Assembly (NCBI GenBank): GCA_040752355.1
Contig: JBFMHE010000003.1
Coordinates: forward strand, 62,001 to 126,000
Reading direction: 5' to 3'
Length of the DNA stretch: 64,000 nt
Origin: Nitrospirota bacterium
GTDB lineage: Bacteria; Nitrospirota; Thermodesulfovibrionia; Thermodesulfovibrionales; Dissulfurispiraceae
Under the pieces are notes generated by a model, which searched no databases, was not told where the DNA came from, and was given only the letters and a program-made list of their open reading frames with translations. Every line of letters begins with the position of its first letter. The stretch's first letter is position 1. Shown here piece after piece: positions 1 through 64,000 of this stretch. A program made the translations under genes and the position numbers.

Positions 1-2
1 TG

Positions 3-989
3 CACCGACTAAGTGGTGCCGGTCACAGCAATATTGTCACGCGGACGCATGCGGAACTGGACCTCAGGGATCAACGTGCGGTGCAGCAGTTCTTCGAGAG
101 AGAAAAGCCCGAATACGTTTTCCTCGCAGCAGCCAAGGTGGGGGGAATCCTCGCAAACAGTACCTATAAAGCAGAATTTATTTATGATAACCTCATGATA
201 GCCTCAAATATCATACATTCAGCTTATGAGTGTGGAGTTAAAAAACTTTTGAATCTAGGCTCCTCGTGCATCTATCCGAAGCTTGCTCCCCAACCGATGA
301 AAGAGGAGCATCTCTTGACAGGGAGCCTAGAACAGACTAACGAACCGTATGCCATTGCAAAAATTGCAGCTATAAAACTCTGCCGGTACTACAACGAACA
401 GTATGGAACAAGTTTCATTTCTGTAATGCCGACAAACTTGTATGGACCAAATGATAACTTTAATCTAGAAACAGCGCATGTGCTTCCTGCGCTTATAAGA
501 AAGTTCCACCTTGCGAAGCTTTTAGCGGAGAAGAGATATGATGAGATCAAAAGAGACCTTCAGAGATTTCCTGTCGGCTTTCAGTCTGCTATCAGCCATG
601 ATTTTGAGCTTGTTCTAAATAAGCTAGGCATTTTTGCAGACCGTGTTGTCCTCTGGGGCAGCGGAGAGCCTTATAGGGAATTTTTGTATATAGATGATCT
701 TGCTGATGCCTGTGTGCATTTAATGAAAAAATTCGATTATAAGGATATTGGAGAGTTTGTAAACGTTGGTTCAGGAGAGGATATAAAGATAAAAGAGCTC
801 GTCGGTTTAGCTAAAAGCTTAGTAGGCTTTGAGGGAAGAGTAGAGTTTGATACAACAAAACCGGATGGCACCCCTAGGAAACTGTTAGATGTAAGCAGGA
901 TAGAAATGCTGGGATGGAAGCCGAAAGTAAGCTTGTCCACAGGAATACAAACTACCTATAAGTGGTATTTAGAGTCTCTAAAAAAATGA
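3..989 (+). CDS. fcl: GDP-L-fucose synthase, 5'-truncated by window edge
   Basis: SDR-family epimerase/reductase that turns GDP-4-keto-6-deoxy-D-mannose into GDP-L-fucose in the cytoplasm. The frame is open from base 3 and already reads like the family before the first in-frame start (GTG at 81), so the true start lies left of the window. Visible family blocks are the AAAKVGG segment, [15 protein letters not shown] with the catalytic Tyr-x3-Lys, MPTNLYGP and the WGSG-x-REF block near the C-terminus. Only the glycine-rich NAD(P) loop is largely missing. A gmd gene for the preceding dehydratase is expected upstream but is not visible. An IS element begins 27 nt after the stop codon. Confidence 0.93.
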
Positions 990-1016
990 ATTTGTTGTTC
1001 GGGCTCGAAAGATTTA

Positions 1017-1028
1017 TTAACCCGGCGA
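1017..1028 (+). repeat. Left terminal inverted repeat of the IS630 element
   Basis: A 12-nt sequence identical to the reverse complement of 2116-2127. The target TA lies just outside at 1015-1016. Confidence 0.88.
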
Positions 1029-1066
1029 CAAAACAGTGAGCTTAGGAAGTATGACAGAATATAAGT

Positions 1067-2101
1067 ATGGAGAAGTTAGATGCACGAAGGTTCAATCAAG
1101 AGACGCAGTACCAGCTACGGAGGCAAGTAGTACGGCTCCGCGAGCGGGGGATGAAATACAAGGAAATAGCTGAGATAGTCGGCATAACATACAACCATGC
1201 TCGAACGATTTACAAGCGATATGAACGTGGAGGACTACAGGCAATCGCCAAGCGTAAACGGGGGCGGCGGTTGGGTGAACATCGGACCTTATCGGCAGGG
1301 CAGGAGGCTGCGATACAAGGGATGATACAAGATAAGACACCCGACTCCTATGGTATGCCGTATGCGTTATGGAACAGAGAGGCAATCCAGCAGTTGATAA
1401 AGAGGCAGTATGGGATAAAGATGCCGATCCGAACCGTGGGAGATTATTTAAGGCGGTGGGGATTTACTCCTCAGAAGCCGTTAAAGAGGGCCTATGAGCA
1501 GGACCCTGGGGCGGTGCAGCGGTGGTTAGATCATGATTATCCGAAGATAGCTGCACGAGCCAAAGCAGAGGGAGCGTCCATGCACTGGTGTGACGAGACG
1601 GGTCTCAGAAGTGATGAGAATCGGCGCAGAGGGTATGCGCCCAGAGGGAAGACTCCGGTCGTCCACATAAACGTTAACCGAAAGAGTGTCAGTATGATTT
1701 CGGCAATTACCAATCAGGGCAAGGTACGGTTTATGGTGCTTGAGAGCGGCATCACGGTGCCTCTTCTGATTACGTTTTTAGAGCAATTGCTCAAGGATGT
1801 AGAGCAGAAGGTATTTGTAATTCTGGATAATCTCAGGGCGCACCATAGCAAAGAAGTAAGGGAATGGGCAGAAAAACATAACAAGAGAATAGCATTGTTC
1901 TATCTGCCGCCGTATTCACCGGAGCTGAATCCTGACGAATATCTTAATGGAGATATGAAGGCAGCGGTTCTGTCAGGGACACCTGCACGGAGCAAACGCG
2001 AGTTGAAAAGAAAGGTTCTGTCTCATATGCGGAAGCTCCAGAAGCTCCCCGGACGGGTACAGAAATATTTCGATCACCCATGTATAAAATATGCGGCGTA
2101 A
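1067..2101 (+). CDS. IS630-family DDE transposase
   Basis: A 344-residue transposase with an N-terminal helix-turn-helix (about 15-60: RLRERGMKYKEIAEIVGIT and following) and a C-terminal RNase-H-like DDE domain. Candidate catalytic residues are D177 in HWCDETG, D255 in VILDNLRAHHS, and D291/E292 in the ELNPDEYLN segment that matches the IS630 LNPxE block. Length and domain order are normal for a single-frame IS630 transposase, with no frameshift. The gene ends 14 nt before the right inverted repeat. Confidence 0.93.
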   Translation: MEKLDARRFNQETQYQLRRQVVRLRERGMKYKEIAEIVGITYNHARTIYKRYERGGLQAIAKRKRGRRLGEHRTLSAGQEAAIQGMIQDKTPDSYGMPYALWNREAIQQLIKRQYGIKMPIRTVGDYLRRWGFTPQKPLKRAYEQDPGAVQRWLDHDYPKIAARAKAEGASMHWCDETGLRSDENRRRGYAPRGKTPVVHINVNRKSVSMISAITNQGKVRFMVLESGITVPLLITFLEQLLKDVEQKVFVILDNLRAHHSKEVREWAEKHNKRIALFYLPPYSPELNPDEYLNGDMKAAVLSGTPARSKRELKRKVLSHMRKLQKLPGRVQKYFDHPCIKYAA

Positions 2102-2115
2102 TGCCGACTATTAAA

Positions 2116-2127
2116 TCGCCGGGTTAA
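2116..2127 (-). repeat. Right terminal inverted repeat of the IS630 element
   Basis: The perfect 12-nt complement of 1017-1028, followed by the flanking TA at 2128-2129. Confidence 0.88.
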
Positions 2128-2128
2128 T

Positions 2129-2256
2129 AGAAGCACTGATTTCGATGAGAACGCTAAGCGGCTCAAGAGGAAAATCATTTCACTGCCCTGCCACAAACTC
2201 AGGACGTAGCCATCAGAGCTTTACAGTATAAACAGTTAAAATTCAAATTTTATTAG
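2129..2256 (+). pseudogene. Possible decayed 3' tail of an unknown gene
   Basis: The stretch right of the IS reads as protein-like sequence in two frames. The first ends ...LKRKIISLPCHKL and stops at 2207-2209. The second continues as QDVAIRALQYKQLKFKFY and stops at 2254-2256. A one-base shift near 2200 would join them into one C-terminal tail. The SLPCH-type ending faintly recalls DegT-family aminotransferase C-termini, but the piece is too short to assign. It may be what remains of a gene lost when the IS arrived, or it may be chance. Confidence 0.3.
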
Positions 2257-2269
2257 ACGGGGGCTATTT

Positions 2270-3049
2270 ATGAGAACTGCAGGAGCAGAGAGTGGGAATT
2301 CTAATAATGAAATAAGTTTATTTGATTATTGGGGGATGTTGGTAAAAGGAAGAGGCATTATTATCGGGATTGTTCTGATTTCGGTGGTTATAACCGCTTC
2401 TCTTGCCTTTTTGGCCCCGACAGTTTATCAAGGAGAAGGCGTATTAAAGGTTTCAACGGATGGTGTTATAACAGCAAAAGCAGTGGGTGATATCATCAAC
2501 GGGGAAAGAGCGGACGTAATTTTTCCTAAGAATGCAGATTCCGTAGAAAGTCATAGAGCAGGTGAGGGGAAGGGATCTGCCGATAAGTTAATTATTACGA
2601 TTGAGGGGAAAAAAGCCGACCTCCTCCAGCATTCATTTGTGGAACTTCTTGAATTCGTGAATAATCTTCCTGAAATACAACGATCGATTGAAAGCGAGAA
2701 GGAAAAACTTGCTCTGCAATTGAAAGAATTGACAATTTTAGTAAAAGATTCTGAAGGAGCTAACAAGCATTTAGAAAGAGCGAATAAAGAGGGGAGAGCG
2801 GTTTTCATAGGGATTACTCCCGTACAACTGAACAAAGCAATTCTCGATGCAAAGGTCGAACGGCTCGTTGTAGAGCACAAGCTCAAAAAGCTCACTGGCA
2901 TTGAACCGATCGGTAAGCTGATAATTACAAAAAAGCCGAATAAACTGAAAAGAAAAGTAGTACTCGCAGGCATGTCAGGGCTCTTTGTAGGAATATTCAT
3001 CGTGTCTATTATGCAATATCGAAGAAGACAATCAGGTATTCTAGCGTGA
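2270..3049 (+). CDS. Wzz-like polysaccharide chain-length determinant
   Basis: A 259-residue inner-membrane protein with the Wzz layout: a cytoplasmic N-terminus, a transmembrane helix at about 29-49, a periplasmic middle part with coiled-coil-like charged helices (about 145-215), and a second membrane helix at about 231-248. The N-terminal NEISLFDYWGMLVKGR block is typical of Wzz/polysaccharide co-polymerase proteins, which set O-antigen or capsule chain length with Wzy. No C-terminal tyrosine kinase is fused, and the protein is slightly shorter than typical Wzz. A GGGGG-type ribosome site precedes the ATG. It opens the long glycan operon. Confidence 0.8.
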   Translation: MRTAGAESGNSNNEISLFDYWGMLVKGRGIIIGIVLISVVITASLAFLAPTVYQGEGVLKVSTDGVITAKAVGDIINGERADVIFPKNADSVESHRAGEGKGSADKLIITIEGKKADLLQHSFVELLEFVNNLPEIQRSIESEKEKLALQLKELTILVKDSEGANKHLERANKEGRAVFIGITPVQLNKAILDAKVERLVVEHKLKKLTGIEPIGKLIITKKPNKLKRKVVLAGMSGLFVGIFIVSIMQYRRRQSGILA

Positions 3050-3117
3050 CCTCACGTGCCGTCTGGAACGCCAGGTGAGGGTCCGTATAGCGGCTTCTAC
3101 AAGAAGCGCTACCGTGC

Positions 3118-3837
3118 ATGAAAAAAGCCATTCTCATCCAATCAAGACTGTCGTCAAAGCGGTTTCCGAAAAAAATGTTGCAATTGATCAATGGGGTACC
3201 ATTAGTCGAGTTTGTCTATCGACGGTGTTGCAGGTCATCGGGCGCCGATGTTGTTTCCGTTATTACATCGGCAGACCCAACCGATGATGAGCTTTCTGAG
3301 TACTGCAGCGGGAGGGGAATCGATGTTTTTCGGGGTTCGCTTCATAATGTCCTCAAAAGGTATATTGATGCAGCTGCGTTCTATGAGGCGCCTCTCCTGT
3401 CAAGAGTATGCGGGGACTCGCCTTTCGTTGACGTGACGCTTATTGATGCCATGTTCCAAATGATCGAGAATGAGTGCCTCGACTATGTAGCGCCTAATAA
3501 GGAAACGTGCATTGCCGGGCTGGATTCCGAGGTCGTTACATTAAGCTCTTTGAAAAGAGTTTTGGAAGGCGATGTTGCTTCTGATGAATTAGAACATGTG
3601 ACCCTGCACATTAAGAATAATCGCGAGATGTTCAAAGCAAGGTTGTTGGAAGTGAATTTGAGACCGACTTCTTTGTCTAACGTCTCTCTTACAGTAGATT
3701 ACCCTGAAGATATGACCTTTTGCTGTGCGATTGCCGAAATGCTGGGTGGGCGCTTTGACTTCTCGTCGTCAGAGATACTACAGATAGTGCATAGCAATGG
3801 TTTTAGAAATCATTACGGAGGAGGATATGGATTATAA
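3118..3837 (+). CDS. SpsF/NeuA-like cytidylyltransferase family protein
   Basis: A 239-residue nucleotidyltransferase of the cytidylyltransferase superfamily (SpsF, KdsB and NeuA relatives). The N-terminal AILIQSRLSSKRFPKKML block is the nucleotide-binding signature (usually xxxQARxxSxRxPGK, with the Gly replaced by Lys here). RVCGDSPFVD and VDYPEDM are further family blocks. SpsF-type proteins activate unusual sugars, probably as CMP derivatives, in glycan and spore-coat clusters. The next gene overlaps its end by 11 nt, so they are translationally coupled. A second member of the family lies at 19876. The substrate cannot be read from the sequence. Confidence 0.8.
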   Translation: MKKAILIQSRLSSKRFPKKMLQLINGVPLVEFVYRRCCRSSGADVVSVITSADPTDDELSEYCSGRGIDVFRGSLHNVLKRYIDAAAFYEAPLLSRVCGDSPFVDVTLIDAMFQMIENECLDYVAPNKETCIAGLDSEVVTLSSLKRVLEGDVASDELEHVTLHIKNNREMFKARLLEVNLRPTSLSNVSLTVDYPEDMTFCCAIAEMLGGRFDFSSSEILQIVHSNGFRNHYGGGYGL

Positions 3838-4687
3838 GGCACCGTCTTTTCCAAGGCGAATAGAGATAGAACTGGTAAGTGATTGCAACCTCAGGTGTGT
3901 ATATTGCCCCCGTCATTATGTAAACGACCTCAAAGGTTATATTAATGTCGAGCCTTTTAAAAAAATTGTCGATGAAGCGAGCGCTTATCCGGAAACGATA
4001 ATTGTGCTTCACCGAAGAGGGGAAAGTATGCTACATCCCCATTTCACTGATATGCTCGGGTATATTGCGGGAAAGTTTAAGGAAGTGCAGCTGGCAACAA
4101 ATGCAACAGTTTTGAATGAAGATAAATTTGATGCTTTAACTAATGCCCTTACCTTCATTTCTTTTAGCCTGGACGCTCCTGAGACATATGATAAAATAAG
4201 AATCCCTGCAAAATATCATGCTGTCGAAAAGAAGATCTTAAATTTTCTGCGGTTTAATGGGGGTAAAGTAAAAACACAAGCCTCTATGGTTAGGACCGAA
4301 ACAACTGCTCCTGAGGATGTACAGACTTTCAAAAGAATCTGGGAGGGAAAAGTTGATAGGGTAAGGATTTATGAGGAGCATTCAAAAGGTGGAGTTTTCG
4401 GCGCGCTAAAAGCTCCGAGAGAAGGAAGAAAACCGTGTTTTATGCCTATCTATGAGTTATTAATCTATGATGACGGTAAAGTTGGCAGATGCAATCACGA
4501 CTGGAATGGGCATCCTCTTGGTGATGTTACCGCAAATACAATAGAGGAGGTGTGGAATAGCGAGCCATATGAGAGGCTGAGAAATCAGCATCGGCATCTA
4601 ACCTTTACCGATCCTGTTTGCGCTGGCTGCGACTCCTGGTACCCTGAGATGGGTTTGCAGGGAACCGGCGAGGTGATAGAGAAATGA
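3827..4687 (+). CDS. Radical SAM protein with SPASM-like C-terminus
   Basis: A 286-residue protein. The start at 3827 is chosen because GGAGGAGG precedes it; an upstream in-frame ATG at 3797 lacks such a site. The radical SAM cluster motif C-x3-C-x2-C is C20, C24 and C27 (SDCNLRCVYC), followed by the partial TIM barrel. The C-terminal part has CFMP, GRCNHDW and DPVCAGC Cys clusters, as in SPASM/Twitch auxiliary Fe-S domains. Such enzymes in glycan loci can modify sugar or lipid intermediates by radical chemistry. It sits between a cytidylyltransferase and a DegT aminotransferase, overlapping both, which hints at sugar modification. The reaction is unknown. Confidence 0.82.
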   Translation: MDYKAPSFPRRIEIELVSDCNLRCVYCPRHYVNDLKGYINVEPFKKIVDEASAYPETIIVLHRRGESMLHPHFTDMLGYIAGKFKEVQLATNATVLNEDKFDALTNALTFISFSLDAPETYDKIRIPAKYHAVEKKILNFLRFNGGKVKTQASMVRTETTAPEDVQTFKRIWEGKVDRVRIYEEHSKGGVFGALKAPREGRKPCFMPIYELLIYDDGKVGRCNHDWNGHPLGDVTANTIEEVWNSEPYERLRNQHRHLTFTDPVCAGCDSWYPEMGLQGTGEVIEK

Positions 4688-5826
4688 TACGAAAAGATTT
4701 CTTGCCTCTTGCTAGACCATCCATTGCCGAAGACGATATCACGGCTGCTATTGAAGTGCTGCAGTCCGGGTGGTGGACAACGGGCCCGAAGGTTACCGAG
4801 TTCGAAAACGCTGTGGCTGAGTACCTTTGCAATGAAGAAAAGCTCTATACGGCTGCACTTAACTCTTGCACCTCCGGGCTCCATCTCTCACTTAACGCCC
4901 TCCAGGTCGGGAAAGGAGACGAGGTTATTGTTCCCACATGGACTTTTGCGGCAACGGCGCAAGTTGTCGAATGGGTCGGAGCAAAGCTCGTTTTGTGCGA
5001 CATCGAAGAAAGCACGCTGAGCATCGACCTTACTAAAGCTGAGCGCCTCATTTCTCCGCGAACAAAGGCTATAATACCCGTACATATTGCTGGATATCCT
5101 TGTAATATGCACGCCTTAAAGGAGTTTGCAGATAAACACAAACTCTCCGTCATAGAAGACGCGGCGCATGCCTTCGGCACGCGATATAAGGGGAGGAAAA
5201 TCGGAGACTTTTCTGATGTGACGGTGTTTAGCTTTTATGCAACAAAGAATCTTGCGATGGGCGAGGGAGGGGTTGTTGTCGCGAAGAACGAAGAGCTTAT
5301 TGAGAAAATAAGAAAATTAGGGTACTTCGGTATCAACAAAAAAGCATTTCAGCGGTATGATAAATGCGGGAATTGGTTTTACGATATAGAAGAACTGGGA
5401 TTTAAATATAACCTGGACAGCGTGCATGCGGCAATTGGTATTTCACAGCTTAAACGATTGGATAAGATGAACGAGCGTCGCAGAGAAATTGCTGCACAAT
5501 ACAAAGCACGATTGACGAAGAGGCTATCGTTTTTTGAGGATAGGGACGAACATTATCATACCTACCATCTCTTTATGATAAAGCTCCCTGCAGAGATAGA
5601 GCGGAACAGCTTTATTGAAGCTCTCAAGGAGAACAACATTGGCGCCAGCGTCCATTTCATTCCCTTGCATCTGCACAGCTATTACAGAGGCGCATTCAGC
5701 GGAAACGATTTTCCTGTTGCAAATGCTGTGTTTAATCGGATAGTATCCATTCCTATGTTTCCCTCCATGACCGATGCTGATGTGGATTACGTGATCGGCC
5801 ATATAAATGATATCGTAGGAGAATGA
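4684..5826 (+). CDS. DegT/DnrJ/EryC1/StrS-family sugar aminotransferase
   Basis: A 380-residue PLP-dependent aminotransferase that would place an amino group on a keto nucleotide sugar. K188 in FSFYATKNLAMGEGG is the PLP Schiff-base lysine. SCTSGLHLSL, PTWTFAATA and IEDAAHAFG are further family blocks. The N-terminal PLARPSI and the GWWTTGP element are typical of UDP-4-keto sugar aminotransferases of the PseC/ArnB type. The start shares ATGA with the upstream radical SAM stop, and the next start overlaps this stop. No partner dehydratase is adjacent; the nearest in the window are at 40111 and 45521. Confidence 0.88.
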   Translation: MIRKDFLPLARPSIAEDDITAAIEVLQSGWWTTGPKVTEFENAVAEYLCNEEKLYTAALNSCTSGLHLSLNALQVGKGDEVIVPTWTFAATAQVVEWVGAKLVLCDIEESTLSIDLTKAERLISPRTKAIIPVHIAGYPCNMHALKEFADKHKLSVIEDAAHAFGTRYKGRKIGDFSDVTVFSFYATKNLAMGEGGVVVAKNEELIEKIRKLGYFGINKKAFQRYDKCGNWFYDIEELGFKYNLDSVHAAIGISQLKRLDKMNERRREIAAQYKARLTKRLSFFEDRDEHYHTYHLFMIKLPAEIERNSFIEALKENNIGASVHFIPLHLHSYYRGAFSGNDFPVANAVFNRIVSIPMFPSMTDADVDYVIGHINDIVGE

Positions 5827-5828
5827 TT

Positions 5829-7163
5829 ATGAGAGAGAGGAGAAGAGGAGCTTTTGAGTTTATCGAGCAGGTATTAGCGCAGAAAACAGTATCCGTATGG
5901 GGAATCGGCTATCTCGGGTTTACTACAATATTGAAGCTGCAATCGAAGGGCTTCAGAGCTAATAACTATAATTTCGATAAGATAACAAGGCGTGATATAA
6001 AAGACGGCATTTATCCTTCAGAAATGTTGGAAAGCAGATGGTCGGTAAGGTCGGATGTCCCCCCTCTCGATATCGAAAAGACTAACATCCTGACTGAGCC
6101 TGATGAAATGTTTTCCTCAAATGTTCAAATTATCTCTCTTCCTCTTGAAGCAAACAGTGAGGACAGGGCGTTCCAGTCTATTCTAAAGGAATTTATCAAG
6201 AACAAGAAGAGATTGGCGGATTCTCTAGTCATTTTTCAATCTGCGTGCATCCCTGGAGAAATAGAGAGCCACTTCATCGAGGAATTATCTAAAGAGTCTG
6301 TCGATTGCGCTTTTGCTTCAGCGTTCAGGAGCGATTGGACTGTTGAGGAGTTCTTCAGTGATACAAGCCCTAGGATTCTGGCAGGATATGATGACCGCTC
6401 AACAGAGTGGGCGGAGGCTTTCTTCACTCTTTTTGATATCCCCTATGAAGTACTCCCTTCCATAAAGGAAGCTGAAATCTTCGAAAATACAAAGAACTCA
6501 CTTCGCTACGCACTCTCGGCTTTTTTAAATCAGGTGGCCCTTGCTTATCCAGGCACAAATATCAGGAAGATGGTTGAATTGCTGAGACACAACATAGAGT
6601 TGGAAGCCTCGCCCATCAATGTGGGGTCGAGCAATTTTAGGATGTTTAATGCTATCGGTAATATGCTCAAAGGGGCTGAGCGTCCTGAATACTTATCGCT
6701 GCTGAAGGAAGCACAAACAGTGAACCTCTCCAATTTATTATATTACGCAGACATCTTAACCCGTAGCGAGATCACATCGGTCACTATCCTCGGCCTATCT
6801 GCACAGGGAGACTTAAAGGATATACGGTTTTCTCCTTCATTAATACTGGCGCAGTACTTGCACCAGAGCAATATAAAAGTATTTATAAATGATCCCCATT
6901 TTTCTGAAGAAGAACTGAAGCAAATACTGCCTTATGCTGACACGATTTCCATAGCACGAGATCCCATCACGACTGATGTGGTTATTGTCATGGTGGATCA
7001 TAAAGAGTACAGATACCTTACTCAAAAAGACCTTGATGGGCTGAACATTCCTAAAAGCAAGATAGTTATTGATAACGTGGGCCTGTTCAAGAAATATTCT
7101 TTTCCCGAAGGTACCCTTTACCACACCCCCGGTGATGGCAGCCTCAAGGCGCTAGAGAGTTAA
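5829..7163 (+). CDS. UDP-glucose/GDP-mannose dehydrogenase-like protein lacking the catalytic Cys
   Basis: A 444-residue protein with the three-part layout of nucleotide-sugar 6-dehydrogenases. It has an N-terminal NAD loop VWGIGYLG (G25, G27, G30), a CIPGEIE segment at the usual PGT position, a long central helix with EIFENTKNSLRYALSAFLNQ, and a C-terminal UDP-binding-like domain (ILGLSAQGDLKDIRFSP). The GFGGxCxPKD block that carries the catalytic Cys reads ASPINVGSSNFRMFNA, so that Cys is missing. NAD-dependent oxidation to a uronic acid through a thioester is therefore doubtful. It may catalyse another redox step or have a non-catalytic role. The start at 5829 is chosen because AGGAG ends 7 nt upstream; an ATG at 5823 is too close. 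It precedes an asparagine synthetase by 2 nt. Confidence 0.75.
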   Translation: MRERRRGAFEFIEQVLAQKTVSVWGIGYLGFTTILKLQSKGFRANNYNFDKITRRDIKDGIYPSEMLESRWSVRSDVPPLDIEKTNILTEPDEMFSSNVQIISLPLEANSEDRAFQSILKEFIKNKKRLADSLVIFQSACIPGEIESHFIEELSKESVDCAFASAFRSDWTVEEFFSDTSPRILAGYDDRSTEWAEAFFTLFDIPYEVLPSIKEAEIFENTKNSLRYALSAFLNQVALAYPGTNIRKMVELLRHNIELEASPINVGSSNFRMFNAIGNMLKGAERPEYLSLLKEAQTVNLSNLLYYADILTRSEITSVTILGLSAQGDLKDIRFSPSLILAQYLHQSNIKVFINDPHFSEEELKQILPYADTISIARDPITTDVVIVMVDHKEYRYLTQKDLDGLNIPKSKIVIDNVGLFKKYSFPEGTLYHTPGDGSLKALES

Positions 7164-7165
7164 TC

Positions 7166-8848
7166 ATGTGCGGGATTGCCGGCATAGTAACCTACTCGCG
7201 CAGTCATGAGGGGGGAGCAATGGTTAAGGGCATGCTCAGTAAGATGCCCTATCGGGGACCCGATCAGTCGGGAGTGGAAACCCGCGATAATGTCACCTTG
7301 GGAATGGCTCGTCTGAGCATTATTGACAGAGAACACCACAAAATTCCCTATGCGGATGCCTTCGGAAAGTACATGATTGTGTATAACGGCGAAATCTATA
7401 ACCATGACACGCTGAAACACTCCTTGAGATCAAGGTGCCATTTTCAAACAGCTTCAGATGCAGAAACCGTGCTCTACAACTTTATGGAGAAAGGCATCGA
7501 CTCGCTGCATGATTATAACGGGATGTACGCATTTGCCCTCTATGATTCCGTCAATAAAGAACTATATATCGCAAGAGATAAAACGGGAGAGAAACCCTTA
7601 TATTACGCTTATACTAAAGACTACTTCGTCTTCGCTAGTGAAATGAAGTGTTTGCTTCAGGTTGTTCCTGCCGAGCTTAACAACGATGCGGTGTCCTATC
7701 GCGCCTACGAGTTTACTGTGGGCGCTGAAACACTTTTTAAGAACATTTATTCACTGGGGCCGGGGGAGTATATACGAGTGAAGGATGGCAGGGTTTCAGT
7801 CCAAAGCTATTGGAAAGTTTGGGATAAACTGGTAGACGTCAAGACCGATGAGAAGGGAATACTGGATGATCTGGCAGAGCTTCTAGAGGACGCGATTCTT
7901 TTAAGGACAAAAAACTGCGCGCATAAGTATTGTGCATTTATCAGCGGCGGCGTGGACAGCTCCCTTGTGGCAAGTATTGCAAAACCTGACTATATCTTTA
8001 CTGCACATTATGATTACGACGATTTTGACGAACTCGACTATGCGAAGCTATTGGCACGGCACATTCAAAGGGATCTCGTTGTCATTACCCCCACAAAGGA
8101 AGATTTTATGAGGACCCGCAACGATATTATCTATCACCTCGACACTCCCTGTACGTGGACCAGTTTTACTCTTTGGATGCTGTTTTCTCGCACAAAGGAA
8201 GAAGGGCTGAAGGTGGTAATGACAGGTGACGGTGCTGATGAGATATTCGGGGGGTACCATAGATATCATCTCCTGCATCACGATGAGCAGATTCATAAAC
8301 TGGAGGCGATGCAGCAATACAGCTATTTAATCAATAGGTATTACGGCAGTCCAGTGGATAGATACTTACGACTGGTCAATAGACACGAGAATCAATATGA
8401 CGAGAGGATAAACGGGTATCTTCGGGAGTCCTTGAAGTTCTACTACGAAAAAGCAAAGGGGGATGTCATCCATTTCATGGGACTCAATGACTTTTATTCC
8501 ACGATGCAGGTTTTATTGCAGATGGCCGATCGGTTGAGCATGGCATTCAGCATTGAAAACCGATCGCCCTTTTTGGACTACCGCCTCGTCCAGTATGCGT
8601 TTTCTATGCCTTCAAAATACAAGATAAGGAACGGTATAACAAAATGGGCGCTCAAGGAAGTATCTAAAAAGTTCATCCCTAAAGAAATCGCCAGCAGAAT
8701 CGACAAGCGGGGATTTTCCGCACCTGTTAATAAGTGGTTTGGCTGGGATAAAAATGGAAAATACGATAGGAGAGGTTATAAAGATATCGTATTTGATGAT
8801 TGGATAAAAAGATTCGGGGTGTCTAAAAATGAGATGTCTATTATGTAA
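7166..8848 (+). CDS. Asparagine synthetase-like amidotransferase 1 (AsnB family)
   Basis: A 560-residue class II glutamine amidotransferase/ATP-dependent synthetase. The nucleophile Cys2 follows the initiator Met (MCGIAGIV). Glutamine-site residues are present in ARLSIID, NGEIYN and SDAET. The synthetase domain has its PP-loop SGGVDSS at about 260 and GDGADEIFGGY downstream. Genuine AsnB makes asparagine. In glycan loci such homologues (for example WbpS of Pseudomonas aeruginosa) are linked to amidation of uronic acids, which I infer here from context. It follows the dehydrogenase-like gene by 2 nt, and the next gene overlaps its end by 20 nt. It is somewhat shorter than the other homologues in the window. 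Confidence 0.87.
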   Translation: MCGIAGIVTYSRSHEGGAMVKGMLSKMPYRGPDQSGVETRDNVTLGMARLSIIDREHHKIPYADAFGKYMIVYNGEIYNHDTLKHSLRSRCHFQTASDAETVLYNFMEKGIDSLHDYNGMYAFALYDSVNKELYIARDKTGEKPLYYAYTKDYFVFASEMKCLLQVVPAELNNDAVSYRAYEFTVGAETLFKNIYSLGPGEYIRVKDGRVSVQSYWKVWDKLVDVKTDEKGILDDLAELLEDAILLRTKNCAHKYCAFISGGVDSSLVASIAKPDYIFTAHYDYDDFDELDYAKLLARHIQRDLVVITPTKEDFMRTRNDIIYHLDTPCTWTSFTLWMLFSRTKEEGLKVVMTGDGADEIFGGYHRYHLLHHDEQIHKLEAMQQYSYLINRYYGSPVDRYLRLVNRHENQYDERINGYLRESLKFYYEKAKGDVIHFMGLNDFYSTMQVLLQMADRLSMAFSIENRSPFLDYRLVQYAFSMPSKYKIRNGITKWALKEVSKKFIPKEIASRIDKRGFSAPVNKWFGWDKNGKYDRRGYKDIVFDDWIKRFGVSKNEMSIM

Positions 8849-9647
8849 TTCTCGCAAAAGTGAGTTTGTTTGCATATACAAGGGGGAGGATATTTATCTC
8901 AGGAAACTGAACATCGCCAATTTCGCCCTGAAGTGGTTTAGATGCGCAAAGTGCGGCGTTTACTTTAGTCAGCAATATAAGAATATCGAGAAGGTATATG
9001 ATAATGAGCTTCTCTACGACGCTCAGTTTGATAAAGAGAGTATAAGGATCAGATACGAGAAGATAATGAGTCTTGATGAGAGAAAATCGGATAATGCGTT
9101 GCGAGTAAAGCGCGTAAAGAGCTTTCATTCCGCATACGTGGAGAGCGGCGTGAGGGGGAGAAAACCCTTCAATGTTCTTGATATCGGAGCGGGCATGGGA
9201 GTTTTTTTGGCAAAGTTTCTCGATAGCGACTATAAAGGGTATGCATTGGAAGTCAACAGGGTAGCTGCACAGCATATACGTGAGGAGCTGCGGATTCCGG
9301 TTTATAGGGATTACGTCCAGAATTTGAAGACGGGCCAAAAGTTTGATTTGATCACCATGAACAAGGTTCTTGAGCATATAAAGCGGCCTATTGATGTTCT
9401 GAGGTCGATTCAAACGGTGTTGCATAGGAACGGCATTATTTATCTTGAGCTTCCTGATACGAGAGGTTATGAACTGGACGGCGCAGCGTGCGATGGATTT
9501 TCGTCCGGCCACTATATGGTATATAATCCGCAATCGGTGCTGTATCTTCTGGATCAAGCCGGATTCGACATTTTACATTTAAATCGGGTATGTGAGCCAA
9601 GTGGTAAAAAGACCATCTATTCGTTTGCAAGGAGAAAACTCTCATGA
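8829..9647 (+). CDS. SAM-dependent methyltransferase with N-terminal zinc-binding knuckles
   Basis: A 272-residue class I methyltransferase. Cys pairs C3/C6 (RCLLC) and C39/C42 (RCAKC) form a probable zinc ribbon, as in many sugar C-methyltransferases. The SAM loop is VLDIGAGMGVFLAKF, followed by acidic motif II and FDLITMNKVLEHI. The family usually acts on TDP- or CDP-activated sugars in deoxysugar pathways. Both ends overlap their neighbours (20 nt and 4 nt), so it is fully embedded in the operon. The methylated substrate is unknown. Confidence 0.83.
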   Translation: MRCLLCNSRKSEFVCIYKGEDIYLRKLNIANFALKWFRCAKCGVYFSQQYKNIEKVYDNELLYDAQFDKESIRIRYEKIMSLDERKSDNALRVKRVKSFHSAYVESGVRGRKPFNVLDIGAGMGVFLAKFLDSDYKGYALEVNRVAAQHIREELRIPVYRDYVQNLKTGQKFDLITMNKVLEHIKRPIDVLRSIQTVLHRNGIIYLELPDTRGYELDGAACDGFSSGHYMVYNPQSVLYLLDQAGFDILHLNRVCEPSGKKTIYSFARRKLS

Positions 9648-10801
9648 AATACTGCAAGAGTTGCATTTTGCCTGATACGAGACCTGGTATTGAGCTGAAC
9701 AGTGAGGGGATCTGCACCGCCTGCATCGGTGCGCGGGAAAAGAAAGAGATTATTGATTGGAAGAAAAGAGAAGCTGATCTGAAGGAAGTTCTTGAGGCAT
9801 ATAAGAGTAAAGGCGGAGGATACGACTGTATTATTCCGGTGAGCGGAGGAAAAGACAGCACATGGCAGGTTTATACGCTCAAGGAAAAATATGGGTTAAA
9901 GCCCCTCTGCTTGACATACCGTTGCAAATATCGCACGAAGCTGGGACAGGAAAACCTTGAGAATATGATCGATATCGGGGTTGACCATATGGATTTTACC
10001 ATCAATCCCTCAGTCGAAAAGAAGTTCATGCTGAAGAGCTTGGAACAGAACGGCTCGGTCTCTCTAGTCGAGCATATGGCGATCTGGGCAATAACGCTCA
10101 GGATGGCAGTAAAGCTCGGCATAAAGCTTGTTATATGGGGTGAGAACCCGGGGCTTGAGTACGGCGGAGGAAAAGAAGACAGAGAGAACCCCTATTTGAA
10201 CTATGATTGGATAAGGAAGTATGGCGTCACGAATGGAACCTTTGCACATGATTGGGCAGACGAGGATCTTACCCTTGAGGAACTCTATCCTTTCACTCTT
10301 CCCTCGGAGGAAGAGCTTGCAGCATCGAAAATACAGTCTATTTTTCTCGGATGGTATCTGAAATGGGACCCGCTTGAGGTTGCAAACTTTTCCAGATCCA
10401 TCGGATTTAAGTGGGCAGAAAAACCAGTATTGGGCTATTATCCCTTTGCGGATTTGGATTGTGACTTCATAGTGACCCATCATTTCTTTAAATGGTATAA
10501 ATTCGGTATTACGCGATTATGGGATAATCTGGCTATAGAAATAAGAAACAAACGGCTCACCAGAGAGGACGCAATCAAGTATATCAGAGAGAACCAGGAA
10601 GCTATTCCTACACGCCAGATCAGGAATCTCTGCACGTTTTTAGAGATACCGGAAGAGAGGTTTTGGGGAATCGTTGAGAGTCACAGAAATCATACAATAT
10701 GGAAGCAGGATGCATATCGGCAGTGGTACATACCAGAATTTAAAAATGAATTTGGATTTTGGCTGGACAACTATACGCAGAGAGGAGATTGTGATGAGTG
10801 A
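9644..10801 (+). CDS. N-acetyl sugar amidotransferase (WbuX/PseA/WbpG family)
   Basis: A 385-residue PP-loop ATPase. The N-terminal zinc ribbon uses C4, C7, C24 and C27 (YCKSC, CTAC). The PP-loop is SGGKDS at residues 67-72. GENPGLEYGG and the C-terminal tryptophan-rich part match the family that converts an acetamido group of an amino sugar into an acetamidino group (WbpG in P. aeruginosa, PseA in Campylobacter). WbpG-type enzymes commonly receive ammonia from HisH/HisF homologues, and neither gene is in this window. It sits between two methyltransferase genes with 4-8 nt overlaps, close to asparagine synthetases that could supply ammonia, although that link is only inferred. Confidence 0.9.
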   Translation: MKYCKSCILPDTRPGIELNSEGICTACIGAREKKEIIDWKKREADLKEVLEAYKSKGGGYDCIIPVSGGKDSTWQVYTLKEKYGLKPLCLTYRCKYRTKLGQENLENMIDIGVDHMDFTINPSVEKKFMLKSLEQNGSVSLVEHMAIWAITLRMAVKLGIKLVIWGENPGLEYGGGKEDRENPYLNYDWIRKYGVTNGTFAHDWADEDLTLEELYPFTLPSEEELAASKIQSIFLGWYLKWDPLEVANFSRSIGFKWAEKPVLGYYPFADLDCDFIVTHHFFKWYKFGITRLWDNLAIEIRNKRLTREDAIKYIRENQEAIPTRQIRNLCTFLEIPEERFWGIVESHRNHTIWKQDAYRQWYIPEFKNEFGFWLDNYTQRGDCDE

Positions 10802-11477
10802 GCTGGCAAATAAGGAGTATTACGATAGAGCATACGAAAAAGGGTATGGCATCATGTTCCCTGAGAGCCCTGTCATCCGCTGGTATGAGCGGGTGCTGAA
10901 ATATGAATTGGGAATTGATGGCAGTGATGGAAAGGTGATGCTTGACTTTGGCTGTGGCAATGGTACCCACTCATTGTTTTTTAGAAGCAAGGGGTTTGCG
11001 GTCTATGGTTCCGATATCGATGAAAGGGCAGTTGAACTGGCGAAGACCAGGATGAGGGATATAGAAAATCACTTTTATACGATGAGGGTGCTTGAGGATA
11101 TAAGAGATGTCTTCAAAACTAAATTTGATGTAATTTTAGCAAATCAGGTTTTGTATTACCTCGATAGCAGAAATCTCGAAACGACACTGCAGATGTTTGA
11201 TAGTATGTTAAACAAAAATGGAATAGTTTTCTTTTCCATGGTGAGCACAAAGCATTACCTCAATAATCATGTGGTGGAGACACGGGAGGACGGCTTCAGC
11301 CTGGTCAGACTTAAAGGCAGACTGGAAGGCGAGCTGCTTGTAAATTTCACGAAAGACTTGGATCACTTGAAGCAGAAATTCGCCGTTTTTGAGCCGCTTT
11401 ATCTGGGGCATTATGATTATTGCATGTTGGAGGGCGATTCTCGCCATCATTTTGCATTTACCGGGCGGAAGAGATGA
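10794..11477 (+). CDS. Class I SAM-dependent methyltransferase
   Basis: A 227-residue methyltransferase. The start at 10794 has AGGAG about 7 nt upstream and overlaps the previous gene by 8 nt; the longer frame from 10674 would lie inside that gene. The SAM loop is VMLDFGCGNGTHSLFF, with YGSDIDERAV as motif II. It probably methylates a sugar or nucleotide sugar from this operon. The stop overlaps the ATG of the small unknown protein (ATGA), so the two are coupled in translation. Confidence 0.83.
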   Translation: MSELANKEYYDRAYEKGYGIMFPESPVIRWYERVLKYELGIDGSDGKVMLDFGCGNGTHSLFFRSKGFAVYGSDIDERAVELAKTRMRDIENHFYTMRVLEDIRDVFKTKFDVILANQVLYYLDSRNLETTLQMFDSMLNKNGIVFFSMVSTKHYLNNHVVETREDGFSLVRLKGRLEGELLVNFTKDLDHLKQKFAVFEPLYLGHYDYCMLEGDSRHHFAFTGRKR

Positions 11478-11818
11478 AATTGGACCTGAAAGAGACTCCT
11501 CGATGTTTTGAAGTGAAAGGATTCAAAGTAAAGGATTACGGAAAGCTCTATCTCGAAGACGGGGAAATGGTCTCCTTTGTTACAAAAGGCAACAGGGAGT
11601 GTGACTTTACTGCGAAAGACTGGGGGTTCTATCTTGGCCCCTCATTAAACAGTCGATTGAAAAGAGAGGGATTTAAAGTGGCTCTCGTCATAAATGAAAG
11701 TAATCAACTCTATGTGCATGCTGTAGAGAAAGATAAGATTCCTGAGTACAGGAGTTACTTAAAAACAAATCAGGACTTAAGAATTCTCTGTTGGCTCGAT
11801 GAATGGATGATTGATTAA
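11474..11818 (+). CDS. Small protein of unknown function, paralogue A (paired with asparagine synthetase 2)
   Basis: A 114-residue protein I do not recognise. It is clearly related to the 119-residue product at 13696. Both have an R-x-F start, KD-x-G, an LE-x2-E beta segment, a strongly conserved WGFYLG-x-S-x-N block, RL-x2-x-GFK-x-ALV, a LY-x-x-VE strand, and a final CWLDEW. There is no signal peptide or membrane helix, so it is probably cytoplasmic, with alternating strands. It starts inside the stop of the methyltransferase gene and ends on the A of the ATG of the next asparagine synthetase. This tight pairing, repeated with the second copy, suggests an accessory, carrier or docking subunit of the synthetases. 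The start at 11474 is preferred over 11420, which overlaps more. Confidence 0.75.
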   Translation: MKLDLKETPRCFEVKGFKVKDYGKLYLEDGEMVSFVTKGNRECDFTAKDWGFYLGPSLNSRLKREGFKVALVINESNQLYVHAVEKDKIPEYRSYLKTNQDLRILCWLDEWMID

Positions 11819-13683
11819 TGTGTGGGATTTGCGGATTTATAGCAGAGGGCAACCTTTCCTTCGACCATATCCTGCAGGATATGTCAGAATCCATGAAGCA
11901 TAGAGGCCCCGACGATCAGGGTATTTTTATTGATACCCTCAGGAATAAAACCATAGGACTGGCACACCAGAGGCTAAGCATAATAGATCTGAGCAGAAAA
12001 TCCCGACAGCCAATGCTGGACGATGCGGGAGAGGTTGCTCTGATTTTTAACGGAGAGATCTATAACTATATCGAGTTGCGTACAGAGCTTCAACGAAAGG
12101 GCTACGACTTCATTTCCACCGGTGACAGCGAAGTCATTCTTTGCGCATACAAGGAATGGGGAGTAGGGGCCTTTAAGCGATTCAATGGTATGTGGGCGAT
12201 TGCCCTGCTTGACAGGAAAAGGCAAAAGCTCATTCTCTCGAGGGATAGATTCGGGAAGAAGCCGCTCTACTACTACAAGAACGGCACGGATTTTATATTT
12301 GCGTCAGAGATCAAGGCTCTCTTCCGTTACCCGAAGGTTCCCCGAGAGCCTAATTATGAAAAGGTATACCGATATATAACCAAGAGCTATCGCTATGTGG
12401 ACATTGACGATTACTCTTTTTTCAAGGGGATAACACAGGTCCCCAAGGGCTCTCTGATGACAGTAGATATGAATCAGAGAAGCTCCATCAGGAAATACTG
12501 GAGCCTCAACACAGCGGTAAACGAGAATATTACCGAGGATGATGCTGTGGAAGGATTTCGGGAGCTTTTCATTGATGCGGTTAAAATCAGATTGCGCAGT
12601 GATGTAAAGGTCGGCGTCATGTTGAGCGGAGGAATGGATTCCACATCAATAGCTTCTACGGCGGCAAAGTTGTTAAACGGGAATGTGGAGGCTTTTTCGG
12701 GAATATCAAAGGAAACTATCTCCAAGTTTGATGAAAGCGAATATATAAATGCGGTTGTGGAAGATACAAAGATTCATCATCATTATGTAAGACCTGATAT
12801 CCCTAGCTTTTTTGAGACACTGGACGAGATGCTGTCATTTCACGACGAACCGATCTGCACTGATACCTGGTATATGATGTATCTGATAAACAAGAAAATA
12901 AAGGAAAGCGGCTTCAAGGTGATTTTAAATGGACATGGAGGCGATGAAATACTCGCTGGATATTATCCCGGATTTTATCAAAATTTCTACGATTTATTCG
13001 AAGCGGGTCGAATTCAAGATCTTCTGGATGAAATACAGGCCTTCTCAAGCATTCACGGGAAAAACACTGATGAGATAGGAAAGTACATAGCTTTTATCGC
13101 ACAGACGAAGCAGGACAAGAGCCTTGAAATGAAGCGTTTTAAGGATTATAGGAATGTTGTCAACGAAGACATAAGAGAGAGATATGAGAAAAAGATCGTA
13201 TTCCGCTCTCCGTACGCGGATAATCTGAGCAACCGGCTTTATATCGAGCTTTTTTACGATGCCGTTCCCCCTCTGCTGAGGGCCGAGGATCGGACAACTA
13301 TGACCCATTCAATTGAGTCGCGCCTCCCTTTTCTTGATTACCGGCTGGCGGAGTTCTGCTTCTCCCTCCCCAATTCATTTAAAATTAGAAACGGAACGAA
13401 TAAATGGATTCTTAGAGAATCTATGAAAGGGATATTGACAGAAAAGGTAAGAGAGCGCAAGGATAAGCTTGGCTTTATTACTCCAGCTGACGAATGGTTC
13501 AGAGCAATGAGTAGCGATATCCGTGCTTTATTCAATTCCAACGCTTTCAAAGGTAGGGGACTGTTTGATATCAAGGAGATAAATAAAATGTTCGATGAGC
13601 ATCTTGGAAATACGGAAAATCATCAGATGCTTATTTGGCAGCTGCTTAATCTTGAACTTTGGTTTAAAAAATATTTTGAGTGA
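11818..13683 (+). CDS. Asparagine synthetase-like amidotransferase 2 (AsnB family)
   Basis: A 621-residue protein with a complete class II glutaminase (Cys2 in MCGICGF, HQRLSIID, FNGEIYN, GDSEV) and an ATP-dependent synthetase domain with PP-loop SGGMDS at 270-275 and GHGGDEILAGY. Its length is normal for AsnB. The first base of its ATG is the last base of the stop of small protein A, and small protein B follows after 12 nt. The C-terminal NHQMLIWQLLNLELW resembles that of synthetase 3 (14034), supporting duplication of a small-protein-plus-synthetase unit. The natural acceptor is more likely a sugar carboxylate than aspartate, judged only from context. Confidence 0.87.
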   Translation: MCGICGFIAEGNLSFDHILQDMSESMKHRGPDDQGIFIDTLRNKTIGLAHQRLSIIDLSRKSRQPMLDDAGEVALIFNGEIYNYIELRTELQRKGYDFISTGDSEVILCAYKEWGVGAFKRFNGMWAIALLDRKRQKLILSRDRFGKKPLYYYKNGTDFIFASEIKALFRYPKVPREPNYEKVYRYITKSYRYVDIDDYSFFKGITQVPKGSLMTVDMNQRSSIRKYWSLNTAVNENITEDDAVEGFRELFIDAVKIRLRSDVKVGVMLSGGMDSTSIASTAAKLLNGNVEAFSGISKETISKFDESEYINAVVEDTKIHHHYVRPDIPSFFETLDEMLSFHDEPICTDTWYMMYLINKKIKESGFKVILNGHGGDEILAGYYPGFYQNFYDLFEAGRIQDLLDEIQAFSSIHGKNTDEIGKYIAFIAQTKQDKSLEMKRFKDYRNVVNEDIRERYEKKIVFRSPYADNLSNRLYIELFYDAVPPLLRAEDRTTMTHSIESRLPFLDYRLAEFCFSLPNSFKIRNGTNKWILRESMKGILTEKVRERKDKLGFITPADEWFRAMSSDIRALFNSNAFKGRGLFDIKEINKMFDEHLGNTENHQMLIWQLLNLELWFKKYFE

Positions 13684-13695
13684 AGGAGAACACTC

Positions 13696-14055
13696 ATGAG
13701 GGCGGATTTTAGAGAGCAGCCGAGGGAATTCGTACCGCTCGAGGGGATTAACCTTAAGGATATGGGGAGCATCTTTCTGGAGCATAATGAACAGGTGACG
13801 TTTACTACTGCATCAAATAAAAACAATGATATCGTAAGGACAGAATGGGGTTTTTATCTCGGCAATTCGATTAATTGGAGGTTGAGAGAACAGGGATTCA
13901 AAACTGCTCTTGTCGTCAGTAGGGCAGGTAATGAGCCACGACTTTATATTAATTTGGTAGAGCAAGAGCGAATGAATGACTTTTTTGATTATTTGAAGCA
14001 CTATCATTCTGAACTCGTTTGCTGGCTTGACGAATGGTTTTTAACGCACCAATAG
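13696..14055 (+). CDS. Small protein of unknown function, paralogue B (paired with asparagine synthetase 3)
   Basis: A 119-residue paralogue of the product at 11474. It shares WGFYLG-x-S-I-N, RLREQGFK-x-ALV, a LY-x-NLVE strand and the terminal CWLDEW, with a few extra residues in loops. GGAGAA precedes the ATG. It shows no signal, membrane helix or known catalytic motif. The next gene begins 22 nt inside its 3' end. Conservation concentrates in a central Trp-Gly-Phe-Tyr block and an acidic/aromatic C-terminus, which suits a binding or scaffold role. I cannot name the function. Confidence 0.75.
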   Translation: MRADFREQPREFVPLEGINLKDMGSIFLEHNEQVTFTTASNKNNDIVRTEWGFYLGNSINWRLREQGFKTALVVSRAGNEPRLYINLVEQERMNDFFDYLKHYHSELVCWLDEWFLTHQ

Positions 14056-15815
14056 CAGATATATTTTTTTGCATTTCAAAAGAGGAAGTGCCCACTCAGG
14101 GCGATGTAATAGTCCGGCGGGAGAGGGGACGATATCTTTATTTGAAAGGAAATCATTTTGAAGACAAACAGTACATAGTGCTTCTCAATGGTGATCTTTA
14201 TGCCAGTGAGTTCAACGGAGCAACCGACATCGAAACACTCATACGGGGATACAAGAAGTGCGGTGACGACTTCCCGCACAAAATTGAAGGTGATTTTTCC
14301 TTTATCCTGTATGATAAGGCGAATGATGAGGTAATTGCAGGAAGAGATAAGTTTGGCGTCAAATCTCTTTTCTATTATAAAGATGAAATGATGCTCGCGC
14401 TATCGAGCACGACGGCATCACTTTTTGAATGCCTCCCCATCAAAAAAGAGCCTAACCTGAGCAAGAACATACTTTATGTGGGGAGTCATTATAGACATTT
14501 TGATGCGATTAGAGAAGACACCTTTTTTGAAAACATAAAGGCGATACGACAGGCCCATATAATTAAATGTAAAAACGGCAACCTGGCTGAACACCCCTAT
14601 TGGACAATAGAGCTGCTTAATCTGGAGGGGAAAACCCAGCACGAGTTGGGAGAAGAATACCTTTCCCTTCTGACAGAAAGCATTGAGAAGAGATTGTCGA
14701 AGAGCAATAACCCTGCCTTCATGGTGAGCTCCGGAATGGACTCCTCCAGCATTGCTGCATTATCATCCCGACTGAGAGGGGAGCGCGTACCCATATTCAC
14801 GACAGTTTTTCAAGAGACAACTGAATACAATGAGGCGGATGAAGTGGTGCCTGTCGTTACAAAGTTTGGCAAAGAATGGCATAGGGTCAGTGTCGAGCCT
14901 GAACGGCTTATACAGGATCTCAATGAGATTCTGAAGCTCGCCAATGAGCCTTTTTATACGGTTACCCAAATGATGCATTACTATTTAACTCGGGAGGTGA
15001 AAGCGAGGGGCTTCGATACGTTATTTGGAGGAATCGGAGGGGATGAGGCGAATTGCGGAGAAATTGAGGAGTACCTGTTCTTTTTTGCGGACCTTAAATA
15101 TGGAAATAATGAGGAACGCTTAAGAAAAGAGATTAACGGCTGGATAAAAAATCACTCCCATCCTCTCTATCCGAAGAGCTATGAAATAGCCCATGATTAT
15201 TTTGTTAAACACATTAATTTTAATCAGCCCGGCGTGAATTATTTAGATAAGGAGCGATTCGGCAAATATTTGGGAGTTTTTAGGAGAGACTTCTTAGAGG
15301 CGCATTTATGTGCGCCAATTCTTGACCATCCTTTTCCAAGCTACTTGCTGAATAAATTATATCAAGATCTTTATTATGAAATAATCCCTTGTGTGCTGAA
15401 GGCAGAGGAGTTCAATCTCAAGCGGTTTAAGGTACAGGGGAGAATGCCTTATCTGGACGGAATGGTTATGCAGTACGGCTTCTCCATACCGGTGGAGATG
15501 AAATATAGCGCTGGCGCCAATAAGGCAGTTTTACGTGCTGCCATGAAAGGGATACTACCGGATGAGACAATAGAGAATCTTCAGAAGAAGGGATGGAATG
15601 CCCCTTTTAATGAGTGGCTCAAAATTCATTTGAAAGAGTCAATAATGAAACTATTGGAGAATCCTTCAAAGCGGCAGCAGGCCATATATAATATTGAAGA
15701 TATCCGAGCCCTCTTTAGTGAGCATTTAAGAGGAACGGCTAACCATATGATGTTTTTCTGGCAATTCCTGAATTATGAGACATGGTATGGCATCCATTTT
15801 GGCGAGGATATCTGA
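14034..15815 (+). CDS. Asparagine synthetase-like protein 3, glutaminase nucleophile missing
   Basis: A 593-residue homologue of AsnB. The N-terminal domain keeps the Ntn-hydrolase fold landmarks in altered form (LLNGDLYASE for FNGEIYN, GATDIET for the Asp loop, IAGRDKFG). However, it starts MVFNAP and has no Cys after the Met. The nearest Cys is residue 13, and no start codon lies directly before it. The synthetase half keeps a PP-loop variant SSGMDS at 232-237 and GGIGGDE. Cys-less relatives include beta-lactam synthetase and lasso-peptide cyclases, which activate a carboxylate but do not use glutamine. It could use free ammonia, ammonia from synthetase 2, or another amine. It overlaps small protein B by 22 nt. 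Confidence 0.82.
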   Translation: MVFNAPIADIFFCISKEEVPTQGDVIVRRERGRYLYLKGNHFEDKQYIVLLNGDLYASEFNGATDIETLIRGYKKCGDDFPHKIEGDFSFILYDKANDEVIAGRDKFGVKSLFYYKDEMMLALSSTTASLFECLPIKKEPNLSKNILYVGSHYRHFDAIREDTFFENIKAIRQAHIIKCKNGNLAEHPYWTIELLNLEGKTQHELGEEYLSLLTESIEKRLSKSNNPAFMVSSGMDSSSIAALSSRLRGERVPIFTTVFQETTEYNEADEVVPVVTKFGKEWHRVSVEPERLIQDLNEILKLANEPFYTVTQMMHYYLTREVKARGFDTLFGGIGGDEANCGEIEEYLFFFADLKYGNNEERLRKEINGWIKNHSHPLYPKSYEIAHDYFVKHINFNQPGVNYLDKERFGKYLGVFRRDFLEAHLCAPILDHPFPSYLLNKLYQDLYYEIIPCVLKAEEFNLKRFKVQGRMPYLDGMVMQYGFSIPVEMKYSAGANKAVLRAAMKGILPDETIENLQKKGWNAPFNEWLKIHLKESIMKLLENPSKRQQAIYNIEDIRALFSEHLRGTANHMMFFWQFLNYETWYGIHFGEDI

Positions 15816-15839
15816 TACCTTGCGGGTAAGGACTTAAAA

Positions 15840-16955
15840 ATGAACATGAAAGAGAGCTCGATGCATCCCGGAGCTGTACAGGCAGCGGATCGTGTAACCT
15901 ACGTCATTGCTGAAATAGGCATTAATTATAACGGATTGCTGGAGAACTGCTACAAAATGATTGATGCTGCCGCTGAGGCCGGCTGCAACGCAGTAAAGTT
16001 TCAGTTTTTCAGAGCAAAGGATTTATATCCAAGAAGTGCTGGCGTGCTTGATTGGAAAGATCAGGAGAAAGAGTATTCGTACGATATTTATAAGGCAGTA
16101 GAAAGTTTTGAGCTGCCAGAAGAGTGGGTTGCCACGCTGATAACCTATTGCAGGGTCAGAACATTGGACGTCTTGTCGTCAGTATTTGATGCCGAGGGGC
16201 TCGACTTCCTGATGCAAAAAGGATTAAAGGGGATTAAGCTCGCCTCATATGTAGTGACGAATCTGCCACTCATAGAGCATTGCGCAAGGACAGGCATGCC
16301 TATTATTATGTCGACAGGGGGTGCCACTCTCGCTGAAATATCAGAAGCGGTTGACGTCGTGAGGAAATATCATGGAAATCTGTCACTGCTCCACTGCTCT
16401 ATACAATATCCAACGCCTCTTGATTGCTGCAATCTGGGAATCCTGAAGACATTGCAGTGCGCATTTCCTGGAATCCCGATTGGGTATTCTGATCATACTG
16501 CAGAAGTCTCCCGTGCTCCGGTGCAGGCCGTGTATCTCGGGGCTCAAATCATAGAGAAGCATATAACAATGAGTAAATCCATGGACGGTCCTGATCATTT
16601 TTTTGCGCTTGAGCCTCAAGAATTAAAGCGAATGGTAGCTGATATCAGGCAGGCGGAAGCGGACTATCGGAGAGGAAACGTTACTATCGATGAAACCCTT
16701 TACGGAAGCAGCGCGAGGATCGTATATCCTCACGAACGGTATCTGAGAGAGTTTGCTTTTATGCGGCTTTTCGCGCGAAGGAATATCAAGAAGGGTGAGA
16801 TAATAGCTGCTAACGATATAGCTATTCTCAGGCCGGGTAAGAAAAGACTTGGACTGGAACCGAAGTATTTTTACCTCTTTGAGGAGCACAGGGTAACGGC
16901 TAAAAAAGATATATCTTTTGAGGATCCTATTACCTGGGATGCTATTCTGGAGTGA
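15840..16955 (+). CDS. neuB: NeuB-like nonulosonic acid synthase, altered motif
   Basis: A 371-residue member of the sialic/legionaminic/pseudaminic acid synthase family, which condenses phosphoenolpyruvate with a 6-carbon amino sugar. It has the TIM barrel (IAEIGIN, VKFQFF, STGGATL, LLHCSIQYPTP, IGYSDHT, GPDHFFALEP) and a C-terminal SAF antifreeze-like domain (about 300-350). Metal-ligand His residues in LLHC and SDHT are kept. The usual N-H-N-G near the N-terminus reads N-Y-N-G (Tyr30), and the segment normally like ASxEITN reads ASYVVTN. These changes suggest an unusual substrate. The next gene overlaps by GTGA. Confidence 0.85.
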   Translation: MNMKESSMHPGAVQAADRVTYVIAEIGINYNGLLENCYKMIDAAAEAGCNAVKFQFFRAKDLYPRSAGVLDWKDQEKEYSYDIYKAVESFELPEEWVATLITYCRVRTLDVLSSVFDAEGLDFLMQKGLKGIKLASYVVTNLPLIEHCARTGMPIIMSTGGATLAEISEAVDVVRKYHGNLSLLHCSIQYPTPLDCCNLGILKTLQCAFPGIPIGYSDHTAEVSRAPVQAVYLGAQIIEKHITMSKSMDGPDHFFALEPQELKRMVADIRQAEADYRRGNVTIDETLYGSSARIVYPHERYLREFAFMRLFARRNIKKGEIIAANDIAILRPGKKRLGLEPKYFYLFEEHRVTAKKDISFEDPITWDAILE

Positions 16956-17944
16956 GCAAAATTCTCTTCAGAGCAGATGCCAACCCGTCCATTGGGACTG
17001 GTGATTTAGTATCTCTGATACATCTTTCGCAGTATTTCGAAAAAAAAGGATGGGAGACGCATTTTATCATCCGGGAGTACAAATCTGGACTTTTGCTTGC
17101 AGAGAAATACCGGTTAGGAAATGTCAAGGTCCTTCCGCATTCCATAGCAGCCAGTCAGGAAGTCGAAGCAATAAACCAGTACATCGAACTGAACAATATA
17201 AAAGTAATCGTTATGGAGATAACAGAGCGACCTCTTTCTGAATACGAGGGGATAACCGATCAGGCGGTGAGGGCATGTGTGTGTTTCGACGCTCTCATCC
17301 CTCGTCATCTGGATCTGGTCGTCAATTGGGATGTCACTGCTCCTACATTATATGAAAAGTCACCCTTCTCTAAAACAAAATTCCTGTTAGGTTCGGAGTA
17401 CGTGATTCTGCCTATGGAGTTTGATTATGGCAGGATCGAGCAGAGGGTCTATAGAGAGACACGGGACAAACTCTTGATAGCTATGGGGGGAGCTGATGAG
17501 CTCAATTTTACCCAGAAGGTCGTCGATGTGCTGATACAAAATGCAATAGCTATGGAGCTTAAGATAATCATTGGATCAGGATATGAATACCGATATGAGC
17601 TCGAAAAGAGTCTGGACGCCTCACCATTGCGGTATGAAATTAAACAAAACGTAACCCATATGTTTGATGAATACATGCAGTGCGACATTGCGATTGGTGC
17701 GGGAGGATTGACTTCATATGAGCTGGTTGCAACGAGAACGCCAGCTATTCTCATCGCTACGTATGAGCATCAGATTGCGCGATGCATTTATTTCGAAAAG
17801 GCTGGATGGGCACTATACCATGGGTTCAGGAAGGTAAGTCCATCGGCCCTGCTGGAAGGATTGCAACAACCTATCTTAAGAGAAAGAGGACCGTATTTCA
17901 ATGGATGCGAGAAAATTTATGAAGCTGTCGCTTCTTGTAGATAA
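16952..17944 (+). CDS. PseG-like nucleotide-sugar hydrolase/glycosyltransferase-fold protein, His-to-Asp in motif
   Basis: A 330-residue protein with the GT-B fold of PseG, the enzyme that removes UDP from UDP-2,4-diacetamido-2,4,6-trideoxy-altrose before NeuB/PseI. The N-terminus ILFRADANPSIGTGD aligns with the PseG RADAS-x2-IGxGH block, but the catalytic His is Asp18. The C-terminal AIGAGGLTSYELVATRTPAI block is typical of the family. The start is a GTG overlapping the neuB stop. Position between a NeuB homologue and a formyltransferase supports a role in a nonulosonic-type pathway. The changed residue makes hydrolysis of the standard substrate doubtful. Confidence 0.75.
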   Translation: MSKILFRADANPSIGTGDLVSLIHLSQYFEKKGWETHFIIREYKSGLLLAEKYRLGNVKVLPHSIAASQEVEAINQYIELNNIKVIVMEITERPLSEYEGITDQAVRACVCFDALIPRHLDLVVNWDVTAPTLYEKSPFSKTKFLLGSEYVILPMEFDYGRIEQRVYRETRDKLLIAMGGADELNFTQKVVDVLIQNAIAMELKIIIGSGYEYRYELEKSLDASPLRYEIKQNVTHMFDEYMQCDIAIGAGGLTSYELVATRTPAILIATYEHQIARCIYFEKAGWALYHGFRKVSPSALLEGLQQPILRERGPYFNGCEKIYEAVASCR

Positions 17945-18569
17945 TCCGGACAGCTGGTTCTGGAAATATGTTCCGCACGTCGAAGCCATTCTGAAGAGAT
18001 TTGCTTCTTCTGTTGCGATTTACAGAAAGGCTTCAGAAATACGCACGGGAGATATTTTGTTTATTTTAAGCTGCGACAGAATCCTTATGAACGACACGTT
18101 ATCAAAGAATCGACAGAATATTGTCATTCATGCGAGTGATTTGCCTGAGGGAAAAGGATGGTCGCCGCTGACGTGGCAGATAGAAGAAGGGAGAAATATA
18201 ATACCTTTGACGTTATTTGAGGCAACGGAGCAACTCGACAGCGGTGCTTGGTATATCAAGGATACGGTATGCCTCTCGGGTTATGATCTTATTGATGAGA
18301 CAAGAGAAAAATTGGCACTAAAGCTGATGGAGATGATAGAAGCATTTTTGCTCGGGTATCCTCTGGAACCTCGGCCACAGCAGGGAGAAGAGACGTTCTT
18401 TCCACGACGCACAAAAAAGGATAATGAGCTGGATATAAATCTGCCGTTGGCAGCGCAGTTTAACAAATTGCGTGTTATGGATAATGAGCGTTACCCTGCC
18501 TATTTTGTTATCGACGGACATAGATTTATTATCAAAATATATAAGGACAGCGAGCATAAAAATGATTGA
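17901..18569 (+). CDS. Formyltransferase-family protein
   Basis: A 222-residue protein of the methionyl-tRNA/UDP-sugar formyltransferase fold. The core motif is HASDLPEGKGWSP, followed by LFEATEQLDSGAW, which supplies the conserved Asp. Relatives in flagellar and O-antigen loci N-formylate amino sugars using 10-formyl-tetrahydrofolate. The Asn two residues before the catalytic His in classical enzymes is Val here (VIH). From memory, this also occurs in glycan-locus relatives. It overlaps the PseG-like gene by 44 nt. An alternative start at 17919 would shorten it by six residues; AGAGGA upstream of 17901 favours the longer form. Confidence 0.75.
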   Translation: MDARKFMKLSLLVDNPDSWFWKYVPHVEAILKRFASSVAIYRKASEIRTGDILFILSCDRILMNDTLSKNRQNIVIHASDLPEGKGWSPLTWQIEEGRNIIPLTLFEATEQLDSGAWYIKDTVCLSGYDLIDETREKLALKLMEMIEAFLLGYPLEPRPQQGEETFFPRRTKKDNELDINLPLAAQFNKLRVMDNERYPAYFVIDGHRFIIKIYKDSEHKND

Positions 18570-18585
18570 ACGGGGATGTAGTTAA

Positions 18586-19863
18586 GTGGAAACGCTTGCC
18601 CTTTTAGGAGGAGAGCCAGTCCTTCGTCCTCTCTTGCCGCACTATAATTCCATAGGGCAGGATGAACTGGAAGGGGTTCTGGATATTATAAAGTCCGGAA
18701 CGCTCTCCGGCTTTTACGGGAGCTGGGGAGATCAGTTTTTGGGCGGACCAGCCGTACGTGCATTTGAGGGAGCATGGTGCGAGCGGTTTGGCGTCAACCA
18801 TGCAATATCAATGAATTCGGCTACTTCGGGGCTATTTGCCGCTATGGGGGCCATCGGAGTCGCCCCCGGAGATGAGGTTATCGTTCCGCCGTATACGATG
18901 TCTGCAACCGCCATGGCGCCTCTGATCTATGGCGGCATCCCTATATTTGTTGATATTGAGCCTGATACGTTTTGTCTTGATCCCCGGAAAGTTCGTGAGG
19001 CGATCACTTCAAAAACGAAAGCTATCCTCGCGGTGAATTTGTTCGGACACCCCGCGCCGCTCCATGAACTGATGGAGATTGCCCGAGAGTACGGGCTCAT
19101 GCTGATAGAGGACAATGCTCAGGGTCCGACGGCAAGAGAGCATGGCCGATATGCCGGCACGATTGGCCATATGGGGATCTTCAGCCTCAATTACCATAAA
19201 CACATTCATACTGGCGAAGGGGGAATGTGTGTGACAAATGATGATCAACTGGCGCTGAAACTACAGATGATCCGGAATCACGCTGAAAATATAGTCGAGC
19301 ATGTCCCTGTTGAGAATATCTCAAATCTTATAGGGTTTAATTATCGCATGACGGAATTGAGTGCTGCCGTTGGTATTGCTCAGCTCAAAAATATGGATCT
19401 TCATGTTGAGAGGAGAAAGATTATAGCTCAGCGGCTTACTGAAGGCATAGAGGGGATGACCGGCCTGACCCCTCCTAAGGTGAGAATGGGCTGTCATCAT
19501 GTTTATTACTTGTGGGCCTTGCGTGTTGACGAGGACGTCTTAGGGATTTCGCGACGCATGTTCAGTCGCGCGCTTGCTGCAGAGGGGTTCCCGCATTTTA
19601 CCGGGTATGTCAGGCCGCTGTATATGTTACCCCTCTTCCAGCAACGTATCGCTTTCGGGTCGCAGGGGTATCCCTTCTCTCTGTCAAATGTTCATTATCG
19701 CAAGGGGCTTTGTCCTGTTACCGAGCTGATGCATGAGAAGGAATTGCTCTGTTTTGAAACCTGTTTATATGATATTGATGAGCAAAAGATCGAGCTCCTC
19801 GTAAAAGCTCTTCGCAAAGTATACGGCAACCGTACTAAGCTTGCTAACCTGTCAGAGGAGTAG
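18586..19863 (+). CDS. DegT/DnrJ/EryC1/StrS-family aminotransferase
   Basis: A 425-residue PLP enzyme with a GTG start (16 nt after the formyltransferase). The PLP lysine is K205 in SLNYHKHIHTGEGG. SATSGLFAAM, PPYTMSATA and IEDNAQGP are further family blocks. The N-terminal LGGEP-x-LRP and the GSWGDQFLGG insertion place it in a different branch from the aminotransferase at 4684. It probably aminates a keto sugar made elsewhere in the pathway. The cytidylyltransferase follows after 12 nt. Confidence 0.85.
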   Translation: METLALLGGEPVLRPLLPHYNSIGQDELEGVLDIIKSGTLSGFYGSWGDQFLGGPAVRAFEGAWCERFGVNHAISMNSATSGLFAAMGAIGVAPGDEVIVPPYTMSATAMAPLIYGGIPIFVDIEPDTFCLDPRKVREAITSKTKAILAVNLFGHPAPLHELMEIAREYGLMLIEDNAQGPTAREHGRYAGTIGHMGIFSLNYHKHIHTGEGGMCVTNDDQLALKLQMIRNHAENIVEHVPVENISNLIGFNYRMTELSAAVGIAQLKNMDLHVERRKIIAQRLTEGIEGMTGLTPPKVRMGCHHVYYLWALRVDEDVLGISRRMFSRALAAEGFPHFTGYVRPLYMLPLFQQRIAFGSQGYPFSLSNVHYRKGLCPVTELMHEKELLCFETCLYDIDEQKIELLVKALRKVYGNRTKLANLSEE

Positions 19864-19875
19864 AGGAGGAACTAT

Positions 19876-20616
19876 ATGCCGCGCATTATCGCCAGCATTG
19901 AAGCACGCATGGGATCATCACGACTTCCGGGTAAAGTACTCTCGGATATATGCGGGCAGCCGGCGCTTACACGACTGGTCCGCCGCCTGAGGAGGTGCCG
20001 CACCCTCGATGGAATTGTATTGGCCACTTCAACGAAACCGTGTGACGATGCTCTGGAGACATGGGCCAAGGCGGAAGGAGTGGCCTATCACCGCGGTAGT
20101 GAGGATGATGTTCTACAGAGAGTTGTTGAAGCACAGCGTAAAATGAAATCGGATATTGTTGTGGAAGTCACAGGGGATTGCGTGCTCCTTGACCCGGAGC
20201 TTATCGATTGGGGCGTTGCCACATTACTGGAAAATGACTGTGATGTCGTTACCAACGTACGCAAGCAATCCTTTCCGATGGGACAGGATATCCAGGTTTA
20301 TCGCTTGCACGATCTTGAACAGGTTGAACATGATATAACAGATCCGGCAGTACGTGAGCATGTCTCCTTGTATTTTTACGAACATCCTGAAAAGTACAAA
20401 GTTATACATTTACTGGCCCCTGCCCGATGGCATGCGCCTCATTTACGATTTCAATTGGATTATCCCGAGGACTATCGCTTCATTAATGACATCTATCGAA
20501 GAATGGAGCCTTTGCATGGTGATGCTTTTGGGATCGAGGAAGTTATGATGTTGCTCAAGCAGGAGCCGGAGCTTGCTCTCATCAATGCCCGTTGCGAGGA
20601 GAAGTCTGTTCGGTGA
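19876..20616 (+). CDS. SpsF-like cytidylyltransferase family protein (second copy)
   Basis: A 246-residue nucleotidyltransferase related to the one at 3118. ASIEARMGSSRLPGK is a near-canonical nucleotide-binding block including the Gly-Lys that the first copy lacks. EVTGDCVLLDP and LDYPEDY are further conserved segments. GAGGAGGA precedes the ATG. It probably activates a sugar acid or amino sugar with CTP, consistent with NeuB-like and PseG-like enzymes upstream. The oxidoreductase start overlaps its stop by GTGA. Confidence 0.83.
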   Translation: MPRIIASIEARMGSSRLPGKVLSDICGQPALTRLVRRLRRCRTLDGIVLATSTKPCDDALETWAKAEGVAYHRGSEDDVLQRVVEAQRKMKSDIVVEVTGDCVLLDPELIDWGVATLLENDCDVVTNVRKQSFPMGQDIQVYRLHDLEQVEHDITDPAVREHVSLYFYEHPEKYKVIHLLAPARWHAPHLRFQLDYPEDYRFINDIYRRMEPLHGDAFGIEEVMMLLKQEPELALINARCEEKSVR

Positions 20617-21644
20617 GCAACAAGCCGTTACGGACGGTCATTATAGGATTTGGAAAGATCGGTGCAGGATATGCGGACGACCCTGTAATGTCTCGCCATT
20701 ATCCTATTGCCTCTCACGCCCAGGCATTGGCTGCTCATCCGGCATTCGCCTGGGAGGCAGTAGTTGATCCGTCAAATAGCGCGCTTGACAATGCCCGGAA
20801 AAGATGGAGTATCCAGTATGCGGAAAAAGACATTGATAGCCTGGCGCAGCGCTATGCACCTGAAGTAGCGGTTATTGCTACCCCCCCACAGTTTCGGGCA
20901 GGGCTTATTGAGAAGCTCCCAACACTTCGAGCGGTTCTCGTTGAAAAGCCGCTTGGGCTCACTACTCAAGAGGGTTCTACGTTTCTGCAGGAGTGTTGCC
21001 GTCGCCAGGTCATGGTGCAGGTCAATTTGTGGCGCAGAGCCGACACCGTGTTCCGAATGCTTGCATCAGGAGGGCTGGTCGAACGCATTGGTCGTGCACA
21101 GGCCGTTTTTGGCACCTATGGAAACGGTCTTTTGAATAATGGCACTCACATGATCGATTTCATTACCATGCTCTTGGGGGAGGTCAGCTCCGTTCAGGCA
21201 GTAAGCGTGAATACCCCACCATACTGTGCAGGGCCGCTCGACGGTGACCCCCAAATCCCCTTTGTTTTATATCTCAAGAACGGGGTTGTCGCAATGCTGC
21301 AGCCTCTTCAATTCGAGCACTATCGTGAGAACTCTCTCGACATGTGGGGTGAGCGGGGGAGGCTGCAGATTGCTCAGGAGGGACTGGGAGTTTTTCTCTT
21401 CCCCCACTGTACCAATAGGGCGATCCAGGGTGAATTCGAGGTTGCCTGCGATCGGCCACAATTACTGGAAACAACTGTTGGTGCGGCGCTGTACGAAATA
21501 TACGATAACTTGGCAAATGCTATTTATAACGAAGTTCCGTTGTGGAGCCCAGGAGAATCGGCCTTGAAAGCAGAACGTGCTGTTGAGGCCATCAAAGAGT
21601 CGGCATGTCGCAAAGGGGCATTGATTGCACTCGAAAGTGAATGA
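20613..21644 (+). CDS. Gfo/Idh/MocA-family oxidoreductase
   Basis: A 343-residue NAD(P)-dependent sugar oxidoreductase. The start GTG at 20613 is preferred: GAGGAGAAG lies just upstream and it overlaps the previous stop as GTGA. The Rossmann loop is VIIGFGKIGAGY, VEKPLG is the family EKP signature, and NNGTHMIDF supplies the catalytic-region His. Legionaminic-type clusters often contain such an oxidoreductase near SpsF and NeuB homologues (for example PtmF/LegX-like genes), but the reaction here is unknown. The next start overlaps its stop. Confidence 0.84.
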   Translation: MSNKPLRTVIIGFGKIGAGYADDPVMSRHYPIASHAQALAAHPAFAWEAVVDPSNSALDNARKRWSIQYAEKDIDSLAQRYAPEVAVIATPPQFRAGLIEKLPTLRAVLVEKPLGLTTQEGSTFLQECCRRQVMVQVNLWRRADTVFRMLASGGLVERIGRAQAVFGTYGNGLLNNGTHMIDFITMLLGEVSSVQAVSVNTPPYCAGPLDGDPQIPFVLYLKNGVVAMLQPLQFEHYRENSLDMWGERGRLQIAQEGLGVFLFPHCTNRAIQGEFEVACDRPQLLETTVGAALYEIYDNLANAIYNEVPLWSPGESALKAERAVEAIKESACRKGALIALESE

Positions 21645-22783
21645 TGAAATCTGATATCCTCATTTTTGTTGAAGACCCTGGAGCGGCAAATTACATCGTC
21701 CCGCTGCCGGAAGCGCTTTCAGGAGCGGGCTACACGGTCACCCTTGTCGCAGAGGGCGCAGCAAAAGATTATTTATTGCAGAGAGGTCTTCGCCCCTTTC
21801 CTGCCACTTCACCTCTGGGTGCTGAGCATCTGCTGAAAGAGTTTGATCCTCTTCTGGTGATAACCGGTACATCAGAGAACCTCGATTCGGTGGGCCTGCA
21901 TCTCATCGATTGTGCATGGAAAAATAATATCCAGAGCATCGGTATTGTCGATTCCTACAGCAATGCTGCATATCGCTTTAGGGGAAGGGGCGACACGGCT
22001 TTCACCCATGCTCCGGGGTGGCTTTTTGTTCCCGATGGATGGACCAAGGATGCTTTTGTGGCATTGGGGTATCATTCTGATCACATTATGGTGTGCGGAC
22101 ATCCGCACTACGATCATGTCTTGGCCGTCAAGAAGAGACTACGGCAAGAGGGAAAGCAGGCTGTGAAACGACGTGTGTTCCCCCGTAGTCCTGAAGCGCG
22201 TCCAGTGGTTGTCTTCTTGGCAGAACTCTCCTCCGGGCTTAATCCGCAGCAGTACCAGCGGTCATCGGATTTTACATTAAGCGGAAGAGGCATGAGTTCC
22301 GGCCGTACAGAGATCGTCATGGAAGAGTTTCTTGATGCGGCAAAGATGTTAAATCCTGTCCCCTACAAGGTGCTGCGCCTCCATCCGAAAAATACACTGC
22401 AGGATTTTTCAGCGTATCATGGTGAATTTGATCTGGTAAGTAAAGATGAATTGCCGCTTGAAATCGTCTTCGCGGCTGATCTTGTTGTCGGTATGACATC
22501 CATGCTCCTGTTTGAAGCCGCTCTGATGGGAATCAAGACGCTTTCTATTGTCCCCCGAGCGGAGGAGATAGAATGGCTGGCGAGTATTCGCGCTGGCATT
22601 ACCGAATACGTCTCCACACGTGATCGGCTCGGTTCCGTGTTGAATAGATGCTTTGCAAATTGCCATGGGAAGGCTCCTGCTGACGATGAAGGGAAAGTAA
22701 TTACCAACGCCGTGGGCAATATTATCGGAGCCGTTGAGAAAATTCTGTTGAACGGACGGCAAGCGGATAGGTGCAGGCGATAG
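21641..22783 (+). CDS. Probable GT-B-fold glycosyltransferase or capsule-type protein
   Basis: A 380-residue cytoplasmic protein. An N-terminal Rossmann-like half (ILIFVEDPGAANYIVPL and following) is joined to a C-terminal half with GHPHYDHV, LRLHPKNTL and DLVVGMTSMLLFEAALMG, resembling nucleotide-binding halves of CDP-glycerol/polysialyl-type GT-B transferases. I do not recognise a specific family. Position directly after sugar-synthesis genes, overlapping the oxidoreductase by 4 nt, suggests transfer of the sugar made here. Confidence 0.55.
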   Translation: MMKSDILIFVEDPGAANYIVPLPEALSGAGYTVTLVAEGAAKDYLLQRGLRPFPATSPLGAEHLLKEFDPLLVITGTSENLDSVGLHLIDCAWKNNIQSIGIVDSYSNAAYRFRGRGDTAFTHAPGWLFVPDGWTKDAFVALGYHSDHIMVCGHPHYDHVLAVKKRLRQEGKQAVKRRVFPRSPEARPVVVFLAELSSGLNPQQYQRSSDFTLSGRGMSSGRTEIVMEEFLDAAKMLNPVPYKVLRLHPKNTLQDFSAYHGEFDLVSKDELPLEIVFAADLVVGMTSMLLFEAALMGIKTLSIVPRAEEIEWLASIRAGITEYVSTRDRLGSVLNRCFANCHGKAPADDEGKVITNAVGNIIGAVEKILLNGRQADRCRR

Positions 22784-22852
22784 GAGTATTTAAACGTGCG
22801 TCATCTAAAGCCTGGTGAACAGTAAAAAAGAAAACCACTACAGGAGGGGGCA

Positions 22853-23506
22853 ATGCGGTCGAAGCAAGATTTCGATAACGAAAAGGTAGTAAAAATTTCG
22901 AATAAAATTTATAGCGAAACGGCGCTCAAATACGGGCCGGACAGTAATGCGGTGAGGTATGGTGATCAGCAATCGCAATACCTCAGGTTTGCAGAAATCG
23001 TCAGGTATATAGATATGGAGGGAAATGGCAAACACGTATTGGATGTCGGCTGCGGCAACGCTGAATTATACAAGTTCCTTAATTTTATGGGCTTTCGCGG
23101 GCGGTATACCGGCTACGATATCAATAAGCATCTGCTGAATATCGCAAAAAAGAGATTTAAGAATATAGATGTCTCCTTGGTTGATCTCATGGAGCAAAGG
23201 CCGAAAAAACATTTCAATTACGTTGTGGCAAGCGGGCTGTTCGGTTTAAATATCGGACAAAATATGGAGTGGACATTTTCGCTTATCAAGAGAATGTATG
23301 ACTTATGCACAGAAAAAACAGTTTTTAACATGATTTCCAGTCATGTAAATTTTAAAGAGCACGATATGTTTTATGTCGATCCCGGAGAAGTCTTGAAATT
23401 CTGCATAGAGAAGTTATCCAGAAGAGTAGCCTTGGTACACCATAATATTCCCTATAATTTTACTGTAGTCATTTCAAAGGGCGCTGAATGGAAATCAATA
23501 GCCTAA
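22853..23506 (+). CDS. Class I SAM-dependent methyltransferase
   Basis: A 217-residue methyltransferase with SAM loop VLDVGCGNAELYKFL and motif II YTGYDINKHLL. GGAGGGGG lies just before the ATG. A 69-nt spacer separates it from the previous gene, the longest gap in this part of the operon, so an internal promoter is possible but none is obvious. Probable acceptor: a sugar residue or lipid-linked glycan. Confidence 0.8.
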   Translation: MRSKQDFDNEKVVKISNKIYSETALKYGPDSNAVRYGDQQSQYLRFAEIVRYIDMEGNGKHVLDVGCGNAELYKFLNFMGFRGRYTGYDINKHLLNIAKKRFKNIDVSLVDLMEQRPKKHFNYVVASGLFGLNIGQNMEWTFSLIKRMYDLCTEKTVFNMISSHVNFKEHDMFYVDPGEVLKFCIEKLSRRVALVHHNIPYNFTVVISKGAEWKSIA

Positions 23507-23542
23507 ATGGCGTAACGACAGCTTACGGAAGGCGATGCAGCT

Positions 23543-24514
23543 ATGTATAGTGTACGTGGCCCTTTGAATGAGGTATTGTGGGATCACTATGTGGACCGGT
23601 CACCGCAAGGAACGGTATTTTTGAAGACAGATTTTATCAAATCGCTGAGTATCGGCTATAAGATGCATGTCGTATACAAAGGCGATAAGCCGGTGGCCGG
23701 CTGTGTGGTTCTGCTCGATGAGAAGGGCTCTGCGGCGCGCTCTCCCTATTCATTTGTACCCTACCAGGGATTCTTTTTTATTGCCGATGACAATGAGGAG
23801 GCAGTGCTAAATCATAAGGCAATCTTCAATCAGTTTAAGATCACGGAATACTTTATTGAATACCTGCTCGATACCTACGGGAGGCTGTCCCAAACTCATT
23901 TCGGGCTTGAGGATTACAGGCCTTTCTTATGGTATAATTACCATTCTCCCGAAAAGGGACTTTTTATGCTGAACCTGAGTTATACAACCGTGCTGGATAT
24001 TCAAAAATATGCGACATTGGAGGAATACTTGCGTTCAACAAGCACGCTGAGGCGACGTGAGCATAACAAGGCACAGAAAGGCGGGGTCGAACTGCGAGAA
24101 TTAAAGCACGATGACCTTAACGTGCTCTTTGATCTGCATATACAGACATTTAAACGGCAAGGGCTCGACGTGTCGTCTGGTGAGCAATTACTGGTGCGCT
24201 CAATCGCCAGTTCGGCACTGAAGAAAGGCTATGGTCGTCTTACCGCAGCGTTCATGAACGGAGTTCCCGTGTCAGCTATATTGTACCTGCTGGACAAAAA
24301 AAGGGGCTATTATCTGATCGGGGCCAATGATCCCGCCTTCAGAGATACGTCTGCATCAACGTTGCTGTTTGTTGAAAATATATGGAGATGTAAAATTGAT
24401 GGCCTGAAGGAAGTAGATTTTGTGGGGTGTAATTCTCCTCAGCGAGGAGATTACAAGCTGAGTTTTAACGGCCGACTGGTGCCCTGCTTTGAAACACACT
24501 TCAATATATCGTAG
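23543..24514 (+). CDS. FemAB/GNAT-like acyltransferase
   Basis: A 323-residue protein of the GNAT/FemAB superfamily often annotated as peptidoglycan bridge-forming-like or BioF2-like acetyltransferase. The central TLRRREHNKAQKGGVELREL segment and the C-terminal GYYLIGANDP-x6-TSASTLLF and FVGCNSPQRGDYKLSF blocks are typical. Members in glycan clusters transfer acyl groups, possibly amino acids, to sugar amines. It has no membrane segment. The acceptor is unknown. Confidence 0.68.
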   Translation: MYSVRGPLNEVLWDHYVDRSPQGTVFLKTDFIKSLSIGYKMHVVYKGDKPVAGCVVLLDEKGSAARSPYSFVPYQGFFFIADDNEEAVLNHKAIFNQFKITEYFIEYLLDTYGRLSQTHFGLEDYRPFLWYNYHSPEKGLFMLNLSYTTVLDIQKYATLEEYLRSTSTLRRREHNKAQKGGVELRELKHDDLNVLFDLHIQTFKRQGLDVSSGEQLLVRSIASSALKKGYGRLTAAFMNGVPVSAILYLLDKKRGYYLIGANDPAFRDTSASTLLFVENIWRCKIDGLKEVDFVGCNSPQRGDYKLSFNGRLVPCFETHFNIS

Positions 24515-24555
24515 GACTGTCAGTTGCATATAGTACTACCTGATTTTACAGGTGA

Positions 24556-25533
24556 ATGGAAATGATGAGAAAACTGCTTAAAAAACTAGTGTCGCCGTGT
24601 AAGCGATATTTGATGCACGATGTCGAGCTTCAAACTGATAGGCTCTTGATGATAGCCGGTAAGAATGCCGCGTCTCAGTTAAGGCAGATCCATGAGGTTA
24701 ATTCACTAAGCGATGCGGGGTTCAGTGTGTATTCCCAATTTGACGAGGATGGCATCGTGGAATGGTTGCTTCAGCGGGTGCCTATTGCATCAACACGGTT
24801 TGTCGAATTTGGCGTAAGTAATTATAAGGAGTCAAATACCCGCTTTCTGCTTAAAAATAGAAACTGGAGAGGGCTTGTTCTCGATTGCGGCAGTGAGAAT
24901 ATAGGGATCATTCATAATGATGAGATTTCATGGAAGCATGAGCTGCTGGCGTACCACGCCTTTGTAACGCCCGAGAATATCAACGATATACTCAAAAAGT
25001 CTGACTTTACGGGTGAAATAGGGTTGTTAAGCGTGGATGCCGGAGGCATGGATTACTGGATTTGGAAAGCAATTGAGGTCATTGCTCCCTGTATTGTCAT
25101 TTGTGAATACAACGCCATTTTCGGTGATTTGCATCCGGTGTCGATTCCCTACGCACATGACTTTGATAGAGCAAAGGCTCACTATTCGGACCTCTATTGG
25201 GGAGCGGGGATCGTTGCGTTTGAGAACGTCGCGCGATTGAAAGGCTATACCTTGATCGGCTCAAATGCAGGTGGACACAATGCCTTTTTTATCCGTGATG
25301 ACCTTTTCGAGCATCTTAACCTGGCTATCGCTGACAAAAGCGCAAAACCCTCTCTCTTCAGGGAGTCCCGCTCACTCACGGGAAATTTTACCTATGTCAG
25401 CGGAATCAAGCGCTTTGATATGATCAAGCATTTGACGGTGGTTCGAGTCGATACCGGTGAGAAAGTGGCGCTTGAGACGTTGAGCCCTGTTTATAGTAAA
25501 GCGTGGATGAATATATTGGGGGACGTAGCATAA
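24556..25533 (+). CDS. Uncharacterised FkbM/methyltransferase-like protein of glycan loci
   Basis: A 325-residue protein. Recognisable blocks are YSQFDEDGIVEWLL, FVEFGVSNYKESNTRFLL, GLLSVDAGGMDYW, IVICEYNAIFG and NAFFIRDDLF. From memory, these recur in uncharacterised proteins of O-antigen and capsule loci that resemble FkbM methyltransferases. The segment I remember as SIDIDGNDYW reads SVDAGGMDYW here. An FVEFG-type SAM-binding strand is plausible. I cannot state the reaction. It ends 1 nt before the next gene. Confidence 0.5.
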   Translation: MEMMRKLLKKLVSPCKRYLMHDVELQTDRLLMIAGKNAASQLRQIHEVNSLSDAGFSVYSQFDEDGIVEWLLQRVPIASTRFVEFGVSNYKESNTRFLLKNRNWRGLVLDCGSENIGIIHNDEISWKHELLAYHAFVTPENINDILKKSDFTGEIGLLSVDAGGMDYWIWKAIEVIAPCIVICEYNAIFGDLHPVSIPYAHDFDRAKAHYSDLYWGAGIVAFENVARLKGYTLIGSNAGGHNAFFIRDDLFEHLNLAIADKSAKPSLFRESRSLTGNFTYVSGIKRFDMIKHLTVVRVDTGEKVALETLSPVYSKAWMNILGDVA

Positions 25534-25534
25534 A

Positions 25535-27277
25535 ATGTCGCATGCAATCAGAAAAATATGGTCAATTATTGAGTTGCTGGTCAGTAGTTTGCACAATGCA
25601 TCTTTAACAGCATTGAAGCAATTCTTCAAAGCCCGCACGCTGACAGAGAATGAAAAGCGTTTCAGTAAGATGAATGCCGTATTCTGGCGGCAATATTCAG
25701 GGACAGCACCGCACGCTGGCGATTCGAGGTATATTCTAATATTGCCGGAGGGACAGATTATCAACACACTCAAGAATGCGACGCTTGCCAGAGTCGGCAT
25801 TGCCGCAGCCCGGGGCATGCGAATGCTTTTCCTGCTGCCTACCAGCAACTTCTCCTTGAAGAGCATATTGAAATCATTTTCACAAAGCGAATTCGTATTC
25901 TATTACAGTTGGCGATATTTCCCCTATATGCTGCTGAGCCTTTTCCAGGCACTCAAGGCATATCGCCGGCTGGCCTCACCCGACGACGTTCTGTCCTTTG
26001 AGACAGATGGCATTAATTTCGGAGATCTGATTTATGATTCAGTCCTGGCCGGCCAGTGGGCAACCCTTGATACTGTAGATCATCGGGTTTTCAAGCAATG
26101 CTGGCAATTTTATTTCTACAGAAGCGTTATAAAAGACATATTAAAGCGATATAACATTGAATGCGCTGTTCTCTCGCATCCATGCGGCGTTAGAGGGGGG
26201 ACGAATTTCCGATATTTAGTAAGAAATAATATTGAGGTAATCAGGAGTGCCGGGTCGGGTGTGCTGATGTTTCATAAGCTTCGGACGCTTGAGGACGGCT
26301 ACAGTGAAGTCTTTATCCCGGAGCAGGAACATTTCGATTATATGCTGGAAAACTATGAACGCTTTGCTTTGGGAGCGGAGCAGTTTTTACGAGTGCGATT
26401 TAATGATCAAAAAAGAGAGCTGGGAGATATTGAGGAAAACTTGGCGTTCAAAAAGGATAAGCATGTTTATACCGCGCGAGAAGAGTTTTGCAATAAATAT
26501 AACCTGGACACTACAAAGAAGAACATTTTTGTCATGCTGCATGGTTTTAATGATTTCCCCCATGGGTTTGGCTGGATTATCTATCGAGATTTTTACGAGT
26601 GGTTTATGGTAACTCTTGAAATTGCGCGGAAAACCTCATCGGTGAACTGGGTTTTTAAGGAACACCCTTATTCTGCCTATTATCCTACCAGGGACCTGGA
26701 TCTGAATCTTCTCTTTAAAACCATAAATGACCCGCATATTTGCTTTTTGAACAGAGATGAGGACTTTAATGCGAAAAGCCTGCTTTTTGTAGCTGATACC
26801 GTCATTACCTGCATAGGTACCGCGGGAATGGAATATTCTGCAATGGGAAAACCCTGCATACTTGGGGGAAGAACGACCTACAGCGGTTTCGGGTTTACCG
26901 TTGAGCCGAAAACCGATCACGAGTATAGACAACTCCTCAGGGCGATAAATGATCTTCCCGGTCTCACTGAGGAACAAATCAAGAAAGCTAAGATGCTTAT
27001 CTACTACGAGCTGAAAATGGCCTTTGATTATGTTGATCCCTTTTTCCCCGCCTTTAATATTGAGCAGCAGAATGAGTTCACCATCGATAGCATTTTTGAA
27101 GAGTCTGTTGCTTATTGGAATAAGGTGAGCCATGATGCGAGGCGTCGGGCGGTCGCAGATATCGTGGAATTCCTGAATAACCCAGAGGCCATTCGCTATA
27201 TCAATCTGAATAAACATATCTATTTTAAAGGAAAAACTCCTCGCTTTTCGCCGAACCCTTCGTTTTCCAAGCTGTGA
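25535..27277 (+). CDS. Capsule polysaccharide biosynthesis/glycosyltransferase-like protein
   Basis: A 580-residue protein. The C-terminal half (about 320-500) contains FVMLHGFNDFPHGFG, NWVFKEHPYS, FVADTVITCIGTAGMEYSAMGKP and a Glu-rich end, matching the nucleotide-binding half of the capsule-synthesis/CDP-glycerol-like GT-B group. The N-terminal third is less recognisable and may hold the acceptor domain. A cytosolic glycosyltransferase acting on the lipid-linked glycan is the best guess. The start is ATG 1 nt after the previous stop. Confidence 0.55.
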   Translation: MSHAIRKIWSIIELLVSSLHNASLTALKQFFKARTLTENEKRFSKMNAVFWRQYSGTAPHAGDSRYILILPEGQIINTLKNATLARVGIAAARGMRMLFLLPTSNFSLKSILKSFSQSEFVFYYSWRYFPYMLLSLFQALKAYRRLASPDDVLSFETDGINFGDLIYDSVLAGQWATLDTVDHRVFKQCWQFYFYRSVIKDILKRYNIECAVLSHPCGVRGGTNFRYLVRNNIEVIRSAGSGVLMFHKLRTLEDGYSEVFIPEQEHFDYMLENYERFALGAEQFLRVRFNDQKRELGDIEENLAFKKDKHVYTAREEFCNKYNLDTTKKNIFVMLHGFNDFPHGFGWIIYRDFYEWFMVTLEIARKTSSVNWVFKEHPYSAYYPTRDLDLNLLFKTINDPHICFLNRDEDFNAKSLLFVADTVITCIGTAGMEYSAMGKPCILGGRTTYSGFGFTVEPKTDHEYRQLLRAINDLPGLTEEQIKKAKMLIYYELKMAFDYVDPFFPAFNIEQQNEFTIDSIFEESVAYWNKVSHDARRRAVADIVEFLNNPEAIRYINLNKHIYFKGKTPRFSPNPSFSKL

Positions 27278-27281
27278 ATAA

Positions 27282-28589
27282 ATGAGTTGGGAGAAATACT
27301 TTTCTTTTAACGCATCGCTGCGCTCCTTTATTAAAAACGGGGGCACATATATGTTCTTTTCTGTCGTTAATCGGGCAATTCCATTCGTATTGCTCCCCGT
27401 TTTAACAAAATATCTCAGACCAGACGAGTTCGGTGTTATAGCTGTTTTTACGGTGATCATGTCGGTCGCGACCCCGATTATAGGGCTTTGCAGCAATTCT
27501 GTCCTATGGCAAAAATACTTTAAACTCAACAATGAGGAACGAGTGTATTTCATCAATGATTCATATAAAATCATGGCGGGAATGTTTGTGATCGTAACGC
27601 TGATCGCAGTGACTGCTTATCCGTGGATCGAGGCATGGATAAGGATACCGCTCTTCTGGGTAGAAGTAGCACTTGTGTGCGGATTAATGAGCATGTCGGC
27701 TACCTTGACGAGCACAATCTTCCAGTTGAGAAAACAAGCGGTCAAATTCGGAGTCCTTCAGTCATCGAGTGTCGTGACGAATCTCCTGCTTTCCATTCTT
27801 TTTGTGGTGTATTTTAAACTGTCCTGGCAAGGGAGGTTACTGGCGATACTCCTGTCAAGCTTTATTATCTTTGTATATGCCGTCCACGTCAACTATAAAA
27901 ATAATGACATATCATTGCAAAAAATGAGGCGTTCTCCTCAGCTATTTACTATAATGAGCCTGGGGGGAGCGCTCATTCCAACAACTGTGTCCGGTTGGGC
28001 TCTTTCGATGAGCGATAGAATTTTCCTAACGCGGCTTACCTCTCTCGATGCTGTGGGAATATATTCAATTGGCATCATGATCGGCCAGATCGTGGATGTC
28101 ATTCTGAATTCATTTCATCAATCATATCAGCCCGTATTTTTTGAGGCCGTATCCCAAAATACATTTGAAAAAAGAATCCGCATTGTGCAGGTAATTTACT
28201 TGTTCATAATCTTTTCTTTGCTTGTTGCTCTCATCATCTCTTTGCTCTCTCCGTTAATTCTTCGCGTTATGGTTGACAAGAGGTATGCGGAGGCGCAGAG
28301 TATCGTGGCCTGGATAGCATTTTCAAACGCCTTTTGGTCTATCGGTGCGCTCTTTTACAATCTCATCCTGTCCGCGGAGAAGAACGGTGTTGCCTCACTT
28401 GTGAGCTACGCGACCATTATCATCAATCTGGCTGCTAATTACCTCTTTATAACAGCCTACGGAATGAGAGGTGCGGCAATCGGCAGTATGGTCTCATCAG
28501 CATCGTTTATGCTGCTGTTTGCATTTGCCTCATTAAGGTATCATCGTATGCCGTGGCTTGATACAAAAGTACTGAAGTGGAGCCTGTAA
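27282..28589 (+). CDS. wzx: Wzx-type polysaccharide flippase
   Basis: A 435-residue, very hydrophobic protein with about twelve predicted membrane helices and the MOP/PST family start (GGTYMFFSVVNRAIPFVLLPVLTKYL, quoted in part: LLPVLTKYLRPDEFGVIAVF). It would move undecaprenyl-pyrophosphate-linked repeat units to the periplasm for the Wzy-like polymerase at 33565 and the Wzz-like protein at 2270. It begins 4 nt after the previous stop. Confidence 0.88.
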   Translation: MSWEKYFSFNASLRSFIKNGGTYMFFSVVNRAIPFVLLPVLTKYLRPDEFGVIAVFTVIMSVATPIIGLCSNSVLWQKYFKLNNEERVYFINDSYKIMAGMFVIVTLIAVTAYPWIEAWIRIPLFWVEVALVCGLMSMSATLTSTIFQLRKQAVKFGVLQSSSVVTNLLLSILFVVYFKLSWQGRLLAILLSSFIIFVYAVHVNYKNNDISLQKMRRSPQLFTIMSLGGALIPTTVSGWALSMSDRIFLTRLTSLDAVGIYSIGIMIGQIVDVILNSFHQSYQPVFFEAVSQNTFEKRIRIVQVIYLFIIFSLLVALIISLLSPLILRVMVDKRYAEAQSIVAWIAFSNAFWSIGALFYNLILSAEKNGVASLVSYATIIINLAANYLFITAYGMRGAAIGSMVSSASFMLLFAFASLRYHRMPWLDTKVLKWSL

Positions 28590-28597
28590 GCACGATT

Positions 28598-29602
28598 ATG
28601 ATTAAGGACATTTTAAAGAAGCTGTTGCCGGTCAAAGTAATTGCTGAGCTAAGAACGGTGCGATCAATTTTATCGGTGTTGCATAATTACTGGTATGATG
28701 CTTCACGATGCATTAAGTATTCGCTGCCCCCGCACCTCCCCGAGACCTGCGAGCAGCTGGAGGCGAGAATAATAGCCCATTATCACGTCATCGAGAAAGG
28801 CCTGTCATTAAAAGAGCCTCGACTTATGTTCGGGAAAGATATAATCGAATCGTTATTTCTCCTGCTCCGCTGCTATAAAAACAAAGGATATGATCAAAAT
28901 AGATTCGCCTTCCAGACCGCCGTTTCAGTCCTGTGGGAGTATATACGTTTTCATGAGAAGCATAACTGTGAACTTAAGGAGATGAGGGAGCGATTGCAGG
29001 AAGCCTCAGCGAATCTTTGTCAAGGGAGCGGCGGAGCTCTTGCAATGGTGCGAAAGGAAGTGTTGCATAACTGCAGCGTAGACTTTGATAGCTTTGCGAG
29101 AAGCAGGTACAGTATCAGAAATTTCAGCGACGAGGATGTTCCCGTTGAATTGATATATCGTGCTGTAGCAATTGCCCAAAAAGCGCCGTCATCATGCAAC
29201 AGACAGCCAGTAAAGGTATATATTATTAGAGATGAGCGCGTTAAAGCCGAAGTGCTCAATTTGCAGACCGGAAACAGAGGATTCGGATATTTGGCAAAAA
29301 ATCTCCTCATAGTAACTGCCGATCTGCATGCATTCAACGGGGTTCACGAAAGGAATCAATCCTTTATAGACGGCGGCATGTTTGCCATGTCGCTTCTTTA
29401 TGCGCTCCATCATGTCGGACTCGCATCATGTGCGCTCAACTGGGGGGTGACCAAAGAGAAGGATGTAATCATAAGGAGAATAGTGGGAATTAGTTCCTCA
29501 GAAAACATCGTTTTAATAATTGCAGTAGGTCATTATCCAGAACTGTTCTCTGTTGCCGTATCATCCCGGAAAAACCTGGAAGAAATTGTAATTGTTAGGT
29601 GA
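28598..29602 (+). CDS. Nitroreductase-family protein with N-terminal extension
   Basis: A 334-residue protein. The C-terminal half (about 170-334) is a flavin nitroreductase domain: SRYSIRNFSDEDVP at the FMN-binding start, QKAPSSCNRQP, and a late VGLASCALNWGV segment. About 165 extra N-terminal residues (ARIIAHYHVIEKGLS and following) do not belong to the basic domain; similar two-part proteins occur next to pyruvyltransferase-like genes. The family reduces substrates with FMN; a role in sugar modification is inferred. An alternative GTG start at 28577 would overlap wzx by 13 nt. Confidence 0.78.
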   Translation: MIKDILKKLLPVKVIAELRTVRSILSVLHNYWYDASRCIKYSLPPHLPETCEQLEARIIAHYHVIEKGLSLKEPRLMFGKDIIESLFLLLRCYKNKGYDQNRFAFQTAVSVLWEYIRFHEKHNCELKEMRERLQEASANLCQGSGGALAMVRKEVLHNCSVDFDSFARSRYSIRNFSDEDVPVELIYRAVAIAQKAPSSCNRQPVKVYIIRDERVKAEVLNLQTGNRGFGYLAKNLLIVTADLHAFNGVHERNQSFIDGGMFAMSLLYALHHVGLASCALNWGVTKEKDVIIRRIVGISSSENIVLIIAVGHYPELFSVAVSSRKNLEEIVIVR

Positions 29603-29642
29603 TAGGTGTCTGCTAGGGCCAGCCTGATATGGGGAGAAGAGC

Positions 29643-30698
29643 GTGCAGGATAATATGATGTGTGGAATAGTGACGTTTCACGACGGAATTAACTTTGGAG
29701 CATATTTGCAGACGTATGCACTACACAAGTACCTCTTAACATTGGGGATTGGAAACGAGGTCTTAAATTATAAGGGGCTGCGACATTGGTTTAATGAATA
29801 TTACATTACACTCCACACAAAAAACCCAATTTTATTTGCTGCTATTTTAAAGAAAATCTCAAAATTCAAAGAAGCTGAAAAAAGAATTAACAAAACGACC
29901 TTTCATGTGAGCACAAAGCCATTCACCGAAAGAAGGTATAAGGCCCTCTTCTTCGGGAGTGATGAGATTTGGAATTTCAGACAGCGGCAGGTTGGCTTTA
30001 ATCCCTTCTATTTCGGTGAGGGATTACATGCAGATAGGTTGATATCTTATGCAGCGAGTTGCGGTAATTTGACAGAAGAGACTGTCGTGCCGGATAAGAT
30101 TAAGAAGCTATTGTCAAGATTTCATTATGCCTCGGTGCGCGATGAAAGCTCAAAAAAAATAATCGAGCAGTGCATCGGCAAGCAGGTAGAGATTGTAGTA
30201 GACCCCACCTTGCTCTATGATTTCGAGAGTGAGGCAATTGATTGCCCTTATAAAGACTATATTCTCATTTACTCGACCCTCTTCGATCGGGAGATGAAGA
30301 GTAAATTAAAACAATATGCAAGGGCGAAAGGGAAAAAGCTGATATCGATCGGATACTATAATGATTTTTGCGATATGAATGAGATTTCAATAGGTCCGTT
30401 TGAGTTTCTTGGTCTAATTAAGAAGGCGGATATGGTAGTCACCAGCATGTTTCATGGCGTACTTCTTTCAGTCAAATACAACAAAAACGTGAGTATTATT
30501 GTTGACCCCTATAGAGTAAATAAACTTTCCACAATACTCAAAATACTTAGTCTTGAGGGAAAGGTTTACCGGCCTGAGCAATGCACGCTTGAACGCTTAT
30601 TGGAAGAGGAAATTGATTACGCTCATATTAATGCAGTATTGAACGAGGAAAGGGCAAAGTCTGCGGACTTTATAAGAAATGCTCTTGGAATGCAATGA
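29643..30698 (+). CDS. Polysaccharide pyruvyl transferase family protein
   Basis: A 351-residue protein of the CsaB/WcaK/AmsJ-like family that attaches pyruvate as a ketal to sugars using phosphoenolpyruvate. Visible blocks: GIVTFHDGINFGAYLQTYAL, FFGSDEIWNF, SYAASCGNL, VRDESSKKIIE, VDPTLLYD and a TSMFHGVLLSVKYNK His-containing block. The GTG start is preceded by GGGGAGAAG. It directly follows the nitroreductase-like gene, a pairing seen in other surface-glycan loci as far as I recall. Confidence 0.83.
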   Translation: MQDNMMCGIVTFHDGINFGAYLQTYALHKYLLTLGIGNEVLNYKGLRHWFNEYYITLHTKNPILFAAILKKISKFKEAEKRINKTTFHVSTKPFTERRYKALFFGSDEIWNFRQRQVGFNPFYFGEGLHADRLISYAASCGNLTEETVVPDKIKKLLSRFHYASVRDESSKKIIEQCIGKQVEIVVDPTLLYDFESEAIDCPYKDYILIYSTLFDREMKSKLKQYARAKGKKLISIGYYNDFCDMNEISIGPFEFLGLIKKADMVVTSMFHGVLLSVKYNKNVSIIVDPYRVNKLSTILKILSLEGKVYRPEQCTLERLLEEEIDYAHINAVLNEERAKSADFIRNALGMQ

Positions 30699-31789
30699 GA
30701 GTGATCTATACCTATGACATTTTTTCTTCACAGACTTATGGAGGAATCTCCCGGTATTTTATTGAGCTTATAAAGGGAGTTCGATCACTCGAGAAAGAGG
30801 TCGCTGTTTTCGCCGGACTCTACATTAATGAGTACATTTCGTCGTTATCGAATAAATGGGGCATTCGTGTTCCCAATCTGAAGCACACCGGTAGCTTGCG
30901 AATGAAAGTAAATGCGCTGCTGCAAGAGTGTATACTGAGCAGAGTCAGCGGCTCTCATACTGTTGTTCACCAGACATATTATTATCCTTTGAATCTAAGA
31001 AGAAATACAAAATATGTCGTGACAGTGTATGATATGATACATGAGCTTTATCCTCAATATTTATTAGACGAAGATATTTCAGCACGAAAAAAAGAGTGCT
31101 GTGAGAGGGCAGATAAGATCATTGCAATTTCAAATTCTACTAAGGACGATCTGGTAAAACTATTCAAAATCAAACCTGAAAAGATCAGTGTTATTCATCT
31201 TGCAAATTCTCTTGCATTAGATGCAACACCTTCAGACGGGTTGAAGCCTCCCTACCCTGGACCTTATCTTTTGTACGTTGGACAGCGCAGTGGATATAAA
31301 AATTATGATGGTTTATTGCAGGCCTATGCACAGTCGAAAAAGCTTATTGAAAATTATCATGTGATTTGCTTCGGAGGAGGGGCTTTCAATGACGATGAAA
31401 TTGAAAAATTCAAAAAACTAAGGGTCAGCGGACGGATGCATCATGTTGGTGGCGATGATACCTGCCTTGCGCACTACTATAAACACGCCTCAGCATTTAT
31501 TTATCCCTCATTATATGAAGGATTTGGAATTCCTTTGCTGGAAGCAATGGGACAATCATGTCCTGTTATCTGCTCAAACACAGGCTCCATTCCCGAGGTT
31601 GTAGGCGACGCAGGTGCTTACTTTGACCCCACCGATATCCCTTCTATTCAGCAGGCCCTGGAGGTCACACTTTTTGATGAGACTACGCTTGCCCGTCTTA
31701 AAGAGAAAGGAGCAAAGAGAAAAGCAATGTTCAGCTGGGATACGTGTGCTCGCGAAACACTTTCCTTGTACTATTCGCTGATAGGGTAG
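30695..31789 (+). CDS. Glycosyltransferase family 4 (GT-B, mannosyltransferase-like)
   Basis: A 364-residue retaining GT-B transferase. The C-terminal donor-binding half has [33 protein letters not shown] (the E-x7-E motif) and [19 protein letters not shown]. The N-terminal [14 protein letters not shown] segment resembles mannosyl/rhamnosyl transferases such as WbaZ/MtfB. It overlaps the upstream gene by ATGA, so it is part of the same operon. Sugar specificity is not visible. Confidence 0.88.
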
Positions 31790-31792
31790 AGG

Positions 31793-32776
31793 ATGATGGA
31801 GATGAAAATATCGTTGATGAGCGAAGAGAAGCTCTCCTCGATCTTCAGGGGGGAACCCGTACTCATAACAGGCGCCAATGGATTTACCGCTGGTTATCTT
31901 GTCCGACGACTGACTGCGTTGGGCGCGATCATTTATGGATTGGACATCCATGCACATCAAGTATCTCAAGACTATATTTATTATAATTGCGACCTTACCT
32001 CACTCGATAAGGTTATTTCCTTTGTTGACCGGAGCCGCCCTAAATTTGTATTCCATTTAGCATCTAAATCGTCAGTGGGAAGCTCCTGGGTTGATGAATG
32101 GGACACTATTGAGAACAATGTTAAGTCGACGTATAACCTGCTAAAAGCGCTTGAGATAGCTAAAATATCAACAAAGCTTATCCTTATTTCATCGGGAGAG
32201 GTGTATGGATATCTGGGCAATAAAAAGGCTGCGGTGACCGACCAGCTCAGGCCCATGAACCCTTATGCTACCTCCAAAGCAATGATGGAGATGGCGGTCC
32301 GCAGATTTCAGAACACGGAAATCGCCTGTGTCATTGCCCGCGCATATAACCACACGGGCCCCAAAAGGCCTGAAGTTTTTTTCGAAGCAGGAGTGGCGGC
32401 GCAATTTGCCAGAGCAAAAAAGGAAGGAAGAGATTCAGTGCATCTAAAGGTGGGTAACGTAGAAAATATACGCGACTTCTCAGACGTGCGCGATGTGGTT
32501 GAAAAGTATCTGTATCTGGCGTGTCAGGGGAGCGCCGGTGAAGTCTACAATGTGTGTAGCGGTGTCGGGAGATCACTGAGAGAAATAATTTCGATGCTGG
32601 AAAAGATTTCTCAGATCAAGGCATATATAGATATTGACCCGGCGAGGTTGCGCAAGAACGATATTCCATTCCTTGTCGGAGAGAATAGCATAATGATTGC
32701 CGACCGACCCATGGAGGATACTCTCAGAGATCTGTACCAGTATGTACTCGAGAACTACAGGGATGCCGGAGAATAA
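31793..32776 (+). CDS. GDP-6-deoxy-D-mannose reductase-like SDR
   Basis: A 327-residue extended SDR. The NAD(P) loop is VLITGANGFTAGYL, the catalytic Tyr-x3-Lys is YATSK, and SSGEVYG supplies the Ser. ARAYNHTGP and VGNVENIRDFSDVRDVV-type blocks match Rmd, which makes GDP-D-rhamnose from GDP-4-keto-6-deoxy-mannose, the same intermediate used by Fcl at the window start. GDP-L-fucose and GDP-D-rhamnose may thus both be made here. Other SDR dehydratases or epimerases cannot be excluded. Confidence 0.72.
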   Translation: MMEMKISLMSEEKLSSIFRGEPVLITGANGFTAGYLVRRLTALGAIIYGLDIHAHQVSQDYIYYNCDLTSLDKVISFVDRSRPKFVFHLASKSSVGSSWVDEWDTIENNVKSTYNLLKALEIAKISTKLILISSGEVYGYLGNKKAAVTDQLRPMNPYATSKAMMEMAVRRFQNTEIACVIARAYNHTGPKRPEVFFEAGVAAQFARAKKEGRDSVHLKVGNVENIRDFSDVRDVVEKYLYLACQGSAGEVYNVCSGVGRSLREIISMLEKISQIKAYIDIDPARLRKNDIPFLVGENSIMIADRPMEDTLRDLYQYVLENYRDAGE

Positions 32777-32780
32777 AGAA

Positions 32781-33548
32781 ATGCGCATCTCGATAATAAC
32801 ACCAACATTAAACAACGGAAACTTTATTAGAGAGTGCATTGAAAGCGTTAGAAGCCAGACAATACCGGTCGAACATATCGTTGTTGACGGAGGCTCAAAA
32901 GACTCCACCATAGAGATATTGAAGGAGTACCGTAATATTAAATGGATCAGTGAACCTGATAAAGGTATGTACGATGCCATCAACAAGGGTTTGAAAATGG
33001 CAACAGGAGAAATCGTTGGATATTTAAACTCAGATGACAGATATTATTCTGATACCACTTACAAAGTACTGACGGCGTTTAAAAGAAAGCCTACTACGGA
33101 TTTTTTATATGGAGCCTGTACCTATGTGGATAATGCCGGAAAAAAAAAGTATATCTATACGCCGTTGCCCTATTCAAACGTTTTATTAAGAAACATGAAA
33201 GGAATTCCCTGGGCTCAATCGAGCTGCTTCTGGAAAGCGGAGGTCCACCGTCAAATAGGCTGCTTTAATCCTGCTCTGCGATACTGCGGCGACTATGACT
33301 TCTTCTCTCGACTTATTTCAAATAAGTTGAGCGGGTACAGGGTCAAGAGCCCGTTGAGCTACTTTATGTTGCATGAAAATGCATTAAGCGTGAAAGCTCG
33401 AGCGGAGATGCAAGAGGAGTTCGAGAATATCTGCTCACGGTATGGGCTCAAAAGGAATCCTTTCCTTGGCTTTATCGGGCAAAGGTACTTTAACCTGATC
33501 AACCTAGATGTATATTGTGTAAGAATTCGTGAGCATTTCAGGTCGTAG
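32781..33548 (+). CDS. Glycosyltransferase family 2
   Basis: A 255-residue GT-A transferase. The MRISIITPTLNNGNFI start is typical of GT2. VVDGGSKDSTIEIL, SEPDKGMYDAINKG and GYLNSDDRYY (the DxD-type acidic motif) follow. GGAG lies 9 nt before the chosen ATG; an in-frame ATG at 32763 would overlap the previous stop. No membrane helix is seen. It adds one sugar to the lipid-linked repeat; donor unknown. Confidence 0.85.
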   Translation: MRISIITPTLNNGNFIRECIESVRSQTIPVEHIVVDGGSKDSTIEILKEYRNIKWISEPDKGMYDAINKGLKMATGEIVGYLNSDDRYYSDTTYKVLTAFKRKPTTDFLYGACTYVDNAGKKKYIYTPLPYSNVLLRNMKGIPWAQSSCFWKAEVHRQIGCFNPALRYCGDYDFFSRLISNKLSGYRVKSPLSYFMLHENALSVKARAEMQEEFENICSRYGLKRNPFLGFIGQRYFNLINLDVYCVRIREHFRS

Positions 33549-33564
33549 GTAAAATAAAGAACAT

Positions 33565-34830
33565 ATGGTGAGTACCGTCGCTACTGAGAACAAGCCCCTT
33601 TTCGGAGTTGATTACAAATATGTGCTCTTCCACCCCATCACTGCATATATTGTAGGTTTTCTGGCGTTTCACTTGATTCCTCCCTTTTTTTCTGATGGGG
33701 GACATAATTGGTTTATCATTTTTCTCGATCTTGCCGGGGTGCTGTTTTTCAGTGTCGGCGTTGTGAATGGTGTTATGTTCAAGAGAATGTCGTTGGGCGC
33801 GACTTTTAAGATAAAGGCAATGAGAGAGGAGTTTACATTGCTGCTTCTTGCTTTTGCAGTAATTCTTTATCCTTTCAGAATTTATCGAGTCTTCCAGGAA
33901 GGCATCTATGCTTTGTTGCATTCCTATTCATGGAAATACTTGAGCAAATTTACGACAATGTATGAACTGCTGCAGGCTCCCTATATCCTGCTTTTGTGGT
34001 GCGGCGTTTTTATTGTCAGGAAAAGATATATTTTTGTTCTTCTTTTTTTTGAGTTTCTACTGCAAGTAGCTTCACTCAGTAAGACGGGAGTCTTGTTTTT
34101 TGCCATTTATGGTATAGCGGCATATGCATTTCTCAATGCCCTTACGATGAGGAGGATAAGGCAATTTGCAATCATAATAGGTGTCTTGCTGTTGGTCTCG
34201 ATTATCACTGGTCAATACATACATGACGTGCGTAGCTATGCGTTCACGAGGAATTTTGACACAGCAGGGGAGGTTGAATTTAAAGTCTCATTGACTGATT
34301 CGCTTAAGCGCTTCGTAGACAGGATGAATACCCATGGAAACTATCGATTTGTAGCGGGCAATGAGGAGTACCTTGCAGAGAAGGATTTTAAGGCCCTGAA
34401 AAGTATCGCGCCCAAGCTGCTCGGGTTTGACAGAGAGTACGAGGTTAACCCGATAACACTGAGCTATGAAGCGGGGATAGCCGTTGGTTTAATAGCGCCG
34501 AGTGTTTTCAAAACGGCGACGGAATTCCCAAGAAGTATTTTCTTATATAGTTTTGGCGGCTTGTCCGCTGTTGTGTTGTTTTCGATTCTCTCTGGAGCTG
34601 TTTTCGGCTTTCTTTTCGATATTTTTTACAAAAGCAATAACCTTATGTTTATAATATTCTTCTTTCTTCTATCTCTCGGCTTTCTGGTGAAAGCTACCGG
34701 ACAATTTGTTGCGACTACCGTGTTCCAATTGTTATTTGGCCTTATTACCTTTTCAATTCCGATTATACTATTTTTTGTAATGAGATTTTTTGTGCGATGG
34801 ATGAGAGGTGTAGCCGCGTTTGCCTTTTAG
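33565..34830 (+). CDS. Wzy-like O-antigen/capsule polymerase candidate
   Basis: A 421-residue membrane protein with about ten to eleven hydrophobic helices, a large polar loop at about 220-310 (SLTDSLKRFVDRMNTHGNYR and following), and a C-terminal cluster of helices. Topology and position at the end of the transferase run, with Wzx and Wzz homologues in the same operon, support a Wzy polymerase, a family that is poorly conserved in sequence. An oligosaccharide repeat ligase is the main alternative. Confidence 0.68.
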   Translation: MVSTVATENKPLFGVDYKYVLFHPITAYIVGFLAFHLIPPFFSDGGHNWFIIFLDLAGVLFFSVGVVNGVMFKRMSLGATFKIKAMREEFTLLLLAFAVILYPFRIYRVFQEGIYALLHSYSWKYLSKFTTMYELLQAPYILLLWCGVFIVRKRYIFVLLFFEFLLQVASLSKTGVLFFAIYGIAAYAFLNALTMRRIRQFAIIIGVLLLVSIITGQYIHDVRSYAFTRNFDTAGEVEFKVSLTDSLKRFVDRMNTHGNYRFVAGNEEYLAEKDFKALKSIAPKLLGFDREYEVNPITLSYEAGIAVGLIAPSVFKTATEFPRSIFLYSFGGLSAVVLFSILSGAVFGFLFDIFYKSNNLMFIIFFFLLSLGFLVKATGQFVATTVFQLLFGLITFSIPIILFFVMRFFVRWMRGVAAFAF

Positions 34831-34988
34831 TGCATTCTTTCTGAATGGCCAAGGCGTGGGTAATGGCCAGATAGTAAGAGGTACCTTAACTGTCTGCACT
34901 AATGAATAGACACCTCAGTGAACGCCTCCATAAAAGCAATTGCATATGATAACGATAGTAGGCAAACTGTGGCGAGAGGATTCTGAAA

Positions 34989-36875
34989 TTGTGCGGCATT
35001 GTTGGTATTGTAAATTTTCGTAACGAAGTGGTTGACCCTTCGGTGGTCGGAGCCTCAGCGAATATGCTTGTTAAACGCGGGCCCGACGGCTTTGGTGTAT
35101 GGGCCCGCGGAAATGCCGGGTTGGGACATAGACGGTTATCTATCCTCGATGTAACGTCTACGGGGGCGCAACCAATGACCTCTGAGGATGGACGATTTGT
35201 TATTACCTACAATGGTGAAATATACAACTTCAGGGAACTTCGTAAGGAGATAGGAGCCAATATAAAAAGCTGGCGTGGTACCAGTGACACTGAGGTAGCT
35301 CTTGCGGCATACACGCTCTGGGGTCCTGATTGTGTTAAGCTATTTCATGGGATGTTTGCTTTTGCAATTTGGGATAGGAAAGAGGAAGTCCTTTTTGCTG
35401 CCCGTGATCGCATGGGCGTAAAGCCGTTCTATTATCTCTCCTCAGACGAATGCTTTGCATTTGCATCACGGCCACGAGCTCTGTTCGGACTGCATGCGGG
35501 GATTACGCGAGAGCTCGATATAACGGCCCTCCGCCTTTACTTGGAAAGTGGGTACATCCCTGCCCCTTACTCAATCTATCGTGCTATCAAAAAACTACCT
35601 CCTTCCTCGTATATGCTAGTCAGTAAAAAGGAAGCACGTCTTCAACGGTACTGGGATTTCCGCTCTATCGAGCCTGAGCTCTCCTGGTCAGAGCGAAGCG
35701 AGGCGGAGTTGCTGGACGAGCTTGATCACATTGTCTCGCGTAACGTGCATTCACGGATGGTCAGTGACGTGCCGTTAGGTGCATTTCTTTCAGGGGGGAT
35801 TGACAGCTCGCTCGTGGTTGCGCTTATGGCTAAGCACTCGCCGCGACCCGTTAAAACATTTACTATCGGCTTTCCTGATAAGATTTACGATGAAAGTGGA
35901 TATGCTGAGGCGGTGGCGCGCCATCTGGGAACGGAACACTATTGTGAATACTTACAAGTGGATGACCTTTTAAAGCTTGTGCCTACATTTTGTGAGGAGT
36001 TCGACGAGCCTTTTTTTGATTACTCGGCATTCCCTACAATGGCGGTATCCCGGCTGGCACGAGAGCACGTTGCCGTGAGTTTATCTGGAGATGGTGGCGA
36101 TGAACTCTTCGGTGGATATCACTACTATCAGATCATACAAAAGCTCCATCCTCTTTTTCGCCTTCCTGCAGCAAGCAGGAAGTTTTTGGCAGGACTTGCT
36201 GGTATGCTTCCCCAACATCAATTTAGGTTGCTCTCGGGAGCCTTACGACAACCTAGTATCCTTGCAGCATTTGCTTTTTCCAGGAGCATTGCTAAGGACT
36301 TCCCGACGTTGCTGCTTCCAGAAGCCCTTGAGGGAACAACAACTATTTATGAGCTTTTCGGGAAGGCCTCTGCATCGCTTCCTTCTGGCTTGCACCCGAG
36401 CGAGCAGTGCATGAGACTCGATGCGATATACACGCTGCCTGACGACTACCTCCAAAAGGTTGATGTGGCAAGTATGACGTTTTCACTGGAATCGAGGGAG
36501 CCTTTGTTGGATCAGGACCTTGTTGAGTGGGCAATGAAACTGCCTCTATCATGGAAAACAAGAGGACACACTAATAAGTATCTATTGCGAAAACTAGCAT
36601 ATCGGTATATACCAGCTAAGCTTCTTGATCGTCCCAAGCAGGGATTTAGTGTACCGATTGACAAATGGTTAAGGGGGGCAATGAAGGATTGGGCGATGGA
36701 GTGTATCTGCGATCCATCGCTTTTTAGAAAGGTCCCCCTGAGTCAGCCTAAAGTGCTTGAGTTGTTTGAATTGCACTGCAATGGCGCGAGGAATGCACAT
36801 CCTCTATTGTGGGCTGTCCTTATGCTCTTAAAGTTCATTTCAATATCTGAAGGTAGTAGAGCGGATAATTCATGA
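34989..36875 (+). CDS. Asparagine synthetase-like amidotransferase 4 (AsnB family, TTG start)
   Basis: A 628-residue class II glutamine amidotransferase. The start must be the TTG at 34989 because the essential Cys2 follows at once (M-CGIVGIVNF). GHRRLSILD, YNGEIYN and SDTEV complete the glutaminase. The PP-loop is SGGIDSS at about 268, with GDGGDELFGGY downstream. It is closer to ordinary AsnB than the three copies at 7-16 kb. GAGAGG lies about 11 nt upstream. A 158-nt gap before it may hold a promoter, but I see no clear one. It could make asparagine or amidate a sugar acid. Confidence 0.88.
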   Translation: MCGIVGIVNFRNEVVDPSVVGASANMLVKRGPDGFGVWARGNAGLGHRRLSILDVTSTGAQPMTSEDGRFVITYNGEIYNFRELRKEIGANIKSWRGTSDTEVALAAYTLWGPDCVKLFHGMFAFAIWDRKEEVLFAARDRMGVKPFYYLSSDECFAFASRPRALFGLHAGITRELDITALRLYLESGYIPAPYSIYRAIKKLPPSSYMLVSKKEARLQRYWDFRSIEPELSWSERSEAELLDELDHIVSRNVHSRMVSDVPLGAFLSGGIDSSLVVALMAKHSPRPVKTFTIGFPDKIYDESGYAEAVARHLGTEHYCEYLQVDDLLKLVPTFCEEFDEPFFDYSAFPTMAVSRLAREHVAVSLSGDGGDELFGGYHYYQIIQKLHPLFRLPAASRKFLAGLAGMLPQHQFRLLSGALRQPSILAAFAFSRSIAKDFPTLLLPEALEGTTTIYELFGKASASLPSGLHPSEQCMRLDAIYTLPDDYLQKVDVASMTFSLESREPLLDQDLVEWAMKLPLSWKTRGHTNKYLLRKLAYRYIPAKLLDRPKQGFSVPIDKWLRGAMKDWAMECICDPSLFRKVPLSQPKVLELFELHCNGARNAHPLLWAVLMLLKFISISEGSRADNS

Positions 36876-37999
36876 AGGTTGTTATCAATGCTCTCTCTGC
36901 TCGACTCGGTGGAGGGCAGACCTACCTGAGCAATCTGTTAAGGTTCTTACCTATTGATGACAGAGATGAAATACTGATCTTTGCAACTCCCTCTCTTAAG
37001 CTGCCTGCGGAGCGTGCCAATATCAAAAGAGTCAGTACGAGCTGGCCAGTTGAAAATCCGTTTTCTCGTACGATCTGGGAAAGTGTATACTTGCCGAAAC
37101 TGCTGCTCGAACTTAAAGCCGATGTTTTATTCTGTCCCGGAGGAGTCGTAAACAGTCGTCCCACAACAAGGTGCAAAATCGTAACAATGTTTCGCAATAT
37201 GATTCCTTTCGATTTATCCCAAAGGAAAAGATACCCGCTCGGGTATATGAGAGTGCGCAATTGGATTCTGCAGCGCTCCATGCTACAGAGCATGAAGAGA
37301 GCTGATCTGGTAATTTTTATTTCTAAATTTGCAAGGAAAGTAATTGAAGAGCATGCTCCTGGGTGTATTAAAAAGGCTGTTATTATTCCGCATGGTATCA
37401 ATTCAGAATTCAGAGTTGATGATAATTGCCCTTTGCCGAGGCCATCGTGGCTACCTAAAGAGGATTATTTCTTGTACGTCTCCACACTGGACTTCTACAA
37501 AGCACAGCTTGAGGTTGTCCGAGGCTATGCAAAACTTAAGCAGCATCGTAAAATCAGGGAGAAGCTTATTCTGGCAGGATCAGAGAACCCTCTCTATGGA
37601 AGAAAGGTGAGGAATGAAATTGCACAATTGGGCTTACAAAATGATGTTCTGATTACGGGAGCTATTCCTTACAATGAGCTTCCAAGTGTATACCAACATG
37701 CTTTTATAAATATTTTCGCATCTGAATCGGAGAACTGCCCCAATATTTTATTAGAAGCGCTTGCTGCTCGCCGCCCTCTCATCGTTTCGAATCGACCGCC
37801 CATGCCGGAGTTTGGAGGAGAGGCAGTGCTTTACTTTGATCCCACCTCATTCAATGATCTAGCTCATAAGCTTGCCTTTGTGCTCGATAATCCGGCGTGC
37901 ATCAATGAGCTTTCGTTTAAGGCTGAGAAACGTGCTCTCCTCTATGATTGGAACATAACAGCACAATGTACGTGGGATGCCATCAAGGGAGTTGCATAA
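36872..37999 (+). CDS. Glycosyltransferase family 4
   Basis: A 375-residue GT-B transferase. N-terminal ALSARLGGGQTYLSNL is the typical glycine-rich start. The C-terminal FASESENCPNILLEAL block carries the acidic E-x7-E-type motif, and FYLYVS-like strands (YFLYVSTLDFYK) open the donor domain. It shares ATGA with the asparagine synthetase stop, so it is translationally coupled. Sugar specificity is not visible. Confidence 0.87.
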   Translation: MKVVINALSARLGGGQTYLSNLLRFLPIDDRDEILIFATPSLKLPAERANIKRVSTSWPVENPFSRTIWESVYLPKLLLELKADVLFCPGGVVNSRPTTRCKIVTMFRNMIPFDLSQRKRYPLGYMRVRNWILQRSMLQSMKRADLVIFISKFARKVIEEHAPGCIKKAVIIPHGINSEFRVDDNCPLPRPSWLPKEDYFLYVSTLDFYKAQLEVVRGYAKLKQHRKIREKLILAGSENPLYGRKVRNEIAQLGLQNDVLITGAIPYNELPSVYQHAFINIFASESENCPNILLEALAARRPLIVSNRPPMPEFGGEAVLYFDPTSFNDLAHKLAFVLDNPACINELSFKAEKRALLYDWNITAQCTWDAIKGVA

Positions 38000-38018
38000 G
38001 CAAGGAAAAATCTGCTAA

Positions 38019-39260
38019 ATGAGAATTCTAATTGTAACGCAATACTTCTGGCCGGAAAGCTTTAGAATTAACGATTTGGCACTAGGCTTAGAGGAAAGGG
38101 GGTATAAGGTAACGGTTTTGACAGGTAAACCCAATTACCCAAGCGGGTCTTTCTTCCCTGGGTATAGCTTTTTCAAAAGAAATAAAGAGGAATACGAAGG
38201 CATCAAGATACTACGGGTACCGCTTGTTTCGAGAGGCAACGGAGGAAAGCTTCGTCTAATGTTAAACTACGTATCGTTTGTACTTTCTGCTATGCTACTT
38301 GCGCCATTCCGCTGCCGTGATTCCTATGATATTATATTTGTCTATGAACCCTCACCGATTACGGTAGGGTTGCCTGCGCTCCTACTAAAGGCGATCAAAG
38401 GAACCCCGATAATGTTCTGGGTCCAGGACCTCTGGCCCGAAAGCCTTTCTGCGACAAATGCCATTCGGTCTCAAAGGGTTATAAAAATTATCGAACAACT
38501 TGTCCGCTTTATCTACCGCGGGTGTGACCGAATTCTGATACAATCAAAAGCTTTTTTTGAATCTATTGTAAAACTTGGTGCTGAACGGGATCGAATTCTA
38601 TATTTTCCCAACAGCGCTGAGGAACTCTACCGACCAGTAGTTGTCGAGGAGGATGCCCCCGAACTTATGAAAATGCCGCAAGGATTTCGGGTTATGTTCG
38701 CAGGTAATATCGGGACTGCACAGGATTTTCCCACAATTATTGCAGCTGCCGAGCTGTTAAAGGAGTATAAGGATATCCACTGGATAATTCTGGGCAACGG
38801 ACGGATGTACTCGTGGGTTAATGAGATGGTTAAAGCACGAAAACTTACTGATACCGTTCATCTCCTCGGTTGGCATCCGGTTGAGTCTATGCCGCGCTAC
38901 TTTTCCATTGCCGATGCCATGCTAGTGACGCTCAAAAGAGAGGTGATTTTCTCGCTGACAATACCCTCAAAATTACAGTCATATCTTGCATGCAGTAAGC
39001 CAGTGATCGCAGCACTTGAAGGAGAAGGGGCAAGAGTGATCACTGAGGCAGGAGCTGGCCTTACAGTACCGCCGGAAGATCCCAAGGCGCTCTCGCAGGC
39101 AGTACTTGACATGTATCGTATGTCTTATGAAGAACTAATGACAATGGGAGCAAGCGGGCGACAATACTATGAAAAGCATTTTGAGCGTGCAATGCTGCTT
39201 GATCGACTAGTGGAATGCATGCAAGCGTTGAGGAAGGAACCATATCCATGCGAACCTTAA
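38019..39260 (+). CDS. wbuB: WbuB-like L-N-acetylfucosamine/quinovosamine transferase
   Basis: A 413-residue family-4 glycosyltransferase. The start (ILIVTQYFWPESFRINDLA), LTGKPNYPSG, PIMFWVQDLWPESLSAT and SKLQSYLACSKPVIAALEGEG match the WbuB/WcaI group. In E. coli loci WbuB follows fnlABC or qnlABC and adds an L-FucNAc or L-QuiNAc residue. Here three genes for the same type of L-sugar follow directly, which supports the name. The next gene starts 13 nt inside its end. Confidence 0.82.
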   Translation: MRILIVTQYFWPESFRINDLALGLEERGYKVTVLTGKPNYPSGSFFPGYSFFKRNKEEYEGIKILRVPLVSRGNGGKLRLMLNYVSFVLSAMLLAPFRCRDSYDIIFVYEPSPITVGLPALLLKAIKGTPIMFWVQDLWPESLSATNAIRSQRVIKIIEQLVRFIYRGCDRILIQSKAFFESIVKLGAERDRILYFPNSAEELYRPVVVEEDAPELMKMPQGFRVMFAGNIGTAQDFPTIIAAAELLKEYKDIHWIILGNGRMYSWVNEMVKARKLTDTVHLLGWHPVESMPRYFSIADAMLVTLKREVIFSLTIPSKLQSYLACSKPVIAALEGEGARVITEAGAGLTVPPEDPKALSQAVLDMYRMSYEELMTMGASGRQYYEKHFERAMLLDRLVECMQALRKEPYPCEP

Positions 39261-40114
39261 TTTTAGGCGGTGATGGCATGCTGGGACACCAGCTTTTTAG
39301 TCATGTTCGCATTCGGCATGATGTTCGAGTTACCTTGCGGCAGGAGTTGGGAACCTATCAGAGGTTCAAACTTTTTACTGAGGACCATACGTATGCAGGA
39401 GTCGATGTGCGAAATATGGATCGACTTATGGAGGTAGTTGGTGATTTCCATCCTGAAGTTATCGTCAATGCAGTTGGTATTGTAAAGCAGCGAGAAGAAG
39501 CTAAAGAGTATCTCCCTAGCATTGAGATAAATTCTCTCCTGCCGCATAGACTTGCTATGCTCTGCAAGGCCATCGGGGCACGGCTGCTTCATGTGAGTAC
39601 TGATTGTGTTTACTCGGGTAAAAGAGGAAATTATAAGGAAGGTGATCTCGCTGACACAGAAGATTTGTATGGGAAAAGCAAATGGTTAGGCGAAGTGAGT
39701 GGCACAAATTGTATAACGCTCAGAACATCGATAATCGGCAGAGAGCTCTCTCGTAAAGCAGGCTTGTTTGAATGGTTTCTTGCCCAGCAAGGCTTAGTGA
39801 AAGGGTATAGAAATGCCATTTTTTCCGGCTTTACGACAATTGAGCTGAGTCGCATAATTGAGAAAATAATGGTTGAGCATCCCGAAGCGTCGGGAATCTA
39901 TCATGTCTCGAGCGAACCGATTAGCAAGTTCGATCTCTTAGTACTGATTAAAAAGGCGTTGAAGCTTTCTGTTGAAATAGCCCCCCAGGACGAATTTAAA
40001 TGTGATCGCAGTTTGGATTCCACCAAATTTCGTAGTGAATTCATGTATTCTCCTCCCTCATGGGAGGACATGATTTATGAGTTAGCCACTGTTTACAAAG
40101 GAGTTTCATTATGA
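39248..40114 (+). CDS. RmlD-like 4-keto-sugar reductase (L-rhamnosamine/QnlB type)
   Basis: A 288-residue SDR related to dTDP-4-dehydrorhamnose reductase. The NAD(P) loop is ILGGDGMLGHQLF, VSTDCVYSG and YGKSKWLGE give Thr/Tyr-x3-Lys. The start at 39248 follows GGAAGGAA; a longer frame from 39215 runs into wbuB. In the UDP-L-FucNAc pathway the reductase (CapF/FnlB) is longer, with a C-terminal cupin. The single-domain RmlD-like form here is the version reported for UDP-L-RhaNAc/UDP-L-QuiNAc synthesis (QnlB, WbvR), so the L-quinovosamine branch is favoured. It shares ATGA with the next gene. Confidence 0.75.
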   Translation: MRTLILGGDGMLGHQLFSHVRIRHDVRVTLRQELGTYQRFKLFTEDHTYAGVDVRNMDRLMEVVGDFHPEVIVNAVGIVKQREEAKEYLPSIEINSLLPHRLAMLCKAIGARLLHVSTDCVYSGKRGNYKEGDLADTEDLYGKSKWLGEVSGTNCITLRTSIIGRELSRKAGLFEWFLAQQGLVKGYRNAIFSGFTTIELSRIIEKIMVEHPEASGIYHVSSEPISKFDLLVLIKKALKLSVEIAPQDEFKCDRSLDSTKFRSEFMYSPPSWEDMIYELATVYKGVSL

Positions 40115-41178
40115 TACTAGAAGACAAAACCATCTTAGTTACCGGTGGTACTGGGTCAATGGGTCAGATCTTTGTCCGCAGGGCATTAACAGGAGAGTTG
40201 GGCACCCCCCGAAAAATAATTGTGCTCTCAAGAGATGAGGCGAAACAGCATGAAATGCGAATGTCATACCTTCATAAGCTGGTAGCTACCGATGAGGTAA
40301 TCTATCGCAACTTCATGAATGTCCTTGAGTTCCGCATCGGGGATGTGCGCAACTATGCTGATATCTGCGCTGCCATAAAGGATGCTGATATTGTGGTAAA
40401 CGCGGCTGCGCTCAAACAGGTGCCAACGTGTGAGTATTTTCCTAGCCAGGCGGTTTTAACCAACTGCATGGGAGCGATCAACATAACACGCGCCATAGAG
40501 GAGAATGATTATCCTGTTACTACCGTCATCGCTATAAGTACCGATAAAGCATGCAAGCCGGTAAATGTTATGGGCATGACGAAATCTCTCCAGGAAAGAA
40601 TTTTTACAGCAGCAAACATTTTGAACAAGAAAACACGTTTTATATGCGTGAGATATGGTAATGTACTTGCATCGCGGGGATCGGTAATTCCCCTATTCCA
40701 TGAGCAAATAAAGAGCGGCGGACCGGTAACGGTTACGGTTCCTGAAATGACCAGATTCCTCTTAAGTCTTGATCAGGCAGTGGATACGGTGTTTGCGGCG
40801 TTGCGAGAGGCAAAAAGAGGGGAAACGTACGTGCCCAATGCTCCGGCAGCGGCCGTGCTTAATATAGCTAAAGCGCTCATCGGCAATCGTGGTATTGAAG
40901 TCAGAATTACCGGAATTCGACCGGGGGAGAAAATGCATGAGATCATGGTGTCTGAAGAAGAGGCTAATCACTGTGTCAAGCGCGGTGATTACTATGCTAT
41001 CAAGCCGATGCTTCCAGAACTGAGAGAGAGCGACGACCAGGAGCCGAATGTGTTAACTAAGGAGTTTAGCTCTGCGGATACCGTTCTCGACTTCGAGGGT
41101 ACGGTCGGGTTATTGAAAAAACACTATTTGATGCCGGAGGATTCCAGCCCCTCTCAAGGCAGAGAATTGTTAAGATAG
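40111..41178 (+). CDS. wbjB: UDP-GlcNAc 4,6-dehydratase/5-epimerase (CapE/WbjB/FnlA family)
   Basis: A 355-residue SDR that starts the UDP-L-hexosamine branch from UDP-GlcNAc. NAD loop ILVTGGTGSMGQIFVRRAL, VNAAALKQVPTCEYFP with the altered catalytic Met-Lys-type region (STDKACKPVNVMGMTK), RYGNVLASRGSV, and GIRPGEKMHEIMVSEEE near the C-terminus are typical of CapE/FnlA. It lies between the reductase and 2-epimerase genes in the usual pathway set. Confidence 0.87.
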   Translation: MILEDKTILVTGGTGSMGQIFVRRALTGELGTPRKIIVLSRDEAKQHEMRMSYLHKLVATDEVIYRNFMNVLEFRIGDVRNYADICAAIKDADIVVNAAALKQVPTCEYFPSQAVLTNCMGAINITRAIEENDYPVTTVIAISTDKACKPVNVMGMTKSLQERIFTAANILNKKTRFICVRYGNVLASRGSVIPLFHEQIKSGGPVTVTVPEMTRFLLSLDQAVDTVFAALREAKRGETYVPNAPAAAVLNIAKALIGNRGIEVRITGIRPGEKMHEIMVSEEEANHCVKRGDYYAIKPMLPELRESDDQEPNVLTKEFSSADTVLDFEGTVGLLKKHYLMPEDSSPSQGRELLR

Positions 41179-41224
41179 TGGTGGAGCTACTCATAAAGAA
41201 TTGAATAAGGGAGAAACTCTTTAA

Positions 41225-42346
41225 ATGAAGCTTATAACGTTATTGGGCACTCGTCCCGAGATCATAAAATTATCCATGGTGATACGTGAGATGGACTGTC
41301 ATGCGAATCACATACTGATCCATACAGGGCAGAACTATGATTACGAGCTTAATGAGATATTCTTCAAACAGTTAGAGCTCAGGAAGCCAGATTATTTTCT
41401 GAATGTTGCTGCAGAAACTATTGCACAAACTATAGGGAATGTGATCGCAAAGTCAGATGATGTTATGGAGAAGGAACAGCCGGATGCGCTTCTTCTCCTT
41501 GGCGATACGAACAGTTGTTTGGCAGCAATAGCGGCAAAGAGAAGGAAAATCCCCATCTTTCATATGGAGGCGGGGAACCGATGTTTTGACCAGCGAGTGC
41601 CTGAGGAAATAAATCGGAAAATTGTAGATCACATAAGCGATATCAATATGACCTATACGGAGCACGCACGACGCTACCTCCTTGCTGAAGGGATACGACC
41701 TGAGACGGTTATTAAAACCGGTTCACCGATGAAAGAGGTGCTCACGTATCATATGCCCAAGATACTCGAATCAGATATCCTGAGCCATCTCCAGGTGGAG
41801 CCCGGAGCATATTTCGTCGTAAGCGTTCATCGTGAAGAGAATGTGGATAATCAGGCGAACTTCAATGAGCTTATGGGATCCCTGCAAGCGATTGCTCAGA
41901 AATATCAAAAGCCCATTATTGTCTCAACGCATCCCCGCACGAGGAAGAAGCTCGAGCACATGGGGATGCTCGAGCTGGATACACGTATTCGTTTTTTCAA
42001 ACCGATGGGATTTCTTGACTATATAAAGCTCCAGATGAACGCTTTTTGTACTGTTTCAGACAGCGGTACGATCACCGAAGAAGCTTCGATCCTCAACTTT
42101 CCGGCCGTAATGATTCGCCAAGCACATGAACGACCCGAGGGCATGGATGAAGGTGTTCTCATTATGTGCGGCCTTAAGCCGGAGAGCGTCATAGAAGCAA
42201 TAAGAATTGTGACTGCTCAGCATTTGATGACCGGACGTGCGTTCACTATGGTACGGGATTACGACACCGAATGTGTTTCTAAAAAAGTTTTACGCATTAT
42301 TATGAGCTATACTGACTATATCAACCGCACGGTGTGGTTTAGGTAA
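41225..42346 (+). CDS. UDP-N-acetylhexosamine 2-epimerase (WecB/FnlC-like)
   Basis: A 373-residue non-hydrolysing UDP-GlcNAc 2-epimerase family enzyme. Visible blocks are LLGTRPEIIKLS, HTGQNYDYEL, LLLGDTNSCLAA, HMEAGNRCFD, SVHREENVDN and SDSGTITEEASIL. In L-hexosamine pathways this enzyme (CapG/WbjD/FnlC/QnlC) inverts C2 of the reduced UDP-sugar as the last step. Directly following wbjB supports that role over ManNAc formation. Ribosome site GGGAGAAA before the ATG. Confidence 0.87.
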   Translation: MKLITLLGTRPEIIKLSMVIREMDCHANHILIHTGQNYDYELNEIFFKQLELRKPDYFLNVAAETIAQTIGNVIAKSDDVMEKEQPDALLLLGDTNSCLAAIAAKRRKIPIFHMEAGNRCFDQRVPEEINRKIVDHISDINMTYTEHARRYLLAEGIRPETVIKTGSPMKEVLTYHMPKILESDILSHLQVEPGAYFVVSVHREENVDNQANFNELMGSLQAIAQKYQKPIIVSTHPRTRKKLEHMGMLELDTRIRFFKPMGFLDYIKLQMNAFCTVSDSGTITEEASILNFPAVMIRQAHERPEGMDEGVLIMCGLKPESVIEAIRIVTAQHLMTGRAFTMVRDYDTECVSKKVLRIIMSYTDYINRTVWFR

Positions 42347-42365
42347 ATCCTTTGGTGCTGATGCT

Positions 42366-43340
42366 GTGTCTACACTTCTGATAACGGGAGCAACGGGCTT
42401 TATAGGTGAGGCACTTTGCAAGAGAGTGACCGCTGAGGGAGCACGGGTACGAGCGACTATTCGTACCGGATTACAAAAGGAGCGGGTTCTTGGAGGCATT
42501 GGTGCTCTCCATATAGAATCAATCGGCCCTGATACTGACTGGACGCATGCTCTTGACAAGGTAGATGTAATTGTTCATCTCGCCGCACGCGTCCATGTGA
42601 TGCAAGAGAAGGCCGAGGATTCTCTTCAGGAGTACAGGAGAGTTAATGTAGAGGGTACGCAGCAGCTTGCCCGAGCAGCGATAAACGCTGGGGTCAAACG
42701 CTTCGTCTATATAAGCTCAGTGAAGGTAAATGGAGAACATACGAACGATATTCCTTTTACGGAAAGAGATAAACCGAATCCCCAGGACCCCTATTCTATC
42801 TCGAAGCTTGAAGCCGAACAATCGCTTCGCGCAATAGCACAGAAAGCCGGGCTTGAGGTTGTGATACTCAGACCTCCTCTTGTTTACGGTCCAGGCGTCA
42901 GAGCCAACTTTCTGCAGCTAATGAAATTAGTCTACTCTGGTGTTCCTCTCCCTCTTGGCGGCATCGGAAATGCAAGGAGCCTAATCTATCTAGGTAATCT
43001 GGTTGATGCAATAATGAATTGTATCCAGCATCCCGGAGCGGCCAACAAAACCTTTTTAGTGAGCGACGGAGAGGATTTGTCCACGCCGGAGTTGATCAGG
43101 CGGTTGGCGTCAGCTTTGAATAAACCCGCCCGCCTTGTGCCTGTCCCTCCCTCGCTGCTGCGGTTAGCCGGAGCCGTCACGCGTAAGTCCGCTGAGGTGG
43201 AACGGTTGACGGGCTCTTTAGTGATCGATAGCTCGAAAATCCGCCGCGAATTGAACTGGACGCCTCCGTTCACCGTAGACGAGGGGTTGAAGCGTACGGC
43301 AGAATGGTACGTAGAAGCTAAAAGGAAGGTGGGAGCTTGA
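42366..43340 (+). CDS. WbpV-like UDP-4-keto-6-deoxy-HexNAc reductase
   Basis: A 324-residue SDR with NAD(P) loop LLITGATGFIGEAL, VHLAARVHVM, YISSVKVNGE and catalytic Tyr-x3-Lys in DPYSISKLEAE. The LAARVHVM and SVKVNGE blocks typify the WbpV/WbpK/WreQ group that reduces UDP-4-keto-6-deoxy-GlcNAc to UDP-D-QuiNAc or UDP-D-FucNAc. The substrate would come from the WbpM-type dehydratase at 45521, and the phosphoglycosyl transferase at 44919 would load the product on the carrier. Two toxin-antitoxin modules now separate it from those partners. The start is GTG. Confidence 0.82.
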   Translation: MSTLLITGATGFIGEALCKRVTAEGARVRATIRTGLQKERVLGGIGALHIESIGPDTDWTHALDKVDVIVHLAARVHVMQEKAEDSLQEYRRVNVEGTQQLARAAINAGVKRFVYISSVKVNGEHTNDIPFTERDKPNPQDPYSISKLEAEQSLRAIAQKAGLEVVILRPPLVYGPGVRANFLQLMKLVYSGVPLPLGGIGNARSLIYLGNLVDAIMNCIQHPGAANKTFLVSDGEDLSTPELIRRLASALNKPARLVPVPPSLLRLAGAVTRKSAEVERLTGSLVIDSSKIRRELNWTPPFTVDEGLKRTAEWYVEAKRKVGA

Positions 43341-43354
43341 CGGACGGCTCATAA

Positions 43355-43364
43355 TGTAGCTACA
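43355..43364. promoter_or_regulatory. Perfect 10-nt palindrome upstream of toxin-antitoxin module 1
   Basis: TGTAGCTACA, 26 nt before the antitoxin ATG. Phd/YefM antitoxins repress their own operon by binding short palindromes near the promoter, so this is a candidate operator. Confidence 0.4.
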
Positions 43365-43390
43365 ATAGCCATATAGCCTGGAGGTGACCT

Positions 43391-43675
43391 ATGACCGTAG
43401 TCGGCGTGCGTGATTTGAAAAATAAATTGACTCAATATCTCGACATGGTAAAAAAAGGCGGGCAGGTGATTGTCACCGACCGAGGGAAGCCCATTGCGAT
43501 TATTCATGACCTTACCGGCATTGAAGTAAATGCCGGGCAGGATGAAATTCTTGCTTCACTTGCCTCAACCGGCAAGGTTCGCCTTCCTGTCAGAACCGGT
43601 AGCGTTAAGAGGTTCGATGGTGTCTCGATTAAAGGCAAAAGTATCACCGATACTATTCTAGAAGATCGCAGATGA
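43391..43675 (+). CDS. Phd/YefM-family antitoxin
   Basis: A 94-residue protein. The N-terminal VGVRDLKNKLTQYLDMV and VIVTDRGKPIAIIH blocks are the Phd/YefM DNA-binding fold; the disordered, basic C-terminus would wrap the toxin. GGAGG lies 6-7 nt before the ATG. Its stop overlaps the PIN toxin start (ATGA), the usual antitoxin-first, coupled arrangement. It is a type II antitoxin. Confidence 0.87.
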   Translation: MTVVGVRDLKNKLTQYLDMVKKGGQVIVTDRGKPIAIIHDLTGIEVNAGQDEILASLASTGKVRLPVRTGSVKRFDGVSIKGKSITDTILEDRR

Positions 43676-44100
43676 TCTATTTCGATACAAGCGCTCTCGC
43701 CAAAAAGTATCTTAAGAAAGAGAAGGGGCGGAGTAAGGTCCTTGAACTGCTCGAATCGAACCCGCAGCGCCTTGTATCGTCGGCCTTGACGCAACTCGAG
43801 GTCGTATCAGCTCTTACCAGAAGACAAAAGGATATCGCCGGTTTCGAGAAGGCTATCGAGGCGTTTAGCGATGATTGGGAAACCTTTGTTATATGGTCTA
43901 TCGACAGCGATATTATCGATGATGCAATCGGTCTGGTCGAACGTTACAGGCTCAAGGCCGCAGACGCAATCCATCTTGCGACAGCACGAAATGTGCGGCG
44001 CCACACAAAGGACCAGCTTCTTGTGGTGAGCAGTGACCATGAGCTTCTGGCAGCGGCGAAGCAGGAGGGATTGCTTGTTATGGACCCTGAGGCCGCTTGA
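43672..44100 (+). CDS. vapC: PIN-domain (VapC-type) toxin 1
   Basis: A 142-residue PIN ribonuclease. MIYFDTSALAKKYL supplies the first catalytic Asp, LTQLEVVSAL the Glu, and KAADAIHLATA the later acidic pair; VVSSDHELLAAA completes the fold. The size and motifs fit VapC toxins that cleave RNA, often tRNA. It is coupled to the Phd-like antitoxin. All metal-binding acids appear present, so it is probably functional. Confidence 0.88.
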   Translation: MIYFDTSALAKKYLKKEKGRSKVLELLESNPQRLVSSALTQLEVVSALTRRQKDIAGFEKAIEAFSDDWETFVIWSIDSDIIDDAIGLVERYRLKAADAIHLATARNVRRHTKDQLLVVSSDHELLAAAKQEGLLVMDPEAA

Positions 44101-44173
44101 ATCCTCATCTCTCAACTTCTTAACTGCCATGTTCCCAAGCTCTCAGGTTCTTAACTGCTGTGCAATGAGAGGT

Positions 44174-44219
44174 TTGACTTCTAAAATGGTAATACTTAGA
44201 ATATAGGTAATACCATTTT
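44174..44219 (+). promoter_or_regulatory. Sigma70-type promoter overlapping a palindromic operator of module 2
   Basis: TTGACT (44174-44179), 17 nt, TAGAAT (44197-44202) is a strong sigma70-like promoter. It overlaps an inverted repeat AAAATGGTAATAC (44183-44195) and its complement at 44207-44219, matching at 12 of 13 positions. GGTAATAC also occurs in both arms as a direct repeat. The antitoxin ATG follows at 44232, with GGAGG between. An autorepressing AbrB-type antitoxin/toxin complex binding here would block the -10 box. Confidence 0.7.
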
Positions 44220-44231
44220 GGAGGTAAGAGA

Positions 44232-44486
44232 ATGCCTGCGATAACAAAAAAGGGGCAAGTGACGATACCCAAGCCTTTCAGGAAAAAGCTTCAGATCAAG
44301 GAAGGAGACCACCTTATTTTCGAGATAAAGGACGAAATGCTGATTGTGAGAAAGAAGGAACGGAGGTCCATACTTAATCTCGGCGGTATTGCAAAAGGCA
44401 GGAAGATCGGTATCGGAGATGAAAGGGAGTATACAAAGAAATCGGTCTCGAAGAAGGTTGCCAAAGAGGGCTTGAGGGATGGATGA
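44232..44486 (+). CDS. AbrB/SpoVT-type (VapB/MazE-like) antitoxin
   Basis: An 84-residue protein. The N-terminal swapped-hairpin DNA-binding domain reads ITKKGQVTIPKPFRKKLQIKEGD, as in AbrB/MazE/VapB antitoxins; the basic C-terminus would bind the toxin. It overlaps the PIN toxin start by 8 nt and has its own promoter/operator upstream. It forms the second toxin-antitoxin module in 1.5 kb and is unrelated in its DNA-binding domain to the first. Confidence 0.87.
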   Translation: MPAITKKGQVTIPKPFRKKLQIKEGDHLIFEIKDEMLIVRKKERRSILNLGGIAKGRKIGIGDEREYTKKSVSKKVAKEGLRDG

Positions 44487-44889
44487 CCCCATCTTTATCG
44501 ACACGAATGTATTCATGAGGTTCTTTGTCAGGGATATAGAGTCTTTTTATCAGAAGGCAAAGGGGCTTTTTGAAAGGGCAGAGAAGGGAGAGGTACGGCT
44601 TGAAACAAGCGACCTGGTTATTGCTGAAATTGTTTGGGTACTTGAGTCATACTATGGCTTCTCAAGGACCGAGATAAAAGAGGTAGTCGATACGATCCTT
44701 GAAACAAAAAATATCAGAGTGGCTAACCACGCCAGAGTCAAGGAGGCAGCCGGCCTTTATGTGTCGGGGAGGATGGATTTTATTGATGCCTACAACATTG
44801 CTTATATAAGAGCAAAGGAGTACAAGAGAGTTGCTACTTTTGATGTAAAGCATTTCAAGAGTATCGAAGGGATTGCGCTTATTTGGTGA
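44479..44889 (+). CDS. vapC: PIN-domain (VapC-type) toxin 2
   Basis: A 136-residue PIN ribonuclease. IFIDTNVFMRFF gives the first Asp, VIAEIVWVLE the Glu, MDFIDAYNIAYI the third acidic site, and VATFDVKHFKSI the last. It is only remotely similar to toxin 1. Gene order, overlap and partner type fit a VapBC module. The phosphoglycosyl transferase gene follows, possibly reached by read-through from this promoter. Confidence 0.88.
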   Translation: MDDPIFIDTNVFMRFFVRDIESFYQKAKGLFERAEKGEVRLETSDLVIAEIVWVLESYYGFSRTEIKEVVDTILETKNIRVANHARVKEAAGLYVSGRMDFIDAYNIAYIRAKEYKRVATFDVKHFKSIEGIALIW

Positions 44890-44918
44890 TCCCCTCACGT
44901 CCTGGCTTCCCTCCTTTC

Positions 44919-45497
44919 ATGCAATCAGCAATAGGTATGAAGCGTTTGTTCGATTTCTCCCTGGCATTGGCGCTGCTGCTGCTCCTCAGTGCGCCCATGA
45001 TACTTATAGCCGTGCTGATACGGCTGACCTCCCGCGGGCCGGTCTTGTATTGGTCCGACAGGATCGGGATTGACAATAGGATTTTCAGAATGCCAAAATT
45101 TCGTACGATGAGCGTTGATACCCCTCCTGTCGCAACCCATCTCTTAAAGGAGCCCGATCAGTTTCTCACTCGGATAGGAAAATTTCTGAGGAGGACGAGC
45201 CTGGATGAATTGCCCCAGCTTTTCAGCATCCTTCAAGGAGACATGAGCTTTGTCGGACCGAGGCCAGCCCTTTTCAATCAGGACGACTTGATAGCGCTCA
45301 GAACCGAGAGGGGAGTCCATAGGCTTATCCCGGGGCTGACCGGTTGGGCGCAGGTCAACGGCAGGGATGAGCTTCCGATCCCGGTAAAAGTAGGATATGA
45401 TGAATACTATCTAAGGCATCATTCTTTTTTATTGGATCTCAAGATATTATGGATGACGTTTTTTAAAGTCGCCCGCAGCGAGGGCGTGCAGCATTAA
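44919..45497 (+). CDS. Small phosphoglycosyl transferase (WcaJ/PglC/WreU family), initiating sugar transferase
   Basis: A 192-residue monotopic membrane enzyme that moves a sugar-1-phosphate from a UDP-sugar to undecaprenyl phosphate, the first step of repeat-unit assembly. KRLFDFSLALALLLLLSAPM is the re-entrant membrane helix. The core has KFRTM, RRTSLDELPQL with the catalytic Asp-Glu dyad, FVGPRPAL and PGLTGWAQVNGR. It is the minimal domain without the N-terminal membrane part of WbaP. Start choices are TTG 44883, ATG 44919 or ATG 44937. It lies directly before the WbpM-type gene, so UDP-D-QuiNAc or FucNAc is the likely donor. Confidence 0.88.
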   Translation: MQSAIGMKRLFDFSLALALLLLLSAPMILIAVLIRLTSRGPVLYWSDRIGIDNRIFRMPKFRTMSVDTPPVATHLLKEPDQFLTRIGKFLRRTSLDELPQLFSILQGDMSFVGPRPALFNQDDLIALRTERGVHRLIPGLTGWAQVNGRDELPIPVKVGYDEYYLRHHSFLLDLKILWMTFFKVARSEGVQH

Positions 45498-45520
45498 ACA
45501 GGATGAACAGGGGGGAACCA

Positions 45521-47551
45521 ATGAATAGCTCAGTAAAAGGCCTGCTCCGTCCTACCCATTTCAGAAGATTTCTCTTCTTCCTCCTCGCCGATATCCTGGT
45601 CATCATCGCCTCTCTCTATCTCTCCTTCCTGCTCAGGTTCGATTTTACACTCGATTCCACGTATCGGCAAATGTTTTACCGGGCGCTGCTCTTTTTTGTC
45701 ACCGTCAAAGTGGCCGCCTTCGCACTCTTCAGGATGTACCGCATGACATGGCGCTATGTGGGGATCAATGACCTGTGCAATATCGTCACCGCCCTTGTCG
45801 TCTCCAATTCCGTGCTCATGGGCTTGCTCATCGTTCCGTTCCCTGCGGCATTCCATTCTCTGGCATTCACCCATCTCAGCAGTTTTCCGAGGAGCATTTT
45901 TCTTATCGATGGGGTTATCTCACTCCTTCTCCTCTCGGCGCTGCGCATTTCGAAAAGGCTTTATCTCGAGGTGATCAATAAGAGAAGACTGTCGGGTGAG
46001 GGGAAGAGGACGGTTATCGTCGGAGCGGGGAATACGGGCGAGATGATCCTCAGGGATATGGTCAAACAGAAATTCTCGGAATTCTACCCGGTGGCGCTGC
46101 TCGACGATGATACGAGGAAGGTCGGCGCCTATCTGCACGGGGTCAAGGTGTCCGGTGCAACAAGGGAACTGAAAAAGACGGTTGCGGCATACAATGCGGA
46201 GGCGGTGATCATCGCTATTCCCTCCCTCGATCACAAGACGCTGAAAGGCATCTATAACGCTGCCAAGGAAGCAGAAGTCGATACCATCAAGATCGTCCCG
46301 CGCATTTACGATTTCCATAGGCCGGATATCAACCTGAAGAGCCTCGAGGAGATCCGGATCGAGGACCTTATCGGCCGGCAGGCGGTGGAGGTCGATTTTG
46401 ATGCAATAGAAGGGTTCCTGAAGGATAAGGTCATTCTCGTCACCGGCGCAGGGGGATCGATCGGCTCGGAAATAACTACGCAGGTCTGCGCCTTCCATCC
46501 CCGGAAGGTGATTCTCTTCGATATCGACGAGACGGAGCTGCACACCATGCACCTCCGGCTCCAGAAGGGCTTCCCCTACCTGGTGGAGAGGGTGCATTTC
46601 ATTACAGGAGACATAAGGGACGGCAGGAGAGTCAGGGAGGTCATGGAGGCCTTTGCTCCCGAGATCGTCTTTCACGCGGCGGCCTACAAGCATGTGCCGA
46701 TGATGGAGTTCAACCCCAAGGAAGCGGTAAAGGTGAACATGTTCGGCACTTATAATCTCGCAAAGGCGTCGGTCGATCACGGCGTTGAAAGATTCATAAT
46801 GGTCTCGACCGACAAAGCGGTGAGACCCACGAGCATTATGGGCGCCACAAAGAGGATGGCAGAGTATATCTGCAGGGCGTTCAACAGCAGCCAGCCATCA
46901 GCCGTCAGCTCTCAGCTCTCAGCAATCAGCGATCAGCAGCCGGCAAGCGGCGATCAGCAGGCGAAGACCGAGTTCGTATCAGTGCGCTTCGGCAATGTCC
47001 TCGGGAGCCGGGGGAGCGTCCTGCCCCTCTTTCTCGAGCAGCTGAAGCACGGCGGCCCCCTCACTATAACGCATAAAGAGATGAAGCGGTATTTCATGAC
47101 CATACCCGAGGCGGTCTCCCTGGTGCTCCAGGCGTCCGTGATCGGCAAAGGGGGTGAGGTGCTCGTCCTCGATATGGGAGAGCCTATACGGATCGTGGAC
47201 CTGGCCGAAGAGCTGATACGCATTCACGGGCTGGAGCCCTACAAAGACGTGGACCTCGAGTTTGTCGGCCTGAGGCCCGGAGAGAAGCTCTTCGAAGAGA
47301 TACTCACCGCTGAGGAAGGTACCACCGCGAGCAGGCACGAGAAGATATTCGTGGCGAACAACAGGGAGAAGTATTCGCAGGCCGAGATGCAGGAGATCCT
47401 GGGAGAGTTCGGGACCGCAATCCAGGGTGCCCTGAGAGGGGAGGAGAAAAAGATCAGGGACCTGCTCCGGCGCTACGTCAGGCATTTTGACAGCGAGACG
47501 AGCGGACCGCCCGCCCCCTCGGCCCGCAAGGAAGAGCTCCGTGCCGATTGA
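45521..47551 (+). CDS. wbpM: WbpM-type membrane UDP-GlcNAc 4,6-dehydratase
   Basis: A 676-residue inner-membrane SDR. Four hydrophobic helices (about 10-140) are followed by a first Rossmann module (VIVGAGNTGEMIL) and the catalytic SDR module (VILVTGAGGSIGSEI, AAAYKHVPMME, STDKAVRPTSIMGATK, RFGNVLGSRGSV, GLRPGEKLFEEIL). WbpM/CapD makes the UDP-4-keto-6-deoxy-GlcNAc used by the WbpV-like reductase at 42366. GGGGGGAA before ATG 45521 favours this start over 45503. Residues about 456-480, just before the RFGNVLGSRG block, are a Ser/Gln-rich stretch encoded by a repeat array also found between genes nearby; the usual family has only a short loop there. Codon use is GC-rich, like the backbone. Confidence 0.9.
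   Translation: MNSSVKGLLRPTHFRRFLFFLLADILVIIASLYLSFLLRFDFTLDSTYRQMFYRALLFFVTVKVAAFALFRMYRMTWRYVGINDLCNIVTALVVSNSVLMGLLIVPFPAAFHSLAFTHLSSFPRSIFLIDGVISLLLLSALRISKRLYLEVINKRRLSGEGKRTVIVGAGNTGEMILRDMVKQKFSEFYPVALLDDDTRKVGAYLHGVKVSGATRELKKTVAAYNAEAVIIAIPSLDHKTLKGIYNAAKEAEVDTIKIVPRIYDFHRPDINLKSLEEIRIEDLIGRQAVEVDFDAIEGFLKDKVILVTGAGGSIGSEITTQVCAFHPRKVILFDIDETELHTMHLRLQKGFPYLVERVHFITGDIRDGRRVREVMEAFAPEIVFHAAAYKHVPMMEFNPKEAVKVNMFGTYNLAKASVDHGVERFIMVSTDKAVRPTSIMGATKRMAEYICRAFNSSQPSAVSSQLSAISDQQPASGDQQAKTEFVSVRFGNVLGSRGSVLPLFLEQLKHGGPLTITHKEMKRYFMTIPEAVSLVLQASVIGKGGEVLVLDMGEPIRIVDLAEELIRIHGLEPYKDVDLEFVGLRPGEKLFEEILTAEEGTTASRHEKIFVANNREKYSQAEMQEILGEFGTAIQGALRGEEKKIRDLLRRYVRHFDSETSGPPAPSARKEELRAD
46885..46960. 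repeat. In-frame degenerate ~7-nt repeat array inside wbpM
   Basis: Tandem variants of TCAGCTC and TCAGCAA with related units. Similar arrays lie at 47941-48008 and 48117-48152. The reading frame stays open and encodes a Ser/Gln/Ala-rich loop in the dehydratase. Confidence 0.8.
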
Positions 47552-47664
47552 CATAACTGCCCTCATTATGATAATTTTTCTGATAGCCTTTTTGACAGGC
47601 AGGTCTTTGCTGTTCTCTCTAAAAGACCCCGGAAGCAACGGAAGAAGGCTGTACAGCGTATCAC

Positions 47665-47740
47665 GCGGGTGTAGCTCAGCTGGTAGAGCACAACCTTGCC
47701 AAGGTTGGGGTCGCGGGTTCGAATCCCGTCGCCCGCTCCA
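47665..47740 (+). tRNA. tRNA-Gly (anticodon GCC)
   Basis: A full cloverleaf: acceptor GCGGGTG pairs with CGCCCGC (one G-U), D arm GCTCAGCTGGTAGAGC, anticodon stem CCTTGCCAAGG with GCC, T arm GCGGGTTCGAATCCCGT. The CCA end is encoded (47738-47740). Confidence 0.97.
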
Positions 47741-47749
47741 TTAAGACAC

Positions 47750-47828
47750 GTTATAGCGTTGTGCGTTCAGCGTCGTGCGTTAAAAGCTCAAATAGACTTA
47801 TTCTATTAAGGGATTAGCACGCTATAAC
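47750..47828. repeat. Inverted repeat between the two tRNA genes
   Basis: GTTATAGCG (47750-47758) is repeated as CGCTATAAC (47820-47828). Next to each arm are imperfect units such as GTGCGTTCAGCGTCGTGCGTT and AGCGCTGTACGCTGCACGC, giving a long imperfect dyad similar in style to other intergenic arrays here. Confidence 0.6.
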
Positions 47829-47858
47829 GCAGAGCGCTGTACGCTGCACGCATAAATC

Positions 47859-47930
47859 GGCGACGTACCCAAGTGGCAAGGGAGAGGTCTGCAAAACCTT
47901 TATTCAGCGGTTCGAATCCGCTCGTCGCCT
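47859..47930 (+). tRNA. tRNA-Cys (anticodon GCA)
   Basis: Acceptor GGCGACG pairs with CGTCGCC, followed by discriminator T at 47930. Anticodon loop CTGCAAA gives GCA. The T arm is GCGGTTCGAATCCGC. CCA is not encoded, unlike the neighbouring tRNA-Gly. There is no intron or truncation. Confidence 0.95.
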
Positions 47931-47940
47931 TTCAAAAAAA

Positions 47941-48008
47941 CCAGCCGTCAGCTCTCAGCAATCAGCCTTCAGCAAACGGAAAACAGCTTTCAGCTCTCAG
48001 CAAACGGC
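47941..48008. repeat. Degenerate ~7-nt repeat array downstream of tRNA-Cys
   Basis: Repeated variants of CAGCTCTCAGCAATCAGC and CAGCTTTCAGC separated by AAACGG-type spacers. The inverted counterpart occurs at 48117-48152, across an unassigned 108-nt stretch. No gene is seen in 48009-48116. Confidence 0.75.
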
Positions 48009-48116
48009 GTAAAAACTTAAGAGTGATCCTCTGTCTTCTCTTTGTCAGGCTTCTGATTTCGGAGGGGCGATAGCAGGAGAGTCAGGTAGCTTGTTGTCTC
48101 GGTCTCTGTTTTGGTA

Positions 48117-48152
48117 CTTGCTGAGAGCTGACGGCTGATTGCTGAGAGCTAA
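48117..48152. repeat. Inverted copy of the ~7-nt repeat array
   Basis: CTTGCTGAGAGCTGACGG and following bases are the reverse complement of the array units at 47941-48008. The array abuts and slightly overlaps the stop codon of the TPR lipoprotein gene (reverse strand), so the two arrays could pair into a long stem. Confidence 0.75.
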
Positions 48153-48862
48153 TACTTCATCATCTCCAGGTAGTCCCTGAGATCCGTCTCGTCCGCCCCT
48201 TTCGCCGTAATGAGCCTCTCCCTGACATCGTCGATAAACTTTTCCCGGTCGCCCCGGTAGGCGGTGTCGGTCTCGATCGCCCGCGCAAGAAGCGCTGCGG
48301 CATCGCCGTACCTGCCCTGCCGGTTATAGGAGAGCGCCAGCCAGTAGTAGGGGAGCGCGAAGGAAGGGGCCCGCTTGATCGAGTCCTTGAATGCATCTGC
48401 CGCGCGGTCGTACCGCCCCTGCCGGTAGTACGAGACGCCGAGATTATAGAAGGCCCTCTCGGGAGTCTGGTAGAGGGGGTTGGAAAGCGCTCTGGTGAAG
48501 GCTTCGATCGCCTTGTCCCAGTTATTCTCGCGGATATAAGTGATGCCGAGATTGTTGTACGCCTCGGAATAGGAGTCGTCGGCCGATACCGCCCGGAGGA
48601 AGAGCTGCTGCGCCTGCCGGTACTCGTCGAGCTGCAGATAGACGATGCCGAGGCTGTTCAATATCTCCTTGTTGTCCGGGTCGATCTGCAGGGCCTTCTG
48701 GAACTCGACGAAGGCCATCTGGAGGCTCCCCTCGTTAAGGTAGGAGATCCCCATCTTGTGGTGGAAGTCGGCTTCCCTCTGCTCCTCGGGCGGCAGTGTT
48801 GCACACCCTGAGGCAAGGAGCAGGACCACGAGAGCAGCGGCGATGGCATTGCTCAAACGCAT
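48149..48862 (-). CDS. TPR-repeat lipoprotein (PilF/NlpI-like)
   Basis: A 237-residue lipoprotein. The signal peptide ends in the lipobox LASGC (Cys20), so it is anchored at a membrane. At least five TPR units follow (for example MGISYLNEGSLQMAFVEFQK, LGIVYLQLDEYRQAQQLF, LGITYIRENNWDKAIEAF). It resembles PilF/PilW, the outer-membrane pilotin for type IV pili, but no pilus gene is adjacent, so the name is not assigned. TGGAGGC precedes the start. It lies 38 nt downstream of mfd on the same strand, probably in one transcript. Confidence 0.85.
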   Translation of the reverse strand: MRLSNAIAAALVVLLLASGCATLPPEEQREADFHHKMGISYLNEGSLQMAFVEFQKALQIDPDNKEILNSLGIVYLQLDEYRQAQQLFLRAVSADDSYSEAYNNLGITYIRENNWDKAIEAFTRALSNPLYQTPERAFYNLGVSYYRQGRYDRAADAFKDSIKRAPSFALPYYWLALSYNRQGRYGDAAALLARAIETDTAYRGDREKFIDDVRERLITAKGADETDLRDYLEMMKY

Positions 48863-48900
48863 GCCTCCAGTTTATATCATTCCCCGGTCTCCAGGCAACA

Positions 48901-51900
48901 TCATGAGCCTGCCCTTTCACCGTCATCCTGCCCGGCCTCTTTTCTGCTGCCATTCATCTTTCGGGCTACCAGGTCGAGGAGCTCTTCCGCCTTTGTCAGC
49001 GCCTCACGCGCAGTGAGATTCCTGAGATCGAGCTCGAAGCCGTCGGGCAGGAACCGGAGCGGCGTATCCTTGGTCGACGAGGAGAGGGCGAAGAGGATTT
49101 TCAGGAGCCGGTCGAAAAAGTCGGCGGGGATATCGTAAATGCCTTCGGTATCGAGGACGAAGAGGAAGCGGTACCGCCCCTCGAAATCCGTCACCCTATC
49201 TATGAAGAGGCGTTTGGCGAGGAGCTTCATCCTCATGACCGCGATGAGATTCTCGACCTCCTCTGGAAGCCTGCCGAAGCGGTCGAGCAGCTCATCCCTG
49301 ATCTCTCCCAGCATCTCAGGGGCAGCGGCGGCGGATATCCTCTTGTAGACGCTCAACCTGAGGGTTATATCGGTTATATACTCTTCCGGAATGAAGGCGG
49401 AGAGGCGCAGTCTCATCTGCGGTTCGAGCTCTTCCCTTATTTTCTCCCCCTTGAGCTCCGCCACTGCCTTCTCGAGCATCTCCATGTACAGGTCGAAGCC
49501 GACCCCCTGTATGTAGCCCGACTGCTCGGGCCCGAGCAGGTTCCCCGCCCCCCGTATCTCGAGGTCCTTCAGCGCGAGCCGGAAGCCTGCGCCGAGATAG
49601 CTCATCTCCTGTATCGCCTGGAGCCGCTTCCGCGCGTCATCGGTGAGGATATCCTCCCCGGGGATGAGGAAATACGCATAGGCCTGCACCGAGCCCCGGC
49701 CGACCCTCCCCCTGAGCTGGTAGAGATCGGCGAGCCCGAAGGTATCCGCCCGGTCCACGATGATCGTATTGGCGATCGGGATATCGATGCCCGATCCGAT
49801 GATCGCCGTGCTGACGAGAACCGTGATCTCCCGGTTGAGAAAGCGGAGCATCACCGTTTCGAGCTCCGACTCATCCATCTGCCCGTGGGCGATGGCGATG
49901 CTGGCCTCGGGCGCCAGCTTCTTTATGAACGAGGCTACCTTCTCGATGCCGTGGATCCTGTTGTGCACGAAGAAGACCTGTCCCTCCCTGCCGAGCTCCC
50001 GCTCGATCGCCTCTTTGATCGTCTTGTCGTTGAAGGCAGTGACCACGCTCCGCACCGCGAGACGCTCTTCGGGAGGCGTCTCTATCGTGGTCACCGACCG
50101 TATACCCGAAAGCGACATCTGGAGGGTCCGCGGTATCGGCGTTGCCGTCAACGTGAGGATATCCACGCCTTTTTTCAGCTCCTTGAGCCGCTCCTTCTGC
50201 GCCACGCCGAAACGGTGCTCTTCATCCACGATCAGGAGCCCGAGATCGTGGAACTGAATGCGCTTATTGAGCAGCATATGGGTGCCGATGACGATGTCCG
50301 TTTCGCCCCGTGCAAGGGCCTTCACCGAATCGTTCAGCTCGCTCCTGCTCCTGAACCTGCTGAGCGAGTCGATCTTCACCGGGAACCCCGAAAACCGCGT
50401 CTTGAACGTCCGGTAGTGCTGCTCGGCGAGCAGGGTGGTCGGCACGAGCACGGCGACCTGCGTGCCGTCGTACACCGCCCTGAAGGCCGCCCGTACGGCG
50501 ACTTCGGTCTTACCGTAGCCCACGTCGCCGCAGATGAGCATATCCATGGGCACATCGGTGTGCATAAGCTTTTTGATCTCCTCTATCGCTTTTGCCTGGT
50601 CCGGCGTCTCTTCATAGGGAAAGAAGTCGTCGAACTCGCGGTGGAGGGCGGTATCCTCGCTGAAGGAGAAGCCCCGCGACACGGTCCGCTCGGCATAGAG
50701 CCTGAGCAGCTTGTCCGCCATCTCCCTGACCCGCTCCCTGACGCGCTGCTTGGTCTTGAGCCACCGCTTCCCCCCCAGCCGGTCGACAGCCGGGAGATGC
50801 CCCTCTCCGGCGCTGTACTTCTGGAGCTTCCCGATACTGTGGAAAGGAATGTAGAGCCGGTCGCCGCTCGCATACTCCAGGACGACAAGGTCCTCTTCGT
50901 AGCTGTCGGTCTGCTGGCGCTGGAGGCCGGCGAACTTCCCGATGCCGTGGTCCTTGTGCACGACGAAGTCGCCGGGCTTGAGGTCATCGATGCTGAAGAG
51001 CAGCCGCGAGGCCTTCGACTTCCTGAGCGGGCGGTAGGCGGGCCGTTCGCCGAAGATCTCCCTGTCCGTCAGCAGGAGCACCTCGCCGAGGCGGAGCGCG
51101 GACGAAAGCCTGCCTGTGGCGATGCAGAGCGCGCCGTCGTATGCACCCAGAGCACCGGTACGCACCACGGGGGCTATGACATCGCCCTCGTGGAGTATCT
51201 CTTTCAGCCGCTCTGCCTGGGCCTCTGAAGGCAGAACGACGACCGTCCTCGCCGCTGCCCGCGCCAGCGCCTGCGGGATGTCTTCGATGCCCTTCCGCTC
51301 TTCCGGCAGGATCCCCATCCCTTTCACCGTGAGCTCTCCCGCATCGATCCCTTCGCCGGCAAAGGGCATATGCGAAACCCTGATATACCCGGCGCCATCG
51401 CGCTCAGATGCCGGAGCGCTCTCCCTGTCCCCGTCCCCACGCCTGCCCGCCTCGACCCTGCCCGCCTCGACAATGAATACCTCTCCGGTATTCCGGCTAT
51501 GCAGGGCTTCGATAAGATCGACCGAGAGGTCGCCCTCTTCGGCAGGGAGAAGCTGCTGCTCCTCGACCTCTCTCAGGGAGCGCTGGGTCTCGATATCGAA
51601 GGTCTTGATCAGGTCTATCTCGTCCCCGAAGAACTCTACCCGCAGAGGCGCATTCTCGGTCGTCGGATAGATATCGAAGAGCCACTCGCGCTGGCTGAAC
51701 TCTCCCTTTTCGACCACCACGCTCACCTTCCGGTAGCCGAGCCGTATGAGCGTATCGCCCAGGGTATCCCGCTCTATGGAAAGCCCCTTCCTGAGTACGA
51801 ACGGGCCGGTCCCGAGCTCGGGAAGAGAGAGGCCTGTCCGGCAGGCCTCGGGAGAGGTGATGATCCGGTAGTCCCTGCCCTCTCCCTTGCCGAAGGCTTC

Positions 51901-52200
51901 CCTGAGCACCCGTACCCGCTCCCCGACAGAAGACGGGTCGAGAGGGGGCGGCAGATACGCTATCTCGGCACGATGGGCAGACCCTTCCCGGAGGGTTTCG
52001 AGAAAGCGGAGGTCGCTATGCAGCATCCTGGCCGACTCGGGAGACGACTCGACGACGATGAAAGGGCCCTCGACAGAGAGGAGGAGCAGGGCGAGGTGAG
52101 GCGTCGAGATGTTGTAGATCCTCCGCTCACGGTGCGCAGCGAGGCGCTCCAGAAGCTCCTCAGCGTGGCTTTTTAAAAGAGAATATACCGTGGACATCAT
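48901..52200 (-). CDS. mfd: Transcription-repair coupling factor Mfd
   Basis: A 1099-residue ATP-dependent DNA translocase that removes stalled RNA polymerase and recruits UvrA. Domains in order: UvrB-like N-terminal part, the RNA-polymerase-interaction (CarD-like) domain with GDFVVHKDHGIGKFAGLQ, then the RecG-like motor with Walker A GDVGYGKTE and Walker B VDEEHRFG, and motif VI QLRGRVGRG. The C-terminal TRCF part with LSAFIPEEYI follows. The ATG at 52200 with AGGAAA upstream is preferred; an in-frame TTG at 52218 adds six residues. Length is normal. High GC creates long false frames on the opposite strand. Confidence 0.97.
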   Translation of the reverse strand: MMSTVYSLLKSHAEELLERLAAHRERRIYNISTPHLALLLLSVEGPFIVVESSPESARMLHSDLRFLETLREGSAHRAEIAYLPPPLDPSSVGERVRVLREAFGKGEGRDYRIITSPEACRTGLSLPELGTGPFVLRKGLSIERDTLGDTLIRLGYRKVSVVVEKGEFSQREWLFDIYPTTENAPLRVEFFGDEIDLIKTFDIETQRSLREVEEQQLLPAEEGDLSVDLIEALHSRNTGEVFIVEAGRVEAGRRGDGDRESAPASERDGAGYIRVSHMPFAGEGIDAGELTVKGMGILPEERKGIEDIPQALARAAARTVVVLPSEAQAERLKEILHEGDVIAPVVRTGALGAYDGALCIATGRLSSALRLGEVLLLTDREIFGERPAYRPLRKSKASRLLFSIDDLKPGDFVVHKDHGIGKFAGLQRQQTDSYEEDLVVLEYASGDRLYIPFHSIGKLQKYSAGEGHLPAVDRLGGKRWLKTKQRVRERVREMADKLLRLYAERTVSRGFSFSEDTALHREFDDFFPYEETPDQAKAIEEIKKLMHTDVPMDMLICGDVGYGKTEVAVRAAFRAVYDGTQVAVLVPTTLLAEQHYRTFKTRFSGFPVKIDSLSRFRSRSELNDSVKALARGETDIVIGTHMLLNKRIQFHDLGLLIVDEEHRFGVAQKERLKELKKGVDILTLTATPIPRTLQMSLSGIRSVTTIETPPEERLAVRSVVTAFNDKTIKEAIERELGREGQVFFVHNRIHGIEKVASFIKKLAPEASIAIAHGQMDESELETVMLRFLNREITVLVSTAIIGSGIDIPIANTIIVDRADTFGLADLYQLRGRVGRGSVQAYAYFLIPGEDILTDDARKRLQAIQEMSYLGAGFRLALKDLEIRGAGNLLGPEQSGYIQGVGFDLYMEMLEKAVAELKGEKIREELEPQMRLRLSAFIPEEYITDITLRLSVYKRISAAAAPEMLGEIRDELLDRFGRLPEEVENLIAVMRMKLLAKRLFIDRVTDFEGRYRFLFVLDTEGIYDIPADFFDRLLKILFALSSSTKDTPLRFLPDGFELDLRNLTAREALTKAEELLDLVARKMNGSRKEAGQDDGERAGS

Positions 52201-52306
52201 GTTGTACTTTCCTGTCAAATGCTCTCCGGGGGAAAATGCACTTCCTCTATTTTACCCCGTTATCACCGCCGATTTCTCCCTTGCCGCTCATTCCTTCTCA
52301 GCGTTT

Positions 52307-52319
52307 TTGACTTAAGTCA
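52307..52319. promoter_or_regulatory. Crp/Fnr-like palindrome upstream of the HPP gene
   Basis: TTGACTTAAGTCA contains the perfect 12-nt palindrome TGACTTAAGTCA, 70 nt before the HPP start and 107 nt from mfd. The TTGAC-N4-GTCA shape resembles Crp/Fnr-family half-sites. A related dyad AGTCAA-N5-TTGACT lies at 60780-60796 before bamD. The regulator is not identified. Confidence 0.35.
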
Positions 52320-52389
52320 TAGCCCGGCACGGCGAAATAGGCGATGATTGTCTTAGCTCGAACAATTCGTACGCCGGAGCGGGAGGTGC

Positions 52390-52941
52390 ATGAGCATGAA
52401 GCTGCAACACTTCTTCTCGAAAATGAAGGGCGGGGCGGTATGCCCGCCGGGGGCGTGCCCCCAGGAGATCGCCTGGGCCTTCATAGGGTCGGTTATCGGC
52501 ATCGGCATCTGCGGGTATATCTCGTCGCAGTTCCTCGAGCCGCGGGAGCTGACGCTTATCATAGGCTCATTCGGCGCCTCCGCAGTGCTCGTCTATGCCG
52601 CTATCAAGAGCCCCCTCGCCCAGCCGAGGAACCTCGTCGGCGGCCATATCCTATCAGCGCTCGCAGGGGTGGCGTGCTACAAGCTTTTCGGCGGAACGGT
52701 CTGGGTGGCTGCTGCGCTCGCCGTCTCTGCCGCCATAGCGGCGATGCTCGCGACCAGGACCCTCCATCCCCCCGGAGGGGCGACGGCGCTCATCGCCGTT
52801 ATCGGCGGCGAAAAGATACATAGCCTCGGCTTCCTTTATGCCCTCGTCCCCGCAGGCGCCGGCGCGCTCATCCTCCTGATCGTCGCCCTCATCGTCAACA
52901 ACCTGGCACGAGACCGGAAGTATCCCGAATACTGGGTGTAG
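52390..52941 (+). CDS. HPP-family membrane protein
   Basis: A 183-residue membrane protein with four hydrophobic helices and the family HPP signature in ATRTLHPPGGATALIA. HPP proteins have been linked to nitrite transport in plants and cyanobacteria, but bacterial members are mostly uncharacterised. The gene is monocistronic, between divergent mfd and convergent carbonic anhydrase. A hairpin terminator follows immediately and a palindrome lies 70 nt upstream. An alternative ATG (52396) would remove only two residues. Confidence 0.85.
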   Translation: MSMKLQHFFSKMKGGAVCPPGACPQEIAWAFIGSVIGIGICGYISSQFLEPRELTLIIGSFGASAVLVYAAIKSPLAQPRNLVGGHILSALAGVACYKLFGGTVWVAAALAVSAAIAAMLATRTLHPPGGATALIAVIGGEKIHSLGFLYALVPAGAGALILLIVALIVNNLARDRKYPEYWV

Positions 52942-52944
52942 AAG

Positions 52945-52969
52945 CGGGAGGGCCTGGTGAGCCCTCCCG
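52945..52969. terminator. Bidirectional hairpin between convergent genes
   Basis: CGGGAGGGC (52945-52953), 7-nt loop, GCCCTCCCG (52961-52969): a perfect 9-bp GC-rich stem right after the HPP stop and before the carbonic anhydrase stop on the opposite strand. No clear T run follows, so intrinsic termination may be partial. Confidence 0.65.
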
Positions 52970-52990
52970 GCCCCTCCCGGGAAGGAAGAG

Positions 52991-53698
52991 TTAACGAGCG
53001 GCTGTTTTCTGCGGTGGCGCTGCCGGAGCGGGAGCGGCTGCGCCGAGGATCTCGACCTCGCCGCTGCCGAAGTGGTACATCGCGGTAACGACCTTGAGCT
53101 CGCCCTTCTCGATGAGATGCTTCAGCACCGGGCTCTTCCTGAGCATGTAGTTCTGCGAGAGCAGGACGTTTTCCCTGATCGCGTTATTCAGCATATCCTC
53201 TCTGCTGCCGCCCTTCATCTGGGCCTTCTTCACCGCCGGCATTATCTTCCTGACGATCGCGCCGATGTTGCCTTCCGGCTTTCCTTTTGCATCGAGCGTG
53301 GCGGCGACGGCGCCGCACTTCTCATGGCCGAGGATCACGAGGAGCGGGGTATGGAGGTGTTCCGCAGCATATTCGATGCTGCCGAGGGTGACAGGATCGA
53401 GCACATTGCCGGCAACCCGCACCACGAAGACATCCCCGAGGCACTGGTCGAAGATGATCTCGGGGGCCACCCGCGAATCGGAACAGGCGACGACGATCGC
53501 CGAAGGATTCTGGCCGAGCGTGCAGGCCTTTCTTTTGGCATCGAGATCGTATTTTTCCGGTGCCAGGGAAACGAACCGCTTGTTTCCCTCCATCAACTTG
53601 GCGAACGACTCCTCGCCTTTCGCGACCAGTCCGAAGACAATCCCGGCAGAGGCGAGCACGACGAGCACCAGCGAGACTGCAAGTCCTCTCTTCATCAT
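52991..53698 (-). CDS. Periplasmic beta-class carbonic anhydrase
   Basis: A 235-residue zinc enzyme that interconverts CO2 and bicarbonate. A signal peptide or anchor covers about 1-24 (LAVSLVLVVLASAGIVFGL), placing it outside the cytoplasm. Zinc ligands and catalytic residues are C72-x-D74-x-R76 (ACSDSRV) and H125-x2-C128 (GHEKCG). A Pro/Ala-rich C-terminal tail follows. GGAGGT precedes the ATG. Its gene converges on the HPP gene and shares the hairpin terminator. A periplasmic location is less usual for the beta class. Confidence 0.9.
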   Translation of the reverse strand: MMKRGLAVSLVLVVLASAGIVFGLVAKGEESFAKLMEGNKRFVSLAPEKYDLDAKRKACTLGQNPSAIVVACSDSRVAPEIIFDQCLGDVFVVRVAGNVLDPVTLGSIEYAAEHLHTPLLVILGHEKCGAVAATLDAKGKPEGNIGAIVRKIMPAVKKAQMKGGSREDMLNNAIRENVLLSQNYMLRKSPVLKHLIEKGELKVVTAMYHFGSGEVEILGAAAPAPAAPPQKTAAR

Positions 53699-53789
53699 GT
53701 AAGAGACCTCCCGTTCAAAAAATGGTCTGCTGCATGAAATGCAGCCTTATATAATGCAAAGCACGAGACAGAATGAGAACTATATGATA

Positions 53790-54269
53790 TCACGAGGAGC
53801 CGCTCTTTGTCTCAGGAAGGCACGAGATCTTTCTGACTATCTCGGTCGTCGACCGGCCGCACACATACGGAAGACTCCGGACCTCGGCTACGATATCGGC
53901 GCCGACGATATCCTCTCTCTTCCAGTCGCCGCCCTTCACCAGGACATCGGGACGGAGATACGCGATCAGCTCATAGGGGGTATCCTCGGTGAAGAGCGTT
54001 ACATAGTCCACCATTTCGAGAGCGGCGAGCACCTCGGCCCGCTCTGCTTCGGGGGTGATGGGGCGGTTCGGCTTGAGCCGCCGCACCGAGGCATCGGTGT
54101 TGAGGCCGACGACGAGGACATCGCCGAGCCGCTTCGCCTCCCTGAGATACCTGATATGCCCTATATGAATGAGGTCGAAGCAGCCGTTGGTAAAGACGAG
54201 CCTCTTTCCCTCCCGCCTCAACGAGACAGCGATATCCTTCAACGCCTCCCAGGTAACGACGCTACCCAT
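53790..54269 (-). CDS. rfaE2: D-glycero-beta-D-manno-heptose 1-phosphate adenylyltransferase
   Basis: A 159-residue single-domain nucleotidyltransferase of the HldE C-terminal (RfaE2) type. It activates heptose phosphate with ATP for LPS core synthesis. [16 protein letters not shown] holds the HxGH catalytic motif; VKGGDW and [11 protein letters not shown] are further family blocks. The kinase half is not fused, so a separate hldA is expected elsewhere. The ATG at 54269 overlaps the NUDIX stop by 8 nt. A longer upstream frame lies inside the NUDIX gene and is rejected. Confidence 0.9.
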
Positions 54270-54702
54270 GCGCTGCCAGCAGTTCCTTTGCCTTCTCGAG
54301 TATCTCCCGGTCGCTCTTGTATGCCACCTCGGAAACCGCGGCCTCGAGCGGAACCCAGCGCGCCTCATCGACCTCGGCAGAGGCGCCGGCGAGCTCGCCG
54401 CCCACATACTCGACCAGGAAGAACGTGACCGTCTTGCGGTACTTCACGTTCTCGTTCTTCTGATAGAACCAGTAGGACTTGTCGCCGAGTGAGCCTACGA
54501 TCCTGCCGGTCAGGCCCGTCTCCTCGCCTATCTCCCGGAGGGCGGTCACTTCGGCCTTTTCCCCCTTGTCGATGATCCCCTTGGGAAGCGTCCATACCGT
54601 CCTGTCCCTTGTGGCGATGAGCGCCACCTCGACCGCCGTTCCGGTCCTCCTGAAGACGACGCCTCCTGCCGAGCGCAGATGTTTTATCGTTGCGGGCTTC
54701 AT
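54262..54702 (-). CDS. NUDIX hydrolase
   Basis: A 146-residue hydrolase with a perfect Nudix box: G42-x5-E48-x7-R56-E57-I-G-E-E-x-G-L. The early SAGGVVFRR and LPKG segments resemble diadenosine tetraphosphate (Ap4A) hydrolases or other housecleaning enzymes. The exact substrate cannot be told. It is co-transcribed with rfaE2 (8-nt overlap) and lies just downstream of the rseP-dxr-cdsA-uppS run on the same strand. Confidence 0.88.
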
Positions 54703-54711
54703 ACTAATCCG

Positions 54712-54806
54712 TAACGGGTAATCCGTAATGCGTGGTCCGTGAAAGACAAGGCTTCTGATCCCCTCCCGTCTCTTTACCCATTACGCGCTACGCACCACGC
54801 GTCACG
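54712..54806. repeat. Intergenic inverted array of short GC-rich units
   Basis: Units such as GTAATCCGTAACG and TGCGTGGTCCGTG on the left face CCATTACGCGCTACGC and CACCACGCGTCACGG on the right, forming an imperfect dyad between rseP and the NUDIX gene. No gene fits here. Confidence 0.6.
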
Positions 54807-54810
54807 GTTG

Positions 54811-55893
54811 TTATGGCAGCGGCTTGCCGCTGATGATCCTGAATATGTCGTTGTAAAAGGCGAAGAGCATCAGCATGATCAGCAGGGCGAGGCCGATACG
54901 CTGGGCGACCATCACCGCGGTCTCGCTCAGGGGCTTTCCGGTGATCGCCTCGATCCCGAGGAGCAGGATATGGCCCCCGTCGAGCACCGGCACCGGCAGA
55001 AGGTTCAATATGCCGAGATTGATGCTGATGACGGCAGCAAAGACGAAGAAGCTCATCGGCCCTGCGGCTGCCTGCTTCTCGGCGAGCTGGAAGATGAGGA
55101 TAGGCCCCCCTATGGTCTCGGCGGGGATGACCCGCTGAATGAGCTTTACAATGCCGACGAGCGTGATCTCGATGATCTCCCAGGTCTTGAGGAAGGCGTT
55201 CCTGAAGGCGGTGGGAAGGTCCTCTTTCACCATGGCGGTCTCGCCGGAGTGCGTTATCCCGATAACGCCGATCTCCTCGATCTCGCCGAAGATATTGGGG
55301 ATCTTCTTTACCTCGGGGGTGACGGTGACGGTCCGGGAGTCTCCGTTGCGCAGCACCGTAAGCGCAACGGGCTTTTGCGGATGCTCGCGTATGATCTCGG
55401 TCATGTCGGTCCAGTAGTGGATCGGCGTACCGTTCACCTCTTTGATGACATCGCCCTTGGCAAGCATCGCCCGTGCGGCAGGGGTGTCCGGCATGACATC
55501 GCCGACAACGGGAAGGAGGGTCGGTACCCCGGCGAGGTAGACGAAAAAGAAGACGACCACCGCGGTAAGAATATTGAACAGCGGACCCGCCAGGATAATG
55601 AGGACCCGCTTGTACGCAGGCTGATGCCTGAAGGAGCGCTCCCGCTCGGACGCTTCGGCATCTTCCTCCACCTCGCCGATATCTTCCTGCCCGAGCATCT
55701 TTACATAGCCCCCCAGGGGAACGGCGGAGAGGAGGTATTCCGTCTCGCCGATCTTCCTTCCGATCACCTTCGGCCCGAACCCGAGAGAGAACTTGAGCAC
55801 CTTGACCCCGCTCCATTTGGCCAGCAGGAAATGGCCCAGCTCATGGATGAATATCAGGAAGCCGAAAAGGACAACGGCCGAGATAATGCTCAT
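54811..55893 (-). CDS. rseP: Site-2 intramembrane zinc protease RseP
   Basis: A 360-residue inner-membrane metalloprotease that cleaves anti-sigma factors and leftover signal peptides within the membrane. The zinc motif H17-E18-L-G-H21 lies in the first helix. A PDZ domain (about 110-200, GDVMPDTPAARAMLAKGD) follows, then NLLPVPVLDGGH, the third zinc-ligand block. The order uppS-cdsA-dxr-rseP is a common bacterial gene order. Length is slightly short of E. coli RseP, which has two PDZ domains; one is seen here. Confidence 0.96.
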   Translation of the reverse strand: MSIISAVVLFGFLIFIHELGHFLLAKWSGVKVLKFSLGFGPKVIGRKIGETEYLLSAVPLGGYVKMLGQEDIGEVEEDAEASERERSFRHQPAYKRVLIILAGPLFNILTAVVVFFFVYLAGVPTLLPVVGDVMPDTPAARAMLAKGDVIKEVNGTPIHYWTDMTEIIREHPQKPVALTVLRNGDSRTVTVTPEVKKIPNIFGEIEEIGVIGITHSGETAMVKEDLPTAFRNAFLKTWEIIEITLVGIVKLIQRVIPAETIGGPILIFQLAEKQAAAGPMSFFVFAAVISINLGILNLLPVPVLDGGHILLLGIEAITGKPLSETAVMVAQRIGLALLIMLMLFAFYNDIFRIISGKPLP

Positions 55894-55936
55894 TCAGGTA
55901 ATTCCTCCTCCGGATCAGCTCATAGCAACGGCAAAC

Positions 55937-56009
55937 AGCTCATAGCTCATAGTATACACAATTAATTATCGTGCCTTTGCCATGAGCCATCAGCCACGAG
56001 CTATGAGCT
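55937..56009. repeat. Inverted AGCTCAT-type repeat array overlapping the dxr 3' end
   Basis: AGCTCATAGCTC (55937-55948) and its complement GAGCTATGAGCT (55998-56009) are a perfect 12-bp pair. The right arm codes the last residues of dxr, so the array has spread over the 3' end of that gene. Confidence 0.75.
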
Positions 56010-57147
56010 TTCTCGCTTCTTCCCGCGCCCGCCGGTCTGCATCGAGCACCACGGCGAGGTCGTCAGCAGGCTGTACGGTATGGCCGTCCATTATTTTTCT
56101 AATTATAGCAGGTATCTTGTTAAAACCAACAGCGCCCTCCAGGAAGGCGGCGACAGCAGCTTCATTTGCTGCATTGAGGACTGCCGGCATGGTCCCGCCT
56201 GCATGCAGCGCATCGTAAGCGAGCGCAAGGCAGGGGAAGGCTGCCGTATCGGGCCGCATGAAGGTCAAACCGGCGAGGGTCTCCCAGGCGAGGGGCTCCA
56301 GGACGGCATCGAGCCGTTCGGGGTACGAGAGGGCATACGCGATGGGCCCTTTCATGTCGGGCTTTGAAAGCTGTGCTATACAGCTGTTGTCGGTAAACTC
56401 CACCATGGAATGAATGATGCTCTGGGGATGAATCAGCACCTCGATCATGGCAGGGGGGAGATCGAAGAGGTAACGCGCTTCGATCACCTCGAGCCCTTTG
56501 TTCATGAGGGTCGCTGAGTCGATAGTGATCTTCCTCCCCATGCTCCAGTTCGGGTGCCTGAGGGCGTCTTCGGCAGAGACCGTTTCCAGCTCCTTTGCGG
56601 TCTTCCCGATGAACGGACCGCCGGAGGCGGTGAGGAGGATCCTCTTGATCTCCTCCTTGCGGTATCCCCTGAGGCACTGAAAGATGGCGCTGTGCTCGCT
56701 GTCCGTAGGGAAGAGCAGGGCGCCGCACCGCTGTGCTTCTGCCAGGGCGATCGGACCCGCCATGACCAGGGTCTCTTTATTGGCGAGGGCGATCGTCTTC
56801 CCCGCCCTGATCGCCGCAAGCGTGGGCATGAGCCCTGCGGCGCCGACTATGGCGGAGATAACGACATGGGCGTGCTCCGCAGCCGCTGCACTGCTGATGC
56901 CTTCGACGCCGCAGCGGAGCTCGGGGCCCTTGCCGCTTCCGAGGGCCTCCTGCACTGCCCGCAGAGACACCTCATCGGCAACAGCGGCGACCTCGGGGGT
57001 GAATCGCCTGATTTGTTCGAGAAGAAGGGGGACATTCCTGCCTGCGGTCAGGCCGACAACCCTGAAACGCTCCGGAAAGCGTGCAATGACCTCCAGGGCG
57101 CTCCTGCCGATCGAGCCGGTCGAGCCGAGTATGACGATGTTTTTCAT
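55990..57147 (-). CDS. dxr: 1-deoxy-D-xylulose 5-phosphate reductoisomerase
   Basis: A 385-residue NADPH enzyme of the MEP isoprenoid pathway that feeds undecaprenyl carrier synthesis. The NADPH loop is ILGSTGSIGRSALEVI. LANKETLVMAG, PTDSEHSAIFQCL with the metal-binding acids, TASGGPF, and the PNWSMGRKITIDSATLMNKG segment (quoted in part: WSMGRKITIDSATLMNKG) are family signatures. Its final residues KLIARG come from the AGCTCAT repeat array. It overlaps cdsA by 4 nt. Confidence 0.97.
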   Translation of the reverse strand: MKNIVILGSTGSIGRSALEVIARFPERFRVVGLTAGRNVPLLLEQIRRFTPEVAAVADEVSLRAVQEALGSGKGPELRCGVEGISSAAAAEHAHVVISAIVGAAGLMPTLAAIRAGKTIALANKETLVMAGPIALAEAQRCGALLFPTDSEHSAIFQCLRGYRKEEIKRILLTASGGPFIGKTAKELETVSAEDALRHPNWSMGRKITIDSATLMNKGLEVIEARYLFDLPPAMIEVLIHPQSIIHSMVEFTDNSCIAQLSKPDMKGPIAYALSYPERLDAVLEPLAWETLAGLTFMRPDTAAFPCLALAYDALHAGGTMPAVLNAANEAAVAAFLEGAVGFNKIPAIIRKIMDGHTVQPADDLAVVLDADRRAREEARKLIARG

Positions 57148-57935
57148 AAGAGCAGCGTTACCCCGTAGAGGACCGGGCCTGCGAAGAGGACGCCGTCGAT
57201 TTTATCGAGCACGCCGCCGTGCCCCGGGATCAGCGCCCCCGAATCTTTTACCCCCGCATCCCTCTTGAACATGGATTCGACGAGGTCGCCCACGATCGTG
57301 ACCGCGCCTACAACGGCGCCTATGCCGAGCAGGAGAGGGATGCCGATCCCCTTCAGGAGCAGGCTTCCGAACAGGAGCGCGGCAAAGGCCCCGCCGGCCA
57401 CCGATCCGAGCCCGCCCGCCACGGTCTTGTTGGGGCTCACCTCTTTATAGAGCTTGCGCCTGCCGATGCTCTTGCCGATATAGTAGGCGGCGCTGTCGGA
57501 CGCCCAGACACAGCCGTACAAAAACAGTATCCATTCATATCCCTGCATCCGCAAATACCACTGCGACAAAAGCAGGGGAGGGATATAGAGGAAGCCGGTG
57601 AGCGCCGGTGCGACATCGGGGAGCGATGCGACGGGATCTTTGATCATGAAGAGGCGCACGGCGGCGATGAGCATGAACGTCAGCATGAAGAGCACCGGGT
57701 AGAGGACCGGCAGGAGCGCAGCCGGAGCGAGAGGAACCAGGAGAAACGCGCTGCCTGCGACGATACCGAGGAGCGCGAGCGGCTGCTTCGTCCGGTACAT
57801 CATGGTGAACTCCCTCTGGGCGAGTACGTTGATAAGCAGCAAGAGGGCGAGGAAATAGTAGGGTGAGAGCTTCGAGATATAGAAATAGAAGAGGGGGAGG
57901 ACTATCGCGGCGACCAGCAGTCGTCGGGAGTGCAT
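57144..57935 (-). CDS. cdsA: Phosphatidate cytidylyltransferase
   Basis: A 263-residue integral membrane enzyme that makes CDP-diacylglycerol for phospholipid synthesis. About seven hydrophobic helices are visible. The C-terminal signature SMFKRDAGVKDSGALIPGHG, continuing to GVLDKIDGVLFAGP, matches the S-x2-KR-x5-D-x4-P-G-H-G-G-x2-D-x3-D pattern. The ATG at 57935 is taken as the start because it leaves 4 nt after uppS. A longer frame to 57962 would overlap that gene. Confidence 0.95.
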   Translation of the reverse strand: MHSRRLLVAAIVLPLFYFYISKLSPYYFLALLLLINVLAQREFTMMYRTKQPLALLGIVAGSAFLLVPLAPAALLPVLYPVLFMLTFMLIAAVRLFMIKDPVASLPDVAPALTGFLYIPPLLLSQWYLRMQGYEWILFLYGCVWASDSAAYYIGKSIGRRKLYKEVSPNKTVAGGLGSVAGGAFAALLFGSLLLKGIGIPLLLGIGAVVGAVTIVGDLVESMFKRDAGVKDSGALIPGHGGVLDKIDGVLFAGPVLYGVTLLL

Positions 57936-57939
57936 ACGC

Positions 57940-58695
57940 CTAGTCGCTCCAGGTGTCGGCAAGACCCAATGACTTCTCGATGAGAAAGCTTTTCGATCCT
58001 TCGATCCTGCCGAAGCGCCGCTCTCTCATCCGGTACTGGTGGAGCGCTTCCAGGAGCTCCTCCTTCGTGAAGTCGGGCCACAGGGTGGGAGTGAAGTAGA
58101 ACTCGGCATAGGCCGACTGCCAGATGAGAAAGTTGCTCACCCGCTGCTCGCCGCTCGTCCTGATGATGAGATCGGGGTCGGGGACGCCGGCGGTATCGAG
58201 CAGCCCTCCAAAATAATCCTCCGTTATCTCATCCGGCTGCGCGCCGCGCCTGACCGCTTCCCGCACCGCGCGGACGATCTCGTCTCTTCCGCCGTAGCTC
58301 AGGGCGCACTGGAAGATGAGACCGTTGTTGCCCGCCGTTCTCTGCTCGACGAATTCGATGAGGGTCCGGATATGGCCGGGCAGGCGATCCCTGTTCCCGA
58401 TGATCCTGAACCGGATACCTTCCCTCATGAAGGTGAGGAACTCCTTCTGCAGCGTGGACTCGAGGAGGGTCATGATGACCGAGACCTCCTCTTCGGGCCT
58501 GAGCCAGTTCTCTATGGAGAAGGCGTAGAGCGAGAGCGCCTCCACGCCGAGCCCTTTTGCCGCGCTGACGATCTCGCCGACCCGCTCCACACCTCTTTTA
58601 TGCCCCTCGTAGCGGGGGAGCCCCCTGAGCTCGGCCCACCGCCCGTTGCCGTCCATGATGATCCCGATATGTCTCGGAATACCTCTCTGCTCCAC
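57940..58695 (-). CDS. uppS: Undecaprenyl diphosphate synthase
   Basis: A 251-residue cis-prenyltransferase that builds the C55 carrier used for peptidoglycan and for the glycan locus on the left. IIMDGNGRWAELRGLPRYEG holds the catalytic Asp and pyrophosphate loop. LSLYAFSIENWLRP and IIRTSGEQRVSNFLIWQSAY follow. The start is GTG with GGGAGG upstream. It is the first gene of the uppS-cdsA-dxr-rseP run on this strand. Confidence 0.97.
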   Translation of the reverse strand: MEQRGIPRHIGIIMDGNGRWAELRGLPRYEGHKRGVERVGEIVSAAKGLGVEALSLYAFSIENWLRPEEEVSVIMTLLESTLQKEFLTFMREGIRFRIIGNRDRLPGHIRTLIEFVEQRTAGNNGLIFQCALSYGGRDEIVRAVREAVRRGAQPDEITEDYFGGLLDTAGVPDPDLIIRTSGEQRVSNFLIWQSAYAEFYFTPTLWPDFTKEELLEALHQYRMRERRFGRIEGSKSFLIEKSLGLADTWSD

Positions 58696-58724
58696 CCCTT
58701 ATTCCTCCCGTTAAAACAAATCCG

Positions 58725-58793
58725 AAACTCGAAATCCGAAACGTCGGATACTGATTTTTCTGTTTAGAATTTCGACATTCGTGCTTCGAGTTT
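58725..58793. repeat. Inverted repeat upstream of uppS
   Basis: AAACTCGAA (58725-58733) and TTCGAGTTT (58785-58793) form a perfect 9-bp pair with related CCGAAAC/CGAAATC units between, in the gap to the FG-GAP gene. It may terminate the upstream transcript or belong to the intergenic array class. Confidence 0.6.
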
Positions 58794-58803
58794 GCCGTAA
58801 CTT

Positions 58804-60675
58804 CTATTTCCCTTTGAGCGAGAATACGTACAGCATGATGCCGCGCGGGAGCATGCCCTTGAGAAGGTTCTTCGCCTTATCGGTCAGCGGCACCTTGGTG
58901 AGGACGACCATTCTGTCGCCGATCATGTGGTAATCGATCACCTCTCCTCCCGCATGCTCGATGAAGGTCCGCTCTTCGACATCGATACCGTTCCACCAGA
59001 GGCTCCTGATCTCCGAGCTCTTGTATCCCAGCCCCTTCGCCATGCCGAGCAGCGGCTTGCGTTTGGGAACGAGCACCTCGATGCCGTTGGTGAGCAGGCG
59101 GTCCTTGACCGACCAGCTCCCGCGGTCCGTCATGACGGTCGGGGACTCTTTCTTGAAGCTGAGCGAGAACCCGCCGAAATCCTCCTTGCTCCTCCAGGTC
59201 TTGATGCCCTTCTCGGTGTAGAGGCCGAGATACCCGTAGTCGTCCCATGCAAAGAAGGCCTGGCGTCCATCGACAGAGGTCACCTGCTGAAAGTCGTAGA
59301 TATTGATCCCGGCCGGGACCTTGAGGGCGCTCCCCGTCGTGTAGGTACCCCCGTCGAAGCGGAACGCAACGACGCTGCCGTCGAACCCGTCGCTTTTATG
59401 ATACTTCTGCGCTGCCGCACCGTCGCCGAGCTTTCTCAGGAACAGCTCCGGAGCTTTCCATATCTGGGTGAATGCACCGCTGCTGAGCTCATAGATAAAG
59501 GAGTTCACCTTCCCGCTCTCCCGGGGAGCGTTGATCTCCTCGCTGCCGGCCTTTACACCGCCGCCGTAGAGCGAGGTGACGAGCAGCTCTTCCTTCCCGT
59601 TCTTATTCAGATCGACAGTGTCTATCCAGAGCACCTCGCTCGTCGAGGGGAGGGTGAATTCCCACAGGAATTTCAGATCGACTCCTGCCTGGTATGCCCG
59701 TACCGTAGCGCCTGCAACGACGATGATCTCCGGGGCTCCGTCTCCATCGAGGTCGCCGACAGCGAGCTTCTGCGCAGAGTAGGGGAGATGGAACGAGAGC
59801 AGGGCCTCTCCCTCCTGGGGGAGGAAGCGTGCAGCACGGGCGCGCAGCAGCCTGACACCGGCTGCATCGGTCGATACCGTCTTTTCTGAGAACTGCTTCC
59901 CGTCGCCTGCCCAGAGAAGCTTCTGGGTCATCGTGACGTGATCGGTAAACTCCCGACCGTGCAGCACGAGGACCGCCTCCGCGCCCTTCGCTTTAGCTTC
60001 AGCCATGATCTTCGCCGTATCGGCGGTGGCGAGCCCGGTATCGATCAGCTCGAAGCGCCCGCTCTCCTTGAGCGCCTGGTAATAGGCGTCGCCGAGGAAC
60101 CAGTCGATCTCTCCCTGAATGAAGAGGAGCTTTATCTTCGTCCCCGGGATCTTGATCTTCGTATTCAGAAACTCTTCAGCCTTGCCCGACGTAATGATGC
60201 CCTCGGCTTCGCGCGCGCCTGTCGCGGTGACCTCGATGGTGCCGACCGGGACCTCGACATTGCCGAGCGGCTCTTTGGTGACCGGATGGATGAAGCTGAC
60301 CCCCTCCCTGAAGACATTGAGCCGCATTCCCGTCTTGAGCGACTGCTTCCGGCCGGTATCGCCGGTACTGCCGGTACTGCCAGTACTGCCAGTACTGATA
60401 GTCACTGCAGTGCCGTTCACCGCGGTGATGGTCCCTGCCACGGGGCTGAAGTAGGAGAGTGCCTCGTCTCTCAACTCGGCAAGCCGCTGTTCTATACCAA
60501 TCGATCTGTCCGTTGTGGCCGGTCTGTCCGATGCGGACGGTCCGGTCGAACCGGCCGGTGCATCGGCGCTGCGGGAAACGACGGGATGAAAGAGAAAGAA
60601 AACAGAGCAGGCGAGTACGGCAGCTACGAGGGTCATGCGCCTGCTGCTCCCGGAATTATCTATTGGTATGGCCAT
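58804..60675 (-). CDS. FG-GAP/VCBS-repeat-containing secreted protein
   Basis: A 623-residue protein. An N-terminal hydrophobic segment (about 14-33, LVAAVLACSVFFLFHPVVS) acts as a signal or anchor. A Ser/Thr/Gly-rich stretch encoded by a 9-nt repeat follows. Then comes a region like the FlgT/LpoB-type N-terminal folds (about 150-250). From about 300 on, LAVGDLDGDGAPEIIVVAG and IDTVDLNKNGKEELLVTSLY are FG-GAP Asp-rich calcium-like loops of a beta-propeller. GGGGAG before ATG 60675 favours this start over 60741. Probable periplasmic or outer-membrane role, with function unknown. Confidence 0.72.
   Translation of the reverse strand: MAIPIDNSGSSRRMTLVAAVLACSVFFLFHPVVSRSADAPAGSTGPSASDRPATTDRSIGIEQRLAELRDEALSYFSPVAGTITAVNGTAVTISTGSTGSTGSTGDTGRKQSLKTGMRLNVFREGVSFIHPVTKEPLGNVEVPVGTIEVTATGAREAEGIITSGKAEEFLNTKIKIPGTKIKLLFIQGEIDWFLGDAYYQALKESGRFELIDTGLATADTAKIMAEAKAKGAEAVLVLHGREFTDHVTMTQKLLWAGDGKQFSEKTVSTDAAGVRLLRARAARFLPQEGEALLSFHLPYSAQKLAVGDLDGDGAPEIIVVAGATVRAYQAGVDLKFLWEFTLPSTSEVLWIDTVDLNKNGKEELLVTSLYGGGVKAGSEEINAPRESGKVNSFIYELSSGAFTQIWKAPELFLRKLGDGAAAQKYHKSDGFDGSVVAFRFDGGTYTTGSALKVPAGINIYDFQQVTSVDGRQAFFAWDDYGYLGLYTEKGIKTWRSKEDFGGFSLSFKKESPTVMTDRGSWSVKDRLLTNGIEVLVPKRKPLLGMAKGLGYKSSEIRSLWWNGIDVEERTFIEHAGGEVIDYHMIGDRMVVLTKVPLTDKAKNLLKGMLPRGIMLYVFSLKGK
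60352..60396. repeat. 9-nt tandem repeat inside the FG-GAP gene
   Basis: Five successive 9-nt units of the type GCCGGTACT/GCCAGTACT (first unit GCCGGTATC). Each adds Ser-Thr-Gly to the protein, so copy-number change keeps the reading frame. Confidence 0.8.
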
Positions 60676-60828
60676 AATAATGCTCCCCTTCCGAAACAAG
60701 AGTCCGGCATGATGCTGCCGTGATTCACGATCTGCAGTCATACAGCAATTTACACAGTTTAAAATATGGGGTAGGGTTAAGTCAAAACCCTTGACTAAAG
60801 GGCGGAGTTAGAGTTTAAATACTTTACT

Positions 60829-61596
60829 ATGAGAAACGTTGCGAGAAAAATCAGCGTAACCCTTGCAGGTGTAGTAGTGGCGGCAGCGCTCCTTCTCCAG
60901 GGGTGCGGCGGCGGTGGGAAAGGTACGAAAGGCGAAGAGGCCTTTGCTCCCGAGAAGCAGTTCGCGCGGGCAGACAAGCTCCTTGACGATAAAGATTACG
61001 AAGAGGCGAGAAAGCTGCTCCTCGAGGTGAAGAACAGGGATACGACCAAAAAATACGCGCCGATGGCGCAGCTCAAGATCGCCGACTCCTATATCCGCGA
61101 AAAAGAGCCCGACCTCGGCATCGAAGAGTACCGGAGGTTCCTCGAGCTCTATCCCGATAACCAGTATGCCTCGTATGCCCAGTACCAGATCGCCATGGCG
61201 TACTTCTCGCAGATCGAGGCCGCCGACCGCGGGTCGGGAGCGGCGAAGAAGGCGCTCCGCGAGTTCCAGCGGCTGAAGGAGCTCTATCCGCGCAATCCTT
61301 ACCGCGAGGCGGTCGAGCTGAGGATAGAGAAGGCGCAGAACATTATCGCCGAGGGAGAGTTCCTCGCCGGAGAGTTCTACTTCAAGAAGGAGGCGTACCA
61401 GGCTGCCATAGGCCGGTTCGAGGGTTTGCTGAAGCAGTTCCCCGAGTACAAGAGGGCCGATGAGACCCTCCTCCTCCTCGGCAAGTCGTACCGTGCCGTC
61501 AAGATGAGTGACAAGGCCAGGGAGGCCTTCCAGGCGCTCATTACCAAGTATCCTTCAAGCCGGTTTGTCTCTGAAGCGAAGAAAGGATCGCTCTGA
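60829..61596 (+). CDS. bamD: Outer-membrane assembly lipoprotein BamD
   Basis: A 255-residue lipoprotein with signal peptide and lipobox LLQGC (Cys26). Five TPR-like helix pairs follow (EKQFARADKLLDDKDYEEAR, FLELYPDNQYASYAQYQIAM, LKELYPRNPYREAVELRIEK, LLKQFPEYKRADETLLLLGK), the BamD/YfiO pattern for beta-barrel assembly. A TTGACT -35-like box is at 60791 with a weak TTTAAA/TTAAAT -10. No clear ribosome site lies close to the ATG, so the 5' leader may be very short. The siroheme gene follows 34 nt downstream. Confidence 0.9.
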   Translation: MRNVARKISVTLAGVVVAAALLLQGCGGGGKGTKGEEAFAPEKQFARADKLLDDKDYEEARKLLLEVKNRDTTKKYAPMAQLKIADSYIREKEPDLGIEEYRRFLELYPDNQYASYAQYQIAMAYFSQIEAADRGSGAAKKALREFQRLKELYPRNPYREAVELRIEKAQNIIAEGEFLAGEFYFKKEAYQAAIGRFEGLLKQFPEYKRADETLLLLGKSYRAVKMSDKAREAFQALITKYPSSRFVSEAKKGSL

Positions 61597-61630
61597 GGCG
61601 CGGCGCCGGTACTCAGAGACGCCACCTCCC

Positions 61631-62290
61631 GTGAAGCGGCGCTACTATCCCGCCTTTCTCGATCTGAAGGGAAAGCCCTGTGTCGTTGTCGGCGGCGGAA
61701 GGGTCGCCGAGAGAAAAGTAGCCGCATTGCTGCGGGCAGGAGCACGGGTCAGAGTAATCAGCCCCGCCGTCACCAAGCGGATCGCGGCGCAGGCAGCGCA
61801 CGGTCGGCTCGAGGTTGTCCTCAGGGAATACCGTGCAGGAGATGTGAAGGGCGCGTTTCTGGCGATTGCAGCAACGTCGGACGACCGCATCAATGCGGCG
61901 GTCTCGGCGGATGCGCCCTGTCTCGTGAATGTGGTCGATGAGCCGGAGCGGGCGAACTTTATCGTCCCCTCGGTCGTCGAGCGCGGGCCGCTCTGCATCG
62001 CGGTCTCGACTTCCGGCGCCAGCCCTGCAATGGCCCGGGCGATACGGCAAGAGCTGGAACGCCTTTACGGCAGTGATTTCGGACGCTATCTCGCGTTTAT
62101 GGCCGCGCTGCGCAGGCGCGCCTTGCAGGAAATCCCCGACAAGAAGAGGCGGGAGCGCATGCTCAAGGCCGCAGCATCCGCCGAAGTGCTCTCCCTGTTG
62201 AGGACCAAGGGAGCTCATCATGTGCGGGAGCGCGCGCTGAAGCACTTTGATGCTGCTCGAGGCCGAAAGAGGAAAGGAACCGCGGCATAA
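61631..62290 (+). CDS. Precorrin-2 dehydrogenase/sirohydrochlorin ferrochelatase (CysG N-terminal type)
   Basis: A 219-residue NAD-dependent enzyme of siroheme synthesis. The start is GTG 61631, since YYPAFLDLKGKPCVVVGGG is the usual N-terminus; the frame upstream overlaps bamD. The NAD loop is VVGGGRVAERK, followed by NVVDEPERANFIVPSVV and AVSTSGASPAMARAIRQ-type blocks. It is the stand-alone form without the methyltransferase domain. It overlaps the next start by one base (ATAATG). Confidence 0.92.
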   Translation: MKRRYYPAFLDLKGKPCVVVGGGRVAERKVAALLRAGARVRVISPAVTKRIAAQAAHGRLEVVLREYRAGDVKGAFLAIAATSDDRINAAVSADAPCLVNVVDEPERANFIVPSVVERGPLCIAVSTSGASPAMARAIRQELERLYGSDFGRYLAFMAALRRRALQEIPDKKRRERMLKAAASAEVLSLLRTKGAHHVRERALKHFDAARGRKRKGTAA

Positions 62291-63219
62291 TGGTAAAAGT
62301 CGGTGTTATCGGTGTGGGGTACCTCGGACAGCACCATGCCCGCGTTCTCTCCGAGCTCTCGGGCGAGACCGGCGCGTGCAGGCTCGCTGCGGTAGCGGAT
62401 GCCGACCGGGCGCGCGCAGAGGAGATCGCGGCGCGCTACGGCTGCAGGGCCGTGGGCGATTACCGGGAGATGCTCGATCAGGTCGATGCCGTCAGCATCG
62501 TCACCCCCACGACGACGCACTACGACGTTGCGCTGCGCTGCATACGCGCCGGCAAGGATGTCCTGGTCGAGAAGCCCATCACCGCGACGATCGAAGAGGC
62601 CGATGCGCTGATCCGCGCTTCAGAGGCAGCCGGCGTCCTCGTCCAGGTGGGGCACCTCGAGCGGTTCAACCCGGTGGTCGGTGCTCTCGCTCCGTTCCTG
62701 GATAGCCCCACACTGATCGAAGCGGAGCGGCTCTCGCCCTTCCAGGGAAGGGGGATCGATGTGGACATCACCCTGGACCTGATGATCCACGATATCGACG
62801 TGATACATTCGCTGGTGGCGGGAAGCCCGGTGCGGGACAGCAAGGCCACCGGGTCGCGGGTACTCACCCCCACCATTGATATGGCGAAAGCATGGCTCGA
62901 GTTCGACAACGGCGTGCATGCGGTGCTCTCGGCGAGCAGGATAGCCCTGGAGAAGCGCCGCAGGCTCACGATATTCCAGAAAGAATCGTATGTCGTCATG
63001 GATTACCAGGAGATGGAGATCACGCGCTTCTTCAGAGACAACGGCCGCATCGCCTCCGACACGGTGAAGGTAGAGAGAAAAGAGCCGCTCAAGGAGGAGC
63101 TCAGGGATTTCCTTTCCTGCATCGACACACGGAGCACGCCCCGTGTCTGCGCCCTTAAGGGCCGCACTGCGTTAACGATAGCTCTACAGATCGGAGAGCG
63201 GATAAAACAGGAGTGGTAG
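62290..63219 (+). CDS. gnnA: Gfo/Idh/MocA oxidoreductase, GnnA-like
   Basis: A 309-residue NAD(P) oxidoreductase. Rossmann loop GVIGVGYLGQHHARVL, VEKPIT, and GHLERFNPVV identify the family. Paired with the DegT aminotransferase directly downstream it resembles GnnA, which oxidises the 3-hydroxyl of UDP-GlcNAc so that GnnB can aminate it. The resulting diamino sugar goes into lipid A with amide-linked acyl chains. WbpB/WlbA, acting on UDP-GlcNAc uronate, is the alternative. The start overlaps the previous stop by one base. Confidence 0.78.
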   Translation: MVKVGVIGVGYLGQHHARVLSELSGETGACRLAAVADADRARAEEIAARYGCRAVGDYREMLDQVDAVSIVTPTTTHYDVALRCIRAGKDVLVEKPITATIEEADALIRASEAAGVLVQVGHLERFNPVVGALAPFLDSPTLIEAERLSPFQGRGIDVDITLDLMIHDIDVIHSLVAGSPVRDSKATGSRVLTPTIDMAKAWLEFDNGVHAVLSASRIALEKRRRLTIFQKESYVVMDYQEMEITRFFRDNGRIASDTVKVERKEPLKEELRDFLSCIDTRSTPRVCALKGRTALTIALQIGERIKQEW

Positions 63220-63225
63220 ATACGA

Positions 63226-64000
63226 ATGAAACCGATGATCGATTTGAAGCGGCAGTATCTGGACATCAAGGATGAGGTGCTCCAGACACTGAACGAGATA
63301 CTCGAGAGCTCCCAGTATGTGCTGGGCAGGAAGGGCGCCGAGCTCGAAGAGCAGGTCAAGCGCTATCACGGCGTACAGGAGGCGATCGGCGTCGCTTCGG
63401 GAACGGACGCGCTGCACCTCGTCCTCCGCGCGCTGGGGCTGGGGCCGGGCGACGAAGTCATCACCACGCCCTTCACCTTCTTCGCCACTGCCGAGGCGAT
63501 TCTGTACACCGGGGCCACGCCGGTATTCGTCGATATCGAGCCGGAGACCTATAACATCGATGTTACCCTTATCGAAAAGGCGATCACCAAAAGGACCAAA
63601 GCGATCCTGCCGGTGCATATCTTCGGCCACCCCGCGGATATGAGAGGCATCATGGCTCTCGCGGCGCGGCATACCCTCAAGATAGTAGAAGACTGCGCCC
63701 AGTCCTTCGGCGCCTCTCTCGACGGGAGAAAGACCGGCAGCTTCGGCGAGGCGGGGTGCTTTAGCTTCTACCCGAGCAAGAACCTCGGCGCCTACGGCGA
63801 TGGCGGGATGATAACCCTTCACGCCTCCGGGCTTGCCGAAGAGATAAGGAAGTTGAGGAACCACGGCTCCCGCGGCGGCTACCGCCACGAATGCCTCGGC
63901 TATAACAGCAGGCTCGATGAGATGCAGGCGGGCATCCTTCTGGTCAAGCTCAAACGGATCGACGACTACAACAGGAGACGGCGCGCGAATGCCGCGCTGT
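63226..64000 (+). CDS. gnnB: DegT-family aminotransferase, GnnB-like, cut by window end
   Basis: The open frame from ATG 63226 runs past 64000, so about 258 residues are visible. MIDLKRQYLDIKDEV, ASGTDALHLVLRAL, TPFTFFATAEAI, VEDCAQSFGAS and the PLP lysine in SFYPSKNLGAYGDGG identify the family. It follows the GnnA-like gene by 6 nt. The pair probably makes UDP-2,3-diamino-sugar for lipid A. The WbpE-type aminotransferase is the alternative. The C-terminus is not seen. Confidence 0.82.
   Translation, partial: MKPMIDLKRQYLDIKDEVLQTLNEILESSQYVLGRKGAELEEQVKRYHGVQEAIGVASGTDALHLVLRALGLGPGDEVITTPFTFFATAEAILYTGATPVFVDIEPETYNIDVTLIEKAITKRTKAILPVHIFGHPADMRGIMALAARHTLKIVEDCAQSFGASLDGRKTGSFGEAGCFSFYPSKNLGAYGDGGMITLHASGLAEEIRKLRNHGSRGGYRHECLGYNSRLDEMQAGILLVKLKRIDDYNRRRRANAAL

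Follow-up and report, generated by a model that had tools for sequence, protein, structure and literature searches.

A small-protein family marking a WbpG lineage in nonulosonic-acid gene clusters

Two genes for proteins of about 115 residues, denoted small1 and small2, each directly precede a gene for a homologue of the asparagine synthetase AsnB in the window (the whole 64-kb stretch of DNA analyzed here). This arrangement raises the question of whether the small proteins are partners of AsnB or of another enzyme encoded in the same operon. The original prediction favored AsnB and placed the system in the context of a glycan acid.

Gene content of the operon

The operon runs from AsnB1 (7166–8848) through a zinc-ribbon SAM methyltransferase (8829–9647), a WbpG/WbuX N-acetyl-sugar amidotransferase (9644–10801), and a further SAM methyltransferase (10794–11477), whose start was set at an internal ATG and which overlaps small1 by 4 nt. 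The small1 stop and the AsnB2 start have one base in common at position 11818 (small1, 11474–11818, 114 aa; AsnB2, 11818–13683, 621 aa). After a 12-nt gap, AsnB2 is followed by small2 (13696–14055, 119 aa), which overlaps AsnB3 (14034–15815, 593 aa) by 22 nt; these coordinates confirm the predicted spacings. Further downstream lie a NeuB/PseI-type nonulosonic-acid synthase (15840–16955), a PseG-like hydrolase (16952–17944), a formyltransferase-like gene, a DegT-family aminotransferase resembling PseC/LegC (18586–19863), and a sugar gene at 19876 that appears cytidylyltransferase-like by eye. All genes given here with both end coordinates are on the forward strand. A nucleotide-sugar-dehydrogenase-like gene is located 5' of AsnB1.

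The operon is a nonulosonic-acid (legionaminic/pseudaminic-like) cluster, in agreement with the predicted glycan-acid context. Since neither the NeuB homologue (284.9 and 229.9 bits) nor the PseG-like hydrolase (124.2 bits against 153.55) reaches the equivalog cut-offs, the cluster is assigned at the nonulosonic-acid level and no single sugar is named. The combination of NeuB, PseG-like hydrolase, aminotransferase, amidotransferase, and methyltransferases resembles the clusters for legionaminic and pseudaminic acids bearing acetimidoyl and N-methyl groups, which contain Legionella ORF8 and Campylobacter PtmH/PseA and from which the window differs in these sub-cut-off scores.

The small-protein family

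In a pairwise comparison, small1 and small2 share 40% identity over 117 residues (E 3e-33), far beyond chance, which bears out the predicted paralogy of the two proteins. Small1 is 51–77% identical to eight relatives from a scan of genome contigs, found in Magnetominusculus, three other Nitrospirota, an Omnitrophota MAG, two unclassified MAGs, and a Pelagibacteraceae genome. Small2 is a divergent second member, and a second copy of this kind was seen in no other searched genome. The family occurs in 10 of 396 Nitrospirota genomes, and a broader profile returned the same 10; MAG incompleteness limits such gene-presence counts. It is also present on an Azospirillum brasilense plasmid. This taxonomic range is a lower bound, since a single pattern-based scan supplied the relatives found beyond the phylum.

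Neither small1 nor small2 has a significant match in Pfam, NCBIfam, PHROGs, PADLOC, or PDB sequences, consistent with the prediction of an unfamiliar family. The lone PHROG match (1.4e-4) involves the Pelagibacteraceae protein (locus L010) only, and that PHROG has no assigned function. Judged from these sequence comparisons, the small proteins constitute a real family without a described relative in the databases searched. Many residues are invariant in the alignment, including PR, WG, S-N-RL, and WL. Two AlphaFold2 runs on shallow alignments (10 sequences) yielded pLDDT values of about 55–56, and a Foldseek search with such a poor model (pLDDT about 55) returned nothing at E ≤ 0.001; two MbtH-type chains appeared at chance level, and a test for an MbtH-like partner found no Pfam or PDB sequence match. 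A LysW-type amino-group carrier was set aside, as the alignment (A3) shows neither a zinc ribbon nor a conserved glutamate at the C-terminus. A defense system was rejected after PADLOC gave no match, as was a phage origin after the viral contigs and phages searched yielded no relative.

The WbpG lineage and the neighbors of the small genes

HisH and HisF are the classical partners of WbpG, and the neighborhoods read here agree. The 63 WbpG loci compared comprise the places above the cut-off in the phylum sample together with plasmid WbpGs, and a gene was counted as a partner if it lay on the strand of WbpG at a distance of up to 3 kb. HisH and HisF accompany WbpG at 36 loci, a small gene and AsnB at 18, AsnB only at three, and none of these at six. 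The small gene occurs together with HisH/HisF at none of the 63 loci (Fisher 1.8e-9), a value that overstates the exclusion because one clade carries the pattern and the loci are not independent events. AsnB lies within 3 kb at 18 of the 18 small loci versus one of the 36 HisH/HisF loci, and Fisher values on this comparison are to be read with the same restriction.

In the WbpG tree, the 18 small-type WbpGs and two AsnB-only WbpGs form one clade with 100/100 support, nested among the HisH/HisF-type WbpGs. The window WbpG scores 343.9 bits against TIGR03573 (cut-off 203.2), which places it in this family, and keeps the tetracysteine zinc motif (CKSC...CTAC) and an SGGKDS PP-loop. The PP-loop is kept in all WbpGs of the clade. 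The tetracysteine motif, known from LpNASAT, which converts an N-acetyl to an acetimidoyl group (PMC10607449), is kept in all except those of L005 and L010, whose N-termini are disrupted or partial. The Pelagibacteraceae WbpG frame (L010:4714-5831) is apparently split in two by a frameshift or an assembly error. In L071, an AsnB-only member of the clade, the contig ends just where the small gene would be. In L086, a clade WbpG is accompanied by AsnB with neither a small gene nor HisH/HisF, and its genome (G156) has no small-family match; the small protein is thus not strictly required.

Neither the 64-kb window, apart from one chance match (E 0.5), nor the 3 kb around each small-type WbpG yielded HisH/HisF. 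Local neighborhoods were read since ordinary HisF matches the WbuZ model, which makes WbuZ counts alone of limited use. A dedicated HisF homologue was not seen in most of the searched genomes. In a genome-wide search of seven small-bearing genomes, every HisF-like match, where there was any, adjoined a HisA-like one, and the HisF-type matches in small-only genomes are no more numerous than is usual for their families. Two genomes, that of the window (L076) and G211 (L031), also have, at a separate locus, a second WbpG that is accompanied by HisH/HisF. L076 (G000:C1:175753-188790) has HisH and HisF directly 3' of WbpG and represents an internal classical counterpart of the window locus. The small gene is a marker of one monophyletic WbpG lineage, which resides in nonulosonic-acid clusters, has no adjoining HisH/HisF, and always has AsnB in the operon.

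WbpG is directly 5' of the small gene in 17 of the 18 loci, with a spacing of −4 to +169 nt and often a 4-nt overlap; the window is the exception, in which one methyltransferase intervenes between WbpG and small1. Across the 396 Nitrospirota genomes, the small gene adjoins WbpG in all 10 carriers. Homologues of the small protein were not found widely away from AsnB genes, as AsnB lies within 1.6 kb of WbpG at all 18 loci, though it often does not adjoin the small gene. The predicted pairing of the small protein with AsnB therefore stands at the level of the operon and only in part as direct adjacency, WbpG being the invariant neighbor. An adapter or specificity subunit of an AsnB ligase, to which WbpG would be adjacent merely through a common pathway, is unlikely, and the WbpG association fits the data better than this predicted role. 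AsnB is indeed directly 3' of both window small genes and of those in seven relatives (L004–L010), overlapping the small gene or lying a short gap away from it, and the presence of AsnB in all 18 operons also speaks for such a subunit. However, WbpG separates the small gene from AsnB in eight loci, another gene does so in L003 (a methyltransferase) and L024, and the linked AsnBs fall in two distant clades, whereas the WbpGs form one.

Methyltransferases are further recurrent neighbors. Seven loci of the Nitrospira type (a putative label, given from kinship, for family f29 of the phylum sample) and the Azospirillum locus share the order AsnB-WbpG-small-methyltransferase, in which the methyltransferase is of the zinc-ribbon kind. 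In L029 (L029:1771-3030), the small protein and a zinc-ribbon methyltransferase are encoded in one reading frame as a natural fusion. The window methyltransferase at 8829 belongs to the same family and is 32% identical (E 2e-36) to the one 3' of the Azospirillum small gene. These arrangements, including the methyltransferases 3' of the small gene in L003 and directly 5' in the window, together with the many invariant residues, are consistent with the small protein being an enzyme or carrier for the acetimidoyl or N-methyl step with the methyltransferase as its partner. We regard this role as improbable, as the small genes of L004–L010 stand between WbpG and AsnB with no adjoining methyltransferase.

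AsnB homologues and possible functions of the small proteins

AsnB1 is of the Cys2 type and is 65–67% identical to the AsnB in the corresponding position of L004 and L009. AsnB2 has a full Cys2 glutaminase and a PP-loop synthetase domain; it begins with MCGI, contains the PP-loop LSGGMDS, and qualifies as a glutamine-dependent AsnB (TIGR01536, 458.5 bits, cut-off 267.1). It is 49–54% identical to the AsnB 3' of the small gene in L003–L009. AsnB3, which begins with MVFN and has the PP-loop SSGMDS, aligns to GATase_7 only from profile position 47, scores below the same cut-off (187.5 bits), and does not qualify as glutamine-dependent. The predicted retention of a full glutaminase in one synthetase and its loss in the other is therefore correct, as AsnB3 has no Cys2. 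Cys2-less AsnBs recur in small-bearing clusters, at L010:6355-8208, L022:21353-23170, and L030 from 11704 onward as well as at 14034-15815 of the window.

The original prediction also held that a two-gene unit of small protein and AsnB had duplicated. AsnB2 and AsnB3 share 28% identity (E 3e-74), and the other window AsnBs are at least as near AsnB2 (30% and 29%). AsnB3 sits in a separate Cys2-less clade with Azospirillum, Nitrospirota, and Pelagibacteraceae members (support 100/99, long branches), and in a small-protein tree with weak support, small2 does not group with small1 and its close relatives. A recent duplication of the cassette is unsupported because AsnB3 belongs to this separate, old clade and small2 lies outside small1's close relatives; an ancient duplication is possible. 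On A. brasilense plasmid p5, a NeuB-AsnB-WbpG-small-methyltransferase cassette occurs twice in the circular record, close to each of its ends (L022 and L103), with several identical protein accessions between the two, and the second copy looks broken.

As our best, though tentative, explanation, the small protein may serve as accessory subunit to a WbpG that works independently of HisH/HisF in the synthesis of a nonulosonic acid; AsnB could be the nitrogen source or act as a separate amide synthase. WbpG would carry out its usual reaction, in which an N-acetyl group is turned into an acetimidoyl group at the expense of ATP, and the small protein would be a dedicated subunit in place of the classical HisH/HisF. 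Speculatively, it could dock the enzymes or gate the WbpG pocket, while the Cys2-type AsnB could release ammonia from glutamine or form a further amide on the sugar that WbpG modifies. AsnB3, having no glutaminase, would depend on another source of ammonia or of an amine. N-methylation of the acetimidoyl group may be the task of the zinc-ribbon methyltransferases, with the action of ORF8/PtmH on legionaminic acid as the precedent (PMC3766260, PMC13306086).

That the small protein and the Cys2-type AsnB jointly form a nitrogen-delivery module replacing HisH/HisF for this WbpG lineage, in which a dedicated small protein would couple AsnB to a second ATP-pyrophosphatase enzyme and so pass on glutamine-derived ammonia, seems doubtful. 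In AsnB, ammonia is normally tunneled to the synthetase site of the same enzyme, and the synthetase motifs of AsnB2 are intact, which also counts against the accessory-subunit explanation; we know of no precedent for AsnB feeding WbpG. Two further observations run counter to that explanation: the HisH/HisF of L076 in the same genome could act in trans, and the fusion in L029 could make the methylation step the real partner of the small protein.

A WbpG lineage that uses free ammonium, with AsnB separately making a sugar carboxamide and the small protein acting as a stabilizing lid or regulator, would accord with the full synthetase motifs of AsnB2, the dehydrogenase-like gene 5' of AsnB1, the absence of a small gene from L086, and the synthesis of uronamides in known surface sugars by AsnB-family proteins such as WbpS/WbqG (PMC7468200), but is quite improbable, as it leaves unexplained why AsnB occurs at one of the 36 HisH/HisF-type WbpG loci versus every locus of the small-type clade.

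Comparison with known systems delimits what is new in this locus. WbpS/WbqG (TIGR03108) is likewise an AsnB-family enzyme within a surface-sugar cluster (PMC7468200), whereas AsnB2 scores 392.7 bits against a TIGR03108 cut-off of 816.9 and is accompanied by WbpG, NeuB, and a small protein. As in the B1/C pair of lasso-peptide systems, a small protein adjoins an AsnB homologue; however, the neighbors here are sugar genes, and no PqqD-type match was obtained for the small proteins. A lasso-peptide-type system was rejected, as AsnB2 scores 364 bits against NF033535 (cut-off 525) and no small-protein family matches. A further likeness is to WbpG/WbuX with HisH2/HisF2 (WbuY/WbuZ), with which the window WbpG shares family membership above the cut-off, the tetracysteine motif and PP-loop, and the kind of sugar cluster (PMC10607449), although it is accompanied by small proteins and AsnB instead of HisH/HisF and belongs to the separate clade described above.

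The new element is a WbpG lineage without its known HisH/HisF partners and with a family that matches nothing in the libraries searched, which suggests an unrecognized nitrogen-feeding route into unusual surface sugars. If confirmed, the association would give this unassigned family a biochemical role and provide a marker for acetimidoyl or amidated nonulosonic acids in Nitrospira-type bacteria, Magnetominusculus, Omnitrophota, Pelagibacteraceae, and Azospirillum. It would also open the ammonia supply of the WbpG family to a direct test. Positions 1-46000 of the window, which hold the sugar genes, have a low GC content (41–51%), and the remainder is near 60%; a transposase-like ORF is located at 1067-2101 within the low-GC stretch.
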